Positions 1 through 64,000 of a DNA stretch of 64,000 bases are shown piece after piece (position 1 is the first letter of the stretch; every line of letters starts with the position of its first letter). A program made the translations under genes and the position numbers. The stretch lies in NCBI GenBank assembly GCA_017999895.1, contig JAGNKY010000008.1, positions 1 to 64,000 of the forward strand, written 5' to 3'. The notes under the pieces are model-generated. The model ran no database searches, was not told the DNA's origin, and saw only the letters and a list, made by a program, of their open reading frames with translations. The stretch comes from Bacteroidales bacterium (lineage in GTDB: Bacteria > Bacteroidota > Bacteroidia > Bacteroidales > VadinHA17).

Positions 1-452
1 CCACCTGAAATGTTAAGCATTTCGCGCATCAAAAGTAATTGAGCCGAGGAACTTATAAAACCTGTAAGAAAGAGATTTGCTTTTAAAAGTTTAGGCTGTA
101 GCACCTTTTTGGTTAATTCACTATCGGTGACCGAAGGTCTGATTGTACCCTTAAATAAATCTTTAAAGTATCGAAGATGATTGAAAAGATGAATAAGTGC
201 TACAAAAGAAAATGCAATTCCAGTTTCAACATGCCATTTTAGGAGGGAATCAAAAATAGGGTTTTTTAATTTATAGTTGACTCTCACTGCAAGAATAAGC
301 CCCGAAGCAGCGGTGATAAGAAATGTAATTCCAAGAAGAATATTCCAGATTTTACGATTGTCGGATATACTGAAGAAGCCTTCTTTGGAGAAAAGATGAC
401 ATATCAGGTATAAAATGGAAACAATAATACCTGTGCTTATTACATGGTACAT
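1..452 (-). CDS. Polytopic membrane protein, N-terminal part only; possibly spermidine-synthase-like
   Basis: This leftward reading frame opens with ATG at 452 and stays open to the window edge, giving about 150 N-terminal residues. It shows a hydrophobic helix at residues 5-21, a second at about 37-58, and a third around LLKWHVETGIAFSF with several His residues (reminiscent of haem-binding cytochrome-b-type helices). A fourth begins at GFISSSAQLLLMREML. The last motif resembles the first helix of membrane-embedded spermidine-synthase-like proteins, but this is from memory and the catalytic part is outside the window. It starts 6 bp after the MEMO-AMMECR1 stop, so the two are probably one operon. 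Confidence 0.6.
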   Translation of the reverse strand, partial: MYHVISTGIIVSILYLICHLFSKEGFFSISDNRKIWNILLGITFLITAASGLILAVRVNYKLKNPIFDSLLKWHVETGIAFSFVALIHLFNHLRYFKDLFKGTIRPSVTDSELTKKVLQPKLLKANLFLTGFISSSAQLLLMREMLNISG

Positions 453-458
453 TGCATA

Positions 459-1964
459 CTATTTCTTTTCTTCAAGAACTACAGCTTCATAAATATATAA
501 TTCTGCATCTTTCCAGCCATTCCATCCCAACCCTGCTTTATCTCTTGAGGTATAGCCGAGGAATTCTTCAACTGTCCAATTGTTTTCTGTAGCAACCTGG
601 GGCAGCATAGTACCCGATCTGAATCCTTTTTTGATATATATGCCGTGTTTTCCAAGCTCTATCTCGGAAATATCGTATATCCTTTTAAGCGGACCAATTA
701 CGGATATCTCTATTTCAACTTTATCGAATTCTTCTTTAGTTAGAGGCATAAATCGAGTATCCTCGAAGGCCGAAGCTATTGCCATTTGATTAACTACTTC
801 ATAAAGAGGGTCGGATGAGGGAAACCTTCCTATACATCCTCGTAACTGACCATTTATTTTTAGGGTTACAAAAGCACCCATGTTCTTTTTAAGTCCGGGT
901 AAAATTTTAGAAGGATCAATAACTTGTTTCTTGTGATAATAGAGCATTGAGTAAATTGAGTTTCTCGCTATACTAAATAACTGATCGATTTCCTCTTTTG
1001 AAAAATTAACTTCGTTTGACTGGTTTTTATTAACCTGGTTTGATTTTGATATATCAGCCAGAGCAATTGCATGATAACCAACCACTTCGGTTTTATCACC
1101 ATAAGGAGAATCTCCTGAGTTACAGTAACTTATTTTTTTAAATACAAGATTCGGGTCGTTATTCACAAGATAAAGTAAAACAAGTCCTGATGTCCATCCG
1201 CACATACTTGTAACAAGATTTGGGATACCTTTTAATAAATTTTTATTAAGAGTTTTGAGAAATTGTTCGGGATCTTTTGATAAAATAGCATCGGCCGTTA
1301 AATTATCAACTTCTTTAGCATCTTTATATGAAGGATAATGTGAGAAATCGCTGCTGATTATGAAAAGATTATCCGGAGTAAACCATGGTCTGAGAGCATT
1401 GGCTATTTCTTTAAGTGTATTTTTATTATCAGTTCCTATGACAATGGGGACAATTTGTTGAGGATTTTTAAAATAATACTGAATAAAAGGAACATGTACT
1501 TCAAGACAATGATCCTTAAGGTGTGCATTAACAGGAAAACGGAAAACAGAATTTTCTTTCCGGAGTTTTTCGGACAATTCTGTGTTAACTTTCATTTTAC
1601 CCAGAGGGGTAATAAAATCGCCGGTGTAATAAACCGAAGCTCCTTCGAATGCCATAACGTGGCTTGAACCTATTAGGAAAATATTTAAAAATTTGCTGTC
1701 GGGAGGAATTGTTGAATAAGCCGAGGCAGCGGTTTTGCCTGAAAATACATAGCCCGCATGGGGTGCAATAATTGCCCTTACTTTTAAATTTTCAGGGTAC
1801 TTGTCGCATGAGGCAAAGAGTTGTTTCAGGTCACTCATCAATTCTTCGCGTCCGGCAGAATAAAATCTGCCTGCAGCGACAGGTTCTCTGTCTACAGGTC
1901 GTCCCTGGGGGAAAATATCCATTGCAATAAATATTGAAAAAGTTATACAATAAACGACACGCAT
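459..1964 (-). CDS. MEMO-AMMECR1 fusion protein (AmmeMemoRadiSam proteins B and A), exported
   Basis: The N-terminal half is a MEMO-family (extradiol-dioxygenase-like) domain with the motifs APHAGYVFSG, GSSHV, EVHVPF, SSDFSHY and CGWTSG. The C-terminal ~190 residues are an AMMECR1 domain with the signature QLRGCIGRF. The two domains are usually separate proteins of the AmmeMemoRadiSam group, whose biochemical role is unknown. I place the start at ATG 1964 because it gives a typical signal peptide (MRVVYCITFSIFIAMDIFPQG region); an in-frame ATG at 2006 adds 14 poorly fitting residues. Export of the protein is therefore predicted. The radical-SAM partner is not in the window. Confidence 0.88.
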   Translation of the reverse strand: MRVVYCITFSIFIAMDIFPQGRPVDREPVAAGRFYSAGREELMSDLKQLFASCDKYPENLKVRAIIAPHAGYVFSGKTAASAYSTIPPDSKFLNIFLIGSSHVMAFEGASVYYTGDFITPLGKMKVNTELSEKLRKENSVFRFPVNAHLKDHCLEVHVPFIQYYFKNPQQIVPIVIGTDNKNTLKEIANALRPWFTPDNLFIISSDFSHYPSYKDAKEVDNLTADAILSKDPEQFLKTLNKNLLKGIPNLVTSMCGWTSGLVLLYLVNNDPNLVFKKISYCNSGDSPYGDKTEVVGYHAIALADISKSNQVNKNQSNEVNFSKEEIDQLFSIARNSIYSMLYYHKKQVIDPSKILPGLKKNMGAFVTLKINGQLRGCIGRFPSSDPLYEVVNQMAIASAFEDTRFMPLTKEEFDKVEIEISVIGPLKRIYDISEIELGKHGIYIKKGFRSGTMLPQVATENNWTVEEFLGYTSRDKAGLGWNGWKDAELYIYEAVVLEEKK

Positions 1965-2051
1965 AATGCCGATTAAATTTTTTATAAAATTACAAGAAAA
2001 AAACAAGATTTGTTCTTAAAAAACTTCAAAATGAATGAGAGAAAGGACAAT

Positions 2052-2510
2052 TTAAATAAGAACCATTGATTCCTTTATTATTCTTCCATTTTCGTCAGTA
2101 CCGTATATTTTAATTCCAATGCTTACAGTAGCATCATTAATAATATCAACTACCGGACTTATAGCATCCTTAATATCTTCTGATTCCAGATTGTCGAATT
2201 CCTCTATATCAAAGTAAAGATGTATGTAAACAATATTGTCAGGATTATCCATCCGAGTCAAAGTCTTTACAATCTTTGCCAGCCAGATGGAAGAAGCGGT
2301 ATTGAAGTATTCAAGATTGAGTCGAAGATTAGTAGTGGTGCATGGATTCTTAATATATTCTGTAACCCATTTGAAAATAGGCTCATATATTTCAGTGGCA
2401 TTTTCAGGAATTGATCTTCCGGAGAGAATAAAGTCTCCTGTAATAGCATCAAAATCAACCTCCGGTGTTTTAGAAGTTTTTTCTATGTAAATATTTTTTA
2501 GTTCTTTCAT
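2052..2510 (-). CDS. SiaC-family regulatory phosphoprotein (DUF1987)
   Basis: This 152-residue soluble protein has the DUF1987 hallmarks: a TPEVDFD segment, the GRSIPENATEIYEP block at about residues 31-44, and LEYFNTASS at 67-75. In Pseudomonas SiaC the equivalent Thr is phosphorylated and the protein binds a diguanylate cyclase; Thr71 here sits at the matching place. In Bacteroidota such proteins usually stand near histidine kinases or PP2C phosphatases, but none is adjacent here, so its partner is unknown. It is transcribed leftward, divergent from argS. Confidence 0.85.
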   Translation of the reverse strand: MKELKNIYIEKTSKTPEVDFDAITGDFILSGRSIPENATEIYEPIFKWVTEYIKNPCTTTNLRLNLEYFNTASSIWLAKIVKTLTRMDNPDNIVYIHLYFDIEEFDNLESEDIKDAISPVVDIINDATVSIGIKIYGTDENGRIIKESMVLI

Positions 2511-2712
2511 TTCTTAAAAGCTATTGCATAATATTTTATTATTGCCGCAAATTCAAATTTAATCCAATTTATTATTATTAAGGATGCCTTCATCAAAAAC
2601 TATAATGTAATTGTCAATTAATTTTATCAGTTTGCATAAAGAGAAAATAAAATTTGAATTATTAATTTGTCATTTTAAAAACGTGCAAAACGGCAACAAT
2701 ATTATAAAGTAT

Positions 2713-2720
2713 TATATTTG
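2713..2720 (+). promoter_or_regulatory. Predicted -7 box of the argS operon (TATATTTG)
   Basis: TATATTTG matches the Bacteroidota sigma-70 -7 consensus TAnnTTTG exactly and lies 22 bp before the argS ATG, predicting a leader of roughly 15 nt. No convincing TTTG -33 element is seen at the usual spacing. Confidence 0.5.
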
Positions 2721-2742
2721 CGCCAGAATTTAAGAATCCTTT

Positions 2743-4530
2743 ATGGAACTCGTTCTCCGAAGTAAAATTGCAGAAGCAGTAAAAGTACTGTATGGAATTG
2801 TTATAGATGAAAATTCTATACAATTGCAGGAAACAAGGAAAGATTTTGATGGAGATTATACTTTTGTTGTCTTCCCATTTATTAAGTTTTCGAAAAACAC
2901 ACCTGAAAAAACTGCTGAGGATATCGGTAATTATCTTGTTGAAAACCTGCCTTTGATAGCCGGGTTTAATGTAGTAAAAGGTTTTCTTAATCTGGTTATT
3001 TCCGATGAATGGTGGGTTGAATTTTTCATGGAATTTTGCAACTCGGACGATATTTTTGCTTCATGCCGGGTAAAAACCCCTGAAACAATACTTGTTGAAT
3101 ACTCTTCACCAAATACAAACAAGCCATTACATCTTGGCCATATAAGAAATAATCTCCTCGGTTTCTCGCTTTCACGTATCTTATCGTCATGCGGTCATAA
3201 AGTCGTTAAAACCAATATAGTGAACGATCGGGGAATCCATATCTGTAAGTCGATGCTGGCATGGCTAAAATATGGGAACGGTGAAACTCCTGCAAGTTCA
3301 GGCATTAAAGGGGACCATCTTGTAGGTAAATACTATGTGATGTTTGAAAATGAATACAAAGCTCAGGTTGAAGCATTGAAAAAAGAAGGCATGGATGAAG
3401 AAACAGCACTGATGTCGGCTCCTATTATTATTGAGGCAAGAAATATGCTTGTGAAATGGGAGTCGGGTGACAAAGAAGTGATAAATGTCTGGAAAATGAT
3501 GAACTCATGGGTATATGAGGGTTTTGATGAAACTTACAGGAAACTTGGAGTTGATTTTGATAAAATTTATTATGAGTCGGAAACGTATAAAGATGGGAAA
3601 GAACAGGTGCTAAAGGCTCTTGATAAAGGGATTTTTTACAGGAAAGAAGACGGTTCCGTATGGGCCAACCTTGAATCAGAAGGTCTCGATCATAAAGTGC
3701 TCATACGTTCCGATGGCACTACTGTATATATAACCCAGGATATAGGCACTGCTATTGCAAGATACAACGAATTTCACTTTGATAAGTGCATTTATGTTGT
3801 AGGAAATGAACAGAATTATCATTTTCTGGTGCTAAAAGCTATTCTTAAGAAAATGGGATTCAACTGGGCCGACGGTCTTATTCATTTCTCTTATGGAATG
3901 GTTGAGCTGCCGGAGGGAAAGATGAAATCGCGTGAAGGTACAGTGGTTGATGCCGATGATCTTATAGATGAAATGATTGAAACAGCCAGAGAACTTTCAG
4001 CAGAACTCGGAAAACTTGAAGAAATACCTGACAACGAGAAGGAAGAAATTTTTAGAAAAATTGGACTTGGAGCATTGAAATATTTTATTCTTAAAGTCGA
4101 TCCCAAAAAAAATATGACATTTAATCCTGCCGAATCTGTCGATTTTAACGGTAACACAGGGCCTTTTATACAATATACTTATGCAAGAATAAGATCGGTC
4201 ATGCGAAAAGCGTCCCAATTTAATTTAACATCTGATTCCGCTATGCTCAGGAATGTTAAACCTTGCCCAAAGGAAATAGCACTTATAAAACTTATCAAGA
4301 AATTCACAGCATCTGTAACTGAATCTGCTGAAACATATAATCCGGCAATAATAGCAAATTATTGCTATGAACTTGCAAAGGAATACAATCAATACTACCA
4401 CGATTATTCAATTCTCGGAGAAAAGGATATTGTTGTGAGAAATTTACGTATGATGCTTTCGGATAAAATTTCTGCTGTGCTTTCGAAAGCAATGTGGCTT
4501 CTTGGAGTTGAAATGCCTGAAAGAATGTAA
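2743..4530 (+). CDS. argS: Arginine-tRNA ligase
   Basis: This is a 595-residue class I synthetase that charges tRNA-Arg. It has the N-terminal additional domain typical of ArgRS (residues 1-~110), the HIGH-type motif HLGH at 130-133 in the context SSPNTNKPLHLGH, a KMSKS-like loop KMKSREGT, and a C-terminal DALR anticodon-binding domain (YTYARIRSVMRK onward). The length is normal for the family. It heads an operon with ffh (21 bp gap) and folD. The start follows a TAnnTTTG box by about 22 bp, which supports this ATG. Confidence 0.97.
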   Translation: MELVLRSKIAEAVKVLYGIVIDENSIQLQETRKDFDGDYTFVVFPFIKFSKNTPEKTAEDIGNYLVENLPLIAGFNVVKGFLNLVISDEWWVEFFMEFCNSDDIFASCRVKTPETILVEYSSPNTNKPLHLGHIRNNLLGFSLSRILSSCGHKVVKTNIVNDRGIHICKSMLAWLKYGNGETPASSGIKGDHLVGKYYVMFENEYKAQVEALKKEGMDEETALMSAPIIIEARNMLVKWESGDKEVINVWKMMNSWVYEGFDETYRKLGVDFDKIYYESETYKDGKEQVLKALDKGIFYRKEDGSVWANLESEGLDHKVLIRSDGTTVYITQDIGTAIARYNEFHFDKCIYVVGNEQNYHFLVLKAILKKMGFNWADGLIHFSYGMVELPEGKMKSREGTVVDADDLIDEMIETARELSAELGKLEEIPDNEKEEIFRKIGLGALKYFILKVDPKKNMTFNPAESVDFNGNTGPFIQYTYARIRSVMRKASQFNLTSDSAMLRNVKPCPKEIALIKLIKKFTASVTESAETYNPAIIANYCYELAKEYNQYYHDYSILGEKDIVVRNLRMMLSDKISAVLSKAMWLLGVEMPERM

Positions 4531-4551
4531 CTTATTTATGTTAATGATACT

Positions 4552-5871
4552 ATGTTTGAAAATTTAACTGACCGTCTGGAAAAATCGTTTAAAATCCTGA
4601 AGGGAGAGGGAAGAATTACAGAAATAAATGTAGCTGAGACACTTAAAGATGTTAGACGTGCTTTGCTTGATGCTGATGTGAATTTCAAACTTGCAAAACA
4701 GTTTACCGATACAGTCAAACAAAAAGCCCTTGGGCAACAAGTACTAAAGGCTGTGAATCCTTCACAGATGATGATAAAAATTGTCCACGATGAACTTGTT
4801 GAATTGATGGGTTCCGATAAATCCGATATAAACCTTCATGGGAATCCTGCAATAATCCTTATAACAGGTCTTCAGGGATCAGGTAAAACAACTTTTAGTG
4901 GTAAACTTGCAAAATGGGTCAAGACAAAGTACAACAAGAATCCTTTACTTGTTGCTTGCGATATCTACCGGCCGGCTGCCATAGAACAACTCAAAGTCGT
5001 TGGAACTCAGGTTGAAGTACCTGTATTTACAGGCGGGGAAGGAGAAAAACCTGTGACTATTGCCCTAAATTCTATAAAGGAGGCAAAGAAAATCGGATAT
5101 GATGTGCTAATCATTGATACTGCAGGTCGTCTGGCTATAGATGAAGAAATGATGTCCGAACTTTCTGAGTTGCGAAAAGCGTTGAATCCCCATGAGATAC
5201 TTTTTGTCGTTGACTCTATGACAGGACAAGATGCTGTCAACACTGCAAAAGAATTCAATGAGCGCCTCGACTTCAATGGAGTGGTACTTACAAAACTCGA
5301 TGGCGATACCAGAGGTGGTGCTGCACTTTCAATAAAAGCTGTCGTGAACAAACCAATAAAATTCGTAAGCACTGGCGAAAAAATGGATGCAATTGATGTT
5401 TTTTATCCTCAGAGAATGGCTAACAGAATTCTGGGAATGGGCGATATAGTGACACTTGTCGAAAAAGCCCAGGAACAGTATGATGTTGAAGAAGCAAGGA
5501 AATTACAAAAAAAGATTGCAAAAGACCAGTTCGACTTTAATGATTTCATTTCTCAGATTCATCAGATAAAAAAAATGGGAAATATGAAAGAACTTGTTTC
5601 GATGATTCCTGGTGTGGGTAAAGCAGTGAAAGACCTCGATATTGACGATAATGCTTTTAAAAGTATCGAGGCTATTATCCAGAGCATGACACCTGAGGAA
5701 AGAAAGAACCCCAATATTATAAATGGTAGCCGACGCAAAAGAATCGCAGCAGGAAGCGGAACTACAGTACCGGAGGTTAATAAACTTCTCAGGCAATTTG
5801 ACGACATGAGAAAAATGATGAAAACTATATCAAAAGGTAAGAACCCTGCCCGACTTCTTGGAAACAAATAA
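4552..5871 (+). CDS. ffh: Signal recognition particle protein Ffh (SRP54)
   Basis: This 439-residue GTPase binds 4.5S RNA and targets nascent membrane proteins to FtsY. The N domain occupies about residues 1-90. The G domain carries the P-loop GLQGSGKT (106-113), DTAGRL and [10 protein letters not shown]. The C-terminal M domain is Met-rich and includes [13 protein letters not shown], the RNA-binding segment. Length and motif order are normal. It is the second gene of the argS-ffh-folD unit; its receptor ftsY lies at 47130 in the same window. Confidence 0.97.
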
Positions 5872-5882
5872 AACATATAGTT

Positions 5883-6767
5883 ATGTACATTATTCTTGAC
5901 GGGAAAAAAATTGCCGCTGAAATCAGGTGTGAAATTTCGGAAGAAGTAAAAAAAAGAAAAGAAAAAGGATTAAAAATTCCTCATCTTGCAGCTATTATGG
6001 TTGGAAACAATGAGTCGAGCGAAATTTACGTTAACAATAAATTAAAAGATTGCAAAGAAGTAGGCTTTAATTCAACTTTAATAAGGCTTAGTGAGACTGT
6101 GGAAGAAAAGGAACTTCTCCGCAGAGTGGATGAACTTAATAATAATAACGATGTTGATGGATTCATTGTTCAGCTTCCTCTTCCTCAACATATCTCTCAA
6201 ACCAGAATTATTGAATCAATCGATCCGGCCAAAGACGTTGACGGATTTCATCCCGTAAATATAGGAAAGATGGTCCTTGGGCTTCCATGTTTGCTTCCTG
6301 CGACGCCATACGGGATAGTTGAGCTAATGAAAAGGTACGGAATAGAAACTACAGGTAAGAACTGTGTTATATTAGGAAGAAGTAATATCGTCGGCCGTCC
6401 GCTCAGTATCCTTCTGTCACAAAAGGGAATTGATGCAACTGTCACAGTTGTGCATAGCCGTTCACGCGATATACCATCAATTACCATTCAGGCCGACATA
6501 CTTATCGCAGCACTTGGCTCACCCTTATTTGTGAAGGAAGAAATGGTTAAAGAAGGAGCAGTTGTGATTGATGTGGGAACAACAAAAATAAGTTCTTCAA
6601 AAACCCAATCGGGATGGAGACTCTGTGGTGATGTTGATTTTGAAAAAGTTGCCCCGAAATGTTCCTATATAACACCGGTACCTGGTGGCGTCGGACCAAT
6701 GACACGTGTATCACTTCTGCGTAACACACTCTATGCTGCAGCTTCTCGTTATAGCGAAAAAGCTTAA
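5883..6767 (+). CDS. folD: Bifunctional methylenetetrahydrofolate dehydrogenase/cyclohydrolase
   Basis: FolD interconverts 5,10-methylene-, methenyl- and 10-formyl-tetrahydrofolate. The 294-residue protein has the catalytic YxxxK pair (Tyr49, Lys53), the signature [13 protein letters not shown], the dinucleotide-binding stretch [11 protein letters not shown] and the C-terminal [10 protein letters not shown] motif. It lies 11 bp after ffh, so it is likely cotranscribed. Its stop overlaps the stop of the convergent lipoprotein gene through a shared TTAA, leaving no room for a separate terminator. Confidence 0.97.
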
Positions 6768-7786
6768 TTGCTTGTTGTTGAAGCTGCTAAAGAAAACCCT
6801 ATGAAATAAAGATCAAAACCACCTTTTCCACCAGGACGATTGGAAGAAAATATAATTGCCTGATTCGAAAAATCTTGATGTGTTATAATAACTGGCCTGA
6901 ATTCATCATAAGATGAATTTATAGGTGGACCAGGGTTAAAAGGAGAACTCCATTTACCATTTTTGAATACAGAATAATAAATATCATAACCCCCTAAACC
7001 ATCAAGCCTGTCGGAGCAAAAAAACATGATGTTTTTATTTACAAATGGAGCTTTATCATTATAAATAGTGTTTATGCTGTCAGCTTTTTCCGAAGCCTCG
7101 AAATCTTGTCCTAAGAATATATCCGTGATCCCGGCCGTATCTCTTTTATGAACGTAAATGTCGTAATCACCCAACCTGTCAGAACAAAAATAAAGTGAAT
7201 CGCCATTTGTATCAAAGGTAATATACGCATCATTGAAAGCAGTGTTGAATATTTTAACAGGGAAAGGACCTGAAACTAAAGGCGCTGTCGTGCTATACGA
7301 TGGCAAATTCTTTACGTATAAAAGATCGAGGCTATTATCGGGTGTTTCCGAAGCAAACAATAAATATTCATATCCATCATTGGAACTAAAAAATCCATAA
7401 GGGCCAAAATCATTACCCAAACTGTTTGCCTTATTAATTATTGTACCATAATATAAGTCATTTGTTATTTCGCCTGTAATGGCAAAATTTCCGTTAGTCT
7501 GGTCAAAACTGAATGTTATTGAACCCTGAACAAAATCAAATGAACTACCATTGCTACCTCTGTTACTTGAAAAAATTAAAGGATAAGTGCTTCCCATGTA
7601 ATATAAATGACTATTGTAATCATCATATTTGGAATTTATATTGATAAGATTATACAAGGAATCGGGGAATATACCCCTGGAAAATTTGACAGGATCCTTT
7701 TCTTTTTTACAGCCGCTACCTGAAACGATTAGCAGGATAAAAAATATAATAACTATTACTTCTGATTCTATGTTAAAATATTTCAT
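6764..7786 (-). CDS. Lipoprotein with PD40 (WD40-like beta-propeller) repeats
   Basis: The N-terminus has a hydrophobic signal followed by a lipobox (IVSGSGCKK), so the mature protein should be lipid-anchored at Cys26. Repeats of the PD40 type are visible: [40 protein letters not shown] and [16 protein letters not shown]. Such proteins form a beta-propeller outside the cytoplasm and in this phylum often occur near OmpA or gliding-associated proteins. None is adjacent here, so its partner is unknown. It is a single gene, convergent with folD. Confidence 0.8.
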
Positions 7787-7855
7787 AACATCAATTTAAA
7801 TTTTAAATTTTTAAGGATAACAAATATATAAATATAAATAAAATTTAATAAAAAA

Positions 7856-7875
7856 ACCGGGTTTTTAGGCCCGGT
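7856..7875 (-). terminator. Hairpin followed by T-run, leftward orientation
   Basis: ACCGGG and CCCGGT form a 6-bp stem around an 8-nt loop. Read leftward it is followed by a run of seven T in the shape of an intrinsic terminator. No gene to the right is transcribed leftward towards it, so its target is unclear; it could end an unannotated antisense or leader transcript. Confidence 0.5.
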
Positions 7876-8108
7876 CTTCAAAAGTAGAATTTAGGTTAAT
7901 TTTGGGTATATTGGGTATGAGAGTTTTTTACATATTTAAGATGATATTTTCATGTATTAGGTTGCGTATCATAATTAAAAAGTTAAATTTTTTTTAACAA
8001 TTTTACATAATCATGATTTGATTCCTTATTGAGTTGTTAAAATGTTTATAAAAATTAAAAATGTTTATAAAAGACTTATCTGTATTATTTATACAGAAAA
8101 AATAATAT

Positions 8109-8116
8109 TAATTTTG
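8109..8116 (+). promoter_or_regulatory. Predicted -7 box of the TPR-comA-aroE unit (TAATTTTG)
   Basis: TAATTTTG is an exact TAnnTTTG match 23 bp before the ATG at 8139. No clear -33 element accompanies it. Confidence 0.5.
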
Positions 8117-8138
8117 TTTCATATTATTTCTTTTTAAA

Positions 8139-9551
8139 ATGGAAGAAGAAAAATATATGTATTCTCAAGAAGAAGAAATAAGTAAAGTTATCCAGCGTTT
8201 TGAGCGGATGAAAAGAAATAATGAAAATTATTTCTTCGATGTAATTGAGTTTGAAACTATAATTGATTACTATCTTGAGAAGGATAATCAGGCAAAAGCG
8301 CTTGAGGCAGCCTCAATCGCAAACAGACAGCACCCTAATTCTGTTCCGATACTTATTCGCAATGCAAAATTGCTTCTTGAAAGAGGAAGGACTGCCGAGG
8401 CTCTTCAGATACTTAAAAAGCTTGAAAATATTGAACCCGGGAACCATGAAATATTTGTAGCTGAAGGCACGGCTTTTGGAATGATAGGGGATATAAATAA
8501 TGCAATAAGATGTTTCGACGAGGCACTGACAAAAGATTCCGACGATATTGAAAATATACTTTTCTCAATCACTTCTTCTCTTCAGAATCTTAATTACTAT
8601 GAACAATTGATACCATATCTGAAACGTTTTGCTGAATTGGAACCTTTTTATGCTGAACATCTATATGACCTTGCTTATGCCTCCGAAAAAATTAACGACT
8701 ATGAAAATAGCCTTAAATATTACCTGAAATATCTTGATGAAGAACCATTTTCAGATAACGCATGGCATAACCTTGGAATGGTTTATTGTAAACTTGAAAA
8801 ATTTGATGAAGCTATTGAAGCTTATGAGTACGCACTTGCAATAAATCCTCAAAATAATTATGCACTTTTTAATAAAGGTGTAGTTCTGTCAGGCATGGAA
8901 AGATATCAGGAAGCAGTACCTATTTATCTCGAATACCTCAAAAGTACTCCTGAAAGTTTCGAAGCTATGACATATCTGGCAGAATGTTATACGAAAACTG
9001 GAAATATTTCCCTTGCCAAAAAGTATTTTTATGAAGCTGTGGAACTCTCGCCTGAGTTTTCCGATGCCTGGATAGGACTTGGAGTTATTGAGCTGAATGC
9101 AGGAAATTATGATAAAAGTCTGAATTATTTAAGGAAGGCGGTAGAATATGACCCGGATAATCCTGAAATATGGTACATGACAGGTAAGGTCTTCTGTCAG
9201 AAGAATAATAAAAAACATGCTATTAAATGCTTTCGGGAGTCACTTCGTCTCGATCCCTTCTTAAACCAGGCATGGTATGAAATAGGGAAAATAATAATTG
9301 AAGAACAACTCGTTTCTAAAACTCTTCCATTTTTCGAAAAAGCATACAAGATTATCGGTGATTTTCCCGGAATAAATTACCTTATCTCAGCATTATACCT
9401 TCGTTCGGGTGATAAGAAAGCAGCATTGTTCCATTTGAAAACGGCATTAGAGCTCGATAAGGAAATTTTCGAACAATTTGCAGAGTTTTTCCCAAAATTT
9501 CTGATAAATAGCAATATAAAAAAACTTTTAAGAAATAACAATCTGACTTAG
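8139..9551 (+). CDS. Cytoplasmic tetratricopeptide-repeat protein
   Basis: This 470-residue protein has no signal peptide or membrane helix. After a charged N-terminal region (~60 residues) it consists almost wholly of TPR units of about 34 residues, e.g. AWHNLGMVYCKLEKFDEAIEAY, NYALFNKGVVLSGMERYQEA and AWIGLGVIELNAGNYDKSL (each cited in part). TPRs mediate protein-protein contacts; no enzymatic domain is seen. It lies 9 bp upstream of the comA-like gene and probably shares its transcript, but a functional link to aroE or comA cannot be read from the sequence. Confidence 0.85.
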   Translation: MEEEKYMYSQEEEISKVIQRFERMKRNNENYFFDVIEFETIIDYYLEKDNQAKALEAASIANRQHPNSVPILIRNAKLLLERGRTAEALQILKKLENIEPGNHEIFVAEGTAFGMIGDINNAIRCFDEALTKDSDDIENILFSITSSLQNLNYYEQLIPYLKRFAELEPFYAEHLYDLAYASEKINDYENSLKYYLKYLDEEPFSDNAWHNLGMVYCKLEKFDEAIEAYEYALAINPQNNYALFNKGVVLSGMERYQEAVPIYLEYLKSTPESFEAMTYLAECYTKTGNISLAKKYFYEAVELSPEFSDAWIGLGVIELNAGNYDKSLNYLRKAVEYDPDNPEIWYMTGKVFCQKNNKKHAIKCFRESLRLDPFLNQAWYEIGKIIIEEQLVSKTLPFFEKAYKIIGDFPGINYLISALYLRSGDKKAALFHLKTALELDKEIFEQFAEFFPKFLINSNIKKLLRNNNLT

Positions 9552-9560
9552 AATCAGCAT

Positions 9561-10334
9561 ATGAAAAAAAAGCTCCCTTACTTGCCTGACAGGCCTGCAA
9601 AACCTCGTTCATACGGACTTACTATGGTGATGGAGAAAGGACTTAGTGTTAACGAAGCAGAAAACTTTATGTCGGTATGTAGCGAATATACCGATTATGT
9701 TAAACTTGGCTTCGGCACTTTTCTTATTACACCCGATTCTGAAAAAAAGATAAAGATCTATAAAAAAGCAGGAGTAATACCTTATCTTGGTGGTACGCTG
9801 TTTGAAGCTTTTATTATTCGTAACATGTTCGATGATTTTGTAAGTCTCGTTAAAGAAAACGAAATCAGTCTTGTTGAAATATCGGATGGTTCATATAATT
9901 TAGAACATTCGAAAAAACTTGATTATATCAATAAATTATCCCGGTTTGTTACTGTAATATCCGAAGTAGGATCGAAAAAGAAGGATGTGATTTATACTCC
10001 CGAACAGTGGGTTTCAATGATGAAGTCCGAACTTGAAGCAGGTTCGGTTAAAGTAATTGCAGAAGCACGTGAATCTGGAACTATAGGAATATACAACGAT
10101 GACGGCTCAGTAAATAAATCGGTTGTGGATGCGATTTCAACCAATGTAAAACTTGAAAATGTGATCTGGGAAGCACCGATGAAATCACAACAAGTATGGT
10201 TTATTAAACACTTCGGCCAAAATGTAAATCTTGGAAATATTCCACCAAATGAAGTTATTCCTCTCGAAACATTGAGACTTGGTTTAAGAGGAGATACTTT
10301 TTTCCAGTTTCTCCCCGAAAACCTTAAAAAATAA
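9561..10334 (+). CDS. Phosphosulfolactate synthase (ComA) family protein
   Basis: The 257-residue protein resembles ComA, which adds sulfite to phosphoenolpyruvate to make 2-phospho-3-sulfolactate. Visible blocks typical of the family include PRSYGLTMVMEKGLS near the N-terminus, YVKLGFGTFLI, GGTLFEAF, VEISDGS, VIAEARESGT and the C-terminal GLRGDTF. It appears to be a TIM-barrel enzyme with no signal peptide. In archaea ComA starts coenzyme M synthesis; in Bacteroidota the product more plausibly feeds sulfolactate or sulfonate metabolism, but no comB or comC homologue is nearby. It sits between a TPR gene and aroE. Confidence 0.82.
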   Translation: MKKKLPYLPDRPAKPRSYGLTMVMEKGLSVNEAENFMSVCSEYTDYVKLGFGTFLITPDSEKKIKIYKKAGVIPYLGGTLFEAFIIRNMFDDFVSLVKENEISLVEISDGSYNLEHSKKLDYINKLSRFVTVISEVGSKKKDVIYTPEQWVSMMKSELEAGSVKVIAEARESGTIGIYNDDGSVNKSVVDAISTNVKLENVIWEAPMKSQQVWFIKHFGQNVNLGNIPPNEVIPLETLRLGLRGDTFFQFLPENLKK

Positions 10335-10380
10335 CTTTTAACTCATTAAAAATACATCATTTCTTGCATTCTGTTTTGCT

Positions 10381-11133
10381 ATGAGACAATTCGGCCTGAT
10401 AGGATATCCTTTGGTACACTCGTTTTCAGAAAATTATTTTCTCGAAAAATTCAGAAACGAATATATTAATGATGCTACTTATAAAAATTATCCCATTAAA
10501 AGTATTGATCAACTTCTCGATTTGATTAATGAAATCCCGAATTTACTGGGTTTAAATGTAACTATTCCATATAAGAAAGAAGTTATCAGATATCTCGATT
10601 TGATTGACAAAGAGGCTTTGGAAGTTGGCGCTGTTAATGTGATAAAAATTGTACGCCGGAATGATAAAATTTTATTAAAAGGTTTTAACTCTGATATATA
10701 CGGCTTCAAAGAATCATTGAAACCGCTGATTGATAGTCATGTCAGGCAAGCAATTGTGCTCGGAACAGGCGGGGGTTCATCAGCAGTTGCGTACGTCCTT
10801 TCCTCGATGAGGATACCTGTAATTTTTGTATCCCGAAGCAATAAAGAAAACTGTATCACTTATAATGATATTACGGAAGAACTTGTTTCGTTGTCTCATC
10901 TTATTGTTAACGCGACTCCTCTTGGCATGTTCCCTGAAACAGACCAAAAACCTGAAATACCTTACCATGCTCTAACGTCTGATCATATTTTATATGACCT
11001 TATTTATAATCCTTCTGAAACTCTCTTTTTAAAAGAGGGAGAGAAAAGAGGATGCCGCACAATTAACGGGCTGGAAATGCTTAAACTTCAGGCTGAAAAA
11101 TCGTGGCAGATATGGAACGATCCTTCAGTTTAA
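10381..11133 (+). CDS. aroE: Shikimate dehydrogenase
   Basis: AroE reduces 3-dehydroshikimate to shikimate with NADPH in aromatic amino acid synthesis. The 250-residue protein has the substrate-binding opening GYPLVHSFS, the catalytic Lys in NVTIPYKK, the Asp of FNSDIYGF, the NADP-binding loop GTGGGSSAV and the VNATPLGM block. It is slightly short but within the range seen in this phylum. It starts 46 bp after comA and its stop overlaps that of convergent truA. Confidence 0.93.
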   Translation: MRQFGLIGYPLVHSFSENYFLEKFRNEYINDATYKNYPIKSIDQLLDLINEIPNLLGLNVTIPYKKEVIRYLDLIDKEALEVGAVNVIKIVRRNDKILLKGFNSDIYGFKESLKPLIDSHVRQAIVLGTGGGSSAVAYVLSSMRIPVIFVSRSNKENCITYNDITEELVSLSHLIVNATPLGMFPETDQKPEIPYHALTSDHILYDLIYNPSETLFLKEGEKRGCRTINGLEMLKLQAEKSWQIWNDPSV

Positions 11134-11885
11134 ATAAAGATGTCTTCGGAATATTCAATATCGGTCAGAAATAATCCTTCTGCCGGAGCTGATTTTCCTG
11201 CACTACATCTATTGCGTGATTCTATTATTTTTTCAAATGCTTCAAGAGTTATTTTTCCTCTCCCTATTTCTATCATCGTCCCTACTATTGCTCTCACCAT
11301 ATTTCGAAGAAACCTGTCGGCTTTTATAGTGAAAACAATAAGGCTCTCTTCTTCATGCCATTGTGCTGAAAAAATCTTACAAATATTAGTTTTTGTATTT
11401 GAATGTAGCTTCGCAAAGCTGGTAAAGTCAGACTCTCGCATTAAAATATTACAGGCCTCATTCATTATTCTGATATCTATTTTATGCGGAAAATACCATG
11501 CAGTATCAGTTTTAAAAGGATCTTTTTTTATGGTAATAAAATAACTGTATGTTCTTGATATTGCACTGAACCTAGAATGTGCATCATCTTTGGCTTTCAC
11601 TATACTATTTAATGCAATATCTCGCGGAAGATATCTGTTTATTTTATCCTGAATTTCTGCATTTTTATCCAAATTATTAAAATGGCTGTCAAAATGTCCG
11701 CAAAAATATGATGCATGTACCCCTGCATCGGTTCTGCAAGCTCCTGTCACAAAAATATTTTCTCTCAGTATATTTGAAAAAACTTTATTTATTATCCCCT
11801 GTACTGATATAGAGTTCTTCTGAATCTGCCACCCATGATAGGCAGAGCCTTTGAAGGATATAAATATGAAATATCTTGTACTCAA
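11130..11885 (-). CDS. truA: tRNA pseudouridine synthase A
   Basis: TruA converts uridines 38-40 of the tRNA anticodon arm to pseudouridine. The catalytic Asp is in GACRTDAGVHA, and the N-terminal SAYHGWQIQ and C-terminal FLRNMVRAIVGT blocks are typical. No ATG is available in frame. I choose TTG at 11885, which yields MSTRYFIFISFKGS, the usual TruA N-terminus. The other candidate, TTG at 11900, lies inside a TATATTTG -7 box and is unlikely. Its end overlaps the aroE stop. Confidence 0.92.
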   Translation of the reverse strand: MSTRYFIFISFKGSAYHGWQIQKNSISVQGIINKVFSNILRENIFVTGACRTDAGVHASYFCGHFDSHFNNLDKNAEIQDKINRYLPRDIALNSIVKAKDDAHSRFSAISRTYSYFITIKKDPFKTDTAWYFPHKIDIRIMNEACNILMRESDFTSFAKLHSNTKTNICKIFSAQWHEEESLIVFTIKADRFLRNMVRAIVGTMIEIGRGKITLEAFEKIIESRNRCSAGKSAPAEGLFLTDIEYSEDIFI

Positions 11886-11897
11886 AAAAAATTTCTG

Positions 11898-11905
11898 CAA
11901 ATATA
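11898..11905 (-). promoter_or_regulatory. Predicted -7 box of truA (TATATTTG, minus strand)
   Basis: An exact TAnnTTTG match on the minus strand ends 13 nt before the TTG start at 11885, predicting a very short leader of only several nucleotides. This placement helps to rule out the upstream TTG as start. Confidence 0.5.
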
Positions 11906-11959
11906 TAATTATTAAAATTGTATCTAATTTCGATAATTATGACTTTTTTTTGTTCTTAA

Positions 11960-11967
11960 TATCTTTG
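11960..11967 (+). promoter_or_regulatory. Predicted -7 box of the sugar transporter gene (TATCTTTG)
   Basis: TATCTTTG fits TAnnTTTG and lies 68 bp before the ATG at 12035, giving a leader of about 60 nt. No good -33 element was found. Confidence 0.4.
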
Positions 11968-12034
11968 TAAATCGATTTTAAAATATAAATTTACTGTCGC
12001 CAAAAAAGTATTCATTAACCTAATATTTTATACT

Positions 12035-13375
12035 ATGACAGAACAAAAAAATACACAGGTAATCGGGATGGCCTTTATGGGAATGATTTTCTTCCTTTTT
12101 GGCTTCGTTACCACTTTTAACATTACACTTGCCGATAAGTTTAAGGCTGTTTTTGAGCTTTCGAATTTTCAGGCACAGCTTGTAAATGGGGCATTTTTTA
12201 TCACATATTTCCTGCTGTCATTTGCTGCGGGGAGTATAATAAAGAGGATTGGATATAAAAGTGGAGTAATTCTTGGACTCATTTTGGTGGGAGTGGGGAG
12301 CTTTTTATTCTTTCCGGCTGCAAAAGCACTATCCTTTCCATTCTTCTTATTTGCCATTTTCGTCATGGCAGGTGGCGTTGTTTTTCTTCAGGTAGCAGCA
12401 AATCCTTATGTTACAGCTCTTGGGCCATCCGAAACCGCATCGGGACGATTGAACCTCACGCAGGCTCTTAATTCAATTGCAACGTATATTGCACCGATTA
12501 TTGCTGGATTGTTTGTTTTCAAAACAGCTGCAGATGCAGCGCTAGATCAGGCTGGAACCGCAGAGTCATTGCCTACTACCCCTTTCCTCATTATTTCTAT
12601 CGTAGTATTGGTAATTGCAATAGCCATTTATTTTCTAAAGCTCCCTGTTATCCCTACACAGGGTGAGGAAAGAAAAAGTGTATGGAAATATTCTCATGTC
12701 GTTTTAGGTGCAGTAGGTATATTCTGTTACGTGGGAGCAGAAGTCGGCACTGCCGCAATGCTTCAGCGCTATTTTCAGGAAGCGCTGAACATGCTTCAGT
12801 CGGAAGCCGCCATGATTATAGCACTATACTGGGGAGGTGCAATGGTGGGCAGGTTTTTTGGCTCCTTTATGCTTTCGAATGTTGAGAAATCAAAGAAATA
12901 TCTGTATGCCCTTCTGGTTATCTTACTTGCTTTATTCGTCGGATGGTTTGTACGCCGTCAGATAACTGATGGACTTATTTTTGCAGGAATTGCAGTGGTA
13001 AATTATCTGGCAATGCAATTAGGAAAAGGTAAAGCTAACAAATCACTTGCAGTGTTCGGAATTATTGCCGCTCTTTTACTTGTTGTTGTTATGTTAGGCA
13101 GCGGTAATTTGATTCTATGGGTAGGATTGTCAGTAGGCTTCTTTAACTCAATTATGTTCCCGAATATTTTTGCTCTGGGAGTTGACGGACTGGACAAAGC
13201 AGAACTCAGCATGGCTTCCGGTTTGATTAATACACTTATAGTCGGCGGAGCCGTAATACCGGTTCTGATGGGACTCATCGCAGATGGCCTCGGCGTGAAG
13301 TTTGCATTTATACTTCCGATAATCTGTTACATGTATATTGTATTTTTCGCACTCGTTGGAAGTAAACATAAATAA
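12035..13375 (+). CDS. FHS-family sugar:proton symporter (MFS, glucose/galactose type)
   Basis: This 446-residue inner-membrane transporter has about 12-14 hydrophobic helices. The signature of the fucose/galactose/glucose FHS group is clear: FFLFGFVTTFNITLADKFK near the N-terminus, GYKSGVILGL after helix 2, and QVAANPYVTALGPSETASGR in helix 4-5. Compared with the second transporter at 15936 it has an extra ~40 residues with added hydrophobic segments around residues 310-350. With galK and galM downstream, galactose import is the likely role. A hairpin terminator separates it from galK. Confidence 0.88.
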   Translation: MTEQKNTQVIGMAFMGMIFFLFGFVTTFNITLADKFKAVFELSNFQAQLVNGAFFITYFLLSFAAGSIIKRIGYKSGVILGLILVGVGSFLFFPAAKALSFPFFLFAIFVMAGGVVFLQVAANPYVTALGPSETASGRLNLTQALNSIATYIAPIIAGLFVFKTAADAALDQAGTAESLPTTPFLIISIVVLVIAIAIYFLKLPVIPTQGEERKSVWKYSHVVLGAVGIFCYVGAEVGTAAMLQRYFQEALNMLQSEAAMIIALYWGGAMVGRFFGSFMLSNVEKSKKYLYALLVILLALFVGWFVRRQITDGLIFAGIAVVNYLAMQLGKGKANKSLAVFGIIAALLLVVVMLGSGNLILWVGLSVGFFNSIMFPNIFALGVDGLDKAELSMASGLINTLIVGGAVIPVLMGLIADGLGVKFAFILPIICYMYIVFFALVGSKHK

Positions 13376-13414
13376 AATTAATTATAACCTTTTCATCGGT
13401 TAAGTTTTCTTTTT

Positions 13415-13458
13415 AAAAACCACTTTTCCCTGTTTTATACAGGAAATGAGTGGTTTTT
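13415..13458. terminator. Hairpin terminator between transporter and galK
   Basis: AAAAACCACT (13415-13424) pairs with AGTGGTTTTT (13449-13458), and an inner TCC/TGT stem pairs with ACAGGA. The right arm supplies the T-run, so it can act as an intrinsic terminator, probably partial, splitting the transporter from galK. It is almost symmetric and could work in both directions. Confidence 0.65.
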
Positions 13459-13494
13459 AAATGTCTATTGAAAATTATTTTAAAAATAAGTTTT

Positions 13495-14781
13495 ATGCCT
13501 GCAAAAGAAATATTAATAAATAAAATCAACTACGGCAATAATGAAGTATTCCGCGAATTGTACGGTAATGATTCAAATGAATTGAAACGTCATGCCGCAA
13601 GATATATCCGGCTTCTGAATCAATTTGAAAATGTGTTTGGTAACGGTAGAGAAGTTGAGTTTTTTACTTCTCCCGGACGAACAGAAATAGGTGGAAATCA
13701 TACAGATCATAATTGGGGTCGTGTTTTAGCAGGGGCGGTTAACCTTGATAATGTATCGGTGGCATCCAGGAATAATTCAAATATAATTCGAATACTTTCA
13801 GAAGGATATCCCAGATTCGAAGTAAATCTATCATCTCTTGAACCTGAGCCAAGTGAGAATTACACTTCTGCCGCCCTCGTAAGAGGAATATGTGCCCGAT
13901 TTAAAGAACTTGGATATAATATTGGAGGTTTTGACGCCTGCATAGATGGAGGTGTACCTAAAGGCTCCGGATTAAGCTCTTCGGCTTCCTTTGAAGTTCT
14001 TATAGGTGCAGTTATTAACAAACTTTTCAATAATGGGAAGATTGACCCTATTGAAAATGCATTAGTAGGACAATATTCTGAAAATAATTTTTTCGGAAAA
14101 CCTTGTGGATTAATGGATCAGACAGCATGTGCAATGGGCGGACTTATTACAATTGATTTCGAGAATCCATCAAAGCCTGTGGTTAAAAAAGTGAATTTTG
14201 ATTTTACAACTACTGGATTTTCTCTGGTAATAACCGATACAGGAGGGACTCACGCTGACCTCAATGAAGAATATGCATCCATCCCGATTGATATGAAAGC
14301 TGTGGCTGCTGAAATGGGAGCTAAAGTCCTTCGCCAGACAACACTCGAGAGAGTGCTCGAAGCGGCCCCAAAAATACGTGAGAAAGTTGGTGACCGTGCA
14401 ATCCTTCGGGCAATACATTTTTTTGGCGATAATCAACGAGTTGTTGACCAGGTAGCCGCCCTTGAAAGAAACGACTTTAAAGCATTTCTCAATATGGTTG
14501 TTGATTCAGGTTATAGTTCATTTATGTACAATCAGAATATATACCCTGTAAGCAATGTAAAAGAGCAAGGAGTATCTCTCGCCCTTGCACTTAGCGAACT
14601 TGTGCTGAAAGGGAAAGGTGCATGGCGTGTCCATGGAGGAGGATTTGCAGGCACAATACAGGCATTTGTACCTCAAAATATATTAGACAAATATGTAAGT
14701 ATGCTTGAACATTTCTTTGGGAAGGGTTCCTGCCATAACCTTTTTATTAGGCACCAGGGAGCCGGTGTTGTGGAACTTTGA
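13495..14781 (+). CDS. galK: Galactokinase
   Basis: GalK phosphorylates galactose at C1 in the Leloir pathway. The 428-residue GHMP kinase shows the galactokinase signature SPGRTEIGGNHTDHNWG, the ATP-binding GSGLSSSASFE motif and the C-terminal VHGGGFAGTIQAF motif. I start at ATG 13495 (MPAKEILINK), because the ATG-like upstream extension from 13450 would begin inside the terminator hairpin. It is followed 44 bp later by galM. No galT or galE is present in the window, so the pathway must be completed elsewhere. Confidence 0.94.
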   Translation: MPAKEILINKINYGNNEVFRELYGNDSNELKRHAARYIRLLNQFENVFGNGREVEFFTSPGRTEIGGNHTDHNWGRVLAGAVNLDNVSVASRNNSNIIRILSEGYPRFEVNLSSLEPEPSENYTSAALVRGICARFKELGYNIGGFDACIDGGVPKGSGLSSSASFEVLIGAVINKLFNNGKIDPIENALVGQYSENNFFGKPCGLMDQTACAMGGLITIDFENPSKPVVKKVNFDFTTTGFSLVITDTGGTHADLNEEYASIPIDMKAVAAEMGAKVLRQTTLERVLEAAPKIREKVGDRAILRAIHFFGDNQRVVDQVAALERNDFKAFLNMVVDSGYSSFMYNQNIYPVSNVKEQGVSLALALSELVLKGKGAWRVHGGGFAGTIQAFVPQNILDKYVSMLEHFFGKGSCHNLFIRHQGAGVVEL

Positions 14782-14825
14782 ATAATGAGATTAATTAATA
14801 ATTGTTGTTTTTACACTGCAAAACT

Positions 14826-15878
14826 ATGAAGATAATAGATGAAGAATCATTTAAGACTGTATATTCAGATAAACCTGTTGTCCTACATACTCTGAAGAAT
14901 AAAAACGGTCTTATAACGCAAATTACTAATTATGGAGCAATAATTGTAAGCTTATTTGTACCTGACCATAATGGAAAGATGGAAGATATTGTTCAGGGCT
15001 ACGACACAGCCATGGAATATATAAAGGGCAACAGTCCTTATATGGGAGCTGTATGCGGCCGCTGTGCAAACCGGATAGCAGGCGGAAAATTTAAACTGGA
15101 TGGAAAAGAATATTCCCTTGCTAAAAATAGTGGTCCTAATCACCTTCATGGCGGGATAATAGGCTTCAGCAAAGTAGTATGGAATGTAGTAAAAACATCT
15201 GTTTCTTCTGTATCACTTGAATATTTATCCGCCGATGGGGAAGAAGGCTATCCCGGAAACCTCACCGTATCAGTTAAATATACTCTAACTGATGATGATG
15301 AGCTAAGAATAGATTACTTTGCAATATCCGATAAAACAACAATTGTAAATCTTGCATCTCATTCTTATTTCAACCTGGCGGGTGAAGGCTCTGGAAATAT
15401 TTATAATCAAGAATTAATGATTAATGGTGCTTTTTTTACACCGGTAGATGAAACTTCAATACCCACTGGTGAAATATTAAGTGTAAAAGGAACACCAATG
15501 GATTTTATAGCTCTTAGGAAAATTGGGTTATTTATAGATAATGACTATGAACAATTAAAATTTGGTGCCGGATACGACCATAACTGGGTTTTGAACCATC
15601 GCACTGGTGTTCTTGACCTTGCCGCTATCGCAAGAGATCCTGTTTCAGGAAGAATTATGGAAATTTATACCACACAACCCGGAGTTCAGTTTTATACCGC
15701 AAACTGGGTTGACAATGAAAGAGGAAAGGGAGGGAAAATATATGGTAAACGTTGGGCTTTTTGCCTTGAAACACAACATTTTCCAGATTCAATAAATAAG
15801 CCCCATTTTCCTTCTGTTATTCTAAATACGGGCGAAGAATATAAACATGTTGTTATTTATAAATTCAAAGTCGGTTAA
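14826..15878 (+). CDS. galM: Aldose 1-epimerase (mutarotase)
   Basis: GalM interconverts alpha and beta anomers, supplying alpha-galactose to GalK. The sequence has the GRCANRIAGGKFKLDG substrate-site block, the catalytic His in NHLHGG, a second His in ASHSYFNLAGEG and the Glu of FCLETQHFPDS. ATG 14826 (MKIIDEES) gives 350 residues and fits the family; an in-frame ATG at 14802 would add eight unusual residues. No signal peptide is seen, so it is cytoplasmic, unlike many Bacteroidota mutarotases. Confidence 0.93.
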   Translation: MKIIDEESFKTVYSDKPVVLHTLKNKNGLITQITNYGAIIVSLFVPDHNGKMEDIVQGYDTAMEYIKGNSPYMGAVCGRCANRIAGGKFKLDGKEYSLAKNSGPNHLHGGIIGFSKVVWNVVKTSVSSVSLEYLSADGEEGYPGNLTVSVKYTLTDDDELRIDYFAISDKTTIVNLASHSYFNLAGEGSGNIYNQELMINGAFFTPVDETSIPTGEILSVKGTPMDFIALRKIGLFIDNDYEQLKFGAGYDHNWVLNHRTGVLDLAAIARDPVSGRIMEIYTTQPGVQFYTANWVDNERGKGGKIYGKRWAFCLETQHFPDSINKPHFPSVILNTGEEYKHVVIYKFKVG

Positions 15879-15935
15879 AAAGTTTTTTACGGCAATTTTT
15901 AACCTTACCAAATACTAAACCAAATACTAAAAGAT

Positions 15936-17141
15936 ATGACGACAAATAAAAATAATTATCTCTTTCCTATGATTGTGATGGCCGCGCTTTTCTTTCTTCT
16001 TGGCTTTATCACAACGATGAATAATTCATTGATCAATTATCTGAAGGATGCTTTCCAACTTAATGAAGTGGAAAAGCAATTGCCCAATACATTCTTTTAT
16101 GGGGCATACATTCTTTCAATTCCTGTAGGCTATCTGCTTAACCGTATCGGTTATAAGAATGGTGTAGTTACAGGTCTCGGGCTTATAAGCCTGGGTTTTT
16201 TCCTTTGCATTCCAGGTGTTACTCTTGGTTATTATGGTTTTTTAAGTGCAGTTTCAGTTTTTGCAATAGGTGTTGTTATATTGCAGGTAGCTGCAAATCC
16301 TTATGTGAATGCTCTTGGGGAACCCGAAACAGCTGCTAGTAGGCTTACTCTCACAAATGCTCTTAATTCACTGGCAACAGTAATTGCACCTATCTTTGTT
16401 TCAATGTTGATCGTATCATCAACTACAGGTGCTGCTGCTGATCCAAAAGCTGTGCAGGGTCCTTTTGCCGGTATAGGAATAGCCACTCTGATAATCGTAA
16501 TTATAATGTTCTTTCTTCGATTGCCGGAAATAAAAGAAGGAGAGACGACCGGAGGTGAAGAAAAAAAATATAAATCAAATGCTTATAAATATCCGCACCT
16601 CTGGCTGGGATCACTCGCTATTTTCTTTTACATGGGAGTTGAAATTGGAATACCAAGTTTTTTTGCAGATTATTCGGCACGGCTTGGATTTGACTTTGAT
16701 GGGGAGATGAGAACAAAATTGCTTGCCTACTACTGGGCAGGCCTTATGGTTGGCCGTATTGCCGGTATTTTTATATTACGCAAATTTACTGCAAGAGCAA
16801 TATTAAGTTTCAATGCAGTTTTTGCTGCAGTAATGCTTCTTCTTTCATTAATTCTTGGGACGGCAGGAATGAGCCAGGTTGCTCTTGTACTGTTCCTTGG
16901 AACAGGTTTAATGCATTCTATAATGTGGCCTTGTATTTATAATCTTGCTCTTGAAGATCTTGGTCCACATTCTAAAGTCGGCTCCGGTGTAATCGCTACT
17001 TCTGTCATAGGTGCCGCCATTCTTCCTATAATAATGGGCAGCATTCAAAAAAGTATCGGCCTTATTGTTGCTTTATGCTGTATGTTTGTTTATTATGCTT
17101 ATATTACTTTCTTTGCAGTTAAAGGCTCAAAAATCAGATGA
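15936..17141 (+). CDS. FHS-family sugar transporter (MFS), second copy
   Basis: This 401-residue transporter is a diverged paralogue of the one at 12035. It shares FFLLGFITTMNNSLINYLK, GYKNGVVTGLG and QVAANPYVNALGEPETAASR but lacks the extra C-terminal-half insertion. About 12 membrane helices are apparent. It follows galM by 57 bp; just before its ATG, CCAAATACTAAA occurs twice in tandem (15908-15931). Two transporters bracketing galK-galM suggest different affinities or substrates, which the sequence does not settle. Confidence 0.87.
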   Translation: MTTNKNNYLFPMIVMAALFFLLGFITTMNNSLINYLKDAFQLNEVEKQLPNTFFYGAYILSIPVGYLLNRIGYKNGVVTGLGLISLGFFLCIPGVTLGYYGFLSAVSVFAIGVVILQVAANPYVNALGEPETAASRLTLTNALNSLATVIAPIFVSMLIVSSTTGAAADPKAVQGPFAGIGIATLIIVIIMFFLRLPEIKEGETTGGEEKKYKSNAYKYPHLWLGSLAIFFYMGVEIGIPSFFADYSARLGFDFDGEMRTKLLAYYWAGLMVGRIAGIFILRKFTARAILSFNAVFAAVMLLLSLILGTAGMSQVALVLFLGTGLMHSIMWPCIYNLALEDLGPHSKVGSGVIATSVIGAAILPIIMGSIQKSIGLIVALCCMFVYYAYITFFAVKGSKIR

Positions 17142-17197
17142 TTAAAGATTTATAGTGTTTCGAATTTTGTAATTAATATTTTCTCACTTGGATTTGA

Positions 17198-18232
17198 ATG
17201 AATATTATAAGAAAAGGATTTGCAAGTGACAATAATTCAGGTGTTCATCCTGCTATCATTGATGAGATAATTGCAGCTAATAAAGGTCATGTTCTTTCTT
17301 ATGGAGCTGATGTATATACTAGTCGAGCAGAAAGCATATTCAGAGAATATCTTGGTAATGATACCGAAGTATTTTTCGTGTTTAACGGCACCGGCGCAAA
17401 TGTGATTGGAATCTCAGCAGTTACGCAATCATGGAATTCAATTCTTACAGCATCAACGTCTCATATTGTACAGGATGAGTGTGGTGCTATAGAGAGATTC
17501 GCAGGATGTAAAGTTTTAACTGTCGATACGCCCGATGGCAAACTGACACCCGATATGCTTGAACGGCACATGTATGGTTTTGGAGTGGAACATCATTCAC
17601 AACCAAAGGTGATATCTATAACTCAGCCAACTGAAATGGGTACGGTATATAGGCCTGATGAAATTAAAGTAATAGCAGATTACGCCCATGAACATAATAT
17701 GTTTATTCACATGGACGGAGCAAGGATTGCCAATGCATCTGTATCATTGGGCCTTCCATTCAAGACTTTTACTACTGATGCAGGAATAGATGTACTTTCA
17801 TTCGGAGGAACAAAGAATGGCATGATGTTCGGCGATGCTGTTTGTTTTTTAAAACAGGGATTAACAGATGATTTTAAATACGTGAGAAAGCAGGGCATGC
17901 AGCTTGCGTCAAAAATGAGATTTATAGCTGCACAATATATTGCATGGTTCAGAAATAATCTCTGGTTTGAAATGGCAAAACATGCAAATGAGATGGCACA
18001 ACTTCTTTTTAATGAAATTAAAGATATCAAAGGTGTTACTGTAACTCAGCCTGTGCAGGCAAATGGTGTTTTTGTTATTTTACCATCTGATATCGCATCA
18101 AGGTTACAGAAAGAATTTTTTTTCTATTCATGGGATGAAATGAAGTCGGAATATCGTTTGATGACGAGCTGGGATACTAATGAAGAGGATATTGTAAAAT
18201 TTATTAAATTATTACGAAAAGAGGTGGATTGA
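17198..18232 (+). CDS. Low-specificity L-threonine aldolase family (PLP enzyme)
   Basis: The 344-residue protein is a fold-type I PLP enzyme of the threonine aldolase family, cleaving L-threonine or allo-threonine to glycine and acetaldehyde. It shows the opening FASDNNSGVHP, the FNGTGAN block, the PLP-contacting HMDGARIANA (Asp) and the Schiff-base Lys in SFGGTKNGMM. The length is normal. It ends 26 bp before a strong bidirectional terminator and is the last gene of the rightward galactose region, with which it has no obvious biochemical link. Confidence 0.88.
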   Translation: MNIIRKGFASDNNSGVHPAIIDEIIAANKGHVLSYGADVYTSRAESIFREYLGNDTEVFFVFNGTGANVIGISAVTQSWNSILTASTSHIVQDECGAIERFAGCKVLTVDTPDGKLTPDMLERHMYGFGVEHHSQPKVISITQPTEMGTVYRPDEIKVIADYAHEHNMFIHMDGARIANASVSLGLPFKTFTTDAGIDVLSFGGTKNGMMFGDAVCFLKQGLTDDFKYVRKQGMQLASKMRFIAAQYIAWFRNNLWFEMAKHANEMAQLLFNEIKDIKGVTVTQPVQANGVFVILPSDIASRLQKEFFFYSWDEMKSEYRLMTSWDTNEEDIVKFIKLLRKEVD

Positions 18233-18251
18233 AAATAAAAAAATTGAAAAT

Positions 18252-18280
18252 AAAAAAAGGCTCATTTAGAGCCCTTTTTT
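18252..18280. terminator. Bidirectional intrinsic terminator
   Basis: GGCTC and GAGCC form a stem around ATTTA (18259-18273), with an A-run before and a T-run after. It can end both the rightward threonine aldolase transcript and the leftward tonB operon. Confidence 0.85.
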
Positions 18281-18302
18281 ATTTTATTTAATTTAAAGAT
18301 TT

Positions 18303-19094
18303 TTATTGTAACACAAATTTAATAGGTAGGACGTACCATACGTTAACAGGTTTCCCACCTTGTTTACCTGGTTTCCATGGCGGAAGCATTTTAACGACTC
18401 TTATTGCTTCCTGGTCGAGAGATGGATCTACTCCTTTTAAAATTGAAACCTGGTCAATTGTTCCTTTATATGTTACACAAAATCTTACTGTAACAGTTCC
18501 CTGGATATTATTTTCTTTTGCGATTTCTGGATATTGTATATTAGAATAGATGAAATCCATCAATGCTTTTTCTCCGCCAGGGAATGAAGGCATTTCTTCA
18601 ACAACCACGAATACTTCGGTTGGAGCTTCTTCTTCCTGTACTTCTTCCTGTACTTCTTCAATAACTTCTATGACTTCACCGATATCTTCATTTCTAACTT
18701 CAATTCTAGCTTCATCTACGGTCATAAGTTGCCTCACTTCTTCAGGCCTCACTGTGTCAACGACGACAGGGGCCACGTATTGAGAGACTTTAGTAACTTC
18801 CTCCGGGGGAGGAGGTGGGGGTGGAGGAGGAGGTTCAACCATATTTTCCGGTTGTTCAAGATTTTCAAGTTTAAGCTCAACTGTCCTTTCAACACGCTTT
18901 TTCTGACTCTCTGTGGCTTTCGCATTTATATAAGGGCCAACTATAGCAATGCTGGTGACAACGATGCCAATTATCATCCCTATAGTTAAATACTTAGGGT
19001 AATTTTTCCGCAGGAGATATGCACCGTATTCTTTATTCCTTTTTTCGAAGATTATTTCATCGAAATTAGGAGCTTCGATTTTTTCTTTTGCCAT
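18303..19094 (-). CDS. tonB: Energy transducer TonB
   Basis: TonB carries proton-motive-force energy from ExbB-ExbD to outer-membrane receptors. The 263-residue protein has a cytoplasmic N-terminal motif (EKRNKEYGAYLLRKNYP) typical of Bacteroidota TonB and one membrane helix at about residues 33-52. A periplasmic linker with a run of ten prolines follows, then an acidic repeat (EEVQEEVQEEE). The C-terminal TonB domain (SFPGGEKALMDFIYSNIQYP to the end) closes the protein. It is the last gene of the exbB-exbD-exbD-tonB operon and ends at a shared terminator. Confidence 0.95.
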   Translation of the reverse strand: MAKEKIEAPNFDEIIFEKRNKEYGAYLLRKNYPKYLTIGMIIGIVVTSIAIVGPYINAKATESQKKRVERTVELKLENLEQPENMVEPPPPPPPPPPEEVTKVSQYVAPVVVDTVRPEEVRQLMTVDEARIEVRNEDIGEVIEVIEEVQEEVQEEEAPTEVFVVVEEMPSFPGGEKALMDFIYSNIQYPEIAKENNIQGTVTVRFCVTYKGTIDQVSILKGVDPSLDQEAIRVVKMLPPWKPGKQGGKPVNVWYVLPIKFVLQ

Positions 19095-19112
19095 AATCCT
19101 GATAATTAATGG

Positions 19113-19778
19113 TTAATTATTTATTTCTGGTTCAGGAGTTATGCCGAGAGCCTTCTCAACCATCTGTTCTTCAATTGGGGCAATATCCACAATTGTATAA
19201 CGAGCTATCCCTACAATGGACATTTCATCAAGAATGTCAACAAAGTTACCATAAGTAGATTTCTTATATGGTTTAATAAGCACTATTGGTCCTGTGTCAT
19301 CTTCGTTTTTAAGTTGACGGATAGCAGCCTCAAGAGAATCACGTTTTATGTTAATCTTCCCTGCAATAACGTCTTTCTGGAATTGATCTATCTTTTTGAA
19401 AAGAGCTCTATTTCTTTCAAGAAGAAGCTGACGAATCCCATTTGGACCGAAGTCTGTAATCTGCAATGGAGGGGGATTTCTAGGGTCATCAACAGCTCCT
19501 GTATACCATAAAACTTTATTATCAGGGCCGAGTATGATATTCAAAGTGCGACTTTTTGCAATCTTTGGAGCTTCAGCTTTTTCCTTTTCGCTTTTGATCT
19601 TTTCAGGAAGAATTATTTCCATAATCTTAGGCTTACTAAAGGCTGTTGTAAGCATGAAGAAAGTAATCAGAAGACACATCAGATCAACCATTGGCGTCAT
19701 ATCAATGCGGACTACTTTCTTTTTGAGAGTCTTTTTTCCGCCTTTTTTTGGAGTTTCTTGTGCACCTATATCTGCCAT
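19113..19778 (-). CDS. exbD: ExbD/TolR-family biopolymer transport protein
   Basis: This is one of two consecutive ExbD proteins that, with ExbB, form the proton-driven motor. The N-terminus is basic, followed by RIDMTPMVDLMCLLITFFMLTT, which contains the membrane helix and the conserved proton-carrying Asp in MVDL. The 221-residue length, with a long periplasmic part, is typical of Bacteroidota. Its start is 4 bp after the preceding exbD stop, which points to translational coupling. Confidence 0.93.
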   Translation of the reverse strand: MADIGAQETPKKGGKKTLKKKVVRIDMTPMVDLMCLLITFFMLTTAFSKPKIMEIILPEKIKSEKEKAEAPKIAKSRTLNIILGPDNKVLWYTGAVDDPRNPPPLQITDFGPNGIRQLLLERNRALFKKIDQFQKDVIAGKINIKRDSLEAAIRQLKNEDDTGPIVLIKPYKKSTYGNFVDILDEMSIVGIARYTIVDIAPIEEQMVEKALGITPEPEINN

Positions 19779-19782
19779 TTCA

Positions 19783-20418
19783 CTATTGTATTGTTTCTTC
19801 TTCTATTTTCACTGCTTCTAGATTAGTAACCAGATTAAACCTTTTGACATTTTTTTCCTGAAGTATATCAAGTACTTTTTTAACGATTGGATACTCAATT
19901 CCAGCATCTCCTTTTATACTTGCCTGTACATTAGGATTAACCTGTCGAGTACAAAGAACCCACGTTGCAAGCTGGTTATTAAGTGAGTCAATAGGGATTC
20001 CAGTTTGAAGTTGATCTTTTCTCGACTTATCGGTTGTATTCAAAAATTCTTTAATATTTTCGATAGGTACTCCTATTGAAGTTTGAAGCTTTCCAAAAGC
20101 TTTGAGCTCGTCAGGAGTAAATTCAATATTGTAATATTTACCTACCTCTGCAAGAATTTTTTCTCTAAATTTAAATAATGTATCAGGGCCATTGTCAACA
20201 TTGAAAAAAATACGATTATCCTTTGATATAACAATGGTCATATTATTAAAATCAGGTATAGGTTTTTCTGCTACTGAATAAGGCGTATCAACAGGAGCCG
20301 GTTCGTTCTGTCTAAAGGTTGCTGTCAATATAAAAAATACAAGCAACAACGAAAACAGGTCAACCATCGGCGTCATGTCGATAAATGGTTGTTTTGTTGG
20401 TAGTTTAATTTTTGGCAT
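19783..20418 (-). CDS. exbD: ExbD/TolR-family biopolymer transport protein
   Basis: The first of the tandem ExbD pair (211 residues). It has FIDMTPMVDLFSLLLVFFILT near residue 12, with the conserved Asp in the membrane helix, and a periplasmic domain ending in a segment typical of ExbD (PIVKKVLDILQEKNVKRFNLVT, cited in part). It follows exbB by 48 bp. Paired, diverged exbD genes are common in this phylum and probably both enter the ExbB ring complex. Confidence 0.93.
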   Translation of the reverse strand: MPKIKLPTKQPFIDMTPMVDLFSLLLVFFILTATFRQNEPAPVDTPYSVAEKPIPDFNNMTIVISKDNRIFFNVDNGPDTLFKFREKILAEVGKYYNIEFTPDELKAFGKLQTSIGVPIENIKEFLNTTDKSRKDQLQTGIPIDSLNNQLATWVLCTRQVNPNVQASIKGDAGIEYPIVKKVLDILQEKNVKRFNLVTNLEAVKIEEETIQ

Positions 20419-20466
20419 TGTTGGTTTCTTTTTACTGTTTTTAAACCAAAAGATAAATCATTGATT

Positions 20467-21282
20467 TTAACTCTTAATTGATGCTGCAAAAGTTTGGGTC
20501 AGACTGAACCCTGCTTCATCAATTTTAAAGGTGAAATTATCAATCATGTTGGAAAAGTAGTTATATGCGAACAGTGAAAGAACAGAACCGGAAATACCAA
20601 ATGCCGTGTTGACAAGAGCTTCTGAAATACCGGTTGCAAGACCGAGTGCATCAGGAGCACCTGACATGGCAAGAGCGGCAAATGCACGGATCATACCGAG
20701 AACTGTTCCGATAAGTCCAATAAGCACTGTGCCCGGAGCAAGCGTTGCAAAGAATACCATGTTACGACCAAGCATCGGTAACTCAAGTGCCGTAGCTTCT
20801 TCAAAAGCCTTCTGGATTGAAAGAATTTTCTGATCTTTCAAAAGAGTTTTGTCATTTTGAAGCTCACGGTAACGGATTAACCCTGCCTTCATAACATTTG
20901 CAAGTGAACCTCTCTGTCTGTCACATTCTTCAATGGCTTCCTCAATCTTATCCTCTTCCATAAGTTTTTGTAGCTTGCGGACAAAAACATTAAGTCTGCC
21001 TTTACCTTTAGCTCTTCTGAGAGTATACCATCTTTCAATTGCCATGATAATAACGACCATAACGCAGGTCATAAGCAGAGGGACAATAAAACCGCCTTTA
21101 TAAATAATTCCGAGATAATTACCCTCAAGCGGAGTTCCTTTAGGATTACCTCCTTGAAAGTTTACCGGATCTCCCATTACATTATTATATAAATAAAGGG
21201 ATACTAAAAAGGCAACTAGCACAACAATGGTTGCGAATGCACTTTGCAACACATCTTTAAATGAACTTCCTTGTTTACTCAT
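20467..21282 (-). CDS. exbB: MotA/TolQ/ExbB proton channel family protein
   Basis: The 271-residue inner-membrane protein has an N-terminal helix (VLQSAFATIVVLVAFLVSLYL, cited in part), a second around residues 68-88, a cytoplasmic loop containing LMEEDKIEEAIEECDRQRG, and the two C-terminal helices with APGTVLIGLIGTVLGMI and TAFGISGSVLSLF. These are the classic ExbB/TolQ blocks. It heads the tonB operon; a TATATTTG -7 box lies 55 bp upstream. Confidence 0.94.
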   Translation of the reverse strand: MSKQGSSFKDVLQSAFATIVVLVAFLVSLYLYNNVMGDPVNFQGGNPKGTPLEGNYLGIIYKGGFIVPLLMTCVMVVIIMAIERWYTLRRAKGKGRLNVFVRKLQKLMEEDKIEEAIEECDRQRGSLANVMKAGLIRYRELQNDKTLLKDQKILSIQKAFEEATALELPMLGRNMVFFATLAPGTVLIGLIGTVLGMIRAFAALAMSGAPDALGLATGISEALVNTAFGISGSVLSLFAYNYFSNMIDNFTFKIDEAGFSLTQTFAASIKS

Positions 21283-21336
21283 TTTTTCTCTGTTTGTTTA
21301 GGTTAAGAATTTTTTAACTATAAATTTAATATGGTG

Positions 21337-21344
21337 CAAATATA
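21337..21344 (-). promoter_or_regulatory. Predicted -7 box of the exbB-exbD-exbD-tonB operon
   Basis: TATATTTG on the minus strand is an exact TAnnTTTG match, 55 nt before the exbB ATG. The leader contains GTTAA/TTAAC half-sites that may form a weak hairpin. Confidence 0.5.
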
Positions 21345-21470
21345 TACTATAATTGCTTAATATTCCAAATTGAATTATTAAATTTTTAATTATACCTGAA
21401 ATTTTTTATTTGTTCTCTTTCTTATAAAATGTACACTGTGTTATGTAATAAAATTCAGCCACCATTGCTT

Positions 21471-23726
21471 TTATTTTTCAAGAATTATAGTCAGAGGTTT
21501 TAATGGCCTTGAAATAGGAATCTCCTTAGTCTGATAACCCGGTGCACTTATGATAAGTGCCTCCGATGCCTGTGGTATCTCAAATTTAAATTCACCCTTA
21601 GTATTTGTATATGTTTCAGCGGCTGTGTCCTTAATTCTGACTGAGGCGTTGACGATAGGTTCTCCTGTTGAACTTCTTACAACTCCTTTAAGCTCGTTGG
21701 GATTTATGCCCTTTTTAATTGACGTTTCATAATCCTGAACCCATTTAAGCGATGATTTTGCTACTTCATTTTCAGGATCATAAGCAAGGATTTTCTTATA
21801 ATTTTCTCCTGCTCTTGAAAGGTACGGCAACTTACCCTCGAGTGTTTTTTCATTTATGGCCATTCTTATTTCAACCTGAGCAAGACCCATATAACCACGT
21901 GTTTTGTTTTCCATATTATTTGGATTGAATTCAATCATACGTGAATAATATTCTCTTGCCTTTGTAAAATCGTTATTCTCCAGATAATAATATGCCAGAT
22001 AAGTGAAAGCTTCGATCATCTCTGATTCATTTTTCAATGAATCGGATGATGCTACTTGAATTACTTTTTCAAATTTCGGTTTTGCAAGTCCTTCTTTGGG
22101 GCTGGATTCCATTTTTGAATATGTCCTTGCAATATACAAATGTGCTGGCAGATAATCAGGTTGAATTCCAATGACAATATTGAAGATTGAATCGGCTGCT
22201 TTAAAATTTCCGCCTACATAATAGGCTCTGCCAACCTGCATATAATCATTTATATCTTTTCTTCCAAGAGAAATAAGTTTTGACCACATTTTTGCCGCAT
22301 CTTCATATCGCCTGAAATTGTAATAGTTCAGTGCAATTTCATTAATCAGAGAAGCATCCTCAGGATCGTATGACAGAGCCTGATTATAAGCATCAAATGC
22401 TCTGTTTATCTCCTGTTCAGCCGAAGCTATCTGGTTATTAATTCTTGTAAGACGAGCATTTAAAGTGTCAACCGCAGGCTTAATTTTAGATTTTTCTGTA
22501 GCAGTTGCGGCTCGATTATATCTCGACTTTTCATTTTCAAGCTGAGACATTAGCTTATCTCTTTCGTTCAATAGATTAATATAATTCTGATTCTTTTTAA
22601 GCAATATTTTTGCCAAATAAACATAGTCTCTTTTGATTATAAGATCAGGTGAAACTGTTTGGAAAAGAGTTTCCATATATTTCAGTGCCCTCTCATAATC
22701 TGGATTCTTTTTTTCATAACATGAATAAGCAGCCAGACGATTAAGATAAGCTTTTGATTTGTCGACTTCAAATATTTCGTCAACATTCTTAATTACTTCA
22801 TCATATTCGCCAGCATAATATAGCGAACGCACATAAGCAATTTTCGCAGGAATGTTGCCTTTGGTAAGCTCGAGATATTTTTCATAATATTTCTTAGCCA
22901 TGTCATATTTTCGTGCCATTGAGTATACAGAGCCAAGTTCACGATAAGCAGGTGCAAAATTAGGGTCCAGTTCAATAGCTCTTTCAAAATATGGTATGGC
23001 CGCACCCAGATTTTTTGCCTTTACATATATACTTCCAATCTTCATTGCAGCAGTAGGTGAGCTAGGATCATAATCCTGCGCAAGATTATAGTTCTTTATT
23101 GCATTGGAACCATCGAGTACAAGATTGTAAATATCACCTGCAATAAGATATATATCTGGATTCTTGTAATCTATTTTAAGTGCTTCACGAATAAAAGGTA
23201 AGGCCTTGGCTGTATCGACTGTAAATTTCTCTGTAATATATGATTCGGCAAGTTTTGCAAGAGTGAAAGCATAATCTTTTGCCGGAGGAGTCATCTTTTT
23301 GATATTCTTATAAGGAAGAAGTAAACTTCTGGCTTTTGCCCTCATCTCATCTGCTGTCTTATAATCGTGGTTATAAAAAGCCACTTTGGCCAGTCCAACA
23401 TAATTCAACGGTTCAGCTGGATTAACACTTACTCCCTTTTCGAATAGTGCTTTAGCTTCTCTGGTGTAAACTTGAAGAGAGTTTGATATTGTGTCAGAAA
23501 AATAATCGAGAAGCCAATTCTCACCAAAATAATAATAGTATTTCGCATTATTTGGTTCTTTTTCAATAAGCTGTTTGTATACTTCTGCAGCTTTATCGTA
23601 TGCTTCACTTCTTGTGTATGAAAGAGCAGTATTAAGATCCTGCCCCTTCAATATGGAAACATTTGAAGAAACCAAAAATACTATAGAAGTAAATAAAAGT
23701 CCTGTTTTTAAAATTTTACGTTTCAT
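21471..23726 (-). CDS. Exported TPR protein with C-terminal carboxypeptidase-regulatory-like domain
   Basis: A signal peptide covers about residues 1-29 (ends near SILKGQDL). Many TPR units follow (e.g. AIPYFERAIELDPNFAPAYRE, cited in part), interrupted at about 385-430 by a coiled coil rich in Glu, Lys and Asn. The C-terminal ~85 residues (LKGVVRSSTGEPIVNASVRI) look like the beta-sandwich regulatory domain found at the N-terminus of SusC-type receptors. The 751-residue protein is periplasmic. It lies 188 bp upstream of exbB, the usual arrangement in Bacteroidota, which suggests a role in TonB-dependent transport. The domain's ligand is unknown. Confidence 0.85.
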   Translation of the reverse strand: MKRKILKTGLLFTSIVFLVSSNVSILKGQDLNTALSYTRSEAYDKAAEVYKQLIEKEPNNAKYYYYFGENWLLDYFSDTISNSLQVYTREAKALFEKGVSVNPAEPLNYVGLAKVAFYNHDYKTADEMRAKARSLLLPYKNIKKMTPPAKDYAFTLAKLAESYITEKFTVDTAKALPFIREALKIDYKNPDIYLIAGDIYNLVLDGSNAIKNYNLAQDYDPSSPTAAMKIGSIYVKAKNLGAAIPYFERAIELDPNFAPAYRELGSVYSMARKYDMAKKYYEKYLELTKGNIPAKIAYVRSLYYAGEYDEVIKNVDEIFEVDKSKAYLNRLAAYSCYEKKNPDYERALKYMETLFQTVSPDLIIKRDYVYLAKILLKKNQNYINLLNERDKLMSQLENEKSRYNRAATATEKSKIKPAVDTLNARLTRINNQIASAEQEINRAFDAYNQALSYDPEDASLINEIALNYYNFRRYEDAAKMWSKLISLGRKDINDYMQVGRAYYVGGNFKAADSIFNIVIGIQPDYLPAHLYIARTYSKMESSPKEGLAKPKFEKVIQVASSDSLKNESEMIEAFTYLAYYYLENNDFTKAREYYSRMIEFNPNNMENKTRGYMGLAQVEIRMAINEKTLEGKLPYLSRAGENYKKILAYDPENEVAKSSLKWVQDYETSIKKGINPNELKGVVRSSTGEPIVNASVRIKDTAAETYTNTKGEFKFEIPQASEALIISAPGYQTKEIPISRPLKPLTIILEK

Positions 23727-23811
23727 CGTTTCTTTTTTATGAAGTTAATTAATTATTACTTAGTTAATATATGTAAATTTAAAAGTATTTTTAAAATATA
23801 CTTTAAATTTA

Positions 23812-24759
23812 TTATTTTATCTGAACAAGCCTGATTGGCATAGTTGCAGGTACAATACCTGACTTAAGTACGATTCTTTGACCTTGTTCAGCACATGCCC
23901 AGTTAATAAAGCCTGAACCAAGTCCGACATGAGTTTCTCTTTTTATCATATATATCTCTCTTGTAAAAGGATATGATTTAGTATAAATAAATCCTTGTTG
24001 AGGTCTGTAATATGAAGTTTCATCAATATATGGAACCGATATGGCGGCAACTTTTATTCGCTTGATAAAACTCCTGCTCAATGAATCGTCCTTATCACTT
24101 ATCCAGCTTACACTTAAAATACCAATAGCATCTTTATTTTTTTCAACGAAATTTATTACTTCAGGATTCGAATTTACTGCAAAAAAAGTTTTTGGTAGAG
24201 GATCTTGATAATCAAATTTTTCTCTGAAATATCTTACATTCCCTGATTTTGCATTATCAAAAATAACTCTGATTTTTCCTAACTGCGATTTAGGATTAAT
24301 CTGCTTCCAATCAGTAATTTTTCCTGTGAAAATATCGTGTACTTCATCATAGGAAAAAAGTGAATCAGGATTTTCTTTGTTAAGTACTAAAGCAATAGCA
24401 TCGATTGCAAAAGTTGTTGTTTTTGCTATAACCAGAGTATCCCGCAAGTATTTTATCTGATCATCTGTTAGTTTTCTGCTTGTGACCATAACTTTTGCCG
24501 AATCATTCATGAAGTCATTAACAACATCCACCTCAGGTTTATATATGGGTGTTATTCTGGCATTGTTATAAAGACCTGTAAAAACATTTATTTCTGCATC
24601 TAACAAGGGCTTGAAAGAGTCGTCCACAAGTATCTTTATATCACCACTTGTTGGAGTATCAGTCGGAAATTCTATACCTCCCTTGTTAGTGCAGGAAAAC
24701 ATAAATATTACTGCAATAATCAATATCTTTTCTGCTCTAATCTCAGAGAAACGATTCAT
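23812..24759 (-). CDS. PstS-like phosphate-type substrate-binding lipoprotein
   Basis: From ATG 24759 the protein (315 residues) begins with a signal sequence and lipobox (IFMFSCTNK), so it should be anchored at Cys. The body follows the PstS/PBP-like pattern: DIKILVDDSFKPLLDAEI, VALVLNKENPDSLFSYDEV, ITDWKQINP and a C-terminal PFTREIYMI segment. In-frame ATGs at 24837 and 24879 would add up to 40 residues without a signal peptide and are less likely. No pstCAB genes are here; it precedes the TPR gene and tonB operon, so it may serve in TonB-linked uptake or sensing rather than in an ABC importer. Confidence 0.8.
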   Translation of the reverse strand: MNRFSEIRAEKILIIAVIFMFSCTNKGGIEFPTDTPTSGDIKILVDDSFKPLLDAEINVFTGLYNNARITPIYKPEVDVVNDFMNDSAKVMVTSRKLTDDQIKYLRDTLVIAKTTTFAIDAIALVLNKENPDSLFSYDEVHDIFTGKITDWKQINPKSQLGKIRVIFDNAKSGNVRYFREKFDYQDPLPKTFFAVNSNPEVINFVEKNKDAIGILSVSWISDKDDSLSRSFIKRIKVAAISVPYIDETSYYRPQQGFIYTKSYPFTREIYMIKRETHVGLGSGFINWACAEQGQRIVLKSGIVPATMPIRLVQIK

Positions 24760-24974
24760 GAAAAAAATCCTGAATTTTGAATACAAAAAACGGCATGCAA
24801 TTATAAAAAATTTTTGAATATCTTCTACTATTTCCATAGTAATAACTTTTTTTATTTTTAATAATGCTAATAATTCCAATGTCTATTATTGCAAAGAATA
24901 TGCCAATAGTACCAATATTTGAGAAGGAAAAATTCCTTTAAATTAAATTTTACTTTCTTCTCTTCAAAAATGAA

Positions 24975-25190
24975 TTAAGGGAAAAATGCCTCTTTTATCT
25001 TAAGATATGTCTTGTATCCTCTGTATAAACTGTAAAAAAGAAAAGAAAATCCAACAATTTTTCTTAGTACCGGATCAATATTATAAATATTTTTTGCCAT
25101 TATCAGAAAAAGTCCTACGCCAATATAAAAAAAGGTCATAAATATCCCGAATATTGCACTTATCTGATCCATTAACTTTTTCTCATTCAT
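24975..25190 (-). CDS. Small two-helix membrane protein, unknown function
   Basis: The start at 25190 (MNEKKLMDQISAIF) gives 71 residues with two hydrophobic helices: FGIFMTFFYIGVGLFLIMA and IVGFSFLFYSLYRGYKTYL. The C-terminus is short and basic. I do not recognise the family beyond a resemblance to small integral proteins common in Bacteroidota. It follows queA by 43 bp on the same strand and is probably cotranscribed. Confidence 0.65.
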   Translation of the reverse strand: MNEKKLMDQISAIFGIFMTFFYIGVGLFLIMAKNIYNIDPVLRKIVGFSFLFYSLYRGYKTYLKIKEAFFP

Positions 25191-25233
25191 AAAAAAAAAT
25201 TTTGACGCCAAATAATAAAAAATCAATTTAAAA

Positions 25234-26544
25234 TCAAAAATTTGTTATATTATTCATTGTTATATCTGAGTTATTTCTGAAGAGGAGGGAAGAATCTCCA
25301 TAGCTTAAAAATCTGAAATCCCTTGATAAAGCATAATCATAAACCTTTTTCCAGTCGGGGCCAATCCATGCCGCTACTAGAAGTAGCAAAGTGCTTTCAG
25401 GCATATGGAAATTCGTTATCAGAATGTCTGGAATCATGAATCTATAAGCCGGAACAATTATCAGTCTGGTTGAAGCTCTTAATGTTGAAATTCCTTTTTT
25501 TGTCATCCAATCAAGCAAAACTTCAAGAGATTCAGATACTTTCAGATGTGAATCAGCAATATAAGGTTCCCATTGACTTACATATATATTTTTGTTACTA
25601 TTATGATTTGCATGTTTATTATAATTCCTGCTTAGTTTTACTCCTGCCCAGTAAATACTTTCAAGAGCTCTCATTGAAGTTGTACCTACAGAAATAACAG
25701 GAGAGTGGTTATTTATTATTCTTAAAAGTCGTTCAATTGAACTTGCATCAACTGAGAAAAATTCCCTGTGCATTTCATGCTCGATGATATTTTTTTCTTT
25801 TACCGGTAAAAAAGTCCCCGCACTAACGTGAAGAGTTATGTCAATGTGTTCTATTGATTTATTTTTTACCTGTTCCAGTAATTTCGGTGTAAAATGTAAG
25901 CCTGCAGTTGGAGCTGCAACCGAACCTTCAATTTTTGAATAAACTGTCTGATACCTAAAATAATCTTCCGGTTCATCATCTCTTTTAATGTAGGGTGGTA
26001 GCGGGACATGACCTGCAAGCTCGATCACCTGGCCAAAAGTTAAATCATCCGGATCCCAACTGAATCTGATCCTCCATGCTTCTCCATCTTCTTTCCCAAC
26101 TCTTTCTGCATAAAGATTAAACGTTTTATTGTCTGAAAGAAAATTTCTTCTGATAGTAATACCGTTTTTCCATTTCTTAAGATTGCCAATTATACATTTC
26201 CATTCAACAGTTTTTTTCGACCTTAATGATTTATAAAGATCAACAGGAGTTAATGGTTCAAGACATAATATCTCGATTTTACCGCCACTCTCTTTTTCAA
26301 AGAAAAACCTGGCCTTTATTACCTTTGAATTATTAAAGACGATGCAGCTATTCTCGGGTAAATACTCAAAGATATTTTTGAAAATGTTTTCTGATATTAT
26401 ACCATTATTATATATAAGCAGCTTTGACATATCTCTTTCCGGCAATGGATAGATAGCTATACGTTCTTGAGGCAGACTAAATGAGAATTCTTTCAGATCA
26501 GGAACCTTAATGTCTTTAAGAGAATTTGTAATAGAATTGTTCAC
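25234..26544 (-). CDS. queA: S-adenosylmethionine:tRNA ribosyltransferase-isomerase (QueA family)
   Basis: QueA transfers and rearranges the ribosyl group of SAM onto preQ1-modified tRNA to form epoxyqueuosine. Family motifs include LPQERIAIYPLPERDMSKLL, the VAAPTAGLHFT block, and HVSAGTFLPVK with EHEMHREFF. Towards the end come VGTTSMRALES and TNFHMPESTLLLLVAA. At 436 residues it is longer than the E. coli enzyme (about 356). The only in-frame start near the homology is GTG at 26544; no ATG is available. Confidence 0.88.
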   Translation of the reverse strand: MNNSITNSLKDIKVPDLKEFSFSLPQERIAIYPLPERDMSKLLIYNNGIISENIFKNIFEYLPENSCIVFNNSKVIKARFFFEKESGGKIEILCLEPLTPVDLYKSLRSKKTVEWKCIIGNLKKWKNGITIRRNFLSDNKTFNLYAERVGKEDGEAWRIRFSWDPDDLTFGQVIELAGHVPLPPYIKRDDEPEDYFRYQTVYSKIEGSVAAPTAGLHFTPKLLEQVKNKSIEHIDITLHVSAGTFLPVKEKNIIEHEMHREFFSVDASSIERLLRIINNHSPVISVGTTSMRALESIYWAGVKLSRNYNKHANHNSNKNIYVSQWEPYIADSHLKVSESLEVLLDWMTKKGISTLRASTRLIIVPAYRFMIPDILITNFHMPESTLLLLVAAWIGPDWKKVYDYALSRDFRFLSYGDSSLLFRNNSDITMNNITNF

Positions 26545-26868
26545 TTTTTACTGTCAATATTTTTCTAATAAATCAAATAATACCACGATGAATTCTGAAT
26601 ACACTTTTTTATTATAGGCAATGTCGCCAAAAAATAAACTTGACTTTCCGTCATCAGCTTAATAATTGTTAAAATTTATTTCTTTGTTGTTCATCATCGA
26701 TAACATCTCAACTCAGGCCACTTTGTAAAAAATTCATCATTCGGAGATATAAGCGTAATCACTGACAGTATGCAAATGAAAATTATAAAAACAGTTGCAA
26801 ATTTACGAATTTTATTATTGTATTAACAATCGTTTAAATGTAGCATACTATTTGTAGTATAATTATCA
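26545..26868. other. Intergenic region between queA and rnpB
   Basis: This AT-rich stretch separates two divergent transcription units. I see no reading frame of gene quality, no repeat and no terminator; it should hold the queA promoter, but no clear TAnnTTTG box was found on the minus strand. Confidence 0.5.
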
Positions 26869-26900
26869 TTTGCTTTTTAGCATTTATTTTATTAATTTTG
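26869..26900 (+). promoter_or_regulatory. rnpB promoter (TTTG, 20 bp, TAATTTTG)
   Basis: TTTG at 26869-26872 and TAATTTTG at 26893-26900 are separated by 20 bp, matching both elements of the Bacteroidota housekeeping promoter. Transcription would start within a few bases of the predicted RNA 5' end at about 26905. Confidence 0.8.
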
Positions 26901-26904
26901 TAAT

Positions 26905-27297
26905 ACAGCTGACCGTTCCATCGTTCCGCCGTCTGGCGGAAAGGAAAGTCCGGGCAACACAGAGCACCATACTTCCTAACTGGAAGATATCCGTGAGGGT
27001 ATAGAAGTGCAACAGAAAATAACCGTTCCCATGTACCTTGCCTGAAGGTAAGGAAAAGGGAATAAGGGTGAAAAGGTGAGGTAAGAGCTCACCGGTTCTG
27101 CTGGTGACAGCGGAAGCCGTGCACCTTATGGGTTGAAAGACCAAGTATACCGGCGATTGAGGGCTGCTCGTCCAATGCCGGGGGGTAGGTCGTACGACTC
27201 GGCCAGCAATGGCTGAGCAAGATAAATGATGGAAAAGGGCTAAAACTTCTTTTTAGAAAAAGAATCCTTACAGAACCCGGCTTACAGGTCGGCTGAA
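26905..27297 (+). ncRNA. rnpB: RNase P RNA, class A
   Basis: The catalytic RNA that trims tRNA 5' leaders. The conserved P4 strands are present: GGAAAGTCCGGGC at about 26943-26955 and ACAGAACCCGGCTTA near the 3' end. The ends pair as helix P1 (CAGCTGACC at 26906-26914 with GGTCGGCTG at 27287-27295). A hairpin of TCCGCC, GTCT, GGCGGA at 26925-26940 occupies the P3 position. The total length of about 390 nt is normal. A strong promoter precedes it and a 12-bp terminator follows directly. Confidence 0.96.
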
Positions 27298-27300
27298 ATA

Positions 27301-27343
27301 ATCAGGAAGAGGCATTAAACACCTCTTCCTGATTTCATTTTTA
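27301..27343 (+). terminator. Intrinsic terminator of rnpB
   Basis: ATCAGGAAGAGG (27301-27312) pairs perfectly with CCTCTTCCTGAT (27322-27333), with a 9-nt loop and a T-rich tail. The near-symmetric arms could also end leftward transcription, though kdsA, the leftward gene to the right, stops at 27390. Confidence 0.9.
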
Positions 27344-27389
27344 TTAAATAAGGTTAAAACGTTTTTTATGATTGGATTGTTTAATGTTT

Positions 27390-28205
27390 TTAAATAAAAG
27401 AGTTAACAGTATTCCTTATAGCTAATAATTTTAAAATAAGAGATTCCATATCTGACAGTTTAAGCATGTTTGAACCGTCAGAAAGTGCTTTTGCAGGTTC
27501 AGGATGAGTTTCAATAAAAACACCATCAGCTCCAACAGCTATTGCAGCCCTTCCAATAGTTTCAATCATTTCAGGAATGCCACCACTAACACCCTCAGGC
27601 TGATTTGGCTGCTGAAGAGAGTGAGTTAAATCAACTATTACAGGTAACCCTGTTTTTTTCATTATTGTAATATTTCTGAAGTCCACAACAAGGTCCTGAT
27701 AACCGAATGTGTTCCCACGTTCGGTAAGCATTATGTTATTATTTCCGGCTTCGATTATTTTTTCAACTGCAAACTTCATTGCATAACCAGATAAAAATTG
27801 TCCCTTTTTAATATTTATCCATTTACCGGTTTTTGCAGCAGCAACGAGTAAATCGGTCTGCCTGCATAAAAAAGCAGGAATCTGTATTACGTCAACGAAC
27901 TTTGCCGTAATATTTGCCTCATCCGGATTGTGAATGTCAGTTATAACCGGAACGGAAAACTTTTCTCTCACTTCGGCCAGCATCTCAAGGGCAGGTATAT
28001 CTCCAATACCTGTAAAAGAATCAAATCTTGACCTGTTAGCTTTACGATAAGATGATTTGAAAATAAACGGTATCTTGTATTTGTCGGCAAGCTCACAAAG
28101 ATGAGAAGCAGTTGTAAAAATTACTTCTCTGCTTTCAACCACGCAAGGACCTGCAATTAGCAGGAAATTGCCGGATTCATAATATTTTAGGCCCTGTATA
28201 TTCAA
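27390..28205 (-). CDS. kdsA: 3-deoxy-8-phosphooctulonate synthase
   Basis: KdsA condenses phosphoenolpyruvate with arabinose 5-phosphate to make the Kdo precursor of lipopolysaccharide. Blocks seen: LLIAGPCVVES, FKSSYRKANRSR, ITDIHNPDEA, IPAFLCRQTDL, INIKKGQFLSG, LTERGNTFGYQDLVVD and DLTHSLQQPN. The 271-residue length is normal. No ATG is present upstream of the first conserved block; the start is TTG at 28205 (MNIQGLKYYESGNF). It follows rarA by 50 bp and is likely cotranscribed. Confidence 0.95.
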   Translation of the reverse strand: MNIQGLKYYESGNFLLIAGPCVVESREVIFTTASHLCELADKYKIPFIFKSSYRKANRSRFDSFTGIGDIPALEMLAEVREKFSVPVITDIHNPDEANITAKFVDVIQIPAFLCRQTDLLVAAAKTGKWINIKKGQFLSGYAMKFAVEKIIEAGNNNIMLTERGNTFGYQDLVVDFRNITIMKKTGLPVIVDLTHSLQQPNQPEGVSGGIPEMIETIGRAAIAVGADGVFIETHPEPAKALSDGSNMLKLSDMESLILKLLAIRNTVNSFI

Positions 28206-28255
28206 AACTTGCCTGAAACAGGTAAATATAAAAAATTATTTAAAGAATCTTAAAT

Positions 28256-29554
28256 TTATAAATCATATTTATAGTATTCTTTCCAGAGATTCGAAAGCCT
28301 TTTTCTGATATCATTCTCTCTCTGATTATTCCCAGGCTCATAAAATATGGTCTTTCTTATTTCCTCCGGCAGGAAATCATCCTGTATGAAATTTCCCTCA
28401 TAGCTATGCGCATATTTATAATCTTTGCCATATCCAAGGTCTTTCATAAGTGATGTCGGGGCATTTCTTAGATGTAATGGCACAGGCAGATCTCCTGACT
28501 CTTTTACTTTACTCTGTGCATTTTCTATTGCCATATAAGATGAATTACTCTTTGGTGATGTAGCCAGATATATTGCCGCTTCGGAAAGAATTATCCGCGA
28601 TTCGGGCCAGCCTATTACATTGACTGCTTCGAAACATGTTTGTGCCATTAATAATGCATTAGGATTGGCAAGGCCGATATCTTCTGCAGCAAGAACAACC
28701 ATTCTTCTGGCAATAAACAGTGGATCCTCACCACCTTCCACCATTCTTGCCAGCCAGTATACTGCAGCATTTGGATCGCTGCCTCTTATGGACTTTATAA
28801 AAGCAGATATAATGTCATAATGCTGGTCGCCCGCGCGATCATACAAAGCCATTTTCTTTTGAACAATTTTTTGAACCTTTTCATTCGTTATAGTCATTTC
28901 TCCGGACTCATCTTTATCGGATTCAGATGCAACAACAAGTTCAAGAGCATTATACAGTTTTCTTGCATCACCTCCTGCAAACTTTAACAAAGCCTCATAT
29001 TCTTTGACGAAGATATTATATTTGGAAAGGTATGTATCTTTCTTAAGAGCCCTTTCAATAAGTTTTAATAAATCTTCCTCACTTAGAGGATTCATAATAT
29101 AAACCTGGCAGCGTGAAAGTAAAGGGGGAATAACTTCAAAAGAGGGATTTTCTGTGGTGGCTCCAATCAATGTAATAATTCCCTGTTCCACAGCGCTAAG
29201 AAGCGAATCCTGTTGTGATTTGTTAAACCTGTGTATCTCATCAATAAACAAAATAGGATTTGGCCTGTCAAAGAATTGCTGTTTTTTTGCTTTTTCTATT
29301 GTATCTCTCACATCTTTTACTCCTGAATGCACGGCACTTAGTTGGAAGTAAGGTCGTTTTAGTTTGTTTGCAATAATTTTTGCAATAGTTGTTTTGCCCG
29401 TCCCTGGAGGGCCCCATAAAATAAAAGATGGAATTTTACCGGAATCAATCGCTTTTCTAAGTATAGCGTCCGGACCTACAAGATGCTCCTGACCGACAAA
29501 ATCATCGAGATCAAAAGGTCTCATCCTTTCTGCAAGAGGTTGGTTTGCAAGCAT
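28256..29554 (-). CDS. rarA: Replication-associated recombination protein A (AAA ATPase, MgsA)
   Basis: RarA is an AAA+ ATPase related to clamp loaders that acts at stalled forks. The 432-residue protein has the N-terminal RMRPFDLDDFVGQEH, Walker A GPPGTGKTT, Walker [17 protein letters not shown], sensor 1 GATTENPSF and the C-terminal oligomerisation region with AYVWLARM-like IYWLARMVEGGEDP pattern (here AVYWLARMVEGGEDP). Length and layout are normal. It is the upstream gene of the rarA-kdsA pair. Confidence 0.94.
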   Translation of the reverse strand: MLANQPLAERMRPFDLDDFVGQEHLVGPDAILRKAIDSGKIPSFILWGPPGTGKTTIAKIIANKLKRPYFQLSAVHSGVKDVRDTIEKAKKQQFFDRPNPILFIDEIHRFNKSQQDSLLSAVEQGIITLIGATTENPSFEVIPPLLSRCQVYIMNPLSEEDLLKLIERALKKDTYLSKYNIFVKEYEALLKFAGGDARKLYNALELVVASESDKDESGEMTITNEKVQKIVQKKMALYDRAGDQHYDIISAFIKSIRGSDPNAAVYWLARMVEGGEDPLFIARRMVVLAAEDIGLANPNALLMAQTCFEAVNVIGWPESRIILSEAAIYLATSPKSNSSYMAIENAQSKVKESGDLPVPLHLRNAPTSLMKDLGYGKDYKYAHSYEGNFIQDDFLPEEIRKTIFYEPGNNQRENDIRKRLSNLWKEYYKYDL

Positions 29555-30209
29555 GTTATTATCTTTTGCGTAAAGTTAATAAAAAGGACGTCGACTTATT
29601 TTTATTGAACAATTGTATAAAATATTAATAATTTACATGTAATGCAACTTTTTTAAAGATTTATAAGTTATTCTATTATAATTAAGACAACATTATTTTA
29701 TAAAACAACAACTTAATCTTATTAATTCATAAACTTCAGAAAAGACAAAAGACAAAAGGTAAAAGACAAAAGGTTCAAAACATTATGAAAAACAATAATA
29801 AAAATCAACTTAACAGAAAAAGATTGAAAAAAGTTTGCAATTGCCTGACTTTTATCTTTTTAATTTTTTATCTTCTGCATGAATGATGCAGGTTAAATAC
29901 TTAATATTAAAAAAAGTTTAAAAAGTTTATCAAAAGCCCGATATAATTTTAAAAATAAAAAAAATAAAAAAAATAAATCCAATGTATTGATTGTTAATAT
30001 ATAACACTAATTATTCATATATAGTAATATAATGAAACATTTATTTTGAAAAACTTAAAAGTTAATATGTTAATTATTTTTTACTAAATTGGGGGAAATA
30101 TATTTTGTATAAAAAAATAAATTAATATTTTTAACAGTTAAATTATATTGTTTTATTGATTGAAGCAGAAGTTTATAGTATTTGAATCTTTTCAAATATA
30201 TTTTACAAT
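29555..30209. other. Long AT-rich intergenic region with short repeats
   Basis: This 655-bp gap separates rarA (leftward) from the unknown gene at 30210. It is extremely AT-rich. At 29739-29772 the unit AAAAGACAAAAG recurs three times in near-tandem. A 33-codon frame (29785-29886) encodes a Lys/Asn-rich N-terminus and a hydrophobic tail (CLTFIFLIFYLL), which could be a small membrane peptide or chance. No RNA gene, terminator or clear promoter was recognised. Confidence 0.5.
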
Positions 30210-31376
30210 ATGAAAAAGCCTTTAATTATCGTAATTATTATTCTGGGTCTTATCTTGATATTACCGGCAATAAATTTTTTCCGCTGGGCTTTTCAGGAGA
30301 AAAAACCAATCAATATCATAATATTGGATAAAACCGTTCCAACATTGGAAAGAATAAACCATAAATCTCTTGTATGGGTACTTACAAATGGGAGATTTGT
30401 TAAAAGCAATGGTAATAGTTATTCATTCAGGAAAGACTATTATGGTTTTTTCCCTACACGACCGTTGCGCGAAAAGGGCTGGAAACAAAATAATCTTAGA
30501 ATTACAGAAATCATGTCTATTGCCGACTCTATGGATGCCCTCTATTATACTGACACTTATGGCGTTTTTACGAATGATTGGTATAGGGGAATAAGTAAGA
30601 GCCGAAGGTCGAGAAAACTATATGGAGGACTTAATAACACTGATTATCTTTACCTGGTTGAAATGCAATTACGAAATAAGCTCTGTATTCTTGAATATAA
30701 TACGTTTGATTATCCTACTGCCGATCTGGAAAGATATAAAACTAAAGAACGTCTTGGTATTGAGTTCGACGGATGGACAGGAAAATATTTCAGCTCGCTT
30801 GATACTGCGGCAAGAGAGAATAAAGATTTTCCTATATGGATGACCGCCATGTACCGCAGGCAATACTTTAAACCATGGACATTTACAAAACCAGGAATTG
30901 TTTTGTTAAACAACCAGAATATTATTGTGCTTGAAGAAGGTAAACAGCTTAAAAATTCTGTTCCTGTCATAATCACCGATTCAGTTTATAGTAAAAAATA
31001 TGGAGTTGCACAAAGAGTAGGTTTTGAAGGCTGGTTTGATATTATACATCCAAAAGAGAATATAATTATATCAAAATATAAAATTGAAACTACTTCTGAA
31101 GGAGATTCCATACTTGCAGATTATAATTTATTAAACGAATTCCCTGCAGTAATTACAGATCCGAATAACCAGCGGACTTATTATTTTTGTGGTGATTTTA
31201 CAGCTAATAAGATAAATTTCTGGACGTCCCGTTTGAATGGTCTACCAGGCAAAAAAGGAATATATTATTCCAATAAAGAAAATGACCCCAGAAGATTTTT
31301 CTGGCTTTATTATAAGCCTCTTGTAAAGGGGATTTTTACAAATTATTATAATGAAATAAAAAATCCCGGTAATTAA
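30210..31376 (+). CDS. Membrane-anchored protein of unknown function
   Basis: I do not recognise this 388-residue protein. Its N-terminus is a single uncleaved hydrophobic helix (residues 5-24, IIVIIILGLILILPAINFF), so the rest should face the periplasm. The remainder is globular, aromatic-rich and basic, with phrases such as WVLTNGRFVKS, GIEFDGWTGKYFSSLDTA and FPIWMTAMYRRQYF, and no Cys clusters, lipobox or repeats. It stands alone: an AT-rich gap lies before it, and the convergent dehydrogenase stops 10 bp after it. It could be a carbohydrate-active or cell-envelope protein, but no motif supports a choice. Confidence 0.7.
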   Translation: MKKPLIIVIIILGLILILPAINFFRWAFQEKKPINIIILDKTVPTLERINHKSLVWVLTNGRFVKSNGNSYSFRKDYYGFFPTRPLREKGWKQNNLRITEIMSIADSMDALYYTDTYGVFTNDWYRGISKSRRSRKLYGGLNNTDYLYLVEMQLRNKLCILEYNTFDYPTADLERYKTKERLGIEFDGWTGKYFSSLDTAARENKDFPIWMTAMYRRQYFKPWTFTKPGIVLLNNQNIIVLEEGKQLKNSVPVIITDSVYSKKYGVAQRVGFEGWFDIIHPKENIIISKYKIETTSEGDSILADYNLLNEFPAVITDPNNQRTYYFCGDFTANKINFWTSRLNGLPGKKGIYYSNKENDPRRFFWLYYKPLVKGIFTNYYNEIKNPGN

Positions 31377-31386
31377 TTGCTTCGGA

Positions 31387-34332
31387 TTATAATTCATTCT
31401 TTTTCTTCAACGCATCATAAAGTATCTCGGCAGGATGCATTGCTTTCCTTCCGGTGCCTTCTTCAATATGATGCCTGCAGCTCGTGCCGGGCGCTGCTAT
31501 TATCGTGTCAGATGAGGAATTGCGGACTTCCGGAAACAAAACAAGCTCTCCTATTTTATTGGAGAGTTCATAATGTTCCTTTTCATACCCAAATGCCCCT
31601 GCCATGCCGCAGCACCCTGATGGAATTTCTGTTACATTATAATTTAAAGGTATCGAAAGACTTTCTATAAGTGAATTTGACGATCCAATAGATTTTTGCT
31701 GGCAATGAGTATGAAGCAGAATATTTTTTTTCTCGGATGTAAAAAGTTCCCTCTTTATTTTTCCCATATTAAATTCCCTTGCAATAAACTCGTCAAGGAG
31801 ATAGCAATATTTTGAAATTTTCCGCGCGCTTTCTCTCAAGTATTCACTTGCAAGTTCTGGATATTCATCTCTGAAACCAAGAAGAGCCGAAGGCTCAATA
31901 CCGACTAGTAAAGTATCCTCGCAAATTATGTTTTCGAGTATTTTAATATTCTTATCTATATGCTTTCTTGCTTTCCTCAATAATCCCTTGGAAATAAAAG
32001 TCCTGGCGCTTACCGTGTTATTTACTGTAATAACCGTGTAGTTTAATGAAGTAAGAAGCTTTACTGCTTTTATTCCAGCTTCAGTATCATTCAAGTCGGT
32101 AAACTCATCAACAAAAAAACATACCTTGCCAGAAGGATTTACTGGATTAATCTTCTTAAGATTCCTTTTAAGCCATCGTCTTAGTGTGGTTTTATACAAT
32201 AAAGGAATAGAACGCTGGGTTGCAAAATTAATACTACGCTTAATTAAATTGCTGGTAAATTTGTTTTTTACGAAATAATTGAAAATAGCAGGGAATGGTG
32301 TTCCAAGTCGAGTTAAGAACGGCATATATGCCACAACAAAAGTCCGCAGAGAAACTCCGTGACGGTCCTGCCAATGCTGAAGAAATTCAGATTTAAGCTT
32401 TGCAATATCAACATTTGAAGGACATTCCGATTTGCATCCTTTGCACGACAAACACAGATCGAGAATATCATATATCTCTTTATGATCCCATGGATCCGGA
32501 CTATCCTGCCAAAGGAATTCTCTTATAATATTTGCTCTTGCTCTGGTAGTATTTTTTTCATCTCCTGTTGCTCTGTAACTTGGACACATCAATCCACCGA
32601 AGACCATTGACTTACGACAATCGGCCGATCCGTTACAATTTTCGGCAGCTCTTACTACCCCGTCGGTTGATGAAAAATCAAAATAGGTTTCAATATTAGG
32701 TGTCTCTTTTCCGGGTATATATCTTAAGAAAGTATTCATAGGCACAGTTTCAGTTATCTTACCCGGATTAAGTATATTCAAAGGATCCCAGCATTGTTTT
32801 ATTTTTTTGAGAAGCTGATAATTATGTTCTCCTATCACTATAGGGATAAACTCACTTCTTAGCCTTCCGTCTCCGTGCTCTCCACTCATTGAACCTCTGT
32901 ACTTTTTTACAAGTCGAGCAGTTTCAAATCCTATAGTACGGAATAGAGTCACATCCTCAGGATCTTTTAAATTGAGAACAGGCCTAAGGTGAAGTTCGCC
33001 GCTTCCAATATGGGCATGATAGACACATTCTTTACCAAACTTTTTCAGCATTTTTTCTATATCTTCCATATAATCAGGAAGAGATTCAACACTTATAGCT
33101 GTGTCTTCTATGAGGGAAACTGGTTTCGCATCGCCTTTCATATTAGATAATACTCCCAACCCTGCCTTGCGTAAATCCCAAACTCTTGAAATATCGTTGC
33201 CTTCAATAACAGGGAAATGGTAACCGTATCCCGATTTTTGCATATCATCTATCAGATTTTTAATGTCGGTGTTAAGCTGTTCTTTGCTTTCTCCCATAAA
33301 TTCGACTATGAGAATTGCACCTGGATTCCCTTCAATGAAAAATCTATTTTTTTTCTGTGTTATATTATTTTTTGTAAGCTCAAGTATCCTATCATCCATC
33401 AATTCAACTGCCGACGGATTGTGTCTGAGAGCTACAAGATTCGCTTTGAATGCTTCGTTACGCTTTTTCAAATGAATGCAAATGAGAGCTTTGTTAGCCG
33501 GAGGTAAAGCAAGAAGATTGAGTTTTATTTCTGTAACTATTGCAAGCGTTCCTTCCGAACCAGTTATTAAATTCGAGAAATTAAACGACCTTTTGGAATC
33601 ATTATCGAAAGCAGAAGTATCGAGCAGATAATCAATAGCATAACCAGTGTTTCTCCTTTTAACTGATTTGTCGGGATATTCTTCTTTAATACTTTTTTGA
33701 TTGTCAGGGTCATCCAGAATTTCTTTGATATTTCTGTATAAGGCTCCTTCGAATGTATCCAGTTCACATTTTTTAAGGAAAACATCTTTCTCAACAGGAC
33801 CGAAAATCACCTCGCTTCCGTCGGATAAAATAGTTTTCAGCTCGATAGTGTGATCTCTTGTTGAACCATATATAAGCGAATGTGACCCACAGGCATTGTT
33901 CCCAACCATTCCACCTATATTGCAACGATTTGAAGTCGATGTTTCCGGACCAAAAAACAATCCGTATTTTTTAAGGAATAAATTAAGTTCATCCAGTACG
34001 ACTCCGGGTTGTACTTTCACCCATTTTTCATCAGGATTAACTTCGAGAATTTTATTCATGTGTCGTGAAACATCCATAATAATCCCTTTACCTACAACCT
34101 GTCCAGCAAGAGATGTCCCGCCTGCTCTCATTATTAAGGAAATTTTCTCTTCTCTGACAAATTTTAAGACTTGTTTTATATCTTCTGAATTTTTTGGCCA
34201 TATAACACATAAAGGCATTTCTTTATATACAGATGCATCAGTTGCATACATGACACGCGTAATAAGATTATAATCAAGTTCGCCTTCAAGATTTTCCTTC
34301 AAATTGTCAATTTTTTTATATATGTCATTCAT
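31387..34332 (-). CDS. FAD-linked oxidase with Fe-S and CCG domains (D-2-hydroxyacid dehydrogenase, YdiJ-like)
   Basis: The 981-residue fusion has three parts. An FAD-binding type-4 domain comes first (MRAGGTSLAGQVVGKG, GNNACGSHSLIYGSTRDH). An FAD-oxidase C-terminal domain follows with HAHIGSGELHLRP and MSGEHGDGRLRS. A ferredoxin-like segment (CLSCKGCKSECP) and a CCG half with HTHCQQKS and SGCCGMAGAFGYE close the protein. This is the layout of E. coli YdiJ, a D-2-hydroxyglutarate dehydrogenase, and of related D-lactate dehydrogenases. Electrons would pass from FAD through Fe-S clusters to a quinone or flavodoxin. The exact substrate is not readable. Confidence 0.88.
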   Translation of the reverse strand: MNDIYKKIDNLKENLEGELDYNLITRVMYATDASVYKEMPLCVIWPKNSEDIKQVLKFVREEKISLIMRAGGTSLAGQVVGKGIIMDVSRHMNKILEVNPDEKWVKVQPGVVLDELNLFLKKYGLFFGPETSTSNRCNIGGMVGNNACGSHSLIYGSTRDHTIELKTILSDGSEVIFGPVEKDVFLKKCELDTFEGALYRNIKEILDDPDNQKSIKEEYPDKSVKRRNTGYAIDYLLDTSAFDNDSKRSFNFSNLITGSEGTLAIVTEIKLNLLALPPANKALICIHLKKRNEAFKANLVALRHNPSAVELMDDRILELTKNNITQKKNRFFIEGNPGAILIVEFMGESKEQLNTDIKNLIDDMQKSGYGYHFPVIEGNDISRVWDLRKAGLGVLSNMKGDAKPVSLIEDTAISVESLPDYMEDIEKMLKKFGKECVYHAHIGSGELHLRPVLNLKDPEDVTLFRTIGFETARLVKKYRGSMSGEHGDGRLRSEFIPIVIGEHNYQLLKKIKQCWDPLNILNPGKITETVPMNTFLRYIPGKETPNIETYFDFSSTDGVVRAAENCNGSADCRKSMVFGGLMCPSYRATGDEKNTTRARANIIREFLWQDSPDPWDHKEIYDILDLCLSCKGCKSECPSNVDIAKLKSEFLQHWQDRHGVSLRTFVVAYMPFLTRLGTPFPAIFNYFVKNKFTSNLIKRSINFATQRSIPLLYKTTLRRWLKRNLKKINPVNPSGKVCFFVDEFTDLNDTEAGIKAVKLLTSLNYTVITVNNTVSARTFISKGLLRKARKHIDKNIKILENIICEDTLLVGIEPSALLGFRDEYPELASEYLRESARKISKYCYLLDEFIAREFNMGKIKRELFTSEKKNILLHTHCQQKSIGSSNSLIESLSIPLNYNVTEIPSGCCGMAGAFGYEKEHYELSNKIGELVLFPEVRNSSSDTIIAAPGTSCRHHIEEGTGRKAMHPAEILYDALKKKNEL

Positions 34333-34447
34333 GTTTTAATATGTTGTAAAAACTAAATAGCCCGCTAAAATAAAAAATTCAGCTTTGAAAAAAGATATTT
34401 ATTTTCTTGAAATTATAAAATGGAAAGTATTACATAATTAATTTCAA

Positions 34448-35554
34448 TTATTCTTCGAAATAATGTATATATTCTTTGAAACCATACTCGTTGCAGAGTC
34501 CTCTAAATTCTTTAAGAAGGTCTTTATTGAAAGGCACGCCTTTGTCTTTTCTTTCAAGCCAGCGGTAGTATTCCTTTTCACCTGCGGTATAAATACGGTT
34601 TTGTCCCGGCATTTTGCGTGAAGCTCTCAGTTGTCTGAGAATATCGCCCGTTGTTTTTTTAAAGTTTCCAGGTTCAGTAAAAGCGTTTATGTTGATAGCA
34701 ATAAAGAAATGTCCTATAGGAATTGGTACTTTTTTCCCGTCCTTATTACCCAAAAGCATCTTCATGAATGAGCCTTGTTGTAAAGCTGCTGAAAGAATTT
34801 CCACAACGGTAGCATATCCGTAGCCTTTATAACCGGCCGTCTCTTCTCCAATTCCTCCGAGTGGGGCGAGTGCAGCGCGGCCTTCATTAAGGTCTTTAAG
34901 AACCTCTTGCGGATCGGTTTTGCTTTCGCCGTTCTCATCGATAACAAGTCCTTTGGGCATTTGTTTTCCTTCGCGTGCCCACAGTTCTATTTTTCCTCTT
35001 TGTATTATTGAGGTTGCGCAGTCGATCAGAAACGGGAACGGTTCATCGCTTGGTATGCCAAAAGTAAGAGGATTTGTTCCCAGCATATTTTCAACGCCGA
35101 AAGTAGGAGCGATGGAAGGTCTTGCGTTGGTGCCTGTGACGCCTATCATATCCTCATGTACAGCCATAAGGGCATAATATCCTGCAATGCCGTAATGTGT
35201 AGAATTTCGTACGGCCGTCATGGCCATCCCATATTTACGGGCTTTCTCTATTGTGAGATTCATGGCTTTGTATGATATCACATGGCCCATACCGTTATGA
35301 CCGTCGATCACAGTGGTGGTAGGTCCCTCTCTTACAATCTCCATGTTTGTTATTGGATTGAGTATTCCGTCTTTAATACGGTCGAGATAAATCGGCTTCA
35401 GCCGATTAACGCCATGGGAGTCAATTCCGAATTTATCGGCCTGCAGTAATACGTCTGTGACAATACGCGCATCCTCTTCAGGAATGCCGGCTTTCATAAG
35501 CAAACCGACCATTAATTTTTCAAGCACTTCAAATTGAATATATTTCTGTTCCAT
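34448..35554 (-). CDS. LDH2-family (malate/L-lactate/ureidoglycolate) NAD-dependent dehydrogenase
   Basis: ATG 35554 gives a 368-residue protein beginning MEQKYIQFEVLEKLM; an upstream in-frame start at 35599 adds 15 residues rich in Phe and Lys and is less likely. Family blocks are clear: DKFGIDSHGVNRL with the catalytic His, VRNSTHYGIAGYYA, GTNPLTFGIPSDE and GYKGYGYATVVEILS. These NAD(P)-dependent oxidoreductases act on 2-hydroxyacids. It lies 115 bp upstream of the FAD-linked hydroxyacid dehydrogenase on the same strand, which hints at related substrates. Confidence 0.88.
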   Translation of the reverse strand: MEQKYIQFEVLEKLMVGLLMKAGIPEEDARIVTDVLLQADKFGIDSHGVNRLKPIYLDRIKDGILNPITNMEIVREGPTTTVIDGHNGMGHVISYKAMNLTIEKARKYGMAMTAVRNSTHYGIAGYYALMAVHEDMIGVTGTNARPSIAPTFGVENMLGTNPLTFGIPSDEPFPFLIDCATSIIQRGKIELWAREGKQMPKGLVIDENGESKTDPQEVLKDLNEGRAALAPLGGIGEETAGYKGYGYATVVEILSAALQQGSFMKMLLGNKDGKKVPIPIGHFFIAININAFTEPGNFKKTTGDILRQLRASRKMPGQNRIYTAGEKEYYRWLERKDKGVPFNKDLLKEFRGLCNEYGFKEYIHYFEE

Positions 35555-35669
35555 AATCAGATTTTTATTTTTAAAGAAAAGAAAAATATTTGTAAACAAA
35601 GAAAAAGGAATAAAAAGTGCAATAATAATCTTTTAATTTATTAACTTGCCAAGGCAATTTTTTTTTTGT

Positions 35670-36419
35670 ATGCAGATTCCACAAACAAATACAGTAATAG
35701 AATTTGAATTTGTTGATAACTTATTTTTGCTGTTTGGTTGTGCACTCAAAGAATTCCAAAGCAAGAATAATGCTAAAGTGCAATTTTTAAATATTCCTCA
35801 AAATATTCCACCTGATGCTCCAAGAATTATTGTAACTTCACGTAATACAATAATCAACATAAGCCTAACGCGTATTGAAATAATAAGCAAAATCCCAAAT
35901 CATATTGTTGAGGATATACCAACGACATTTCTTTTTACAAAGAAAAATATTAATGAAATTCTGTCACAGCTTTGGATTCCTGAGCTTAATTATAAATGGC
36001 TAGGTATAGTCGTTGCTCTTGAGTTCCCCAAAAACAAATCAGATGAAACAGCTCTACAATTAGCAATACCAGTTTTTGATAAACTTTTAAATATAGATAG
36101 GAAAAGTAGAGAGTTAGGTTCATTTGAAGTAAAATTTGGCTTTAAAGAGGGGAATTACTTTAAAAATTATAAGATTTCCTGCTTTGAAACTCGAGATATT
36201 AAGATCGATCAGACAAAACTATCATCAATACAAAAAGTTATTGACTTAGAAGAAATTAGTGCTATAACTAACGTTGGACTTAGGGTAATTTTTGATGTTA
36301 ACAATAAAAAGAGCGAATCGATTAAAACCATTAATTTTGATTTTGATGAAATTATTGAAGTAGCAAAATATTCCATTATGAATATTACTTCTGAACTTAA
36401 TTTTATAGATTTATTATGA
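35670..36419 (+). CDS. Unknown protein, first gene of a three-gene cassette
   Basis: I do not recognise this 249-residue soluble protein. The start is ATG 35670 (MQIPQTNTVIEFEF); an upstream TTG at 35646 is in frame but poor. It reads as alternating beta strands and helices (APRIIVTSRNTIINISLTRIE, cited in part; YKWLGIVVALEFPKNKS), is rich in Ile, Asn and Lys, and lacks signal peptide, membrane helix and nucleotide-binding motifs. Its stop overlaps the next start (ATGA at 36416), so the genes are translationally coupled. Base composition is more AT-rich than in nearby core genes, which suggests an acquired island. Confidence 0.65.
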   Translation: MQIPQTNTVIEFEFVDNLFLLFGCALKEFQSKNNAKVQFLNIPQNIPPDAPRIIVTSRNTIINISLTRIEIISKIPNHIVEDIPTTFLFTKKNINEILSQLWIPELNYKWLGIVVALEFPKNKSDETALQLAIPVFDKLLNIDRKSRELGSFEVKFGFKEGNYFKNYKISCFETRDIKIDQTKLSSIQKVIDLEEISAITNVGLRVIFDVNNKKSESIKTINFDFDEIIEVAKYSIMNITSELNFIDLL

Positions 36420-36778
36420 GACAAACTAATATGACACTTTTAAGATCCGATATTGATGTTCCTAAAGTCGTACCTTTATTTGAAACCGATAACCCAATAT
36501 CATTCTTTGGTTTGAACAATGTTGTTAATGCGATCCTTAACAATATAAGATTTGAGCAATTACTAAAAGAGTATATGGAAGCCGTGATATATTCTGAATA
36601 TTTAAAACTTCTATCAGGGAGTGTGATAAAAGTAGATGATCCTTTTGATTCTATTTACATTGCAGATTTGTCTCCAGACAAAATTAACACTGAGACCATT
36701 AAAAGAATTGTTTCAATCGGAAAGAAGATTGAAGATCATTCCGAGCAAATTTTGTTTAATGACGGATTGGATGATTAG
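36416..36778 (+). CDS. Unknown small protein, second gene of the cassette
   Basis: A 120-residue soluble protein without recognised motifs, starting in the ATGA overlap with the previous gene. The N-terminus reads MRQTNMTLLRSDIDVPK; the middle (IRFEQLLKEYMEAVIYSEYLK) is predicted helical, and the tail is acidic (ILFNDGLDD). The composition and small size fit an adaptor or antitoxin-like partner of its neighbours, but that is only inference from the gene order. Confidence 0.6.
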   Translation: MRQTNMTLLRSDIDVPKVVPLFETDNPISFFGLNNVVNAILNNIRFEQLLKEYMEAVIYSEYLKLLSGSVIKVDDPFDSIYIADLSPDKINTETIKRIVSIGKKIEDHSEQILFNDGLDD

Positions 36779-37310
36779 TTATATGTATTTAGAAAAACAA
36801 GACATTGACTATTCCCTTTTGCGTCAGGGCGACATACTTGAAGGAATTCAAATACTTGGAGCGATTAACTTAGGAGCAATTACTATCGGAACTAATATTA
36901 AAGGAGAAAAAATATCTTGGTCATATACAGCAAAACCTGTTTTTTCCCATGCAATCGTATTATCTCATTCTTGTGAGATTGATAAATCCAATAAAGTGAA
37001 ATTAACGAGTATTATATTATCTCCAATAAGAGATTTAAACAATGCTTCACCTGAAGAGAAAATTGAAGAATTAAAAAGGAGCAATTATATAGATGAAAAT
37101 ACTGACTATAGCTATTTGAAATATTTTTATTTAGAACCACATGAATTATTACCTTTTAAAGGTGGAGCAGTTGCTGACCTGGCAAAATGCTTTAGTGTAA
37201 GAAAAAATTCATATGATATACTACTAAGCCACAAAATCCTTCAAATGAGTCCTGAAGCAGTTAGGTATCTTTCTTTTAAAACGGCTCTTTATTTTCACAG
37301 GGATAAATAA
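36771..37310 (+). CDS. Unknown protein with SHSCEID motif, third gene of the cassette
   Basis: A protein of about 179 residues, or 175 if ATG 36783 is used; ATG 36771 overlaps the preceding stop by 8 bp and would couple translation. Notable features are LLRQGDILEGI near the N-terminus and AIVLSHSCEIDKS in the middle. The latter resembles a Cys-containing S/T-x-C-E/D-hydrophobic-D motif that I associate with uncharacterised island-borne proteins. No membrane helix or signal is seen. The end, YLSFKTALYFHRD, is aromatic. Function is unknown; the three genes appear to be a unit. Confidence 0.62.
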   Translation: MISYMYLEKQDIDYSLLRQGDILEGIQILGAINLGAITIGTNIKGEKISWSYTAKPVFSHAIVLSHSCEIDKSNKVKLTSIILSPIRDLNNASPEEKIEELKRSNYIDENTDYSYLKYFYLEPHELLPFKGGAVADLAKCFSVRKNSYDILLSHKILQMSPEAVRYLSFKTALYFHRDK

Positions 37311-37355
37311 TTCAGATTTTATTTGAACATTTCCTTATTTTAATAATTGTAGTAA

Positions 37356-37463
37356 GTAAAGCCTAAACAGCTTACCGTATCTTACCATGCAGGGAAAGAG
37401 GTTAAGAAAGGTTTGTTAAAAGAGTTGTTGAAACAAGCGGATATAAAAACGGACAAAAGATGA
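37356..37463 (+). pseudogene. hicA: hicA toxin remnant (C-terminal ~35 residues)
   Basis: In the frame ending with TGA at 37461 the DNA encodes KPKQLTVSYHAGKEVKKG followed by LLKELLKQADIKTDKR. This matches the C-terminal end of HicA mRNA-interferase toxins (TVPyH-G-KEvkkGtL-ILKQAGi). In-frame stops precede it at 37350 and 37353, and no start codon or N-terminal half, including the catalytic His region, is present. The remnant still overlaps the hicB start by ATGA, the usual hicAB junction. The lost 5' part abuts the unknown three-gene cassette. Confidence 0.75.
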
Positions 37464-37855
37464 AAAAACCCAGGATCAATTTCACAGTGATAAAAGAGGA
37501 TAGAGGATATAGTGCCGGTGCCTCAGTGGGAAATAATTTTATTACAACAGATGGAAATACTTTTGAGGAACTCAAAGCCAATATTCTGGAGGCTGTAAAT
37601 CTTTCTTTTGAAGATAAGGGATTTTTATATGATATTGATGAAATTATTTTCACTTATGACCTCCAGAGCTTTTTTGATTTCTATAAAGTTATCAATGTAA
37701 AGGTGCTTTCCGAACGTATAGGAATGAATCAAAGCCTTTTGGCTCAATATATTAAAGGCCTGAAAACTCCTTCTCCCAAACAGACGAAGCGTATTCTTAA
37801 AGGAATCAGGCAGATAGGGAAAGAACTTTCCGAAGTTCGTTTATTGCCTAAGTAA
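37460..37855 (+). CDS. hicB: HicB-family antitoxin with C-terminal helix-turn-helix
   Basis: The 131-residue protein has the HicB partial RNase H-like fold at residues 1-65 (FTVIKEDRGYSAGAS, TDGNTFEELKANILEAVNL). A helix-turn-helix follows at about 78-125 (VLSERIGMNQSLLAQYIKGL), by which HicB represses its own operon. It appears intact although its hicA partner is reduced to a stub, so it is now either a solo regulator or a relic. It lies immediately before the first 150-bp repeat copy. Confidence 0.82.
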   Translation: MKKPRINFTVIKEDRGYSAGASVGNNFITTDGNTFEELKANILEAVNLSFEDKGFLYDIDEIIFTYDLQSFFDFYKVINVKVLSERIGMNQSLLAQYIKGLKTPSPKQTKRILKGIRQIGKELSEVRLLPK

Positions 37856-37898
37856 CAAACCTGATTTTCCTGCATTAAAGTACCTAATCAGGCCCGAA

Positions 37899-38048
37899 AA
37901 GATTCACCACGGAACACACTGGCTGACACGGATTTCATTTCAGAATCCTCTGTGCGAACCCGTGTAACCCATGGTGAATTATAAATCATTTTTTTGCAAA
38001 CCTCGCACTTTTCCGATTTATCGGAATTTTGCACAATTTCTGGTTAAA
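37899..38048. repeat. 150-bp palindromic dispersed repeat, copy 1
   Basis: This segment matches 40307-40456 along its whole length with only scattered mismatches and small gaps. The outer arms TTCACCAC and TGGTGAA are inverted, the interior holds imperfectly paired CACGGATTT/AATCCTCTGTG segments, and a second hairpin TCCGAT-TT-ATCGGA sits near the right end. Its last bases (GGTTAAA) contain the stop codon of the leftward M81 gene. Confidence 0.85.
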
Positions 38049-39585
38049 GAGTATTAGATGGATCAAACTTTGTATCAGGATCCAATGGAAAAATTGGCCT
38101 GCGCAAACGTGTATATTTTAGTTTCTCGATCCGCATATCTCCTGCTCCAGGCGTAAGTAACATGATGTGACGTGGTGCGATAGGAGCCAGACCCGGATAA
38201 AGATATCCCATTTTTAACACAACAATTTTCTTTTGTAGCGGATTAATACCACATAATTCAAATTGAGACAAATCCCTGAATGTATAAGGTCCATCTGTAA
38301 GAACTGTTTCAATGCCATTTATTTGTATTACTGCCATTCTTGGCTGATGAACCAGCCTGACTACCTCTGCTTCTGCTTCAAGAGGCGGACCATAACGTTT
38401 TTCTATTGATGCGCCTATAGAAAGATGTATTCTAGTACCTGCTCCCGAATCGAAACAACGATTGGTTGCAGCCGCATCATTAATACAGGCAACCACAGCA
38501 CTGTTTACTTTCCTTTCAAGAAGGTACCGCAGTACGATTGGAAGATCCCCCGGAGCACTTGCAGTTACATTATCACCGCTGTCCGTCAGGAAAACTGTTG
38601 ATTCCTTTGCAGCGAGAGCTTTAGAAACACCTTCTTCAAGCTCGGCGGTTTCACAACCGTAATCGAACAGGTAACGGCTATCCCATATCTTTTTAGCCAA
38701 GAAGCTGGCAGCAGCCTTTGCAGCCTGTATTGATCTATCTGCTGTTATGGCGACTGACATGCCTGTGTCGGGAGCATCTGTCCATGCGCAACCGACAAAC
38801 AAAGTCGCTGCAAGTATTCTTTCTTTATATCCGGTGATTCCTTCACGTTCAATACGTCGCGCTTCTTCTACCAGCGAACCGAAGGGTTCAGAAGTAGTCA
38901 TTGCTTTCTCACCCTGAATTATCATCGGTATCTGAAGGACGTATGAAACCGGTTTAATTTTTCCGCTTAGAGTGTCGGACATAATCCTGCCGGCGAGTTC
39001 TGCAGTGGGTCCGCTGTCGGTGTGTGGAGCAGTTTTTAATCCGACCATTATATCCGCATACTGTCCCATTCGCAGAGGGATATTGCCATGGAGATCAAAA
39101 GTGCAGGCAATCGGCACTTTCGGGCCAATAAGGTCACGAATTTTACCGATAAGAACTGTTTCAGCATGTCCTATTCCTTCTGCATACATTGCACCGTGAA
39201 GACGCATGAAAACAGCATCAACAGGCATTACTTTACGTAATGAGTCCAGAATACGGTCCATTGCATCGCGACATGGAGCTTCTTCAATGAGCCCGCCTCC
39301 CAGTGGAGTAGCATTTATTCCTGTAACTATACGATAATCAAACCCCTTCCACGCATTCAATTTGGGATCTCCGGATTCAGAGAAACGAAATAATGTGGTT
39401 TTTAAAGGATGGAATGTGTTCGTTTCGTGCGAGAATCCGCCAATAAAGATCCGTTTCGAATCAAAATTTTCGATTAATCCTGATTTGAATGTAGGTTCCG
39501 AATTCGAGGAACCCGAAAGATTGTGGCTAAAAGCAATTGCTATTGCCGCACCTGTCTGTTGCAAGAACTTACGTCTTTTAATCAT
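38044..39585 (-). CDS. M81-family metallopeptidase (MlrC-like), Tat-exported
   Basis: The 513-residue protein has a twin-arginine signal (RRKFLQQTGAAIAIAFS), so it is predicted to be exported folded. The mature N-terminal domain matches the MlrC/DUF1485 family of Zn-dependent enzymes first known from microcystin degradation: FIGGFSHETNTF, MRLHGAMYAEG, CTFDLHGNIP and LKTAPHTDS provide the likely Asp/His metal ligands. The MlrC C-terminal domain (FLTDSGDNVTASAPGD) follows. The real substrate is unknown. It stands alone, lies between the two 150-bp repeats, and its stop lies inside copy 1. Confidence 0.87.
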   Translation of the reverse strand: MIKRRKFLQQTGAAIAIAFSHNLSGSSNSEPTFKSGLIENFDSKRIFIGGFSHETNTFHPLKTTLFRFSESGDPKLNAWKGFDYRIVTGINATPLGGGLIEEAPCRDAMDRILDSLRKVMPVDAVFMRLHGAMYAEGIGHAETVLIGKIRDLIGPKVPIACTFDLHGNIPLRMGQYADIMVGLKTAPHTDSGPTAELAGRIMSDTLSGKIKPVSYVLQIPMIIQGEKAMTTSEPFGSLVEEARRIEREGITGYKERILAATLFVGCAWTDAPDTGMSVAITADRSIQAAKAAASFLAKKIWDSRYLFDYGCETAELEEGVSKALAAKESTVFLTDSGDNVTASAPGDLPIVLRYLLERKVNSAVVACINDAAATNRCFDSGAGTRIHLSIGASIEKRYGPPLEAEAEVVRLVHQPRMAVIQINGIETVLTDGPYTFRDLSQFELCGINPLQKKIVVLKMGYLYPGLAPIAPRHIMLLTPGAGDMRIEKLKYTRLRRPIFPLDPDTKFDPSNTL

Positions 39586-39892
39586 ATTGTTCTCCCGGAT
39601 TATATTATATCACTCAGAAAAAATTATTTTAATTATTGGAAAGATATTAAATTACTTCTTTATTTGATCATGCGACTTATTATTTTATTTGTTAATCAAA
39701 ATTACAATAAGGAAATGTTAAAATCAAGTTTTTGGTCAGACGTTCACTTTGAAAGATAGTCTTTTACATTTATTTTCCTTTAGTACTTTAGTGATTTTAT
39801 CACATTGTATTAATGGCAATTCTATTATTTTGATTAATATTGATGAAAGTAGTTGAATTATTAATATTGTTTAACAGATAAACTCGGGAATT
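39586..39892. other. Intergenic region with promoter for the 66-aa gene
   Basis: This AT-rich gap lies between divergent genes. A TTG at 39840-39842 and TAATATTG at 39862-39869, 19 bp apart, form a plausible Bacteroidota promoter (one mismatch in the -7 box) 23 bp before the ATG at 39893. Nothing else stands out. Confidence 0.5.
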
Positions 39893-40093
39893 ATGGCAAT
39901 TATCGGATCACACAACAGGTTTAATGAATTCAGAGATGAATTCTTAAAGGACACAGGGGCAAAGAATGTTGAGGAAAATATGGAATTATATGCCCAGTAT
40001 GTCACAGCACGCTTTGCAGACCAGAATAATCGCTTATTGAATGAACTCAGAAATGAGATTCAGGAATTAGCCAGAGTACTTAAAAAGGTGTAA
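39893..40093 (+). CDS. Small helical protein of unknown function (66 aa)
   Basis: The protein starts MAIIGSHNRFNEFRDEFL and continues as a charged, probably helical or coiled-coil sequence (ADQNNRLLNELRNEIQELARVLKKV, cited in part). There is no signal peptide, Cys pair or known motif. A reasonable promoter precedes it and codon use looks real, so I accept it as a gene. It is the only rightward gene between the two copies of the 150-bp repeat. Confidence 0.55.
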   Translation: MAIIGSHNRFNEFRDEFLKDTGAKNVEENMELYAQYVTARFADQNNRLLNELRNEIQELARVLKKV

Positions 40094-40306
40094 ATCCGGG
40101 CATAATGACATTACATGTTATCATGCGTGGAAATTGTAACCTCTGAGTAATAAAGTCAGGGATTTTGTTTTATTTTTACAGTCTGATAAATTAATCCAAT
40201 GGACTTCGAGAACAGGGCCGATTAACGCCAGTTAGTTCGATAAAATCCGCGCTTGAAAATCCACGTAAATCAGCGTTCTATTAAATCTATCTTTATCAAG
40301 CCAAAA
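40094..40306. other. Non-coding stretch before repeat copy 2
   Basis: Together with repeat copy 2 this makes a 384-bp gap between the 66-aa gene and mnmE. The part before the repeat has no reading frame of gene quality and no clear terminator. ACGCCAGTTAGTTCG-like mixed sequence at 40225-40240 is less AT-rich than the surroundings but unexplained. Confidence 0.4.
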
Positions 40307-40456
40307 AAGATTCACCACTGAATTCACGGATTTACACGGATTTTCATTTCTAAATCCTCCGTGCGAACCCGTGTAACCCGTGGTGAATTATAAATCATTT
40401 TTTTGCAAACCCCGCACTTTCCGATTTATCGGAATTTTGCACAATTCCTGGTTAAA
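40307..40456. repeat. 150-bp palindromic dispersed repeat, copy 2
   Basis: Direct-orientation copy of 37899-38048. Here the outer arms are perfect: TTCACCAC at 40311-40318 and GTGGTGAA at 40380-40387. The right part contains TCCGATTTATCGGA as an inner hairpin. Like copy 1 it sits just downstream of a leftward gene, 22 bp beyond the mnmE stop. Confidence 0.85.
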
Positions 40457-40477
40457 ATTCACAATTCAGACAGGCTA

Positions 40478-41881
40478 CTATTTTCCAATGCAAAAGTTCT
40501 TAAAAATATTCTCGAGTATCTCATCAGTCGTTATTTCACCTGTTATCTCCCCGAGATAATGTATCGCCTGCCTTATATCTATTGCAATCAAATCTTCCGG
40601 GATGCCTGATTTTAAACCTTCCACCACCCGTCCAAGACTTTCGGAAACTTTCGTAAGCGCCTCATAATGTCTTATATTTGTTATTATTACATCCTCTGAG
40701 TTCAACCTTTCCTTCTCAATCGCTTCCCCGAGCTTTGTCTTCAATTCTTCAAGTCCAATCTTCTTTTTTGCCGATATAAACAGAAGAGTTTCATTTTTTT
40801 CGCATCGGATTTCTTTTCTCAGTTCCTTTCTGAAATCATCCGGTTTTGTGTCAATTTTATTTATCAATATTATCAGCTTTTTGTCCGACCCGCGGATCAT
40901 ATCGCGTAAATTATCAATTCGCCTGTTTATCATTTCCGGTGAGTCGGCTATTTCATCAACAAGAAGAATAACCCTTGCCTGCTCGATTTTCTCATGAGTT
41001 TTCTTAATACCCAGCGTCTCGAGGATGTCGGTTGTCTCGCGTAATCCTGCAGTATCTATAAATCTGTATTCCACACCGTCAATCACTATAGTATCTTCAA
41101 TCACATCTCTTGTCGTGCCCGGTATTTCCGATACAATTGCCCTTTCTTCCATCAGAAGGGCATTTAGCAATGTTGACTTGCCTGAATTTGGTTTGCCCAC
41201 AATAGCAACGGGCACTCCTTTTTTTATTGCATTTCCCAGACTGAATGAAGAAGCAAGCTTCTCCGACAACTTTTTTACTTTCTTAACAATCTTAAAAAGT
41301 TCGTTTCTATCGGCAAACTCGACATCTTCTTCCCCAAAATCGAGTTCCAGCTCGATAAGCGATACGAAATGAAGAAGTTCCTGCCTCAGATGAGCTATCT
41401 TTTCCGAAAATCCACCGCGCATCTGATTGATTGCAAGTTTATGCGATGCGCTGGAAGAAGAAGCCACTAAATCGGCCACTGCCTCAGCCTGCGATAAATC
41501 CATCTTTCCGTTCATAAAAGCACGCATCGTAAACTCGCCCGGACGAGCCGAAACAGCCCCGTTACGGATAAGCAATTCAATAATCCTTTTTATGATATAT
41601 GATGAAGCATGGCATGATATCTCAACTGAATCCTCGCCGGTGTAGGAGTGAGGCTCACGGAAAATACTTACCAGAACATCATCAATTATTTCATTGCCGT
41701 CATACACCTCGCCATAAACAATGGAATATCCCAATTTACTCGACGGTATATTTTTTTTGTCTGCCGGCTGAAAAACCTTTTCGCATATCTCGAAGCTTCT
41801 TGGCCCACTCATTCTCACAACTGCAATTGCACCACCAAGAGCTGTTGCAGGGGCACAAATAGTTTCTTCTTTTCTTATCAT
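40478..41881 (-). CDS. mnmE: tRNA modification GTPase MnmE
   Basis: MnmE, with MnmG, adds the carboxymethylaminomethyl group at U34 of certain tRNAs. The 467-residue protein has the N-terminal folate-binding domain (ATALGGAIAVVRMSG, ISCHASSYIIKRI), an inserted G domain with GKPNSGKST, DTAGLRE and NKID, and the C-terminal helix ending in the essential CIGK motif. Length is normal. Its promoter region contains two tandem copies of a TAATTTTG box. Repeat copy 2 follows its stop. Confidence 0.96.
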   Translation of the reverse strand: MIRKEETICAPATALGGAIAVVRMSGPRSFEICEKVFQPADKKNIPSSKLGYSIVYGEVYDGNEIIDDVLVSIFREPHSYTGEDSVEISCHASSYIIKRIIELLIRNGAVSARPGEFTMRAFMNGKMDLSQAEAVADLVASSSSASHKLAINQMRGGFSEKIAHLRQELLHFVSLIELELDFGEEDVEFADRNELFKIVKKVKKLSEKLASSFSLGNAIKKGVPVAIVGKPNSGKSTLLNALLMEERAIVSEIPGTTRDVIEDTIVIDGVEYRFIDTAGLRETTDILETLGIKKTHEKIEQARVILLVDEIADSPEMINRRIDNLRDMIRGSDKKLIILINKIDTKPDDFRKELRKEIRCEKNETLLFISAKKKIGLEELKTKLGEAIEKERLNSEDVIITNIRHYEALTKVSESLGRVVEGLKSGIPEDLIAIDIRQAIHYLGEITGEITTDEILENIFKNFCIGK

Positions 41882-41916
41882 TATAATTGTTACTATGAAT
41901 GTAATTGTTACTACTA

Positions 41917-41967
41917 ATACAAAATTATGAACTTAATTCGATCTCTTTATACAAAATTATGAACTTA
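41917..41967 (-). promoter_or_regulatory. Duplicated mnmE promoter: two identical 19-bp segments
   Basis: ATACAAAATTATGAACTTA occurs at 41917-41935 and again at 41949-41967, 32 bp apart. On the minus strand each copy carries TAATTTTG, an exact TAnnTTTG -7 box (41920-41927 and 41952-41959), giving leaders of about 32 and 64 nt for mnmE. A second short tandem, AATTGTTACTA, lies between the inner box and the ATG. Confidence 0.6.
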
Positions 41968-42256
41968 TGCTAACTTGAGAACAGGCTTCTTAAGTTATTT
42001 GTTCCATTTTCCTCCGATTTACTGGCAGCAAAGAGACATCCATGTAACATAATTTATCGAATATATGACGAGAATAAAGAAAGTGATTATGCCGGAGAAG
42101 AGAGTCCTTAATAATCCCAGCGATTAGATTAATTCTGGAATTAACATTGCGAATAGCTATTATGAGTCTTTTGCTTATACTTGTTTTTATATGGGTCATA
42201 ATTCATGCGTATGTCTCCTATTATAATGTCTAAAAACCGACTAAATCAAAAACATA
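41968..42256. other. Intergenic region between mnmE and fabG
   Basis: A leftward frame (42199 to 41990) could encode 69 residues, but it has no recognisable homology and no promoter; I treat it as chance. No RNA structure was recognised. Confidence 0.4.
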
Positions 42257-42264
42257 TATATTTG
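42257..42264 (+). promoter_or_regulatory. Predicted -7 box of fabG (TATATTTG)
   Basis: An exact TAnnTTTG match 17 bp before the fabG ATG, predicting a leader of about 10 nt. Confidence 0.5.
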
Positions 42265-42280
42265 CAAAAAAAAATAAACC

Positions 42281-43027
42281 ATGAAGCTTCTTGAAGGAAA
42301 AACAGCTCTTGTAACCGGAGCATCCCGTGGAATAGGAAAAGCAATTGCTCTCCTGTTCGGACAGGAAGGTGCTGATATTGCAATTACCAACATAGCCGAT
42401 GACGATGAATTCAAGACAGCGGTAAAGGAAATAGAATCCACTGGCATAAAATCTAAGGGTTATGTATTTAATGTTGCCAATTTTGCCGACTCTCAGAAAT
42501 CTGTCGACGAAATAGTGAACGATTTCGGAAAAATTGATATTCTTGTCAATAACGCCGGAATAACACGCGACTCATTGCTTATGAGAATGACTGAGGAACA
42601 GTGGGATATGGTAATACAGGTTAATCTTAAGTCGGTCTTTAATCTTACAAAGGCTGTTATTATGCCGATGATTAAACAAAAAGGCGGTTCAATAATAAAT
42701 ATAAGTTCTGTTGTCGGTGTTTCCGGTAATGCCGGCCAGAGTAATTACTCAGCCTCAAAAGCCGGAATAATTGGATTTACAAAAAGTATTGCAAAAGAAC
42801 TGGGCTCCCGTAATATTCGATGCAACGCTCTGGCCCCAGGCTTCATTATTACCGATATGACCAGTAATCTTCCTGATAATGTCAAAAAAGAGTGGATTGA
42901 AAAAATACCTCTTAATCGTGGCGGAACGCCATGGGATGTAGCTTCTGCAGCATTGTTTCTTGCATCGGATATGTCATCTTATATCACAGGTCAAGTAATA
43001 AATATTTGTGGTGGTATGCTAACATAA
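42281..43027 (+). CDS. fabG: 3-oxoacyl-[acyl-carrier-protein] reductase
   Basis: FabG reduces 3-oxoacyl-ACP with NADPH in fatty acid elongation. The 248-residue short-chain dehydrogenase has the cofactor loop TGASRGIGKA (residues 12-21), NNAG at 90-93, and the catalytic triad Ser143, Tyr156, Lys160 in SNYSASKAG. The ending GQVINICGGMLT is typical of FabG. It is monocistronic and ends at an unusual terminator with a long loop. Confidence 0.93.
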   Translation: MKLLEGKTALVTGASRGIGKAIALLFGQEGADIAITNIADDDEFKTAVKEIESTGIKSKGYVFNVANFADSQKSVDEIVNDFGKIDILVNNAGITRDSLLMRMTEEQWDMVIQVNLKSVFNLTKAVIMPMIKQKGGSIINISSVVGVSGNAGQSNYSASKAGIIGFTKSIAKELGSRNIRCNALAPGFIITDMTSNLPDNVKKEWIEKIPLNRGGTPWDVASAALFLASDMSSYITGQVINICGGMLT

Positions 43028-43054
43028 AATATTTTTTATTATCTTTACACCATC

Positions 43055-43145
43055 GCAGGACGCCTATCCTTTTAGCACGAGGAAATGCAGCGAGACATAT
43101 TAATTCCACATAATCATTTTAAAAAGGCGTCCTGCTTTTTTTATT
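43055..43145 (+). terminator. Terminator with 10-bp stem and 61-nt loop
   Basis: GCAGGACGCC (43055-43064) and GGCGTCCTGC (43126-43135) are perfectly complementary and are followed by a T-run. The loop of 61 nt is far longer than in an ordinary terminator and could itself be structured, so the element may be the 3' part of a small RNA or an attenuator in front of the M48 gene. Confidence 0.7.
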
Positions 43146-43185
43146 TCTTTTTGTTATTGTTATTTTTGTTATTTTCTAATACTAT

Positions 43186-44412
43186 ATGCAAAATACAATT
43201 TATATACTTCTAATGCTTATACCATTAGCTGGGTATATTACTGAAAGCTATCTTAGTTACCTTAATATGAAAATGTGGTCACCGGAAGTTCCATTACAGC
43301 TAAAAGGAATATGTGACGAAAAAGAATACCGTAAAATCCAGTTTTATAACCGTGACAGTAGCAAACTTTCATTTTGGTCGTCAACACTTAACATTATCCT
43401 TTTGCTTGTTATGATAGCTACGGGTGGTTTTGCATTATTAGACAGATTTGTAAGAATTATTACAGTACAACCTGTTTATATGTCACTATTTTTTTTCGGA
43501 ATATTAGGTCTGGCACTAGACATTATTAATATGCCATTCAACTGGTATGATAATTTTGTCATCGAAAAAAAATATGGCTTAAATACCATGTCGTACAAGA
43601 CTTTTATTAACGATCACTTGAAATCGTGGCTGCTGGCATTATTAATAGGTGCACCTGTTCTCGCCCTTATCACCTGGGTTTATTATAAAACAGGTAAGAT
43701 GTTCTGGATTTATGCATGGATACTTATAACAATATTTACAATCTTTATAAATCTTTTCTATTCTGAGTTAATTGTGCCTCTTTTTAATAAACAAACTCCT
43801 CTTGAGTCGGGCTCTTTACGCGATAAAATTGAAAACTTTGCCAACAAAACAGGCTTTAAACTGAAAAATATTTATGTAATAGATGGCTCGAAACGAAGTA
43901 CTAGAGCAAATGCATATTTTTCAGGTCTGGGGTCAAGGATAAGAATAGTATTATACGATACATTAATTAAAGAACTTACAGAAGAGGAAATAGTTGCGGT
44001 CCTTGCACATGAAATAGGACACTACAGAAAGAAACATGTTTTATGGAGTATTATAATATCAATAATTGTAACTGGACTTATGTTGTTTTTATTCTCATTT
44101 GTTGTTGACAATCCTCAATTTTCAAAAGCTCTAAGAGTTGAAGATGCAAATTTTCATATTGGTCTGGTTGTTTTCGGGATTCTTTATAGTCCGTTAGCAC
44201 TTGTTATCGGACTATTTTCTAATTATATCTCGAGAAAAAGCGAATACGAAGCCGACAGGTTTGTAAAGGAAAATTATGACGGGAAGATACTTGCATCAGC
44301 ACTTAAAAAGTTGTCGCTTAAAAATTTAGATAATATGGTTACGCATCCTTTATACGTATTCTTTCATTATTCCCATCCGCCACTATTAAACAGACTGGAA
44401 AGAGTGGAATAA
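43186..44412 (+). CDS. M48-family metallopeptidase (Ste24/CAAX prenyl protease 1-like)
   Basis: The 408-residue integral membrane Zn protease has the HEIGH motif at 275-279 (AHEIGHYRKKH), with the third ligand in SEYEADRF. About seven hydrophobic helices are visible, and the C-terminal motif FFHYSHPPLLNRLERVE is shared with Ste24. Bacteria lack classical prenylated substrates for it; the family is thought to handle membrane-protein quality control. It is followed 23 bp later by the tRNA-Thr gene. Confidence 0.9.
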   Translation: MQNTIYILLMLIPLAGYITESYLSYLNMKMWSPEVPLQLKGICDEKEYRKIQFYNRDSSKLSFWSSTLNIILLLVMIATGGFALLDRFVRIITVQPVYMSLFFFGILGLALDIINMPFNWYDNFVIEKKYGLNTMSYKTFINDHLKSWLLALLIGAPVLALITWVYYKTGKMFWIYAWILITIFTIFINLFYSELIVPLFNKQTPLESGSLRDKIENFANKTGFKLKNIYVIDGSKRSTRANAYFSGLGSRIRIVLYDTLIKELTEEEIVAVLAHEIGHYRKKHVLWSIIISIIVTGLMLFLFSFVVDNPQFSKALRVEDANFHIGLVVFGILYSPLALVIGLFSNYISRKSEYEADRFVKENYDGKILASALKKLSLKNLDNMVTHPLYVFFHYSHPPLLNRLERVE

Positions 44413-44417
44413 TTTTC

Positions 44418-44425
44418 TATATTTG
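44418..44425 (+). promoter_or_regulatory. Predicted -7 box of tRNA-Thr (TATATTTG)
   Basis: An exact TAnnTTTG match 10 bp before the mature tRNA 5' end. It begins only 5 bp after the M48 stop codon. Confidence 0.55.
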
Positions 44426-44435
44426 AGCCTCACAA

Positions 44436-44507
44436 GCCTCCTTAGCTCAGTGGTAGAGCAGCTCACTCGTAATGAGCAGGTCGTGGGTTCAAGTCCCATG
44501 GGAGGCT
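44436..44507 (+). tRNA. tRNA-Thr (anticodon CGT)
   Basis: A full cloverleaf: acceptor GCCTCCT pairs with GGGAGGC, D arm GCTC...GAGC, anticodon stem GCTCA/TGAGC around the loop CTCGTAA (anticodon CGT, reading ACG), T arm GTGGG-TTCAAGT-CCCAT. Discriminator T; no CCA is encoded (TCA follows the acceptor stem). Confidence 0.95.
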
Positions 44508-44598
44508 CAAAGATATGTTCAATTATGGATTGCAGATTTTGCATTTTGCAAGAAAGAAGGAATTTTTATCGGGTTTAAAAGAAAAAGCATAATTTTTT

Positions 44599-44606
44599 TA
44601 ATTTTG
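44599..44606 (+). promoter_or_regulatory. Predicted -7 box upstream of the tRNA-Gly repeat array (TAATTTTG)
   Basis: An exact TAnnTTTG match 21 bp before the first broken tRNA-Gly copy. A transcript from here would contain both broken copies followed by the intact tRNA-Gly. Confidence 0.5.
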
Positions 44607-44626
44607 TTACGGAAACAATTCAAATT

Positions 44627-44688
44627 GCGGGAATAGCTCAGTTGGTAGTCCGCCATCCGGCGGATCCCAAGCTGAGGCCAATATATAA
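44627..44688 (+). repeat. Broken tRNA-Gly copy with inserted hairpin, unit 1 (62 bp)
   Basis: The unit begins with the first 22 bases of the downstream tRNA-Gly, then TCCGCCATCCGGCGGA (44649-44664) in place of ten tRNA bases. Thirteen further tRNA bases (TCCCAAGCTGAGG) follow, ending with the spacer CCAATATATAA. It lacks the T arm and 3' acceptor strand, so it cannot give a functional tRNA. It is identical to unit 2. Confidence 0.9.
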
Positions 44689-44750
44689 GCGGGAATAGCT
44701 CAGTTGGTAGTCCGCCATCCGGCGGATCCCAAGCTGAGGCCAATATATAA
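44689..44750 (+). repeat. Broken tRNA-Gly copy with inserted hairpin, unit 2 (62 bp)
   Basis: A perfect tandem copy of unit 1, ending directly at the first base of the intact tRNA-Gly gene. The hairpin is at 44711-44726. Confidence 0.9.
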
Positions 44751-44823
44751 GCGGGAATAGCTCAGTTGGTAGAGCATCAGCTTCCCAAGCTGAGGGTCGC
44801 GGGTTCGAATCCCGTTTCCCGCT
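44751..44823 (+). tRNA. tRNA-Gly (anticodon CCC)
   Basis: The intact gene: acceptor GCGGGAA pairs with TTCCCGC, D arm GCTC...GAGC, anticodon stem TCAGC/GCTGA around TTCCCAA (anticodon CCC, reading GGG), T arm CGGG-TTCGAAT-CCCG. Discriminator T; CCA is not encoded. Two broken copies of its 5' half precede it in tandem. Confidence 0.95.
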
Positions 44824-45075
44824 CTTACCCTCCGAAGCTTTCTTTGACCTCCGAATCTTTAGCGTTGGAAGTAGCGTAGGAAGTAGGTGAGGGAAGTATC
44901 AGCCGGAAATAGTAAAGAAATACTGGCAGAGTTAGAATTGGAGAGCGTTAAATTTTGGAGATTCTGAAATGTTTGACAACTATTTAGAAAATAAAACCTA
45001 TTCCCCCACAAATATTACAATATAATACTTTTTTAATTTTAAAAACATTTTTCTCTGATATAATAAAATAGTAAG

Positions 45076-46317
45076 ATGAATGCCCAGATAATAAATATTG
45101 GAGATGAGCTTCTTATAGGCCAGACTGTAAATACAAACGCTGCATATATTGGTGCCGAATTAAGCAAGATAGGTTTTGACATTTGTCAGATCACAATAAT
45201 ACCTGACAGGCGTGAAAATATTCTTAAAGCACTTTCCGAAGTAATAGGCAAATCGGATGTAGTATTAGTTACAGGTGGTCTTGGACCAACCAGCGATGAT
45301 ATTACAAAGCAGACTGTATGTGAGTTTTTTAATACTGTCCTGTTAACTAATATGGAAGTTCTGTCAATGATTGAAATTATGGCGCAGCGTCGAAATTTTC
45401 GGATGAATGAGAAACTCCGCAGTCAGGCCGACGTACCGGCATCATGCAAAGTCCTTATTAATTCAGCCGGCACAGCACCGGGAATGTGGTTTGAAAAAGA
45501 AGGCACGATTTTCGTATTTATGCCAGGTGTTCCCCTCGAGATGAAATATATAATGAATGAACATGTGATTCCGGAACTTAAGAGAAGATTCAGTTCAATG
45601 ATTATAATACACAAAAATATAATGACTTATGGAACCTATGAAGCAAAACTAGCTGAATTACTTGAAGGGTTTGAAGCTGAGCTTCCGTCAAATATTAAAC
45701 TTGCATATTTACCTTCATTTGGAGTAATAAAACTTCGTCTTACGGGATCAGGCAATGATAAATCAAAACTTGAAAAAGAGATAGAAGAACAGGTAAAAAA
45801 ACTTTATAATATAATCCCTGAATACATTTATGGAGAAGATGAGGAACAACTCGAAGAGGTTGTAGGAAGATTATTAAAGAAAAAAGGTCATAAATTATGC
45901 ACTGCGGAAAGTTGTACAGGAGGAAGAATTGCCCAGATGATTACAAGTGTTCCAGGTAGTTCAGCCTATTATAAAGGCTCGGTAATAGCTTATGATAATA
46001 CTGTAAAAACGAATTTACTGAATGTAAATGAATCAACAATTGAAAACTTTGGAGCAGTAAGCTGTGAAACTGCTGAAGAAATGGCACGTGGGGTACTCGA
46101 GCTATTTGGATGCAATTTTGCCGTTGCAACTACAGGAATAGCCGGACCTGACGGAGGAACTACGGAAAAACCTGTTGGAACTGTATGGATTGCTGTGGCA
46201 ACGCCTGAAAAAATAACTTCCGAGAAATTTCAGTTTACAAACGATAGAGTGACAAACATAACAAGATTTTCCCTTTCTGCCCTTAATTTATTACGCCTTA
46301 GAGTTATAAACAGCTGA
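45076..46317 (+). CDS. cinA: CinA-family protein (nicotinamide-nucleotide amidohydrolase)
   Basis: The 413-residue protein has an N-terminal MoCF-like domain (IINIGDELLIGQTVNTNAAYI, cited in part; VTGGLGPTSDDITK; MPGVPLEMKY). The C-terminal CinA domain (CTAESCTGGRIAQMITSVPGSS, cited in part; TGIAGPDGGT) deamidates NMN to recycle NAD. The full two-domain length is typical. It begins the conserved Bacteroidota order cinA, rpmB, rpmG, DUF4295, ftsY, rimO. Confidence 0.93.
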   Translation: MNAQIINIGDELLIGQTVNTNAAYIGAELSKIGFDICQITIIPDRRENILKALSEVIGKSDVVLVTGGLGPTSDDITKQTVCEFFNTVLLTNMEVLSMIEIMAQRRNFRMNEKLRSQADVPASCKVLINSAGTAPGMWFEKEGTIFVFMPGVPLEMKYIMNEHVIPELKRRFSSMIIIHKNIMTYGTYEAKLAELLEGFEAELPSNIKLAYLPSFGVIKLRLTGSGNDKSKLEKEIEEQVKKLYNIIPEYIYGEDEEQLEEVVGRLLKKKGHKLCTAESCTGGRIAQMITSVPGSSAYYKGSVIAYDNTVKTNLLNVNESTIENFGAVSCETAEEMARGVLELFGCNFAVATTGIAGPDGGTTEKPVGTVWIAVATPEKITSEKFQFTNDRVTNITRFSLSALNLLRLRVINS

Positions 46318-46438
46318 TAAGATCAAAACTTTGTTAAAAAATTATTTAATTATTTGTATAATAAAATAAAAATGATGAAATTTGCACTTCAATTATTCAA
46401 AACAAATTTTAAGTCAAAAAATTTATAAATAAAGGAGA

Positions 46439-46687
46439 ATGGCACGTGTTTGTCAGATAACAGGCAAAAAGGCATTGAAAGGAAGTAATGTTTCCCATTC
46501 AAAGAGAAGAACGAATAGAAAATTTTATCCAAATCTTTTTGAGAAAAAATATTTTATTCCAGAGGAGAATAGATGGATTAAACTTAGAGTGTCGGCTGCA
46601 GGCATGCGTCTTATCGACAAAAAAGGAATTTCAGAAGCTCTGAAGGAGGCAAAAGAAAAAGGATTGGTACTTAAGATTAATAAATAA
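46439..46687 (+). CDS. rpmB: Ribosomal protein bL28
   Basis: The 82-residue basic protein begins [20 protein letters not shown], the bL28 signature, and continues with [20 protein letters not shown]. The sequence AAAGGAG stands only 2 nt before the ATG, an unusually close Shine-Dalgarno-like tract in a phylum that mostly lacks one. It is followed after 4 bp by rpmG. Confidence 0.97.
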
Positions 46688-46691
46688 AAAC

Positions 46692-46880
46692 ATGTCTAAG
46701 AAATCTAAAGGGAACAGGCAACAGATCATTCTTGAATGTACTGAGCACAAAGAAAGTGGTTTACCAGGCACATCCAGGTATATAACTACTAAAAACAAAA
46801 AGAATACACCTGATCGTCTTGAGAGAAGGAAATATAATCCTATTCTTAAAAGACACACTATTCATAAAGAAATAAAATAA
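46692..46880 (+). CDS. rpmG: Ribosomal protein bL33
   Basis: The 62-residue protein of the large subunit has the bL33 pattern [39 protein letters not shown] and the basic C-terminus. Like other Cys-poor forms it lacks the two CxxC zinc-ligand pairs (a single Cys is seen). It lies between rpmB (4 bp) and the DUF4295 gene (9 bp) in a ribosomal operon. Confidence 0.96.
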
Positions 46881-46889
46881 TACTTAATT

Positions 46890-47045
46890 ATGGCAAAGAA
46901 AGTTATTGCATCATTGAAGACCGGGGCGGGGAGAAACTTTACCAAGTGCATAAAAATGGTTAAGTCGGAAAAAACCGGTGCCTATATTTTTAAAGAGGCG
47001 ATCGTTAATAACGATCACATCAAAGATTTCTTCAATAAGAATTAA
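46890..47045 (+). CDS. DUF4295 small basic protein, ribosome-associated by context
   Basis: A 51-residue protein (MAKKVIASLKTGAGRNFTK at the start, HIKDFFNKN at the end) of the DUF4295 family, which is confined to Bacteroidota and found after rpmG. It is highly basic and shaped like a ribosomal protein; its function is inferred from location only. It follows rpmG by 9 bp and precedes a strong terminator. Confidence 0.9.
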   Translation: MAKKVIASLKTGAGRNFTKCIKMVKSEKTGAYIFKEAIVNNDHIKDFFNKN

Positions 47046-47066
47046 TTATTTATCTTAATATTTAGG

Positions 47067-47100
47067 AAAGCTTTCTTCCTTAAGAAGAGGGCTTTTTTTA
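47067..47100 (+). terminator. Intrinsic terminator after rpmB-rpmG-DUF4295
   Basis: AAAGCTTTCTTC (47067-47078) pairs over 12 bp with GAAGAGGGCTTT (47084-47095), including two G-U pairs, around the loop CTTAA. A T-run follows. It ends the ribosomal operon 30 bp before ftsY. Confidence 0.88.
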
Positions 47101-47129
47101 TCGTTTAAAATATCAGAATTGATTACTGA

Positions 47130-48080
47130 ATGTCGTTATTAGGATTTTTTGATAAATCGGAAAAAGAAAATTTAAGAAAAGGACTTGAAAAAACCCGTGA
47201 AAGTTTCTTTACTAAAATTACAAGAGCGATTGTGGGAAAGTCAAGCATTGATGACGAGGTACTTGATAACCTCGAGGAAATTCTTGTTTCATCTGATGTG
47301 GGAGTTGAAACCACGCTGAGAATTATTGATCGGATTGAAAAAAGGGTTGCCAGAGAAAAATATCTGAATACTATTGAACTGAATAATATACTAAGAGAAG
47401 AAATTGCATCTCTTCTCGAAGAGAATAAAATAACACAAGCCTCCGACTTTATATCTCCGCTCCCAGCAAAACCTTATGTGATCCTTGTAGTAGGTGTTAA
47501 TGGCTCAGGTAAAACAACTACAATAGGGAAACTTGCCTGGCATTATAAAAATGCTGGTAAGAAAGTTTTACTTGGGGCTGCCGATACATTTCGAGCCGCA
47601 GCCATCGAACAATTGACAATATGGGCTAATAGAGCCAATGTGCCAATTATAAAGCAGCAAATGGGCTCTGACCCTGCCTCAGTGGCATACGATACGCTTA
47701 AATCGGCAATTTCGTCAGGAATCGATGTCGTAATTATTGATACAGCTGGGCGACTTCATAATAAAATCAATCTAATGAACGAACTTGCCAAAATAAGACG
47801 AGTTCTTGAAAAACTCATGCCTGATGCACCACATGAAGTGCTGCTTGTATTGGATGGGTCAACCGGACAAAATGCGTTTGAACAGGCAAAACAATTCACT
47901 TCATTCACAGGAATTACAGCACTGGCAGTTACAAAATTAGATGGAACTGCAAAAGGAGGTGTGGTACTTGGAATCTCAGACCAGCTTAAAATACCCGTTA
48001 AATATATTGGTACTGGCGAAAAAATTGAAGATTTACAGATTTTTGACCGTCACGAATTTGTTGAATCCCTCTTCTCATGA
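47130..48080 (+). CDS. ftsY: Signal recognition particle receptor FtsY
   Basis: FtsY is the membrane-bound SRP receptor GTPase. The 316-residue protein has a short N domain (about 1-90), then GVNGSGKTT, the ADTFRAAAIEQL box, DTAGRL and TKLDGTAKGG. Unlike the E. coli form it lacks the long acidic A domain, as is usual in this phylum. A terminator lies just upstream, so it should have its own promoter. Confidence 0.96.
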   Translation: MSLLGFFDKSEKENLRKGLEKTRESFFTKITRAIVGKSSIDDEVLDNLEEILVSSDVGVETTLRIIDRIEKRVAREKYLNTIELNNILREEIASLLEENKITQASDFISPLPAKPYVILVVGVNGSGKTTTIGKLAWHYKNAGKKVLLGAADTFRAAAIEQLTIWANRANVPIIKQQMGSDPASVAYDTLKSAISSGIDVVIIDTAGRLHNKINLMNELAKIRRVLEKLMPDAPHEVLLVLDGSTGQNAFEQAKQFTSFTGITALAVTKLDGTAKGGVVLGISDQLKIPVKYIGTGEKIEDLQIFDRHEFVESLFS

Positions 48081-48114
48081 GTTTTTTTGTTGTTCTTCCC
48101 GTTATTCATTATAT

Positions 48115-49437
48115 ATGGAATCAAAAAAAGTAAACGTTGTTACTATGGGTTGTCCAAAGAACATCGTCGATTCCGAAATTCTCCTTAAACAACTACAATC
48201 GGCCGGATACATTATTACTCACGATGATTATGAAACATCATCTGATATCGTTATTATCAATACTTGTGGTTTTATTAACGATGCAAAGGAAGAGAGCATC
48301 GATATGATTTTAAAATTTGCAGATGCAAAAAAAAGAGGACTGATTAGCAGGTTATATGTTATCGGTTGTCTATCACAGAAATATCCGAATGAATTGAAAA
48401 AAGAAATACCTGAAGTCGACCAGTTCTTCGGAGTAAACAGTATTAAACCCTTGTTAAGTGAGTTAGGAAGCAGGACTAAAGAAGATTTACTTATCGACCG
48501 CATCCTTACTGGTCCTGCCCATTATGCATATCTTAAAATATCTGATGGGTGTAATCGTTCCTGTGCATTCTGCTCCATTCCATGTATACGAGGTAAGCAC
48601 ATATCAAAAAGTATTGAGACTATTCTTCGGGAAGCATCTGTTCTTGAAAAAAAAGGGGTAAAAGAACTTATTCTTGTAGCTCAGGATTTAAACTATTATG
48701 GTATAGACATTTATAGAAAAAGAATGCTTGGTACACTTATAAAAAAGATTGCAGCGGAAAATTCTTTCGAATGGATAAGATTACAGTATCTATATCCAAC
48801 CGGACTCTCTGAGTCACTTCTATATAACATTAAAGACAACAATAAAATATGCAAGTATATTGATATTCCTTTGCAACATATAACCGACAGGATGCTGAAA
48901 AAAATGAAACGAGGTTATTCAAAACGTTACGTTGAAAAACTTATTACCCGGATAAAGGAAATAATGCCCGATGCTGTGATACGCACAACGCTAATAACTG
49001 GACATCCAGGTGAAACAAGTGAAGATTTCATTGCTCTGAGAGATTTCGTAAAGGAGTTCCAGTTCGATCGCCTTGGGGTATTCAAATATTCACATGAAGA
49101 GGGGACTTATGCCGGAATTAACTATACTGATGATATACCGGATGAGGAAAAAGAAGCAAGAGCTTCAGAAATAATGGAAATACAACAGAAAATATCTTTG
49201 AAAAAGAATATGCTCAAAGTAGGCAGTACTTTCAAGGTGCTGATAGATAGGAATGAAGGAGGATATTTTATTGGCAGAACAGAATATGACAGCCCGGATG
49301 TAGATCAGGAAGTTTTGATTGAAGATAAATATGATTTACATCCGGGACTATTCTATAACATAAAAATAACTTCTGCTGCAGAATTCGATCTTTATGGAAT
49401 ACCTTATGAAATGTGGCCATCCAACTCCGGAGATTGA
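48115..49437 (+). CDS. rimO: Ribosomal protein uS12 methylthiotransferase RimO
   Basis: RimO is a radical-SAM enzyme that methylthiolates Asp of ribosomal protein uS12. From ATG 48115 (MESKKVNVVTMGCPKN) it is 440 residues: an N-terminal UPF0004 domain with Cys13 and two more cluster ligands, the radical-SAM motif CNRSCAFC (Cys146, 150, 153), and a C-terminal TRAM domain (GSTFKVLIDRNEGGYFIGRT). Longer starts inside ftsY are in frame but unsupported. It stops one base before the convergent clpC stop. Confidence 0.95.
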   Translation: MESKKVNVVTMGCPKNIVDSEILLKQLQSAGYIITHDDYETSSDIVIINTCGFINDAKEESIDMILKFADAKKRGLISRLYVIGCLSQKYPNELKKEIPEVDQFFGVNSIKPLLSELGSRTKEDLLIDRILTGPAHYAYLKISDGCNRSCAFCSIPCIRGKHISKSIETILREASVLEKKGVKELILVAQDLNYYGIDIYRKRMLGTLIKKIAAENSFEWIRLQYLYPTGLSESLLYNIKDNNKICKYIDIPLQHITDRMLKKMKRGYSKRYVEKLITRIKEIMPDAVIRTTLITGHPGETSEDFIALRDFVKEFQFDRLGVFKYSHEEGTYAGINYTDDIPDEEKEARASEIMEIQQKISLKKNMLKVGSTFKVLIDRNEGGYFIGRTEYDSPDVDQEVLIEDKYDLHPGLFYNIKITSAAEFDLYGIPYEMWPSNSGD

Positions 49438-51981
49438 TTAACTTTGTGAGGGTTCCACAAGTTTACTTTGTTCTTTCTTTTTATTCCGGATATTGATTTT
49501 TATCTCATTTTTTGCCTTGTTCAATCCAACATTTACATAATCTCCTTCAGTGAGTTTAGCCTTTATCATTACTTCAGCCATAGGATCTTCCAGATATTTT
49601 TGGATCGCTCTTTTCAAAGGCCTTGCACCAAAGTTTTCATCGAAGCCTTTTTCGGCAATAAAGTCTTTGGCAGCTTTGGAAATCCTGAGTTCATAACCCA
49701 GAGCCTTTACTCTTTCATAAAGACCTTTCAATTCAATATCAATAATTTTATCAATATCTTTTTTCTCAAGCGGATTGAAAATAACTATATCGTCAATTCT
49801 GTTGAGAAATTCAGGTGCAAATGTTTTCTGTAAAGCTTTCTGCAAAATACTCTTTGTTTGTTCATCCTTTGAGGCCTTTTTAGCAGCGGTATCAAAGCCG
49901 ACTCCATGTCCAAATTCTGAAATCTGCCTCGTACCTATGTTGGAGGTCAGAATTACTATTGTATTCCTGAAATCAACACGTCTTCCAAGGCTATCGGTAA
50001 GCTGTCCTTCATCAAGTACCTGAAGGAGAATATGATAGACATCAGGATGTGCTTTCTCGATCTCATCCAGAAGTACGACTGAATAAGGTCTCCGTCTTAC
50101 TTTTTCAGTAAGCTGGCCACCTTCTTCGTAACCTACATATCCTGGAGGTGCACCAACAAGTCGCGATACAGAGAATTTCTCCATATATTCGCTCATGTCA
50201 ATTCTTATTAAATTTTCAGCAGAGTCAAACAGGAATTTTGCAAGCACTTTTGCAAGTTGAGTTTTTCCAACACCCGTTGGACCGAGGAATATAAAAGTAC
50301 CTATTGGTTTATTTGGATCTTTAAGTCCGGCTCTGTTGCGTTGTATTGCCTTAACAACTTTGGCAATAGCTTCATCCTGGCCTACAATGCTTTGTTTCAA
50401 TTCGTCAGCCATATTAAGAAGTCGATTGCCTTCAGTCTGTGCAATCCTCTGTACAGGTACTCCTGTCATCATGGCAACCACTTCTGCCACTTTATCTGCA
50501 TCCACAATTTTTCTGTTAAGAGCAAGTTCTTTTTCCCATTTCTTTTTTTCCTGCTCGATAAGTTCAAGCAAATCTTTCTCCTTATCTCTGAAGCTGGCAG
50601 CTTTTTCAAAATTCTGATTCTTTACTGCAGCTGTTTTTTCTTTTTTTATTTCTTCAAGTTGTTTTTCAAGCTCAAGAATCCGTTCAGGGACAACGATATT
50701 TGATATATGAACCCGTGAGCCGGCTTCATCGAGTGCATCAATAGCTTTATCAGGAAGATACCTGTCGCTTATGTACCTGTTTGTAAGCTTGACACACGCC
50801 TCTATGGCTTCGTCAGTAAATGTAACATTGTGATGTTCTTCATATCGTTCTTTTATGTTGTGAAGGATATGAATTGTTTCCTCAATTGAGGTTGGTTCGA
50901 CAAGTACCTTCTGGAATCTTCGTTCGAGGGCACCGTCTTTTTCAATATGCTCTCTATATTCATCCAGGGTTGTAGCGCCTATACATTGTATTTCACCTCT
51001 TGCCAGAGCCGGTTTGAGCATGTTTGCGGCATCGAGAGAACCTGTTGCACCACCGGCACCAACAATAGTATGAATTTCGTCGATGAATAGGATGATATTA
51101 TCATTCTTCGATAATTCATTAAGAATTGCTTTCATCCTTTCTTCAAACTGGCCTCTGTACTTTGTCCCGGCCACTATTGACGCAAGGTCAAGAGCAACAA
51201 CTCTTTTATTAAATAGCACTCTCGAAACATTCTTTTTTACAATTCTCAAAGCAAGACCTTCAGCAATGGCCGATTTTCCAACACCGGGTTCACCGATAAG
51301 TACCGGATTATTCTTTTTTCTGCGAGAAAGTATTTGTGCCAATCTTTCTATTTCTTTCTCTCTTCCCACAATAGGATCAAGCCTGCCTTCTTCTGCAGCT
51401 TTTGTAAGATCTATCCCAAAATTATCAAGTACTGGAGTTTCAGATGATGGCTTCCCCGATGACGATCCTGACTGGCCTCTTCCCGGAACTCCGTAACTCA
51501 TACCCTCATCATCCTCATCTCTCGGAAAGTCAGCTTTTGCCTGAGGTTCTTCATTTTCAATATATCTCCTTACCGAATTATAATCGACATCCATCTCTGC
51601 AAGCAATCGGGTAACAAGTGCATTTTCGTCCTTCAAAATTGCAAGCAAAAGATGCTCTGACTCAATAGTCGAACTTTTAAGCGATTTAGCTTCAAGATAA
51701 ACAAGTCTTAAAATCCTTTCAGTGCTTTTTAATAAAGGTATAGCTGTAATATCAGTAACCGGCGTAGAATTATCAACCCTTATACTTTTTTCAATGCTTC
51801 CCTTAAGCACAAGCAAATCAACGCCTGAATTTATAAGTATATTGGTAGCCAAGCTTTTACTATCTCTTAGTATTCCAAGAAAAAGATGTTCAGGACTTAT
51901 ATGATTATTACCTAATCTTATAGCTTCTTCTTTGCTATATGTCAATATGTCTTTAACTTTCTGTGAAAACTGTGAATCCAT
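49438..51981 (-). CDS. clpC: ATP-dependent Clp protease ATP-binding subunit ClpC
   Basis: A Hsp100 unfoldase that feeds ClpP. The 847-residue protein contains two N-terminal Clp repeats ([26 protein letters not shown]), AAA domain 1 with GEPGVGKSA and [14 protein letters not shown], and a middle coiled coil at about 415-500. AAA domain 2 has [12 protein letters not shown] and [13 protein letters not shown], and the ClpB D2-small domain closes the protein. The middle domain is short, as in ClpC, not ClpB. The end is Lys-rich. It is a single gene. Confidence 0.95.
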
Positions 51982-52255
51982 ATTATTATCCTCTTTGTTT
52001 TTAAATTATTTTCTTTTATATTTAAATATATAAACCTGACACTTTGTCATTAATTATATAGGCTATTTAAAATATAGTTTTATTTTTTTAGTAATATATA
52101 ATATGTCAATTTTTATGCCTTTTTTAAATGTAATGGTTGAAAATAAAAATCAATTCTTTTATTTCTCAAAAATAGTCAAATATTCACTATTTTGGCACTT
52201 TGATTTTATTAATAAAAACAGAATTTTATAATTTAATGATAAACAATATATAAAA

Positions 52256-54808
52256 ATGGAAATGGAACGACTTTTAAAGGTAAATATTGAGGAAGAAATG
52301 AAGTCGGCCTACATTGATTATTCAATGTCCGTTATAGTTTCAAGGGCTTTACCCGATGTAAGAGATGGACTTAAACCTGTACATCGCAGAGTTCTTTATG
52401 GAATGTGGGAATTAGGATTGCTGGCTAACAGACCTTATAAAAAATCGGCAAGAATAGTGGGAGAGGTGCTTGGAAAATATCATCCACATGGTGATTCATC
52501 TGTATATGAAGCGATGGTGAGAATGGCTCAGGATTGGTCACTGAGATATCCATTGATTGACGGACAGGGAAACTTCGGGTCAATTGACGGTGACAGTCCT
52601 GCTGCTATGAGATATACTGAAGCCAGACTGCAAAAAATTGCTGAGGAGATGCTTGTTGATATTGAAAAAAACACAGTAGATTTTCAGCTTAATTTTGACG
52701 ATTCTCTCCAGGAACCAATAGTATTGCCGTCAAAAATTCCCAACCTTCTTATAAATGGAGCTTCCGGTATAGCAGTAGGTATGGCTACAAACATGCCACC
52801 CCATAACTTATCAGAAATAGTCGACGCGATAATTGCCTTTATTGATAACAAAGATATTGCCACTGCAGAATTAATTAAATTTGTCAAAGGGCCTGACTTT
52901 CCTACAGGAGGAATTATTTATGGTGAACAGGGAATTAGAGATGCTTATGAGACGGGAAGAGGAAGAATTATTATAAGAGCAAGAACTGAAATCGAACATA
53001 CTCATTCGGGAAGGGAATGTATCGTAGTAAACGAAATCCCATTCATGGTGAATAAGGCCGAGATGATAAAAAGAATTGCCGATTTGATTAATGAACATAA
53101 AATAGAGGGGATATCTTATATTAATGATGAATCCGATAGGAACGGCATGAGAATAGTAATAATATTGAAAAAAGATGCCGCCTCTGCTCAAGTTGTTCTA
53201 AACAATCTTTATAAATATACTCAATTACAGACAACATTTAATGTTAATAATATTGCTCTGGTTAAAGGACGGCCAAAGCTCCTTAATCTTAAGGAGCTTA
53301 TTGAAAATTATGTAAAACACCGTCATGAAATAATAATCAGACGAACACGGTTTGAACTTGATCAGGCCGAAAAAAGAGCACATATTCTTGAAGGCCTTAT
53401 AATTGCCAGCGATAATATCGACGAAGTGATTGCAATAATTAAAAGCTCCCAAAATCCTGATGAGGCAAGAGAAAGACTTATGGAAAGATTCTCACTTTCG
53501 GAAGCACAAGCAAGAGCAATTGTAGATATGCGTCTGAGGCAGCTTACCGGACTTGAACAAAGTAAATTAAGGGAAGAATATAATGAAACAATTAAACAAA
53601 TAGACTATCTTAATAAAGTATTGGATAGCTATGAACTTCAGATGAAAATAATAAAGGATGAATTATTGGAAATCAAAGATAAATATGGTGATAAACGCCG
53701 TACAGAAATTATCCCAAATGCCGAAGAGTTTAATCCTGAAGACTTTTATTCCGATGAAGAAATGGTAATCACAATATCTCATCTCGGATATATAAAAAGA
53801 ACCCCTCTTTCGGAATTCAGAAGACAAAACAGGGGAGGGACAGGCTCAAAAGGAAGTATAACCAGGGATGAAGATTTTGTAGAATATCTTTATATAGCCA
53901 CAATGCATAATACAATGCTATTTTTTACAAAAAAAGGGAAATGCTATTGGCTCAAAGTGTATAATATTCCAGAAGGAACTAAAACATCGAAAGGAAGGGC
54001 AATTCAAAACCTTATCAATATTGAATCCGACGATTGTGTGAAAGCTTTCATCAATGTAAAAAATCTCGATAATGATAACTATATTAAAAACAATTTTATC
54101 ATTCTGTGCACCACAAAAGGTATTTTAAAAAAGACATCGCTTGAATCCTATTCCAGACCAAGAATCAATGGCTTGAATGCAATTACAATAAGAGAAGGGG
54201 ATGAACTTATTGAAGCACGACTGACAAACGGCAATCACGAAATAATGCTTGCAGTAAGATTCGGACGTGCAATAAGATTTCATGAGAGAAGCGTCAGACC
54301 TATGGGCAGAACAGCGTCAGGGGTCATCGGAATTAAATTGGCCTCGGAAACAGATGCTGTAATTGGAATGATTACAATTGAGGAAAAACAAAAAGATATA
54401 CTGGTTGTTTCTGAGAAAGGCTATGGGAAACGAACCGGCATCGATAATTATAGAATTACAAACCGTGGAGGTAAAGGTGTTAAAACAATAAATATTACTG
54501 AAAAGACCGGTTACCTTGTCGCACTAAAAGATGTCACTGATAATGATGACCTTATGATAATTACCCAAGCCGGTAATATTGTAAGAATACCTGTTTCAGG
54601 TATAAGGCTTATGGGTAGAGCGACACAGGGAGTAAAGCTGATAAATCTGAAAGAGAATGACTCAATTGCCTCAGTAGCGTGTGTGGAGATAAATGAAGAA
54701 AGTGAAGAAAGTGAAGAAAGTGAAGAAAATAGGGAAGATGGAAATAATAGTTCTGAAGAAGGCAAACAAAAAGACAACGAAATTGGCAAAGAATTTGATA
54801 ATTATTAA
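52256..54808 (+). CDS. gyrA: DNA gyrase subunit A
   Basis: GyrA cleaves and rejoins DNA in the gyrase A2B2 complex. The 850-residue protein has the N-terminal [17 protein letters not shown], the quinolone region [12 protein letters not shown] (Ser and Glu at the usual positions), the catalytic Tyr120 in AAMRYTE, and a C-terminal beta-pinwheel with the gyrase box [10 protein letters not shown]. The last ~35 residues form an acidic tail with repeated EES. No upstream gene is cotranscribed; a 274-bp AT-rich gap with no clear TAnnTTTG box separates it from divergent clpC. Confidence 0.97.
54695..54728 (+). repeat. GAAGAAAGT microsatellite in gyrA tail
   Basis: Three perfect 9-bp units plus a partial fourth encode EES repeats in the acidic tail of GyrA. 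As the unit is a multiple of three, changes in copy number keep the frame. Confidence 0.85.
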
Positions 54809-54855
54809 GTAAAGTTATAAATTTGGACAGATTTTTTTAAATTAAAAGTTTTACC

Positions 54856-56022
54856 ATGAAAAAATTATTTAGTATAATTATTGCAATATCAATTACTTGT
54901 GGCGCTTTTGCCCAGATGGGAAAAGTAAACGCCGCTCTAAGTTATATTGACCAGGGAATGCTTGACAAAGCTAAAGAAGCACTTGACCAGGCACTGGTTA
55001 ACGAAAAATCCAAAGATAATCCAAGAACTTGGGTTGCAAAAGGAAGGCTTGCACAAGAGGTTTTCAGAAGCGATAATCCAAAATTCAAATCATTTTATGA
55101 AGATCCATTGCAAGAAGCAGTTGCAGCCTATGAGAAAGCTCTTGAACTTGATACAAAAGGAAGTATTGAGAAACAATTAAAACTGAATAATACTTATGTT
55201 CAGTTGGGCAACGATTTTATTACACAAGGAGTTCAGAGATTTGAAGCTAGGGACTATGAAGGCGCTTTAAAATCATTTGAAAGTAATATTAAATTAGCTA
55301 CCAGCGATCTTTATATCGGAGTAGTTGACACGGGTATATACTTTAATGCAGGACTTGCTGCATTTAATGCAAAACTTTATGATAAGGCAATTCAATATTT
55401 TCAGAAATGTGCCGACATGAAGTATGAAGGTCCAACACCTTATTTATTAATATATAATTGTTATAGGGAATTAAAGGATATGGCTAATGCTGAAGCCATA
55501 CTTAAAAAGGCTGTTGAAACATTCCCTGATAACCAGGATGTTATGCTAAATCTCATTGATTTTTATATGACAAACGACAAAATCGATGAGGCTTTTTCGT
55601 ATCTTAACATGGCTAAAGCTAAGAATCCAAATGATTACACGTTGTTCTGGGCTGAAGGTGTGCTTTACATGAAGCAGGAGAAATATGACGAAGCAATAGA
55701 GAGTCTTAAGAAATCAATCGAACTTAAAGGAGATGAATATAACACTCATTTTAATCTTGGGGTTTGTTATTACAATAAAGCTGTAGCTATGTTCCAGAAA
55801 GCAAACGAAATAATGGATGTAAATGCATATAACGCCGCAATTAATGAAGCAAATAAAGTATTTGTACAGGCAATACCGTATTTCGAAAAGGCTGCGACTA
55901 TTAAAAAAGATGATCCCGATTCATTAAGAAATTTAAAAGAACTTTATTTCAGACTTAGAACTGTTTATCCTGAATATGAAGCAAAATATCAGGAAATAGT
56001 AAAGAAGCTTGAGAATATGTAA
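54856..56022 (+). CDS. Exported tetratricopeptide-repeat protein
   Basis: The 388-residue protein has a cleavable signal peptide (residues 1-~20, IIIAISITCGAFAQ) and TPR units across its length, such as YFNAGLAAFNAKLYDKAIQYF (cited in part) and THFNLGVCYYNKAVAMF near the end. It is predicted periplasmic or surface-exposed, without enzymatic motifs. It follows gyrA by 47 bp and ends in a strong terminator, so readthrough from gyrA is possible. Confidence 0.83.
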   Translation: MKKLFSIIIAISITCGAFAQMGKVNAALSYIDQGMLDKAKEALDQALVNEKSKDNPRTWVAKGRLAQEVFRSDNPKFKSFYEDPLQEAVAAYEKALELDTKGSIEKQLKLNNTYVQLGNDFITQGVQRFEARDYEGALKSFESNIKLATSDLYIGVVDTGIYFNAGLAAFNAKLYDKAIQYFQKCADMKYEGPTPYLLIYNCYRELKDMANAEAILKKAVETFPDNQDVMLNLIDFYMTNDKIDEAFSYLNMAKAKNPNDYTLFWAEGVLYMKQEKYDEAIESLKKSIELKGDEYNTHFNLGVCYYNKAVAMFQKANEIMDVNAYNAAINEANKVFVQAIPYFEKAATIKKDDPDSLRNLKELYFRLRTVYPEYEAKYQEIVKKLENM

Positions 56023-56048
56023 AAGAAATTTATTAATTATCTATAATT

Positions 56049-56081
56049 AAAGCGCAGTTGTTGAACAACTGCGCTTTTTTT
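56049..56081 (+). terminator. Intrinsic terminator after the TPR gene
   Basis: A 12-bp perfect stem AAAGCGCAGTTG (56049-56060) with CAACTGCGCTTT (56066-56077), loop TTGAA, followed by T residues. A-run and T-run on both sides make it bidirectional in principle. Confidence 0.92.
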
Positions 56082-56307
56082 AATAAAATTTTGAAAGGGT
56101 AGAATCTGTTAATTTAAAATTTATACTGAACTTAATTATAACAATGAGATAAATTAAGTTCCATTTAACATAATATTAATTATAGGAATATATAAAGAAT
56201 TTTCATCCAGCTCTGCTGGTTAACATAAAATCAGTTCCGGGGCGAAATCACTGGAACGGTATCGGTTAACAAAATATTATTAAAATTGCATAATATAAAC
56301 ATGGACT

Positions 56308-56979
56308 ATGTTGATCAAAAAATCAGTAATAGAATTCCTCGATAACCTTTCGTACAATAACAACAGAGAATGGTTCACGGCGAATAAAGAAAAATATTTT
56401 CAAGCCAGAACAAATTTTGAGGATTTTGTTCAGGCTCTAATTGACAGATTGGCTATGTATGAGCATCCATTACGTGGCCTTGAAGCAAAATCATGTATTT
56501 TCAGAATAAACCGTGATATAAGGTTTTCAAACGACAAATCGCCATATAAAACAAATTTTGGCGCCCTTATTATTAAAGGCGGCAGAAAAAATATGCACAG
56601 ATATGCAGGCTATTATCTTCACATAGAACCATCTCAGAGTATGATTAGCGGTGGTGCTTATATGCCAGATATTCAATGGCTTACAGCTATAAGAGAAAGA
56701 ATCGACCAGGAATCCGAAAACTTCGTTGAAATTATCGAAAATAAAAACTTTAAACAGTTCTTCGGAACAATTGAAGGCGAGAAACTTAAGAGTGCCCCAA
56801 AAGGTTATGACTTAAATCATCCCTATCTCGAACTTCTTAAATATAAAAGCTTTATGGCCGATCGTACTTTTACCGATAAGGAAGTAACAAGTCCGGCTTT
56901 TTTCGATACGGTATTCAATGGTTTCCTCGCAATGAAACCATTGAACGATTTCCTTAATAATTGTCTGGTTGACGAGTGA
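56308..56979 (+). CDS. DUF2461 family protein
   Basis: The 223-residue cytoplasmic protein has the DUF2461 pattern: LDNLSYNNNREWFTANKEKY at the N-terminus, CIFRINRDIRFSNDKSPYKT in the middle and AGYYLHIEPSQSMISGGAY further on. The family is widespread and its function is unknown. It is convergent with the S24 repressor gene, 13 bp apart. Confidence 0.88.
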   Translation: MLIKKSVIEFLDNLSYNNNREWFTANKEKYFQARTNFEDFVQALIDRLAMYEHPLRGLEAKSCIFRINRDIRFSNDKSPYKTNFGALIIKGGRKNMHRYAGYYLHIEPSQSMISGGAYMPDIQWLTAIRERIDQESENFVEIIENKNFKQFFGTIEGEKLKSAPKGYDLNHPYLELLKYKSFMADRTFTDKEVTSPAFFDTVFNGFLAMKPLNDFLNNCLVDE

Positions 56980-56992
56980 CAATATTAATTTC

Positions 56993-57823
56993 TCATTCTT
57001 TTACTTCGTCAACATCAATTATTTCTGTTCCAAGTCGGGCCTTTAACTGCTGAAGGTCATGTTTCATTTTCGCCACAGTCTGCAAAAGCTGCTTCTCAGG
57101 AATAAACGGTTCAGGAAGTTCGCTGCTTATGTAATTTACAAAAGTCCATATTTCTTTTACTTCGCTAACATGAACCTCATAAGGGTTGTATAGTGGATTA
57201 AGTGAATAAAGAACAAGCTTGCCTCTTTCAGCAATTTTATTCTCTAGAATTTTAAACACTATGCCATCGTCGAGTGTAAATACTATATATGCTTTACCGC
57301 TGACAATATTATTCCAGTCCTGAAGAAATTCACCTGTAACCCATGAACCGTCAGGAATCGGAAGCATTGAATCACCTTTGAGCTGGAAAGTTCTGTATTT
57401 CCTGTTCTCCGAAAGAAAAGGAAGCGAGAATACTGGCAGTTCGCCAATATATTCAGGATCGGCATAACCCGTAGTGTAACCTGCTTTTGCCTTTTCATTT
57501 ACAAGTTCAATGTTTTCCTTGTTCTTGCTGTTTACAGTGGTGGTAAGCACTCTCAGGTTGCTTCCCCTCACATAGGCATCATATCCGCGTTCAAGCTCAC
57601 CAAGCTGACTCTCCGAAAGCTTCGAGAGGTCTATTTTCAGTAGAGTATCGATTGAAACATTGAAATAGCTCGAAAAAGATATCAGAGTTTCGATTCCGGG
57701 TTGCGCTATCCCATTCTCATAACCGCTCAGCGTGGAACGCTTAAGATTAAGGGCATAAGCCACTTCATCCTGGGTCCTGCCCTTCCTTTTTCTTAAAAAT
57801 TTTATGTTCTCAGCAAAGTACAT
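56993..57823 (-). CDS. XRE-family repressor with S24 (LexA-like) peptidase domain
   Basis: The 276-residue protein has an N-terminal helix-turn-helix (residues 5-60, GRTQDEVAYALNLKRSTLSG). The C-terminal S24 domain has the catalytic Ser152 in KGDSML and Lys191 in GIVFKIL. A possible self-cleavage site Ala114-Gly115 (KAKAGY) lies 38 residues before the Ser. It is divergent from dinB-dnaE2 across a 97-bp gap with an inverted repeat. By analogy with LexA and CI repressors it should repress the module until DNA damage triggers RecA-assisted cleavage; this is inference. Confidence 0.87.
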   Translation of the reverse strand: MYFAENIKFLRKRKGRTQDEVAYALNLKRSTLSGYENGIAQPGIETLISFSSYFNVSIDTLLKIDLSKLSESQLGELERGYDAYVRGSNLRVLTTTVNSKNKENIELVNEKAKAGYTTGYADPEYIGELPVFSLPFLSENRKYRTFQLKGDSMLPIPDGSWVTGEFLQDWNNIVSGKAYIVFTLDDGIVFKILENKIAERGKLVLYSLNPLYNPYEVHVSEVKEIWTFVNYISSELPEPFIPEKQLLQTVAKMKHDLQQLKARLGTEIIDVDEVKE

Positions 57824-57854
57824 ATCAAAAAAATGATTATATTATAGTCGTAAA

Positions 57855-57877
57855 TTTTGATTATTTTCTAATCAAAA
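57855..57877. promoter_or_regulatory. Candidate S24-repressor operator (9-5-9 inverted repeat)
   Basis: TTTTGATTA (57855-57863) and TAATCAAAA (57869-57877) form a perfect inverted repeat with a 5-bp spacer in the 97-bp region between the divergent S24 and dinB genes. The dyad is well suited to a dimeric HTH protein that controls both directions. Confidence 0.6.
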
Positions 57878-57920
57878 ATAGAATATATTTTCGATATAAA
57901 CAAACAATTGCAGAAAAAAA

Positions 57921-59093
57921 ATGGATTATACCGGCAATATTGAAAGGTCTGTTCTTCATCTTGATCTCGATACTTTTTTTGTATCGGTTGAGAGGCTCAG
58001 GAACAGCAGGCTCTGTGGTAAGCCTGTTATAGTAGGAAGTCTGTCGGACCGCGGGGTGGTTGCAAGCTGCAGTTACGAGGCAAGAAAGTATGGAGTCGGT
58101 TCGGCTATGCCAATGAAACTGGCAAGGAACCTGTGCCCCGATGCAATAATAATACGTGGCGATATGGAACTTTACAGCAAATACTCCGATATGGTAACTG
58201 AGATAATTGCCGGAAAGGCTCCGCTGTATGAAAAAGCTTCTATTGACGAGCATTATATAGAACTTACAGGTATGGACAGGTTTTTCGGATGCAGCCTGTG
58301 GGCTCACGAACTTCGCAGATATATAATTAAGGAGACAGGCCTGCCTGTATCAATGGGGCTATCCGTTAACAAGACTGTTTCGAAGATAGCGGCAGGAGAA
58401 GCAAAACCCAACGGCGAAATGGAAGTTAAAAAAGAAACTGTACTCCCTTTCCTCGACCCGCTTTCGATAAATAAAATTCCAATGATAGGGCCAAAAACCT
58501 ATTACTTGCTAAGGTCAATGGGAGTGTCAACAATACTTACCCTCAGAAGAATACCTCCCGAAATGCTCGAAAAGGTGATGGGTAAAAACGGTATCGATAT
58601 ATGGAAAAAAGCCAATGGCATCGACAATACTCCTGTTATAAACTATTCAGAACAGAAATCAATAAGTACAGAACATACTTTCGGAAGGGACACCACCGAC
58701 ATAGCGAGAATTAACCAATTACTCGTGAGTATGGTCGAGAAAACAGCATACGAGTTGAGAAAACAGGAAAAGCTGACGTCGTGCATAACGGTAAAAATAA
58801 GATATTCAAATTTCGACACCTATACTTTGCAAAAATGCATTCCGTACACGGCTTTCGATCATATACTGATAGATGCGGCCAAAGAGCTTTTTGCACGGCT
58901 CTACCGGCGCCGCATGCTCATCCGGCTCATTGGGGTGCGCCTGAGTAACCTGGTAAACGGGTTTCAACAGCTCGATATGTTCGACGATACCCCCGAGAAG
59001 GTAAACCTGTACCAGGCGATAGACAGGATAAGAAAGCGTTTCGGAAGCCATGCAGTACAAAGAGCCGCAGGGATTATAACAAAGCAGGAATAG
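57921..59093 (+). CDS. dinB: Y-family DNA polymerase (DinB/UmuC-like)
   Basis: A translesion polymerase of 390 residues. Catalytic Asp15 (LDLDTFFVS) and Asp109-Glu110 (SIDEHYIELTG) are present, with Phe19/Phe20 as the likely steric gate. The thumb and little-finger regions follow, and a clamp-binding motif QLDMF stands at 350-354. The last ~200 bp are richer in GC than nearby genes. It is the first gene of the dinB-dnaE2 unit, divergent from the S24 repressor; a 7-bp tandem repeat begins directly after its stop. Confidence 0.93.
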   Translation: MDYTGNIERSVLHLDLDTFFVSVERLRNSRLCGKPVIVGSLSDRGVVASCSYEARKYGVGSAMPMKLARNLCPDAIIIRGDMELYSKYSDMVTEIIAGKAPLYEKASIDEHYIELTGMDRFFGCSLWAHELRRYIIKETGLPVSMGLSVNKTVSKIAAGEAKPNGEMEVKKETVLPFLDPLSINKIPMIGPKTYYLLRSMGVSTILTLRRIPPEMLEKVMGKNGIDIWKKANGIDNTPVINYSEQKSISTEHTFGRDTTDIARINQLLVSMVEKTAYELRKQEKLTSCITVKIRYSNFDTYTLQKCIPYTAFDHILIDAAKELFARLYRRRMLIRLIGVRLSNLVNGFQQLDMFDDTPEKVNLYQAIDRIRKRFGSHAVQRAAGIITKQE

Positions 59094-59135
59094 GCACAGA
59101 GCACAGAGCACAGAGCACAGAGCACAGGGCACAGG
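59094..59135 (+). repeat. Tandem GCACAGA heptamer repeat
   Basis: Six 7-bp units, four perfect GCACAGA and the last two GCACAGG, begin immediately after the dinB stop codon and occupy the gap to dnaE2. The unit is not a multiple of three, so it is unlikely to be coding. Confidence 0.9.
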
Positions 59136-59196
59136 CTTCACAAGCTATAGGAAAGTGAAGTCTTGGCTCATAGCACAAAGCAGGTAACGGGAAATA

Positions 59197-62157
59197 ATGT
59201 ATTTAAACTGTCATTCATATTACAGTTTGCGTTACGGCACTATGCCGGTGGAACAGCTTGTGGCGAAGGTTTCCGAATACGGCGTCGGTGCAGCCGCTCT
59301 TACCGATATCAATAACTCGACCGGAATATTTGAATTTGTAAAAGAATGCAGGGAGAACAACATAAAACCTCTTGCCGGCATAGAATTCCGGAACGGAAAC
59401 GATTTCCTGTATATCGGCATTGCACAGAATAACAGCGGTTTCAAGGAGCTGAACGAGTTCCTTTCAAACCATAATGCAAACGGCACACCCATAGAGTTTC
59501 CTGCACCCCATTTCCTCAACGTGTATGTAATCTATACCTTCGACAGGATTCCCGACCGCAAACTGTACGACAACGAATACATAGGCGTCAGAAGGACTGA
59601 GGTAAACAAAATTTTCAACCTCCCTCCTGCCCTGCTACATGCTAAAACGGTGATTTTCAACACTGTAACCTTTTCCGAAAACAACGATTATTTTGTCCAC
59701 CGCACTCTGCGCGCAATTGATAATAATATTCTGCTGAGCCACCTGAAACCCTGTCAGTGTGCATCCGAAAATGAATATTTCGTGGGGAAAGATGAGATAA
59801 TAAAAGCATTCGGCATTTGTCCGGAAATAATAAGAAATACCGAAAAGCTTATAGACAACTGTAATTTTTCGCCTGATACTGAAAGCAATAAGAACAAGAA
59901 AGTATTTTCGGCCAGCCGTTACGACGATAAGCTTCTTCTTGAAAAACTTGCATGGGACGGTATGAAATACAGATATGGAACCGACAATGAAGAAGCAAAA
60001 AGGAGAATAAGGCATGAACTCGAAATAATAGACAAGCTCGGTTTCTCAGCCTATTTTCTCATAGCCTGGGATATCATAAGATATTCAATGTCGAGAAGCT
60101 TTTATCACGTGGGCAGAGGAAGCGGTGCCAATTCTATAGTTGCTTATTGTCTGAAAATCACCAATGTTGACCCTATTGATTTAAACCTTTACTTTGAAAG
60201 GTTCATCAACCCAAAAAGAAGCAGTCCGCCCGATTTTGACATAGATTATTCATGGAAAGAAAGAGATGAGGTTCTCGATTACATCTTTAAGCGATACGGT
60301 TACGGCCATACCGCACTCCTCGGTACAATAAACACATTCAGGGGAAAATCGATTGTAAGGGAACTTGGTAAGGTATATGGACTGCCGAAAGAAGAAATAG
60401 ACAGTTTGATTAAGTATCCTTCTGCAGAAATAAACTGCAACGGGATAACCGATACAATATTTTCTACAGGACTTAAAATTGTTGACTTCCCGAACATAAG
60501 AAGTATCCATGCAGGAGGTGTGCTGATATCCGAAGAACCGATAACATGTTACACGGCTCTCGATATGCCTCCGAAAGGCTTCCCGACAACACAATGGGAT
60601 ATGTACACGGCCGAAGAAATCGGTTTCGAGAAACTTGATATCCTGAGCCAGAGAGGCTTAGGTCATATTCGCGATAGTGTCGAAATAATAAGGCGCAACA
60701 GGAATGTAGAAGTTGACGTGTTTGACGTTGAGAAGTTTAAAAATGACCATGGAGTAAAGGAATACCTGCGGAAGGGTGAAACAAAAGGCTGTTTTTATAT
60801 TGAAAGTCCATCTATGCGTGGCCTTCTAAGGAAACTGGGTTGCGAAGATTATAAAACCCTTGTTGCGGCCAGCTCTGTCATTCGTCCCGGCGTTGCACGA
60901 TCGGGCATGATGCGCGAGTATATATATCGCTTTCACAATCCCGGCAAGTTTGAATATATCCATCCGGTAATGAAAGAACAACTCGAAGAAACATTTGGTG
61001 TCATGGTTTATCAGGAAGATGTTCTCAAAGTATGCCATCATTTTGCCGGACTTGACCTTGCCGACGCCGACACCCTGCGGCGGGCAATGAGCGGGAAATA
61101 CAGGTCGAAACAGGAGATGCAGCGCATAACCGGCAAATTCTTCTCGAACTGCCGGGAAAAAGGATATAGCGAGGAAATAATAAAAGAAGTATGGCGCCAG
61201 ATAGAATCCTTTGCCGGCTATTCTTTCTCAAAATCCCATTCGGCTTCGTATGCCGTTGAGAGCCTTCAGAGTCTTTTTCTGAAAGCCCACTACCCTCTCG
61301 AATTCATGGTTGCAGTAATAAATAACTTTGGAGGCTTCTACCGGACATGGGTTTATGTGCATGAAGCAAAAAGATTTGGAGCCACAATTCATCTCCCATG
61401 TGTAAACATGAGCACTTACATGACAACTATTTATGGTACAGATATTTATCTGGGATTTATTCATGTTATGAATCTGGACGAAAAATTTGCCAGGTCAATT
61501 GAAGATGAGAGAAAACGAAGAGGAGTTTTCAACGATCTGGGTGATTTTATCAATAGGATTAATCCCGGACTCGAGCAGGTAATACTGCTCATACGTGTTG
61601 GAGCATTCGGGTTTACCGGGAAAGAAAAATCAGCACTTCTCTGGGAGGCTCACATGATGATAAATAAAAGCAAACCTGAACCAATGTGTCCGCTTTTCCC
61701 ATCGCCTGTCAGGAAATTCAAACTGCCTGAATTCGATCAGGATCGTCTTATTGATGCTTACGACGAAATCGAACTGCTTGGTTTTCCGGTTACCCTTTCA
61801 TGGTTCGACATGCTCGAAACATCATTCAGAGGCGAAATAATGGCGTCGGAGATGAATGCACATATCGGCAGAAAAGTAAGAATGGCCGGACAACTTGTCA
61901 CCGTAAAGTATATAAAAACCGTTAAAAATGAATGGATGAATTTTGGCTGTTTTATTGATGCAAAAGGAAGTTTCTTCGACACCACCCATTTTCCGCAATC
62001 ACTGAAAGATTATCCTTTCCGGGGAAGCGGAACATATCTTATTCTCGGAAAGGTTGTGGAAGAGTTCGGTTTCCCTTCGATCGAAGTTGAAAATCTTGCA
62101 AAACTCCCGGTCAGGCCTGATCCAAGATACCACTGCTCTCCTGCCTTACGGCTCTGA
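59197..62157 (+). CDS. dnaE2: Error-prone DNA polymerase III alpha subunit (DnaE2-type)
   Basis: The 986-residue C-family polymerase has an N-terminal PHP domain whose first motif reads NCHSYYSLRYG instead of H-x-H, suggesting that metal binding is reduced. The palm shows SPPDFDID with catalytic Asp346 and Asp348; also seen are GRGSGANSIVAYC and SFSKSHSASYAVES. A C-terminal OB-fold (GRKVRMAGQLVTVKYIKT) is present. At under 1000 residues it is shorter than replicative DnaE (about 1160), as in DnaE2. It partners with DinB in SOS mutagenesis, here without imuA/imuB. Its end overlaps the convergent RSH gene by 47 bp. Confidence 0.9.
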   Translation: MYLNCHSYYSLRYGTMPVEQLVAKVSEYGVGAAALTDINNSTGIFEFVKECRENNIKPLAGIEFRNGNDFLYIGIAQNNSGFKELNEFLSNHNANGTPIEFPAPHFLNVYVIYTFDRIPDRKLYDNEYIGVRRTEVNKIFNLPPALLHAKTVIFNTVTFSENNDYFVHRTLRAIDNNILLSHLKPCQCASENEYFVGKDEIIKAFGICPEIIRNTEKLIDNCNFSPDTESNKNKKVFSASRYDDKLLLEKLAWDGMKYRYGTDNEEAKRRIRHELEIIDKLGFSAYFLIAWDIIRYSMSRSFYHVGRGSGANSIVAYCLKITNVDPIDLNLYFERFINPKRSSPPDFDIDYSWKERDEVLDYIFKRYGYGHTALLGTINTFRGKSIVRELGKVYGLPKEEIDSLIKYPSAEINCNGITDTIFSTGLKIVDFPNIRSIHAGGVLISEEPITCYTALDMPPKGFPTTQWDMYTAEEIGFEKLDILSQRGLGHIRDSVEIIRRNRNVEVDVFDVEKFKNDHGVKEYLRKGETKGCFYIESPSMRGLLRKLGCEDYKTLVAASSVIRPGVARSGMMREYIYRFHNPGKFEYIHPVMKEQLEETFGVMVYQEDVLKVCHHFAGLDLADADTLRRAMSGKYRSKQEMQRITGKFFSNCREKGYSEEIIKEVWRQIESFAGYSFSKSHSASYAVESLQSLFLKAHYPLEFMVAVINNFGGFYRTWVYVHEAKRFGATIHLPCVNMSTYMTTIYGTDIYLGFIHVMNLDEKFARSIEDERKRRGVFNDLGDFINRINPGLEQVILLIRVGAFGFTGKEKSALLWEAHMMINKSKPEPMCPLFPSPVRKFKLPEFDQDRLIDAYDEIELLGFPVTLSWFDMLETSFRGEIMASEMNAHIGRKVRMAGQLVTVKYIKTVKNEWMNFGCFIDAKGSFFDTTHFPQSLKDYPFRGSGTYLILGKVVEEFGFPSIEVENLAKLPVRPDPRYHCSPALRL

Positions 62158-64000
62158 GTACTCCTTTAACCGATAATATTTTTTTTATAATACCCTGTAA
62201 TACATTATTATTTGGAACCATTATTTGAAGTGTACCTTCAAACATTCCGTCTTCCATATTGTAATTAAAGTTCCGAAGTGTTACCTTATAGTCGGAAATG
62301 ATATCAGTTATTCTGTTGACTATTCCGATTTCTTCGATTCCCGTTATTTTTATTGCCGCTCTGAATGCCGGCATATTCCTTGCCTGACTCCATCTGGCAT
62401 TTATTACCCTGTAAGGATATTTTGTAATTAGATATTGGGCATTTGGACAAGTAAGTCTGTGTACTTTGATTCCTTCAGATATTGTAACGAAACCAAAAAT
62501 TCTGTCGCCAAAAATCGGGTTACAGCATTTTGCAAGCTTATAGTCCAGACCTTCTACTTTTTCATCAATAATAAGATAATCGGCATAAACCGATTCTGTG
62601 TAGGTTGCCGGATTGTTTCCCTGAAGCAATTTGATTTCCCCGGTTGCTGAAGCTTCCTTTTCTTTTTCAGGTTGACGTGTAAGAATTTCTTTTATTTCGT
62701 GCAGGTCAATTTTTTTGTCGGTTATAAGACAATACAAATCCTGTGCTGTTCGGAGTTGATAATGTGACTGTAGTTTTTTTACCACTGCATCGCTATATGT
62801 GATTTTCCAATTCTTTAGCCGGCGTATAAGTATTTCTTTCCCTTCAGCAGCAGCCAGTGCTTTTTCTTCATTCAGTGCCTGTTTAATCTTATTTTTTGCC
62901 TTTGAAGTAACTACAAAAGAAAGCCAGTCCTGATTAGGTTTCTGATTTCGGGAAGTTAAAATTGAAACATGATCTCCGTTCTGAAGAACATGTCTTATTG
63001 TTACATTCTTACCGTTAACTTTTGCACCGACACATGTACAACCTATTTCCGAATGAATATCGAATGCAAAATCCAGAACTGTTGAGCCGGCCGGAAGCTG
63101 ACGTAAGTCTCCTTTAGGTGTAAAGACAAATACTTCATCGGAATAGAGCCCTGGTTTTATTTGATCTATAAAAGAATCGTCTTTATCTGACGACTCCAGT
63201 ATTTCACGCATCCTGGAAAGCCATCTGTCGATACCTGAATCCCCGTTTAATCCCTTGTATTTGTAGTGAGCCGCAAGTCCTTTTTCCGCTATCTCATCCA
63301 TTCTTTTTGTTCTAATTTGAACTTCCACCCATTTACCGCCCGGACCTATAACCGTAGTATGCAATGATTCATACCCGTTAGATTTGGGAACAGAAATCCA
63401 GTCACGCAACCGACTCGGATTAGGTTGATAAAGATCTGTCACTATTGAATAAACCTGCCAGCAGTCCGATTTTTCGTTTTGAGGCTCGCTATCAACGATT
63501 ATTCTTACTGCAAAAATATCATACACCTCTTCAAATTCCACTCCCTGTTTTCTCATTTTACTTAAAATAGAATGAATTGATTTGGTGCGACTTTTTATAG
63601 TGAACTTAAAGCCCTGCTTTAGCAACCTTTCTCTTATAGGTGCTGTAAATTCTCTTATCAGTTTGTTACGTGACGAAGCTGTTTGTTTTAATTTTTCATT
63701 AATAAAATTATATTGTTCAGGTTCGAGGTATTTAATTGAGAGATCCTCGAGTTCCGATTTAATATTATAAAGTCCAAGTCGGTGAGCAAGAGGGGCATAA
63801 AGAAAATATGTTTCAGATGCAAGAGATAGTTTCTCTTTTTCATTTGTGCTATCCAGGTTTCTCATTAAATCGAGCCGCTCAGCCAACCGGATAAGTATAA
63901 CTCTTACATCTTCGGCAAGGCTTAACATAAGCTTGCGAAAACCTTCAGACTGATATGAAGTTTGTGCAGGCTCAATAACATTGATCTTTGCTAACCCTTC
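62111..64000 (-). CDS. Long RelA/SpoT homologue, 5' end outside the window
   Basis: About 629 C-terminal residues are visible; the frame runs off the right edge. Seen are the last part of the hydrolase (HD) domain, the synthetase domain (YDIFAVRIIVDS, PKSNGYESLHTTV, VQIRTKRMDEIAEKG), TGS (VFTPKGDLRQLPAGSTVLDFAF, cited in part), a helical region and the zinc-finger-like CCNPIFGD, then an ACT domain. This fits a bifunctional (p)ppGpp synthetase/hydrolase. In the HD motif normally written LADRLHNMR the window has LAERLDLMR, with Glu in place of the metal-binding Asp. Its 3' end overlaps dnaE2 by 47 bp. Confidence 0.93.
   Translation of the reverse strand, partial: EGLAKINVIEPAQTSYQSEGFRKLMLSLAEDVRVILIRLAERLDLMRNLDSTNEKEKLSLASETYFLYAPLAHRLGLYNIKSELEDLSIKYLEPEQYNFINEKLKQTASSRNKLIREFTAPIRERLLKQGFKFTIKSRTKSIHSILSKMRKQGVEFEEVYDIFAVRIIVDSEPQNEKSDCWQVYSIVTDLYQPNPSRLRDWISVPKSNGYESLHTTVIGPGGKWVEVQIRTKRMDEIAEKGLAAHYKYKGLNGDSGIDRWLSRMREILESSDKDDSFIDQIKPGLYSDEVFVFTPKGDLRQLPAGSTVLDFAFDIHSEIGCTCVGAKVNGKNVTIRHVLQNGDHVSILTSRNQKPNQDWLSFVVTSKAKNKIKQALNEEKALAAAEGKEILIRRLKNWKITYSDAVVKKLQSHYQLRTAQDLYCLITDKKIDLHEIKEILTRQPEKEKEASATGEIKLLQGNNPATYTESVYADYLIIDEKVEGLDYKLAKCCNPIFGDRIFGFVTISEGIKVHRLTCPNAQYLITKYPYRVINARWSQARNMPAFRAAIKITGIEEIGIVNRITDIISDYKVTLRNFNYNMEDGMFEGTLQIMVPNNNVLQGIIKKILSVKGVLRAVRQESSGILDQA

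Follow-up and report, generated by a model that had tools for sequence, protein, structure and literature searches.

How does a tRNA gene, as a rule one of the most stable features of a bacterial chromosome, come to be preceded by two broken copies of itself, each interrupted at the same point by the same palindrome? The question is raised by a locus in the 64,000-nucleotide stretch of a Bacteroidales genome that we analysed (positions 1 to 64,000 of contig JAGNKY010000008.1; hereafter the window). The genome assembly to which it belongs (G000) comprises 2.64 Mb in 29 contigs and is 99% complete. On the forward strand, two 62-bp units at 44627-44688 and 44689-44750, which are 100% identical to each other, lead directly into an intact tRNA-Gly(CCC) at 44751-44824. 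Nucleotides 1-22 of each unit are nucleotides 1-22 of the tRNA, and nucleotides 39-51 of the unit are nucleotides 33-45 of the tRNA. Between these two segments lies the palindrome TCCGCCATCCGGCGGA (44649-44664 in the first copy and 44711-44726 in the second, both on the forward strand), which occupies the place of the 10-nt tRNA segment AGCATCAGCT, nucleotides 23-32. Each unit is completed by the spacer CCAATATATAA, which stops exactly at the start of the next copy or of the intact tRNA. Sequence comparison shows that a preliminary description of the locus had this anatomy exactly right; it had also placed the intact tRNA correctly, apart from its end, which ARAGORN sets one base further on, at 44824. 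The upstream neighbour on the same strand is tRNA-Thr(CGU) (44436-44508), which adjoins broken Gly copies in several congeners too, and the gene that starts at 45076, downstream of tRNA-Gly(CCC), is one that we take to be cinA-like from a reading of its protein sequence.

The broken units cannot be tRNAs, because the 3' strand of the D stem, the 5' strand of the anticodon stem, the T arm and the 3' acceptor strand are all missing from them. ARAGORN calls the third copy alone as a tRNA, tRNA-Gly(ccc), and an Rfam search gave no match for either unit, as opposed to 74.8 bits (RF00005) for the intact gene. By both methods, the units fail to present the complete cloverleaf of a functional tRNA gene.

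Are these copies nevertheless transcribed? A Bacteroidota-type -7 promoter box, TAATTTTG (44599-44606, forward strand), recognized by its sequence and by its placement at related loci, lies 5' of all three copies. Among the 33 loci with upstream copies, TANNTTTG occurs in the 60 nt ahead of the first copy in 19, and in none does it separate the last broken copy from the intact tRNA. With the box in this position, the broken copies are probably part of the tRNA precursor, which agrees with the earlier proposal that all copies share one transcript. That proposal went further and had RNase P choosing the correct 5' end among three identical ones. As the broken copies have neither a T arm nor a 3' acceptor strand, they do not constitute complete RNase P substrates. 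The dilemma is nonetheless supported in part, since only one 3' acceptor strand is present and the 5' strands of the broken copies can compete for it. In a model fold of the three-copy precursor, which treats the RNA as unmodified and devoid of tertiary contacts and co-transcriptional folding, the 3' acceptor strand pairs with copy 1 with a probability of about 0.85, with copy 2 with a probability of 0.14, and with its true 5' strand with a probability of 0.002. The model shows only that such a competition is possible. Natural precursors with three or more copies, in which identical 5' strands face one 3' acceptor strand, make the choice of the correct end by RNase P directly testable.

The palindrome itself is not a local sequence. 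The pattern TCCGCC-N4-GGCGGA has 31 exact copies in the 2.64-Mb genome, compared with 0 for the reversed pattern that served as the control, so its occurrence is not a matter of chance. It is a member of a dispersed family of TCC...GGA hairpins, many copies of which, when read in context, turn out to be the tips of RNA helices. One family member in the window, TCCGCCGTCTGGCGGA (26925-26940, forward strand), makes up the P3 tip of RNase P RNA, whose gene spans approximately 26905-27300. Others are found at the tip of 16S helix 44, at the tips of several 23S helices, and in two tRNA-Ser genes, where they belong to the variable arm. At 29 such sites, the two flanks pair with each other at a mean energy of -8.3 kcal/mol, compared with -6.1 kcal/mol after reshuffling, and none of 200 reshuffles was as low. 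Sister families (TCCCGA...TCGGGA and TCCCGC...GCGGGA) are present in related genomes and exceed the control counts in nearly all of the 26 genomes.

Several other sites of this genome deserve mention. One rRNA operon (L051, G000:C13:11959-14235) carries seven palindromes, located in 16S helix 44, in the 16S-23S spacer and at five 23S sites; they are unusual helix-tip replacements. Downstream (3') of tRNA-Ser(UGA) and tRNA-Ser(CGA) (L020/L254, G000:C12, ~235300-235950, and L013/L253, G000:C9, ~58600-58950), there are partial copies of the tRNA-Ser 3' end and of the inverted repeat that follows it, each joined to the palindrome family. Within the window, TCCGATTTATCGGA occurs twice (38012-38025 and 40420-40433) in nearly the same context, each time followed by ATTTTGCACA, and the pair may mark a further repeat or a common regulatory site.

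The lesion in the tRNA gene is not confined to the window either. A comparison of the locus in related genomes, as had been suggested, revealed hairpin-broken copies beside tRNA-Gly(CCC) in 7 of the 62 genomes of the genus. Over all loci, the number of tandem upstream copies ranges from 1 to at least 6, the window having 2. When each GTDB species was represented by one genome, the scan found 24 loci with the tRNA-Gly lesion, all in Bacteroidota (the named carriers are Bacteroidales and other members of the phylum), and the insertion point is identical in different classes of the phylum. With a freer pattern, 23 of 393 genomes of the order (18 of 207 genera) were positive, the broken genes being tRNA-Gly(CCC), tRNA-Val(GAC and CAC) and tRNA-Asn(GUU); variants at tRNA-Val(UAC) were found in the genus search. 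A phylum-wide sample of 396 genomes contained no Gly case besides that of the window's own genome, so that, certain lineages apart, the lesion is rare. The copy number in the window rests on a 29-contig assembly, which is what a suspicion of an artefact in a metagenome bin would build on. However, the same structure is repeated in many independent assemblies of other species, including those of the isolates Niastella populi, N. caeni, Maribellus sediminis and Algoriphagus litoralis, and the chance that we are dealing with an artefact is negligible.

On a tree of MnmE from 25 genomes, the Gly lesion is present in 7 rows and needs 7 changes, at least 6 of which are forced by well-supported branches, and its clustering is no greater than with shuffled labels. 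G073, the nearest relative in this tree, carries a Val-GAC lesion and, by pattern search, no Gly lesion, although its assembly is 83% complete and this absence is not certain. Because the lesion is scattered in this way on the marker tree, it is the product of a recurrent process and not a local accident. A reading of the locus as a one-off local oddity is not supported, as hairpins of this family are dispersed through the genome and the lesion recurs across the phylum. The common insertion point in different classes and the similar tRNA-Thr neighbourhood in several congeners would also fit a single ancient lesion that was inherited with many losses, with gene conversion maintaining its similarity to the intact gene. 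We find this improbable: besides the scattered, unclustered distribution on the MnmE tree, different palindrome families occupy one and the same site, the cut in tRNA-Asn is two nucleotides further along than in tRNA-Gly and tRNA-Val, and the gene order at the Gly loci varies, with tRNA-Thr being either upstream or convergent.

The window's genome contains a second case, at tRNA-Val(UAC) (L004, G000:C9, ~14534-14663, minus strand). Here, a broken 5' part of tRNA-Val(UAC) with TCCCGATAGATCGGGA is followed by an intact tRNA-Val, behind which lies a GIY-YIG gene in decay. Genome G011 has the 33-nt insert of this locus too, though the tRNA parts differ.

The size of the replaced segment is constant. 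In all 47 units for which comparison with the adjoining intact tRNA allowed both edges to be located (18 Gly, 18 Asn, 8 Val-GAC and 3 Val-CAC), exactly 10 nt are replaced; a row of 37 nt (L089) was left out of this count because the wrong neighbouring tRNA had served as its reference. Both edges of the Gly units were fixed by the design of the scan, whereas the right edge was free for Val and Asn, so the main support for a strict 10-nt rule comes from the latter two, with 29 units from 17 genomes. The replaced segment comprises nucleotides 23-32 in Gly and Val and nucleotides 25-34 in Asn. At the Val-UAC loci and at L165 and L183, the palindrome is seated differently. In the latter two, which belong to two other genomes, it apparently stands in place of the whole anticodon arm of the tRNA copy, as it comes after A26 and the tRNA sequence resumes near position 44. 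There are 40 distinct palindrome sequences of 14-20 nt, each with at least 5 outer pairs. A comparison of 14 Gly loci shows a six-pair stem with 100% pairing, in which three pairs are changed on both sides; this may reflect the swap of one hairpin family for another rather than slow covariation.

Two candidate explanations of this regularity were discarded. An in-frame palindrome of the protein-coding kind would suit the most common exchange of 16 nt for 10 (net +6), but palindromes of 14, 15, 17, 18 and 20 nt are found as well. An alternative hairpin of the D arm and the anticodon arm does not fix the site as a general rule: the observed position ranks second best of 41 in Gly, but only 25 and 14 of 42 in Val-GAC, 10 in Val-CAC and 7 in Asn. 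A GTAG tag, likewise rejected as the target since it is absent at Val and Asn, is part of a wider reading, in which the palindrome is a REP-type element moved by a RAYT or Y1 transposase and the GGTAG of the tRNA supplies the GTAG tag before the hairpin. REPs are short palindromes and can lie inside genes (PMC3733652), GTAG is immediately 5' of the palindrome in tRNA-Gly, and the genome has four matches to Y1_Tnp (PF01797). However, the GTAG of tRNA-Gly belongs to the tRNA, it is found neither at the other genomic copies nor in the Val and Asn cases, and the flanks of the genomic copies have no common tag, such as GTAG/CGTC, at the foot of the palindrome. Furthermore, none of the four Y1 matches has such palindromes at its ends, and a simple insertion does not explain the constant loss of 10 nt. 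This origin therefore appears very improbable to us.

The broken copies come in three arrangements. Upstream copies consist of tRNA nucleotides 1-22 or 1-24, the hairpin, the rest of the tRNA to about nucleotide 46 and a spacer, and they are repeated in tandem as described above. Downstream copies retain the 3' end, are devoid of the 5' acceptor strand and sometimes have a second palindrome in the T arm. Finally, there are lone, full-length tRNA genes with the hairpin, namely Gly in four named genomes and Val-GAC in G011. In the lone Gly cases examined, the genome keeps tRNA-Gly(UCC) and/or tRNA-Gly(GCC), and there is no other Gly-CCC among the matches examined. No lone broken tRNA-Asn was seen where the flanking sequence was available, as expected if this tRNA is essential. 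As upstream and downstream copies have nucleotides 8-46 in common, recombination between them would yield exactly the lone form.

These arrangements bear on the possibility that the broken copies are a functional leader that mimics a tRNA. The hairpin would then form a long stem together with the halves of the D arm and the anticodon arm, and the repeated 5' acceptor strands would regulate how the downstream tRNA folds, how stable it is or how RNase P cleaves it, or would serve as a decoy. The fixed insertion point, a stem preserved via compensatory changes, a strong predicted fold (z -5.1) and the modelled competition for the 3' acceptor strand are all compatible with such a role, as is the fact that the upstream copies, where the box was found, are always between the promoter and the tRNA. 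On the other hand, lone and downstream copies occur, the distribution is very patchy (the 7 of 62 congeners and 1 of 396 genomes given above), the copies match the host's own tRNA as closely as recent duplicates should, and the changes in the stem resemble swaps among the dispersed hairpin families and not slow covariation. On balance, we consider a leader function to be unlikely.

A GIY-YIG endonuclease gene (PF01541) is a frequent neighbour of the broken copies at some of the tRNAs. It lies directly 3' of the intact tRNA at 10 of the 11 Asn loci, the eleventh being on a contig that ends 110 nt past the tRNA. Downstream GIY-YIG genes are also present at 5 of 8 Val-GAC loci (four were found by script and the one at L120 by hand, as its frame starts inside the tRNA) and at 1 of 3 Val-UAC loci, where it is the remnant in the window's own genome. 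The Gly loci have one in 1 of 19 cases with the lesion versus 0 of 18 lesion-free cases, and this comparison set consists of Gly loci only. There is no GIY-YIG gene near the tRNA-Gly of the window. At the Val and Asn loci with 3' copies, the end of the GIY-YIG frame marks the start of the downstream broken copies, and at the Asn loci this frame reads into the broken tRNA. A junction of the nuclease 3' end with a tRNA 5' repeat is absent from the window.

Two loci show duplicated nuclease genes. L160 has two nearly identical GIY-YIG genes in tandem 3' of an intact tRNA-Asn, the first of which runs into a hairpin-broken tRNA-Asn copy. At L150, in the genome of L077, a tandem pair of tRNA-Val(UAC) genes precedes duplicated GIY-YIG frames, and the locus contains no palindromes; it is possible that it represents an earlier stage of such arrays. 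Taken as an analogy with known nucleases, the gene order suggests that the GIY-YIG protein is a likely partner in the process. At the Gly loci, it may have been lost, may act in trans, or may be a passenger; the last of these is conceivable because neither the window's tRNA-Gly nor 18 of the 19 Gly loci have a GIY-YIG gene nearby.

The reading that we prefer, and to which we assign about an even chance, is that the centre of tRNA genes is exchanged, over and over, for a mobile hairpin, and that dead partial copies are amplified in tandem beside an intact one. The process would start from the small dispersed TCC...GGA hairpin, seen at the helix tips of many RNA genes. In tRNA genes, the observed pattern is that the hairpin takes the place of exactly 10 nt, from the end of the D arm to the anticodon loop, which would come about most simply by the repair of a site-specific break with a copy of the hairpin. 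The replacement destroys the D and anticodon stems. Judging by where it is found, the lesion persists if the tRNA is dispensable, as in the lone broken Gly-CCC and Val-GAC, or if an intact copy adjoins. Unequal tandem recombination would then multiply the partial copies between the promoter and the intact gene, from 1 to at least 6. Mainly at the Asn and Val loci, a downstream homing-type GIY-YIG endonuclease may cause both the breaks and the tandem duplication, in the manner of SegB in phage T6. The window has no GIY-YIG gene adjoining the locus, and the palindromic copies alone remain there. No intermediates or de novo events of replacement were seen among the genomes compared.

A more specific and rather doubtful proposal is that the tRNA-targeting GIY-YIG nuclease and the mobile hairpin form a joint site-specific exchange system in Bacteroidota. 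The nuclease would cut the centre of the tRNA gene, and the copy in which the hairpin has replaced the ten bases would become immune. Tandem arrays with one intact tRNA would arise in this manner, and recombination between upstream and downstream copies would remove the intact gene, leaving a lone broken gene of a dispensable isoacceptor.

That a hairpin has taken the place of the same ten bases time and again, in tRNA genes that are unrelated, is a sign of a mutational or mobile process that obeys strict rules of position. It also accounts for many tRNA fragments that annotation would overlook or take for pseudogenes. In the open-licence literature, we found no description of the lesion or of a process with such positional rules, and nothing relevant on palindromes in bacterial tRNA or rRNA genes, on the palindrome sequences themselves, or on hairpin-bearing tRNA pseudogenes in Bacteroidetes.

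How does this locus compare with known systems? Genomic islands that target tRNA genes employ tyrosine integrases, use the 3' end of the tRNA and leave partial duplicates behind. Our loci share with them the tRNA gene as a landing site and the leftover partial duplicates, but here the 5' half and the centre of the gene are involved and no integrase adjoins, and the preliminary description was right in not regarding the locus as the usual 3'-end integration scar. Similar to REPs of the GTAG/CGTC families and to the Rickettsia palindromic elements, the hairpins are short, dispersed bacterial palindromes that are sometimes found inside genes (PMC3733652). They differ in that neither a constant tag nor an association with a transposase was found, that their seat is in structured RNA genes, and that bases are replaced rather than an element simply inserted.

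The RHE and DHE of mitochondrial genomes are short hairpins of mobile appearance that are scattered through intergenic and RNA regions and are retained in the mature RNA (PMC2800124). The hairpins described here are also scattered through the genome and look mobile: near-identical copies are found at unrelated loci of one genome, and they sit in tolerated, exposed parts of structured RNAs (P3, helix 44, 23S rRNA and tRNA-Ser). In contrast to RHE and DHE, they reside in bacterial chromosomes, and the exact 10-nt tRNA replacement and the tandem arrays of broken tRNAs have not been described for the mitochondrial elements.

SegB of phage T6 is a homing endonuclease of the free-standing GIY-YIG type; it cuts in tRNA genes and brings about the joint tandem amplification of tRNA-Tyr and segB, via a short homology between the 5' end of the tRNA and the 3' end of segB (PMC13096335). 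The loci described here differ from that system in being chromosomal, with no phage context shown, in the palindrome carried by every extra copy, and in the Gly loci, the window among them, that are without a nuclease gene. The likeness to T6 lies in the tRNA gene being adjoined by a GIY-YIG gene, at the Asn and many of the Val loci, and in the tandem partial repeats of tRNA and nuclease, in which the 3' end of the nuclease gene is joined to the 5' part of the tRNA.
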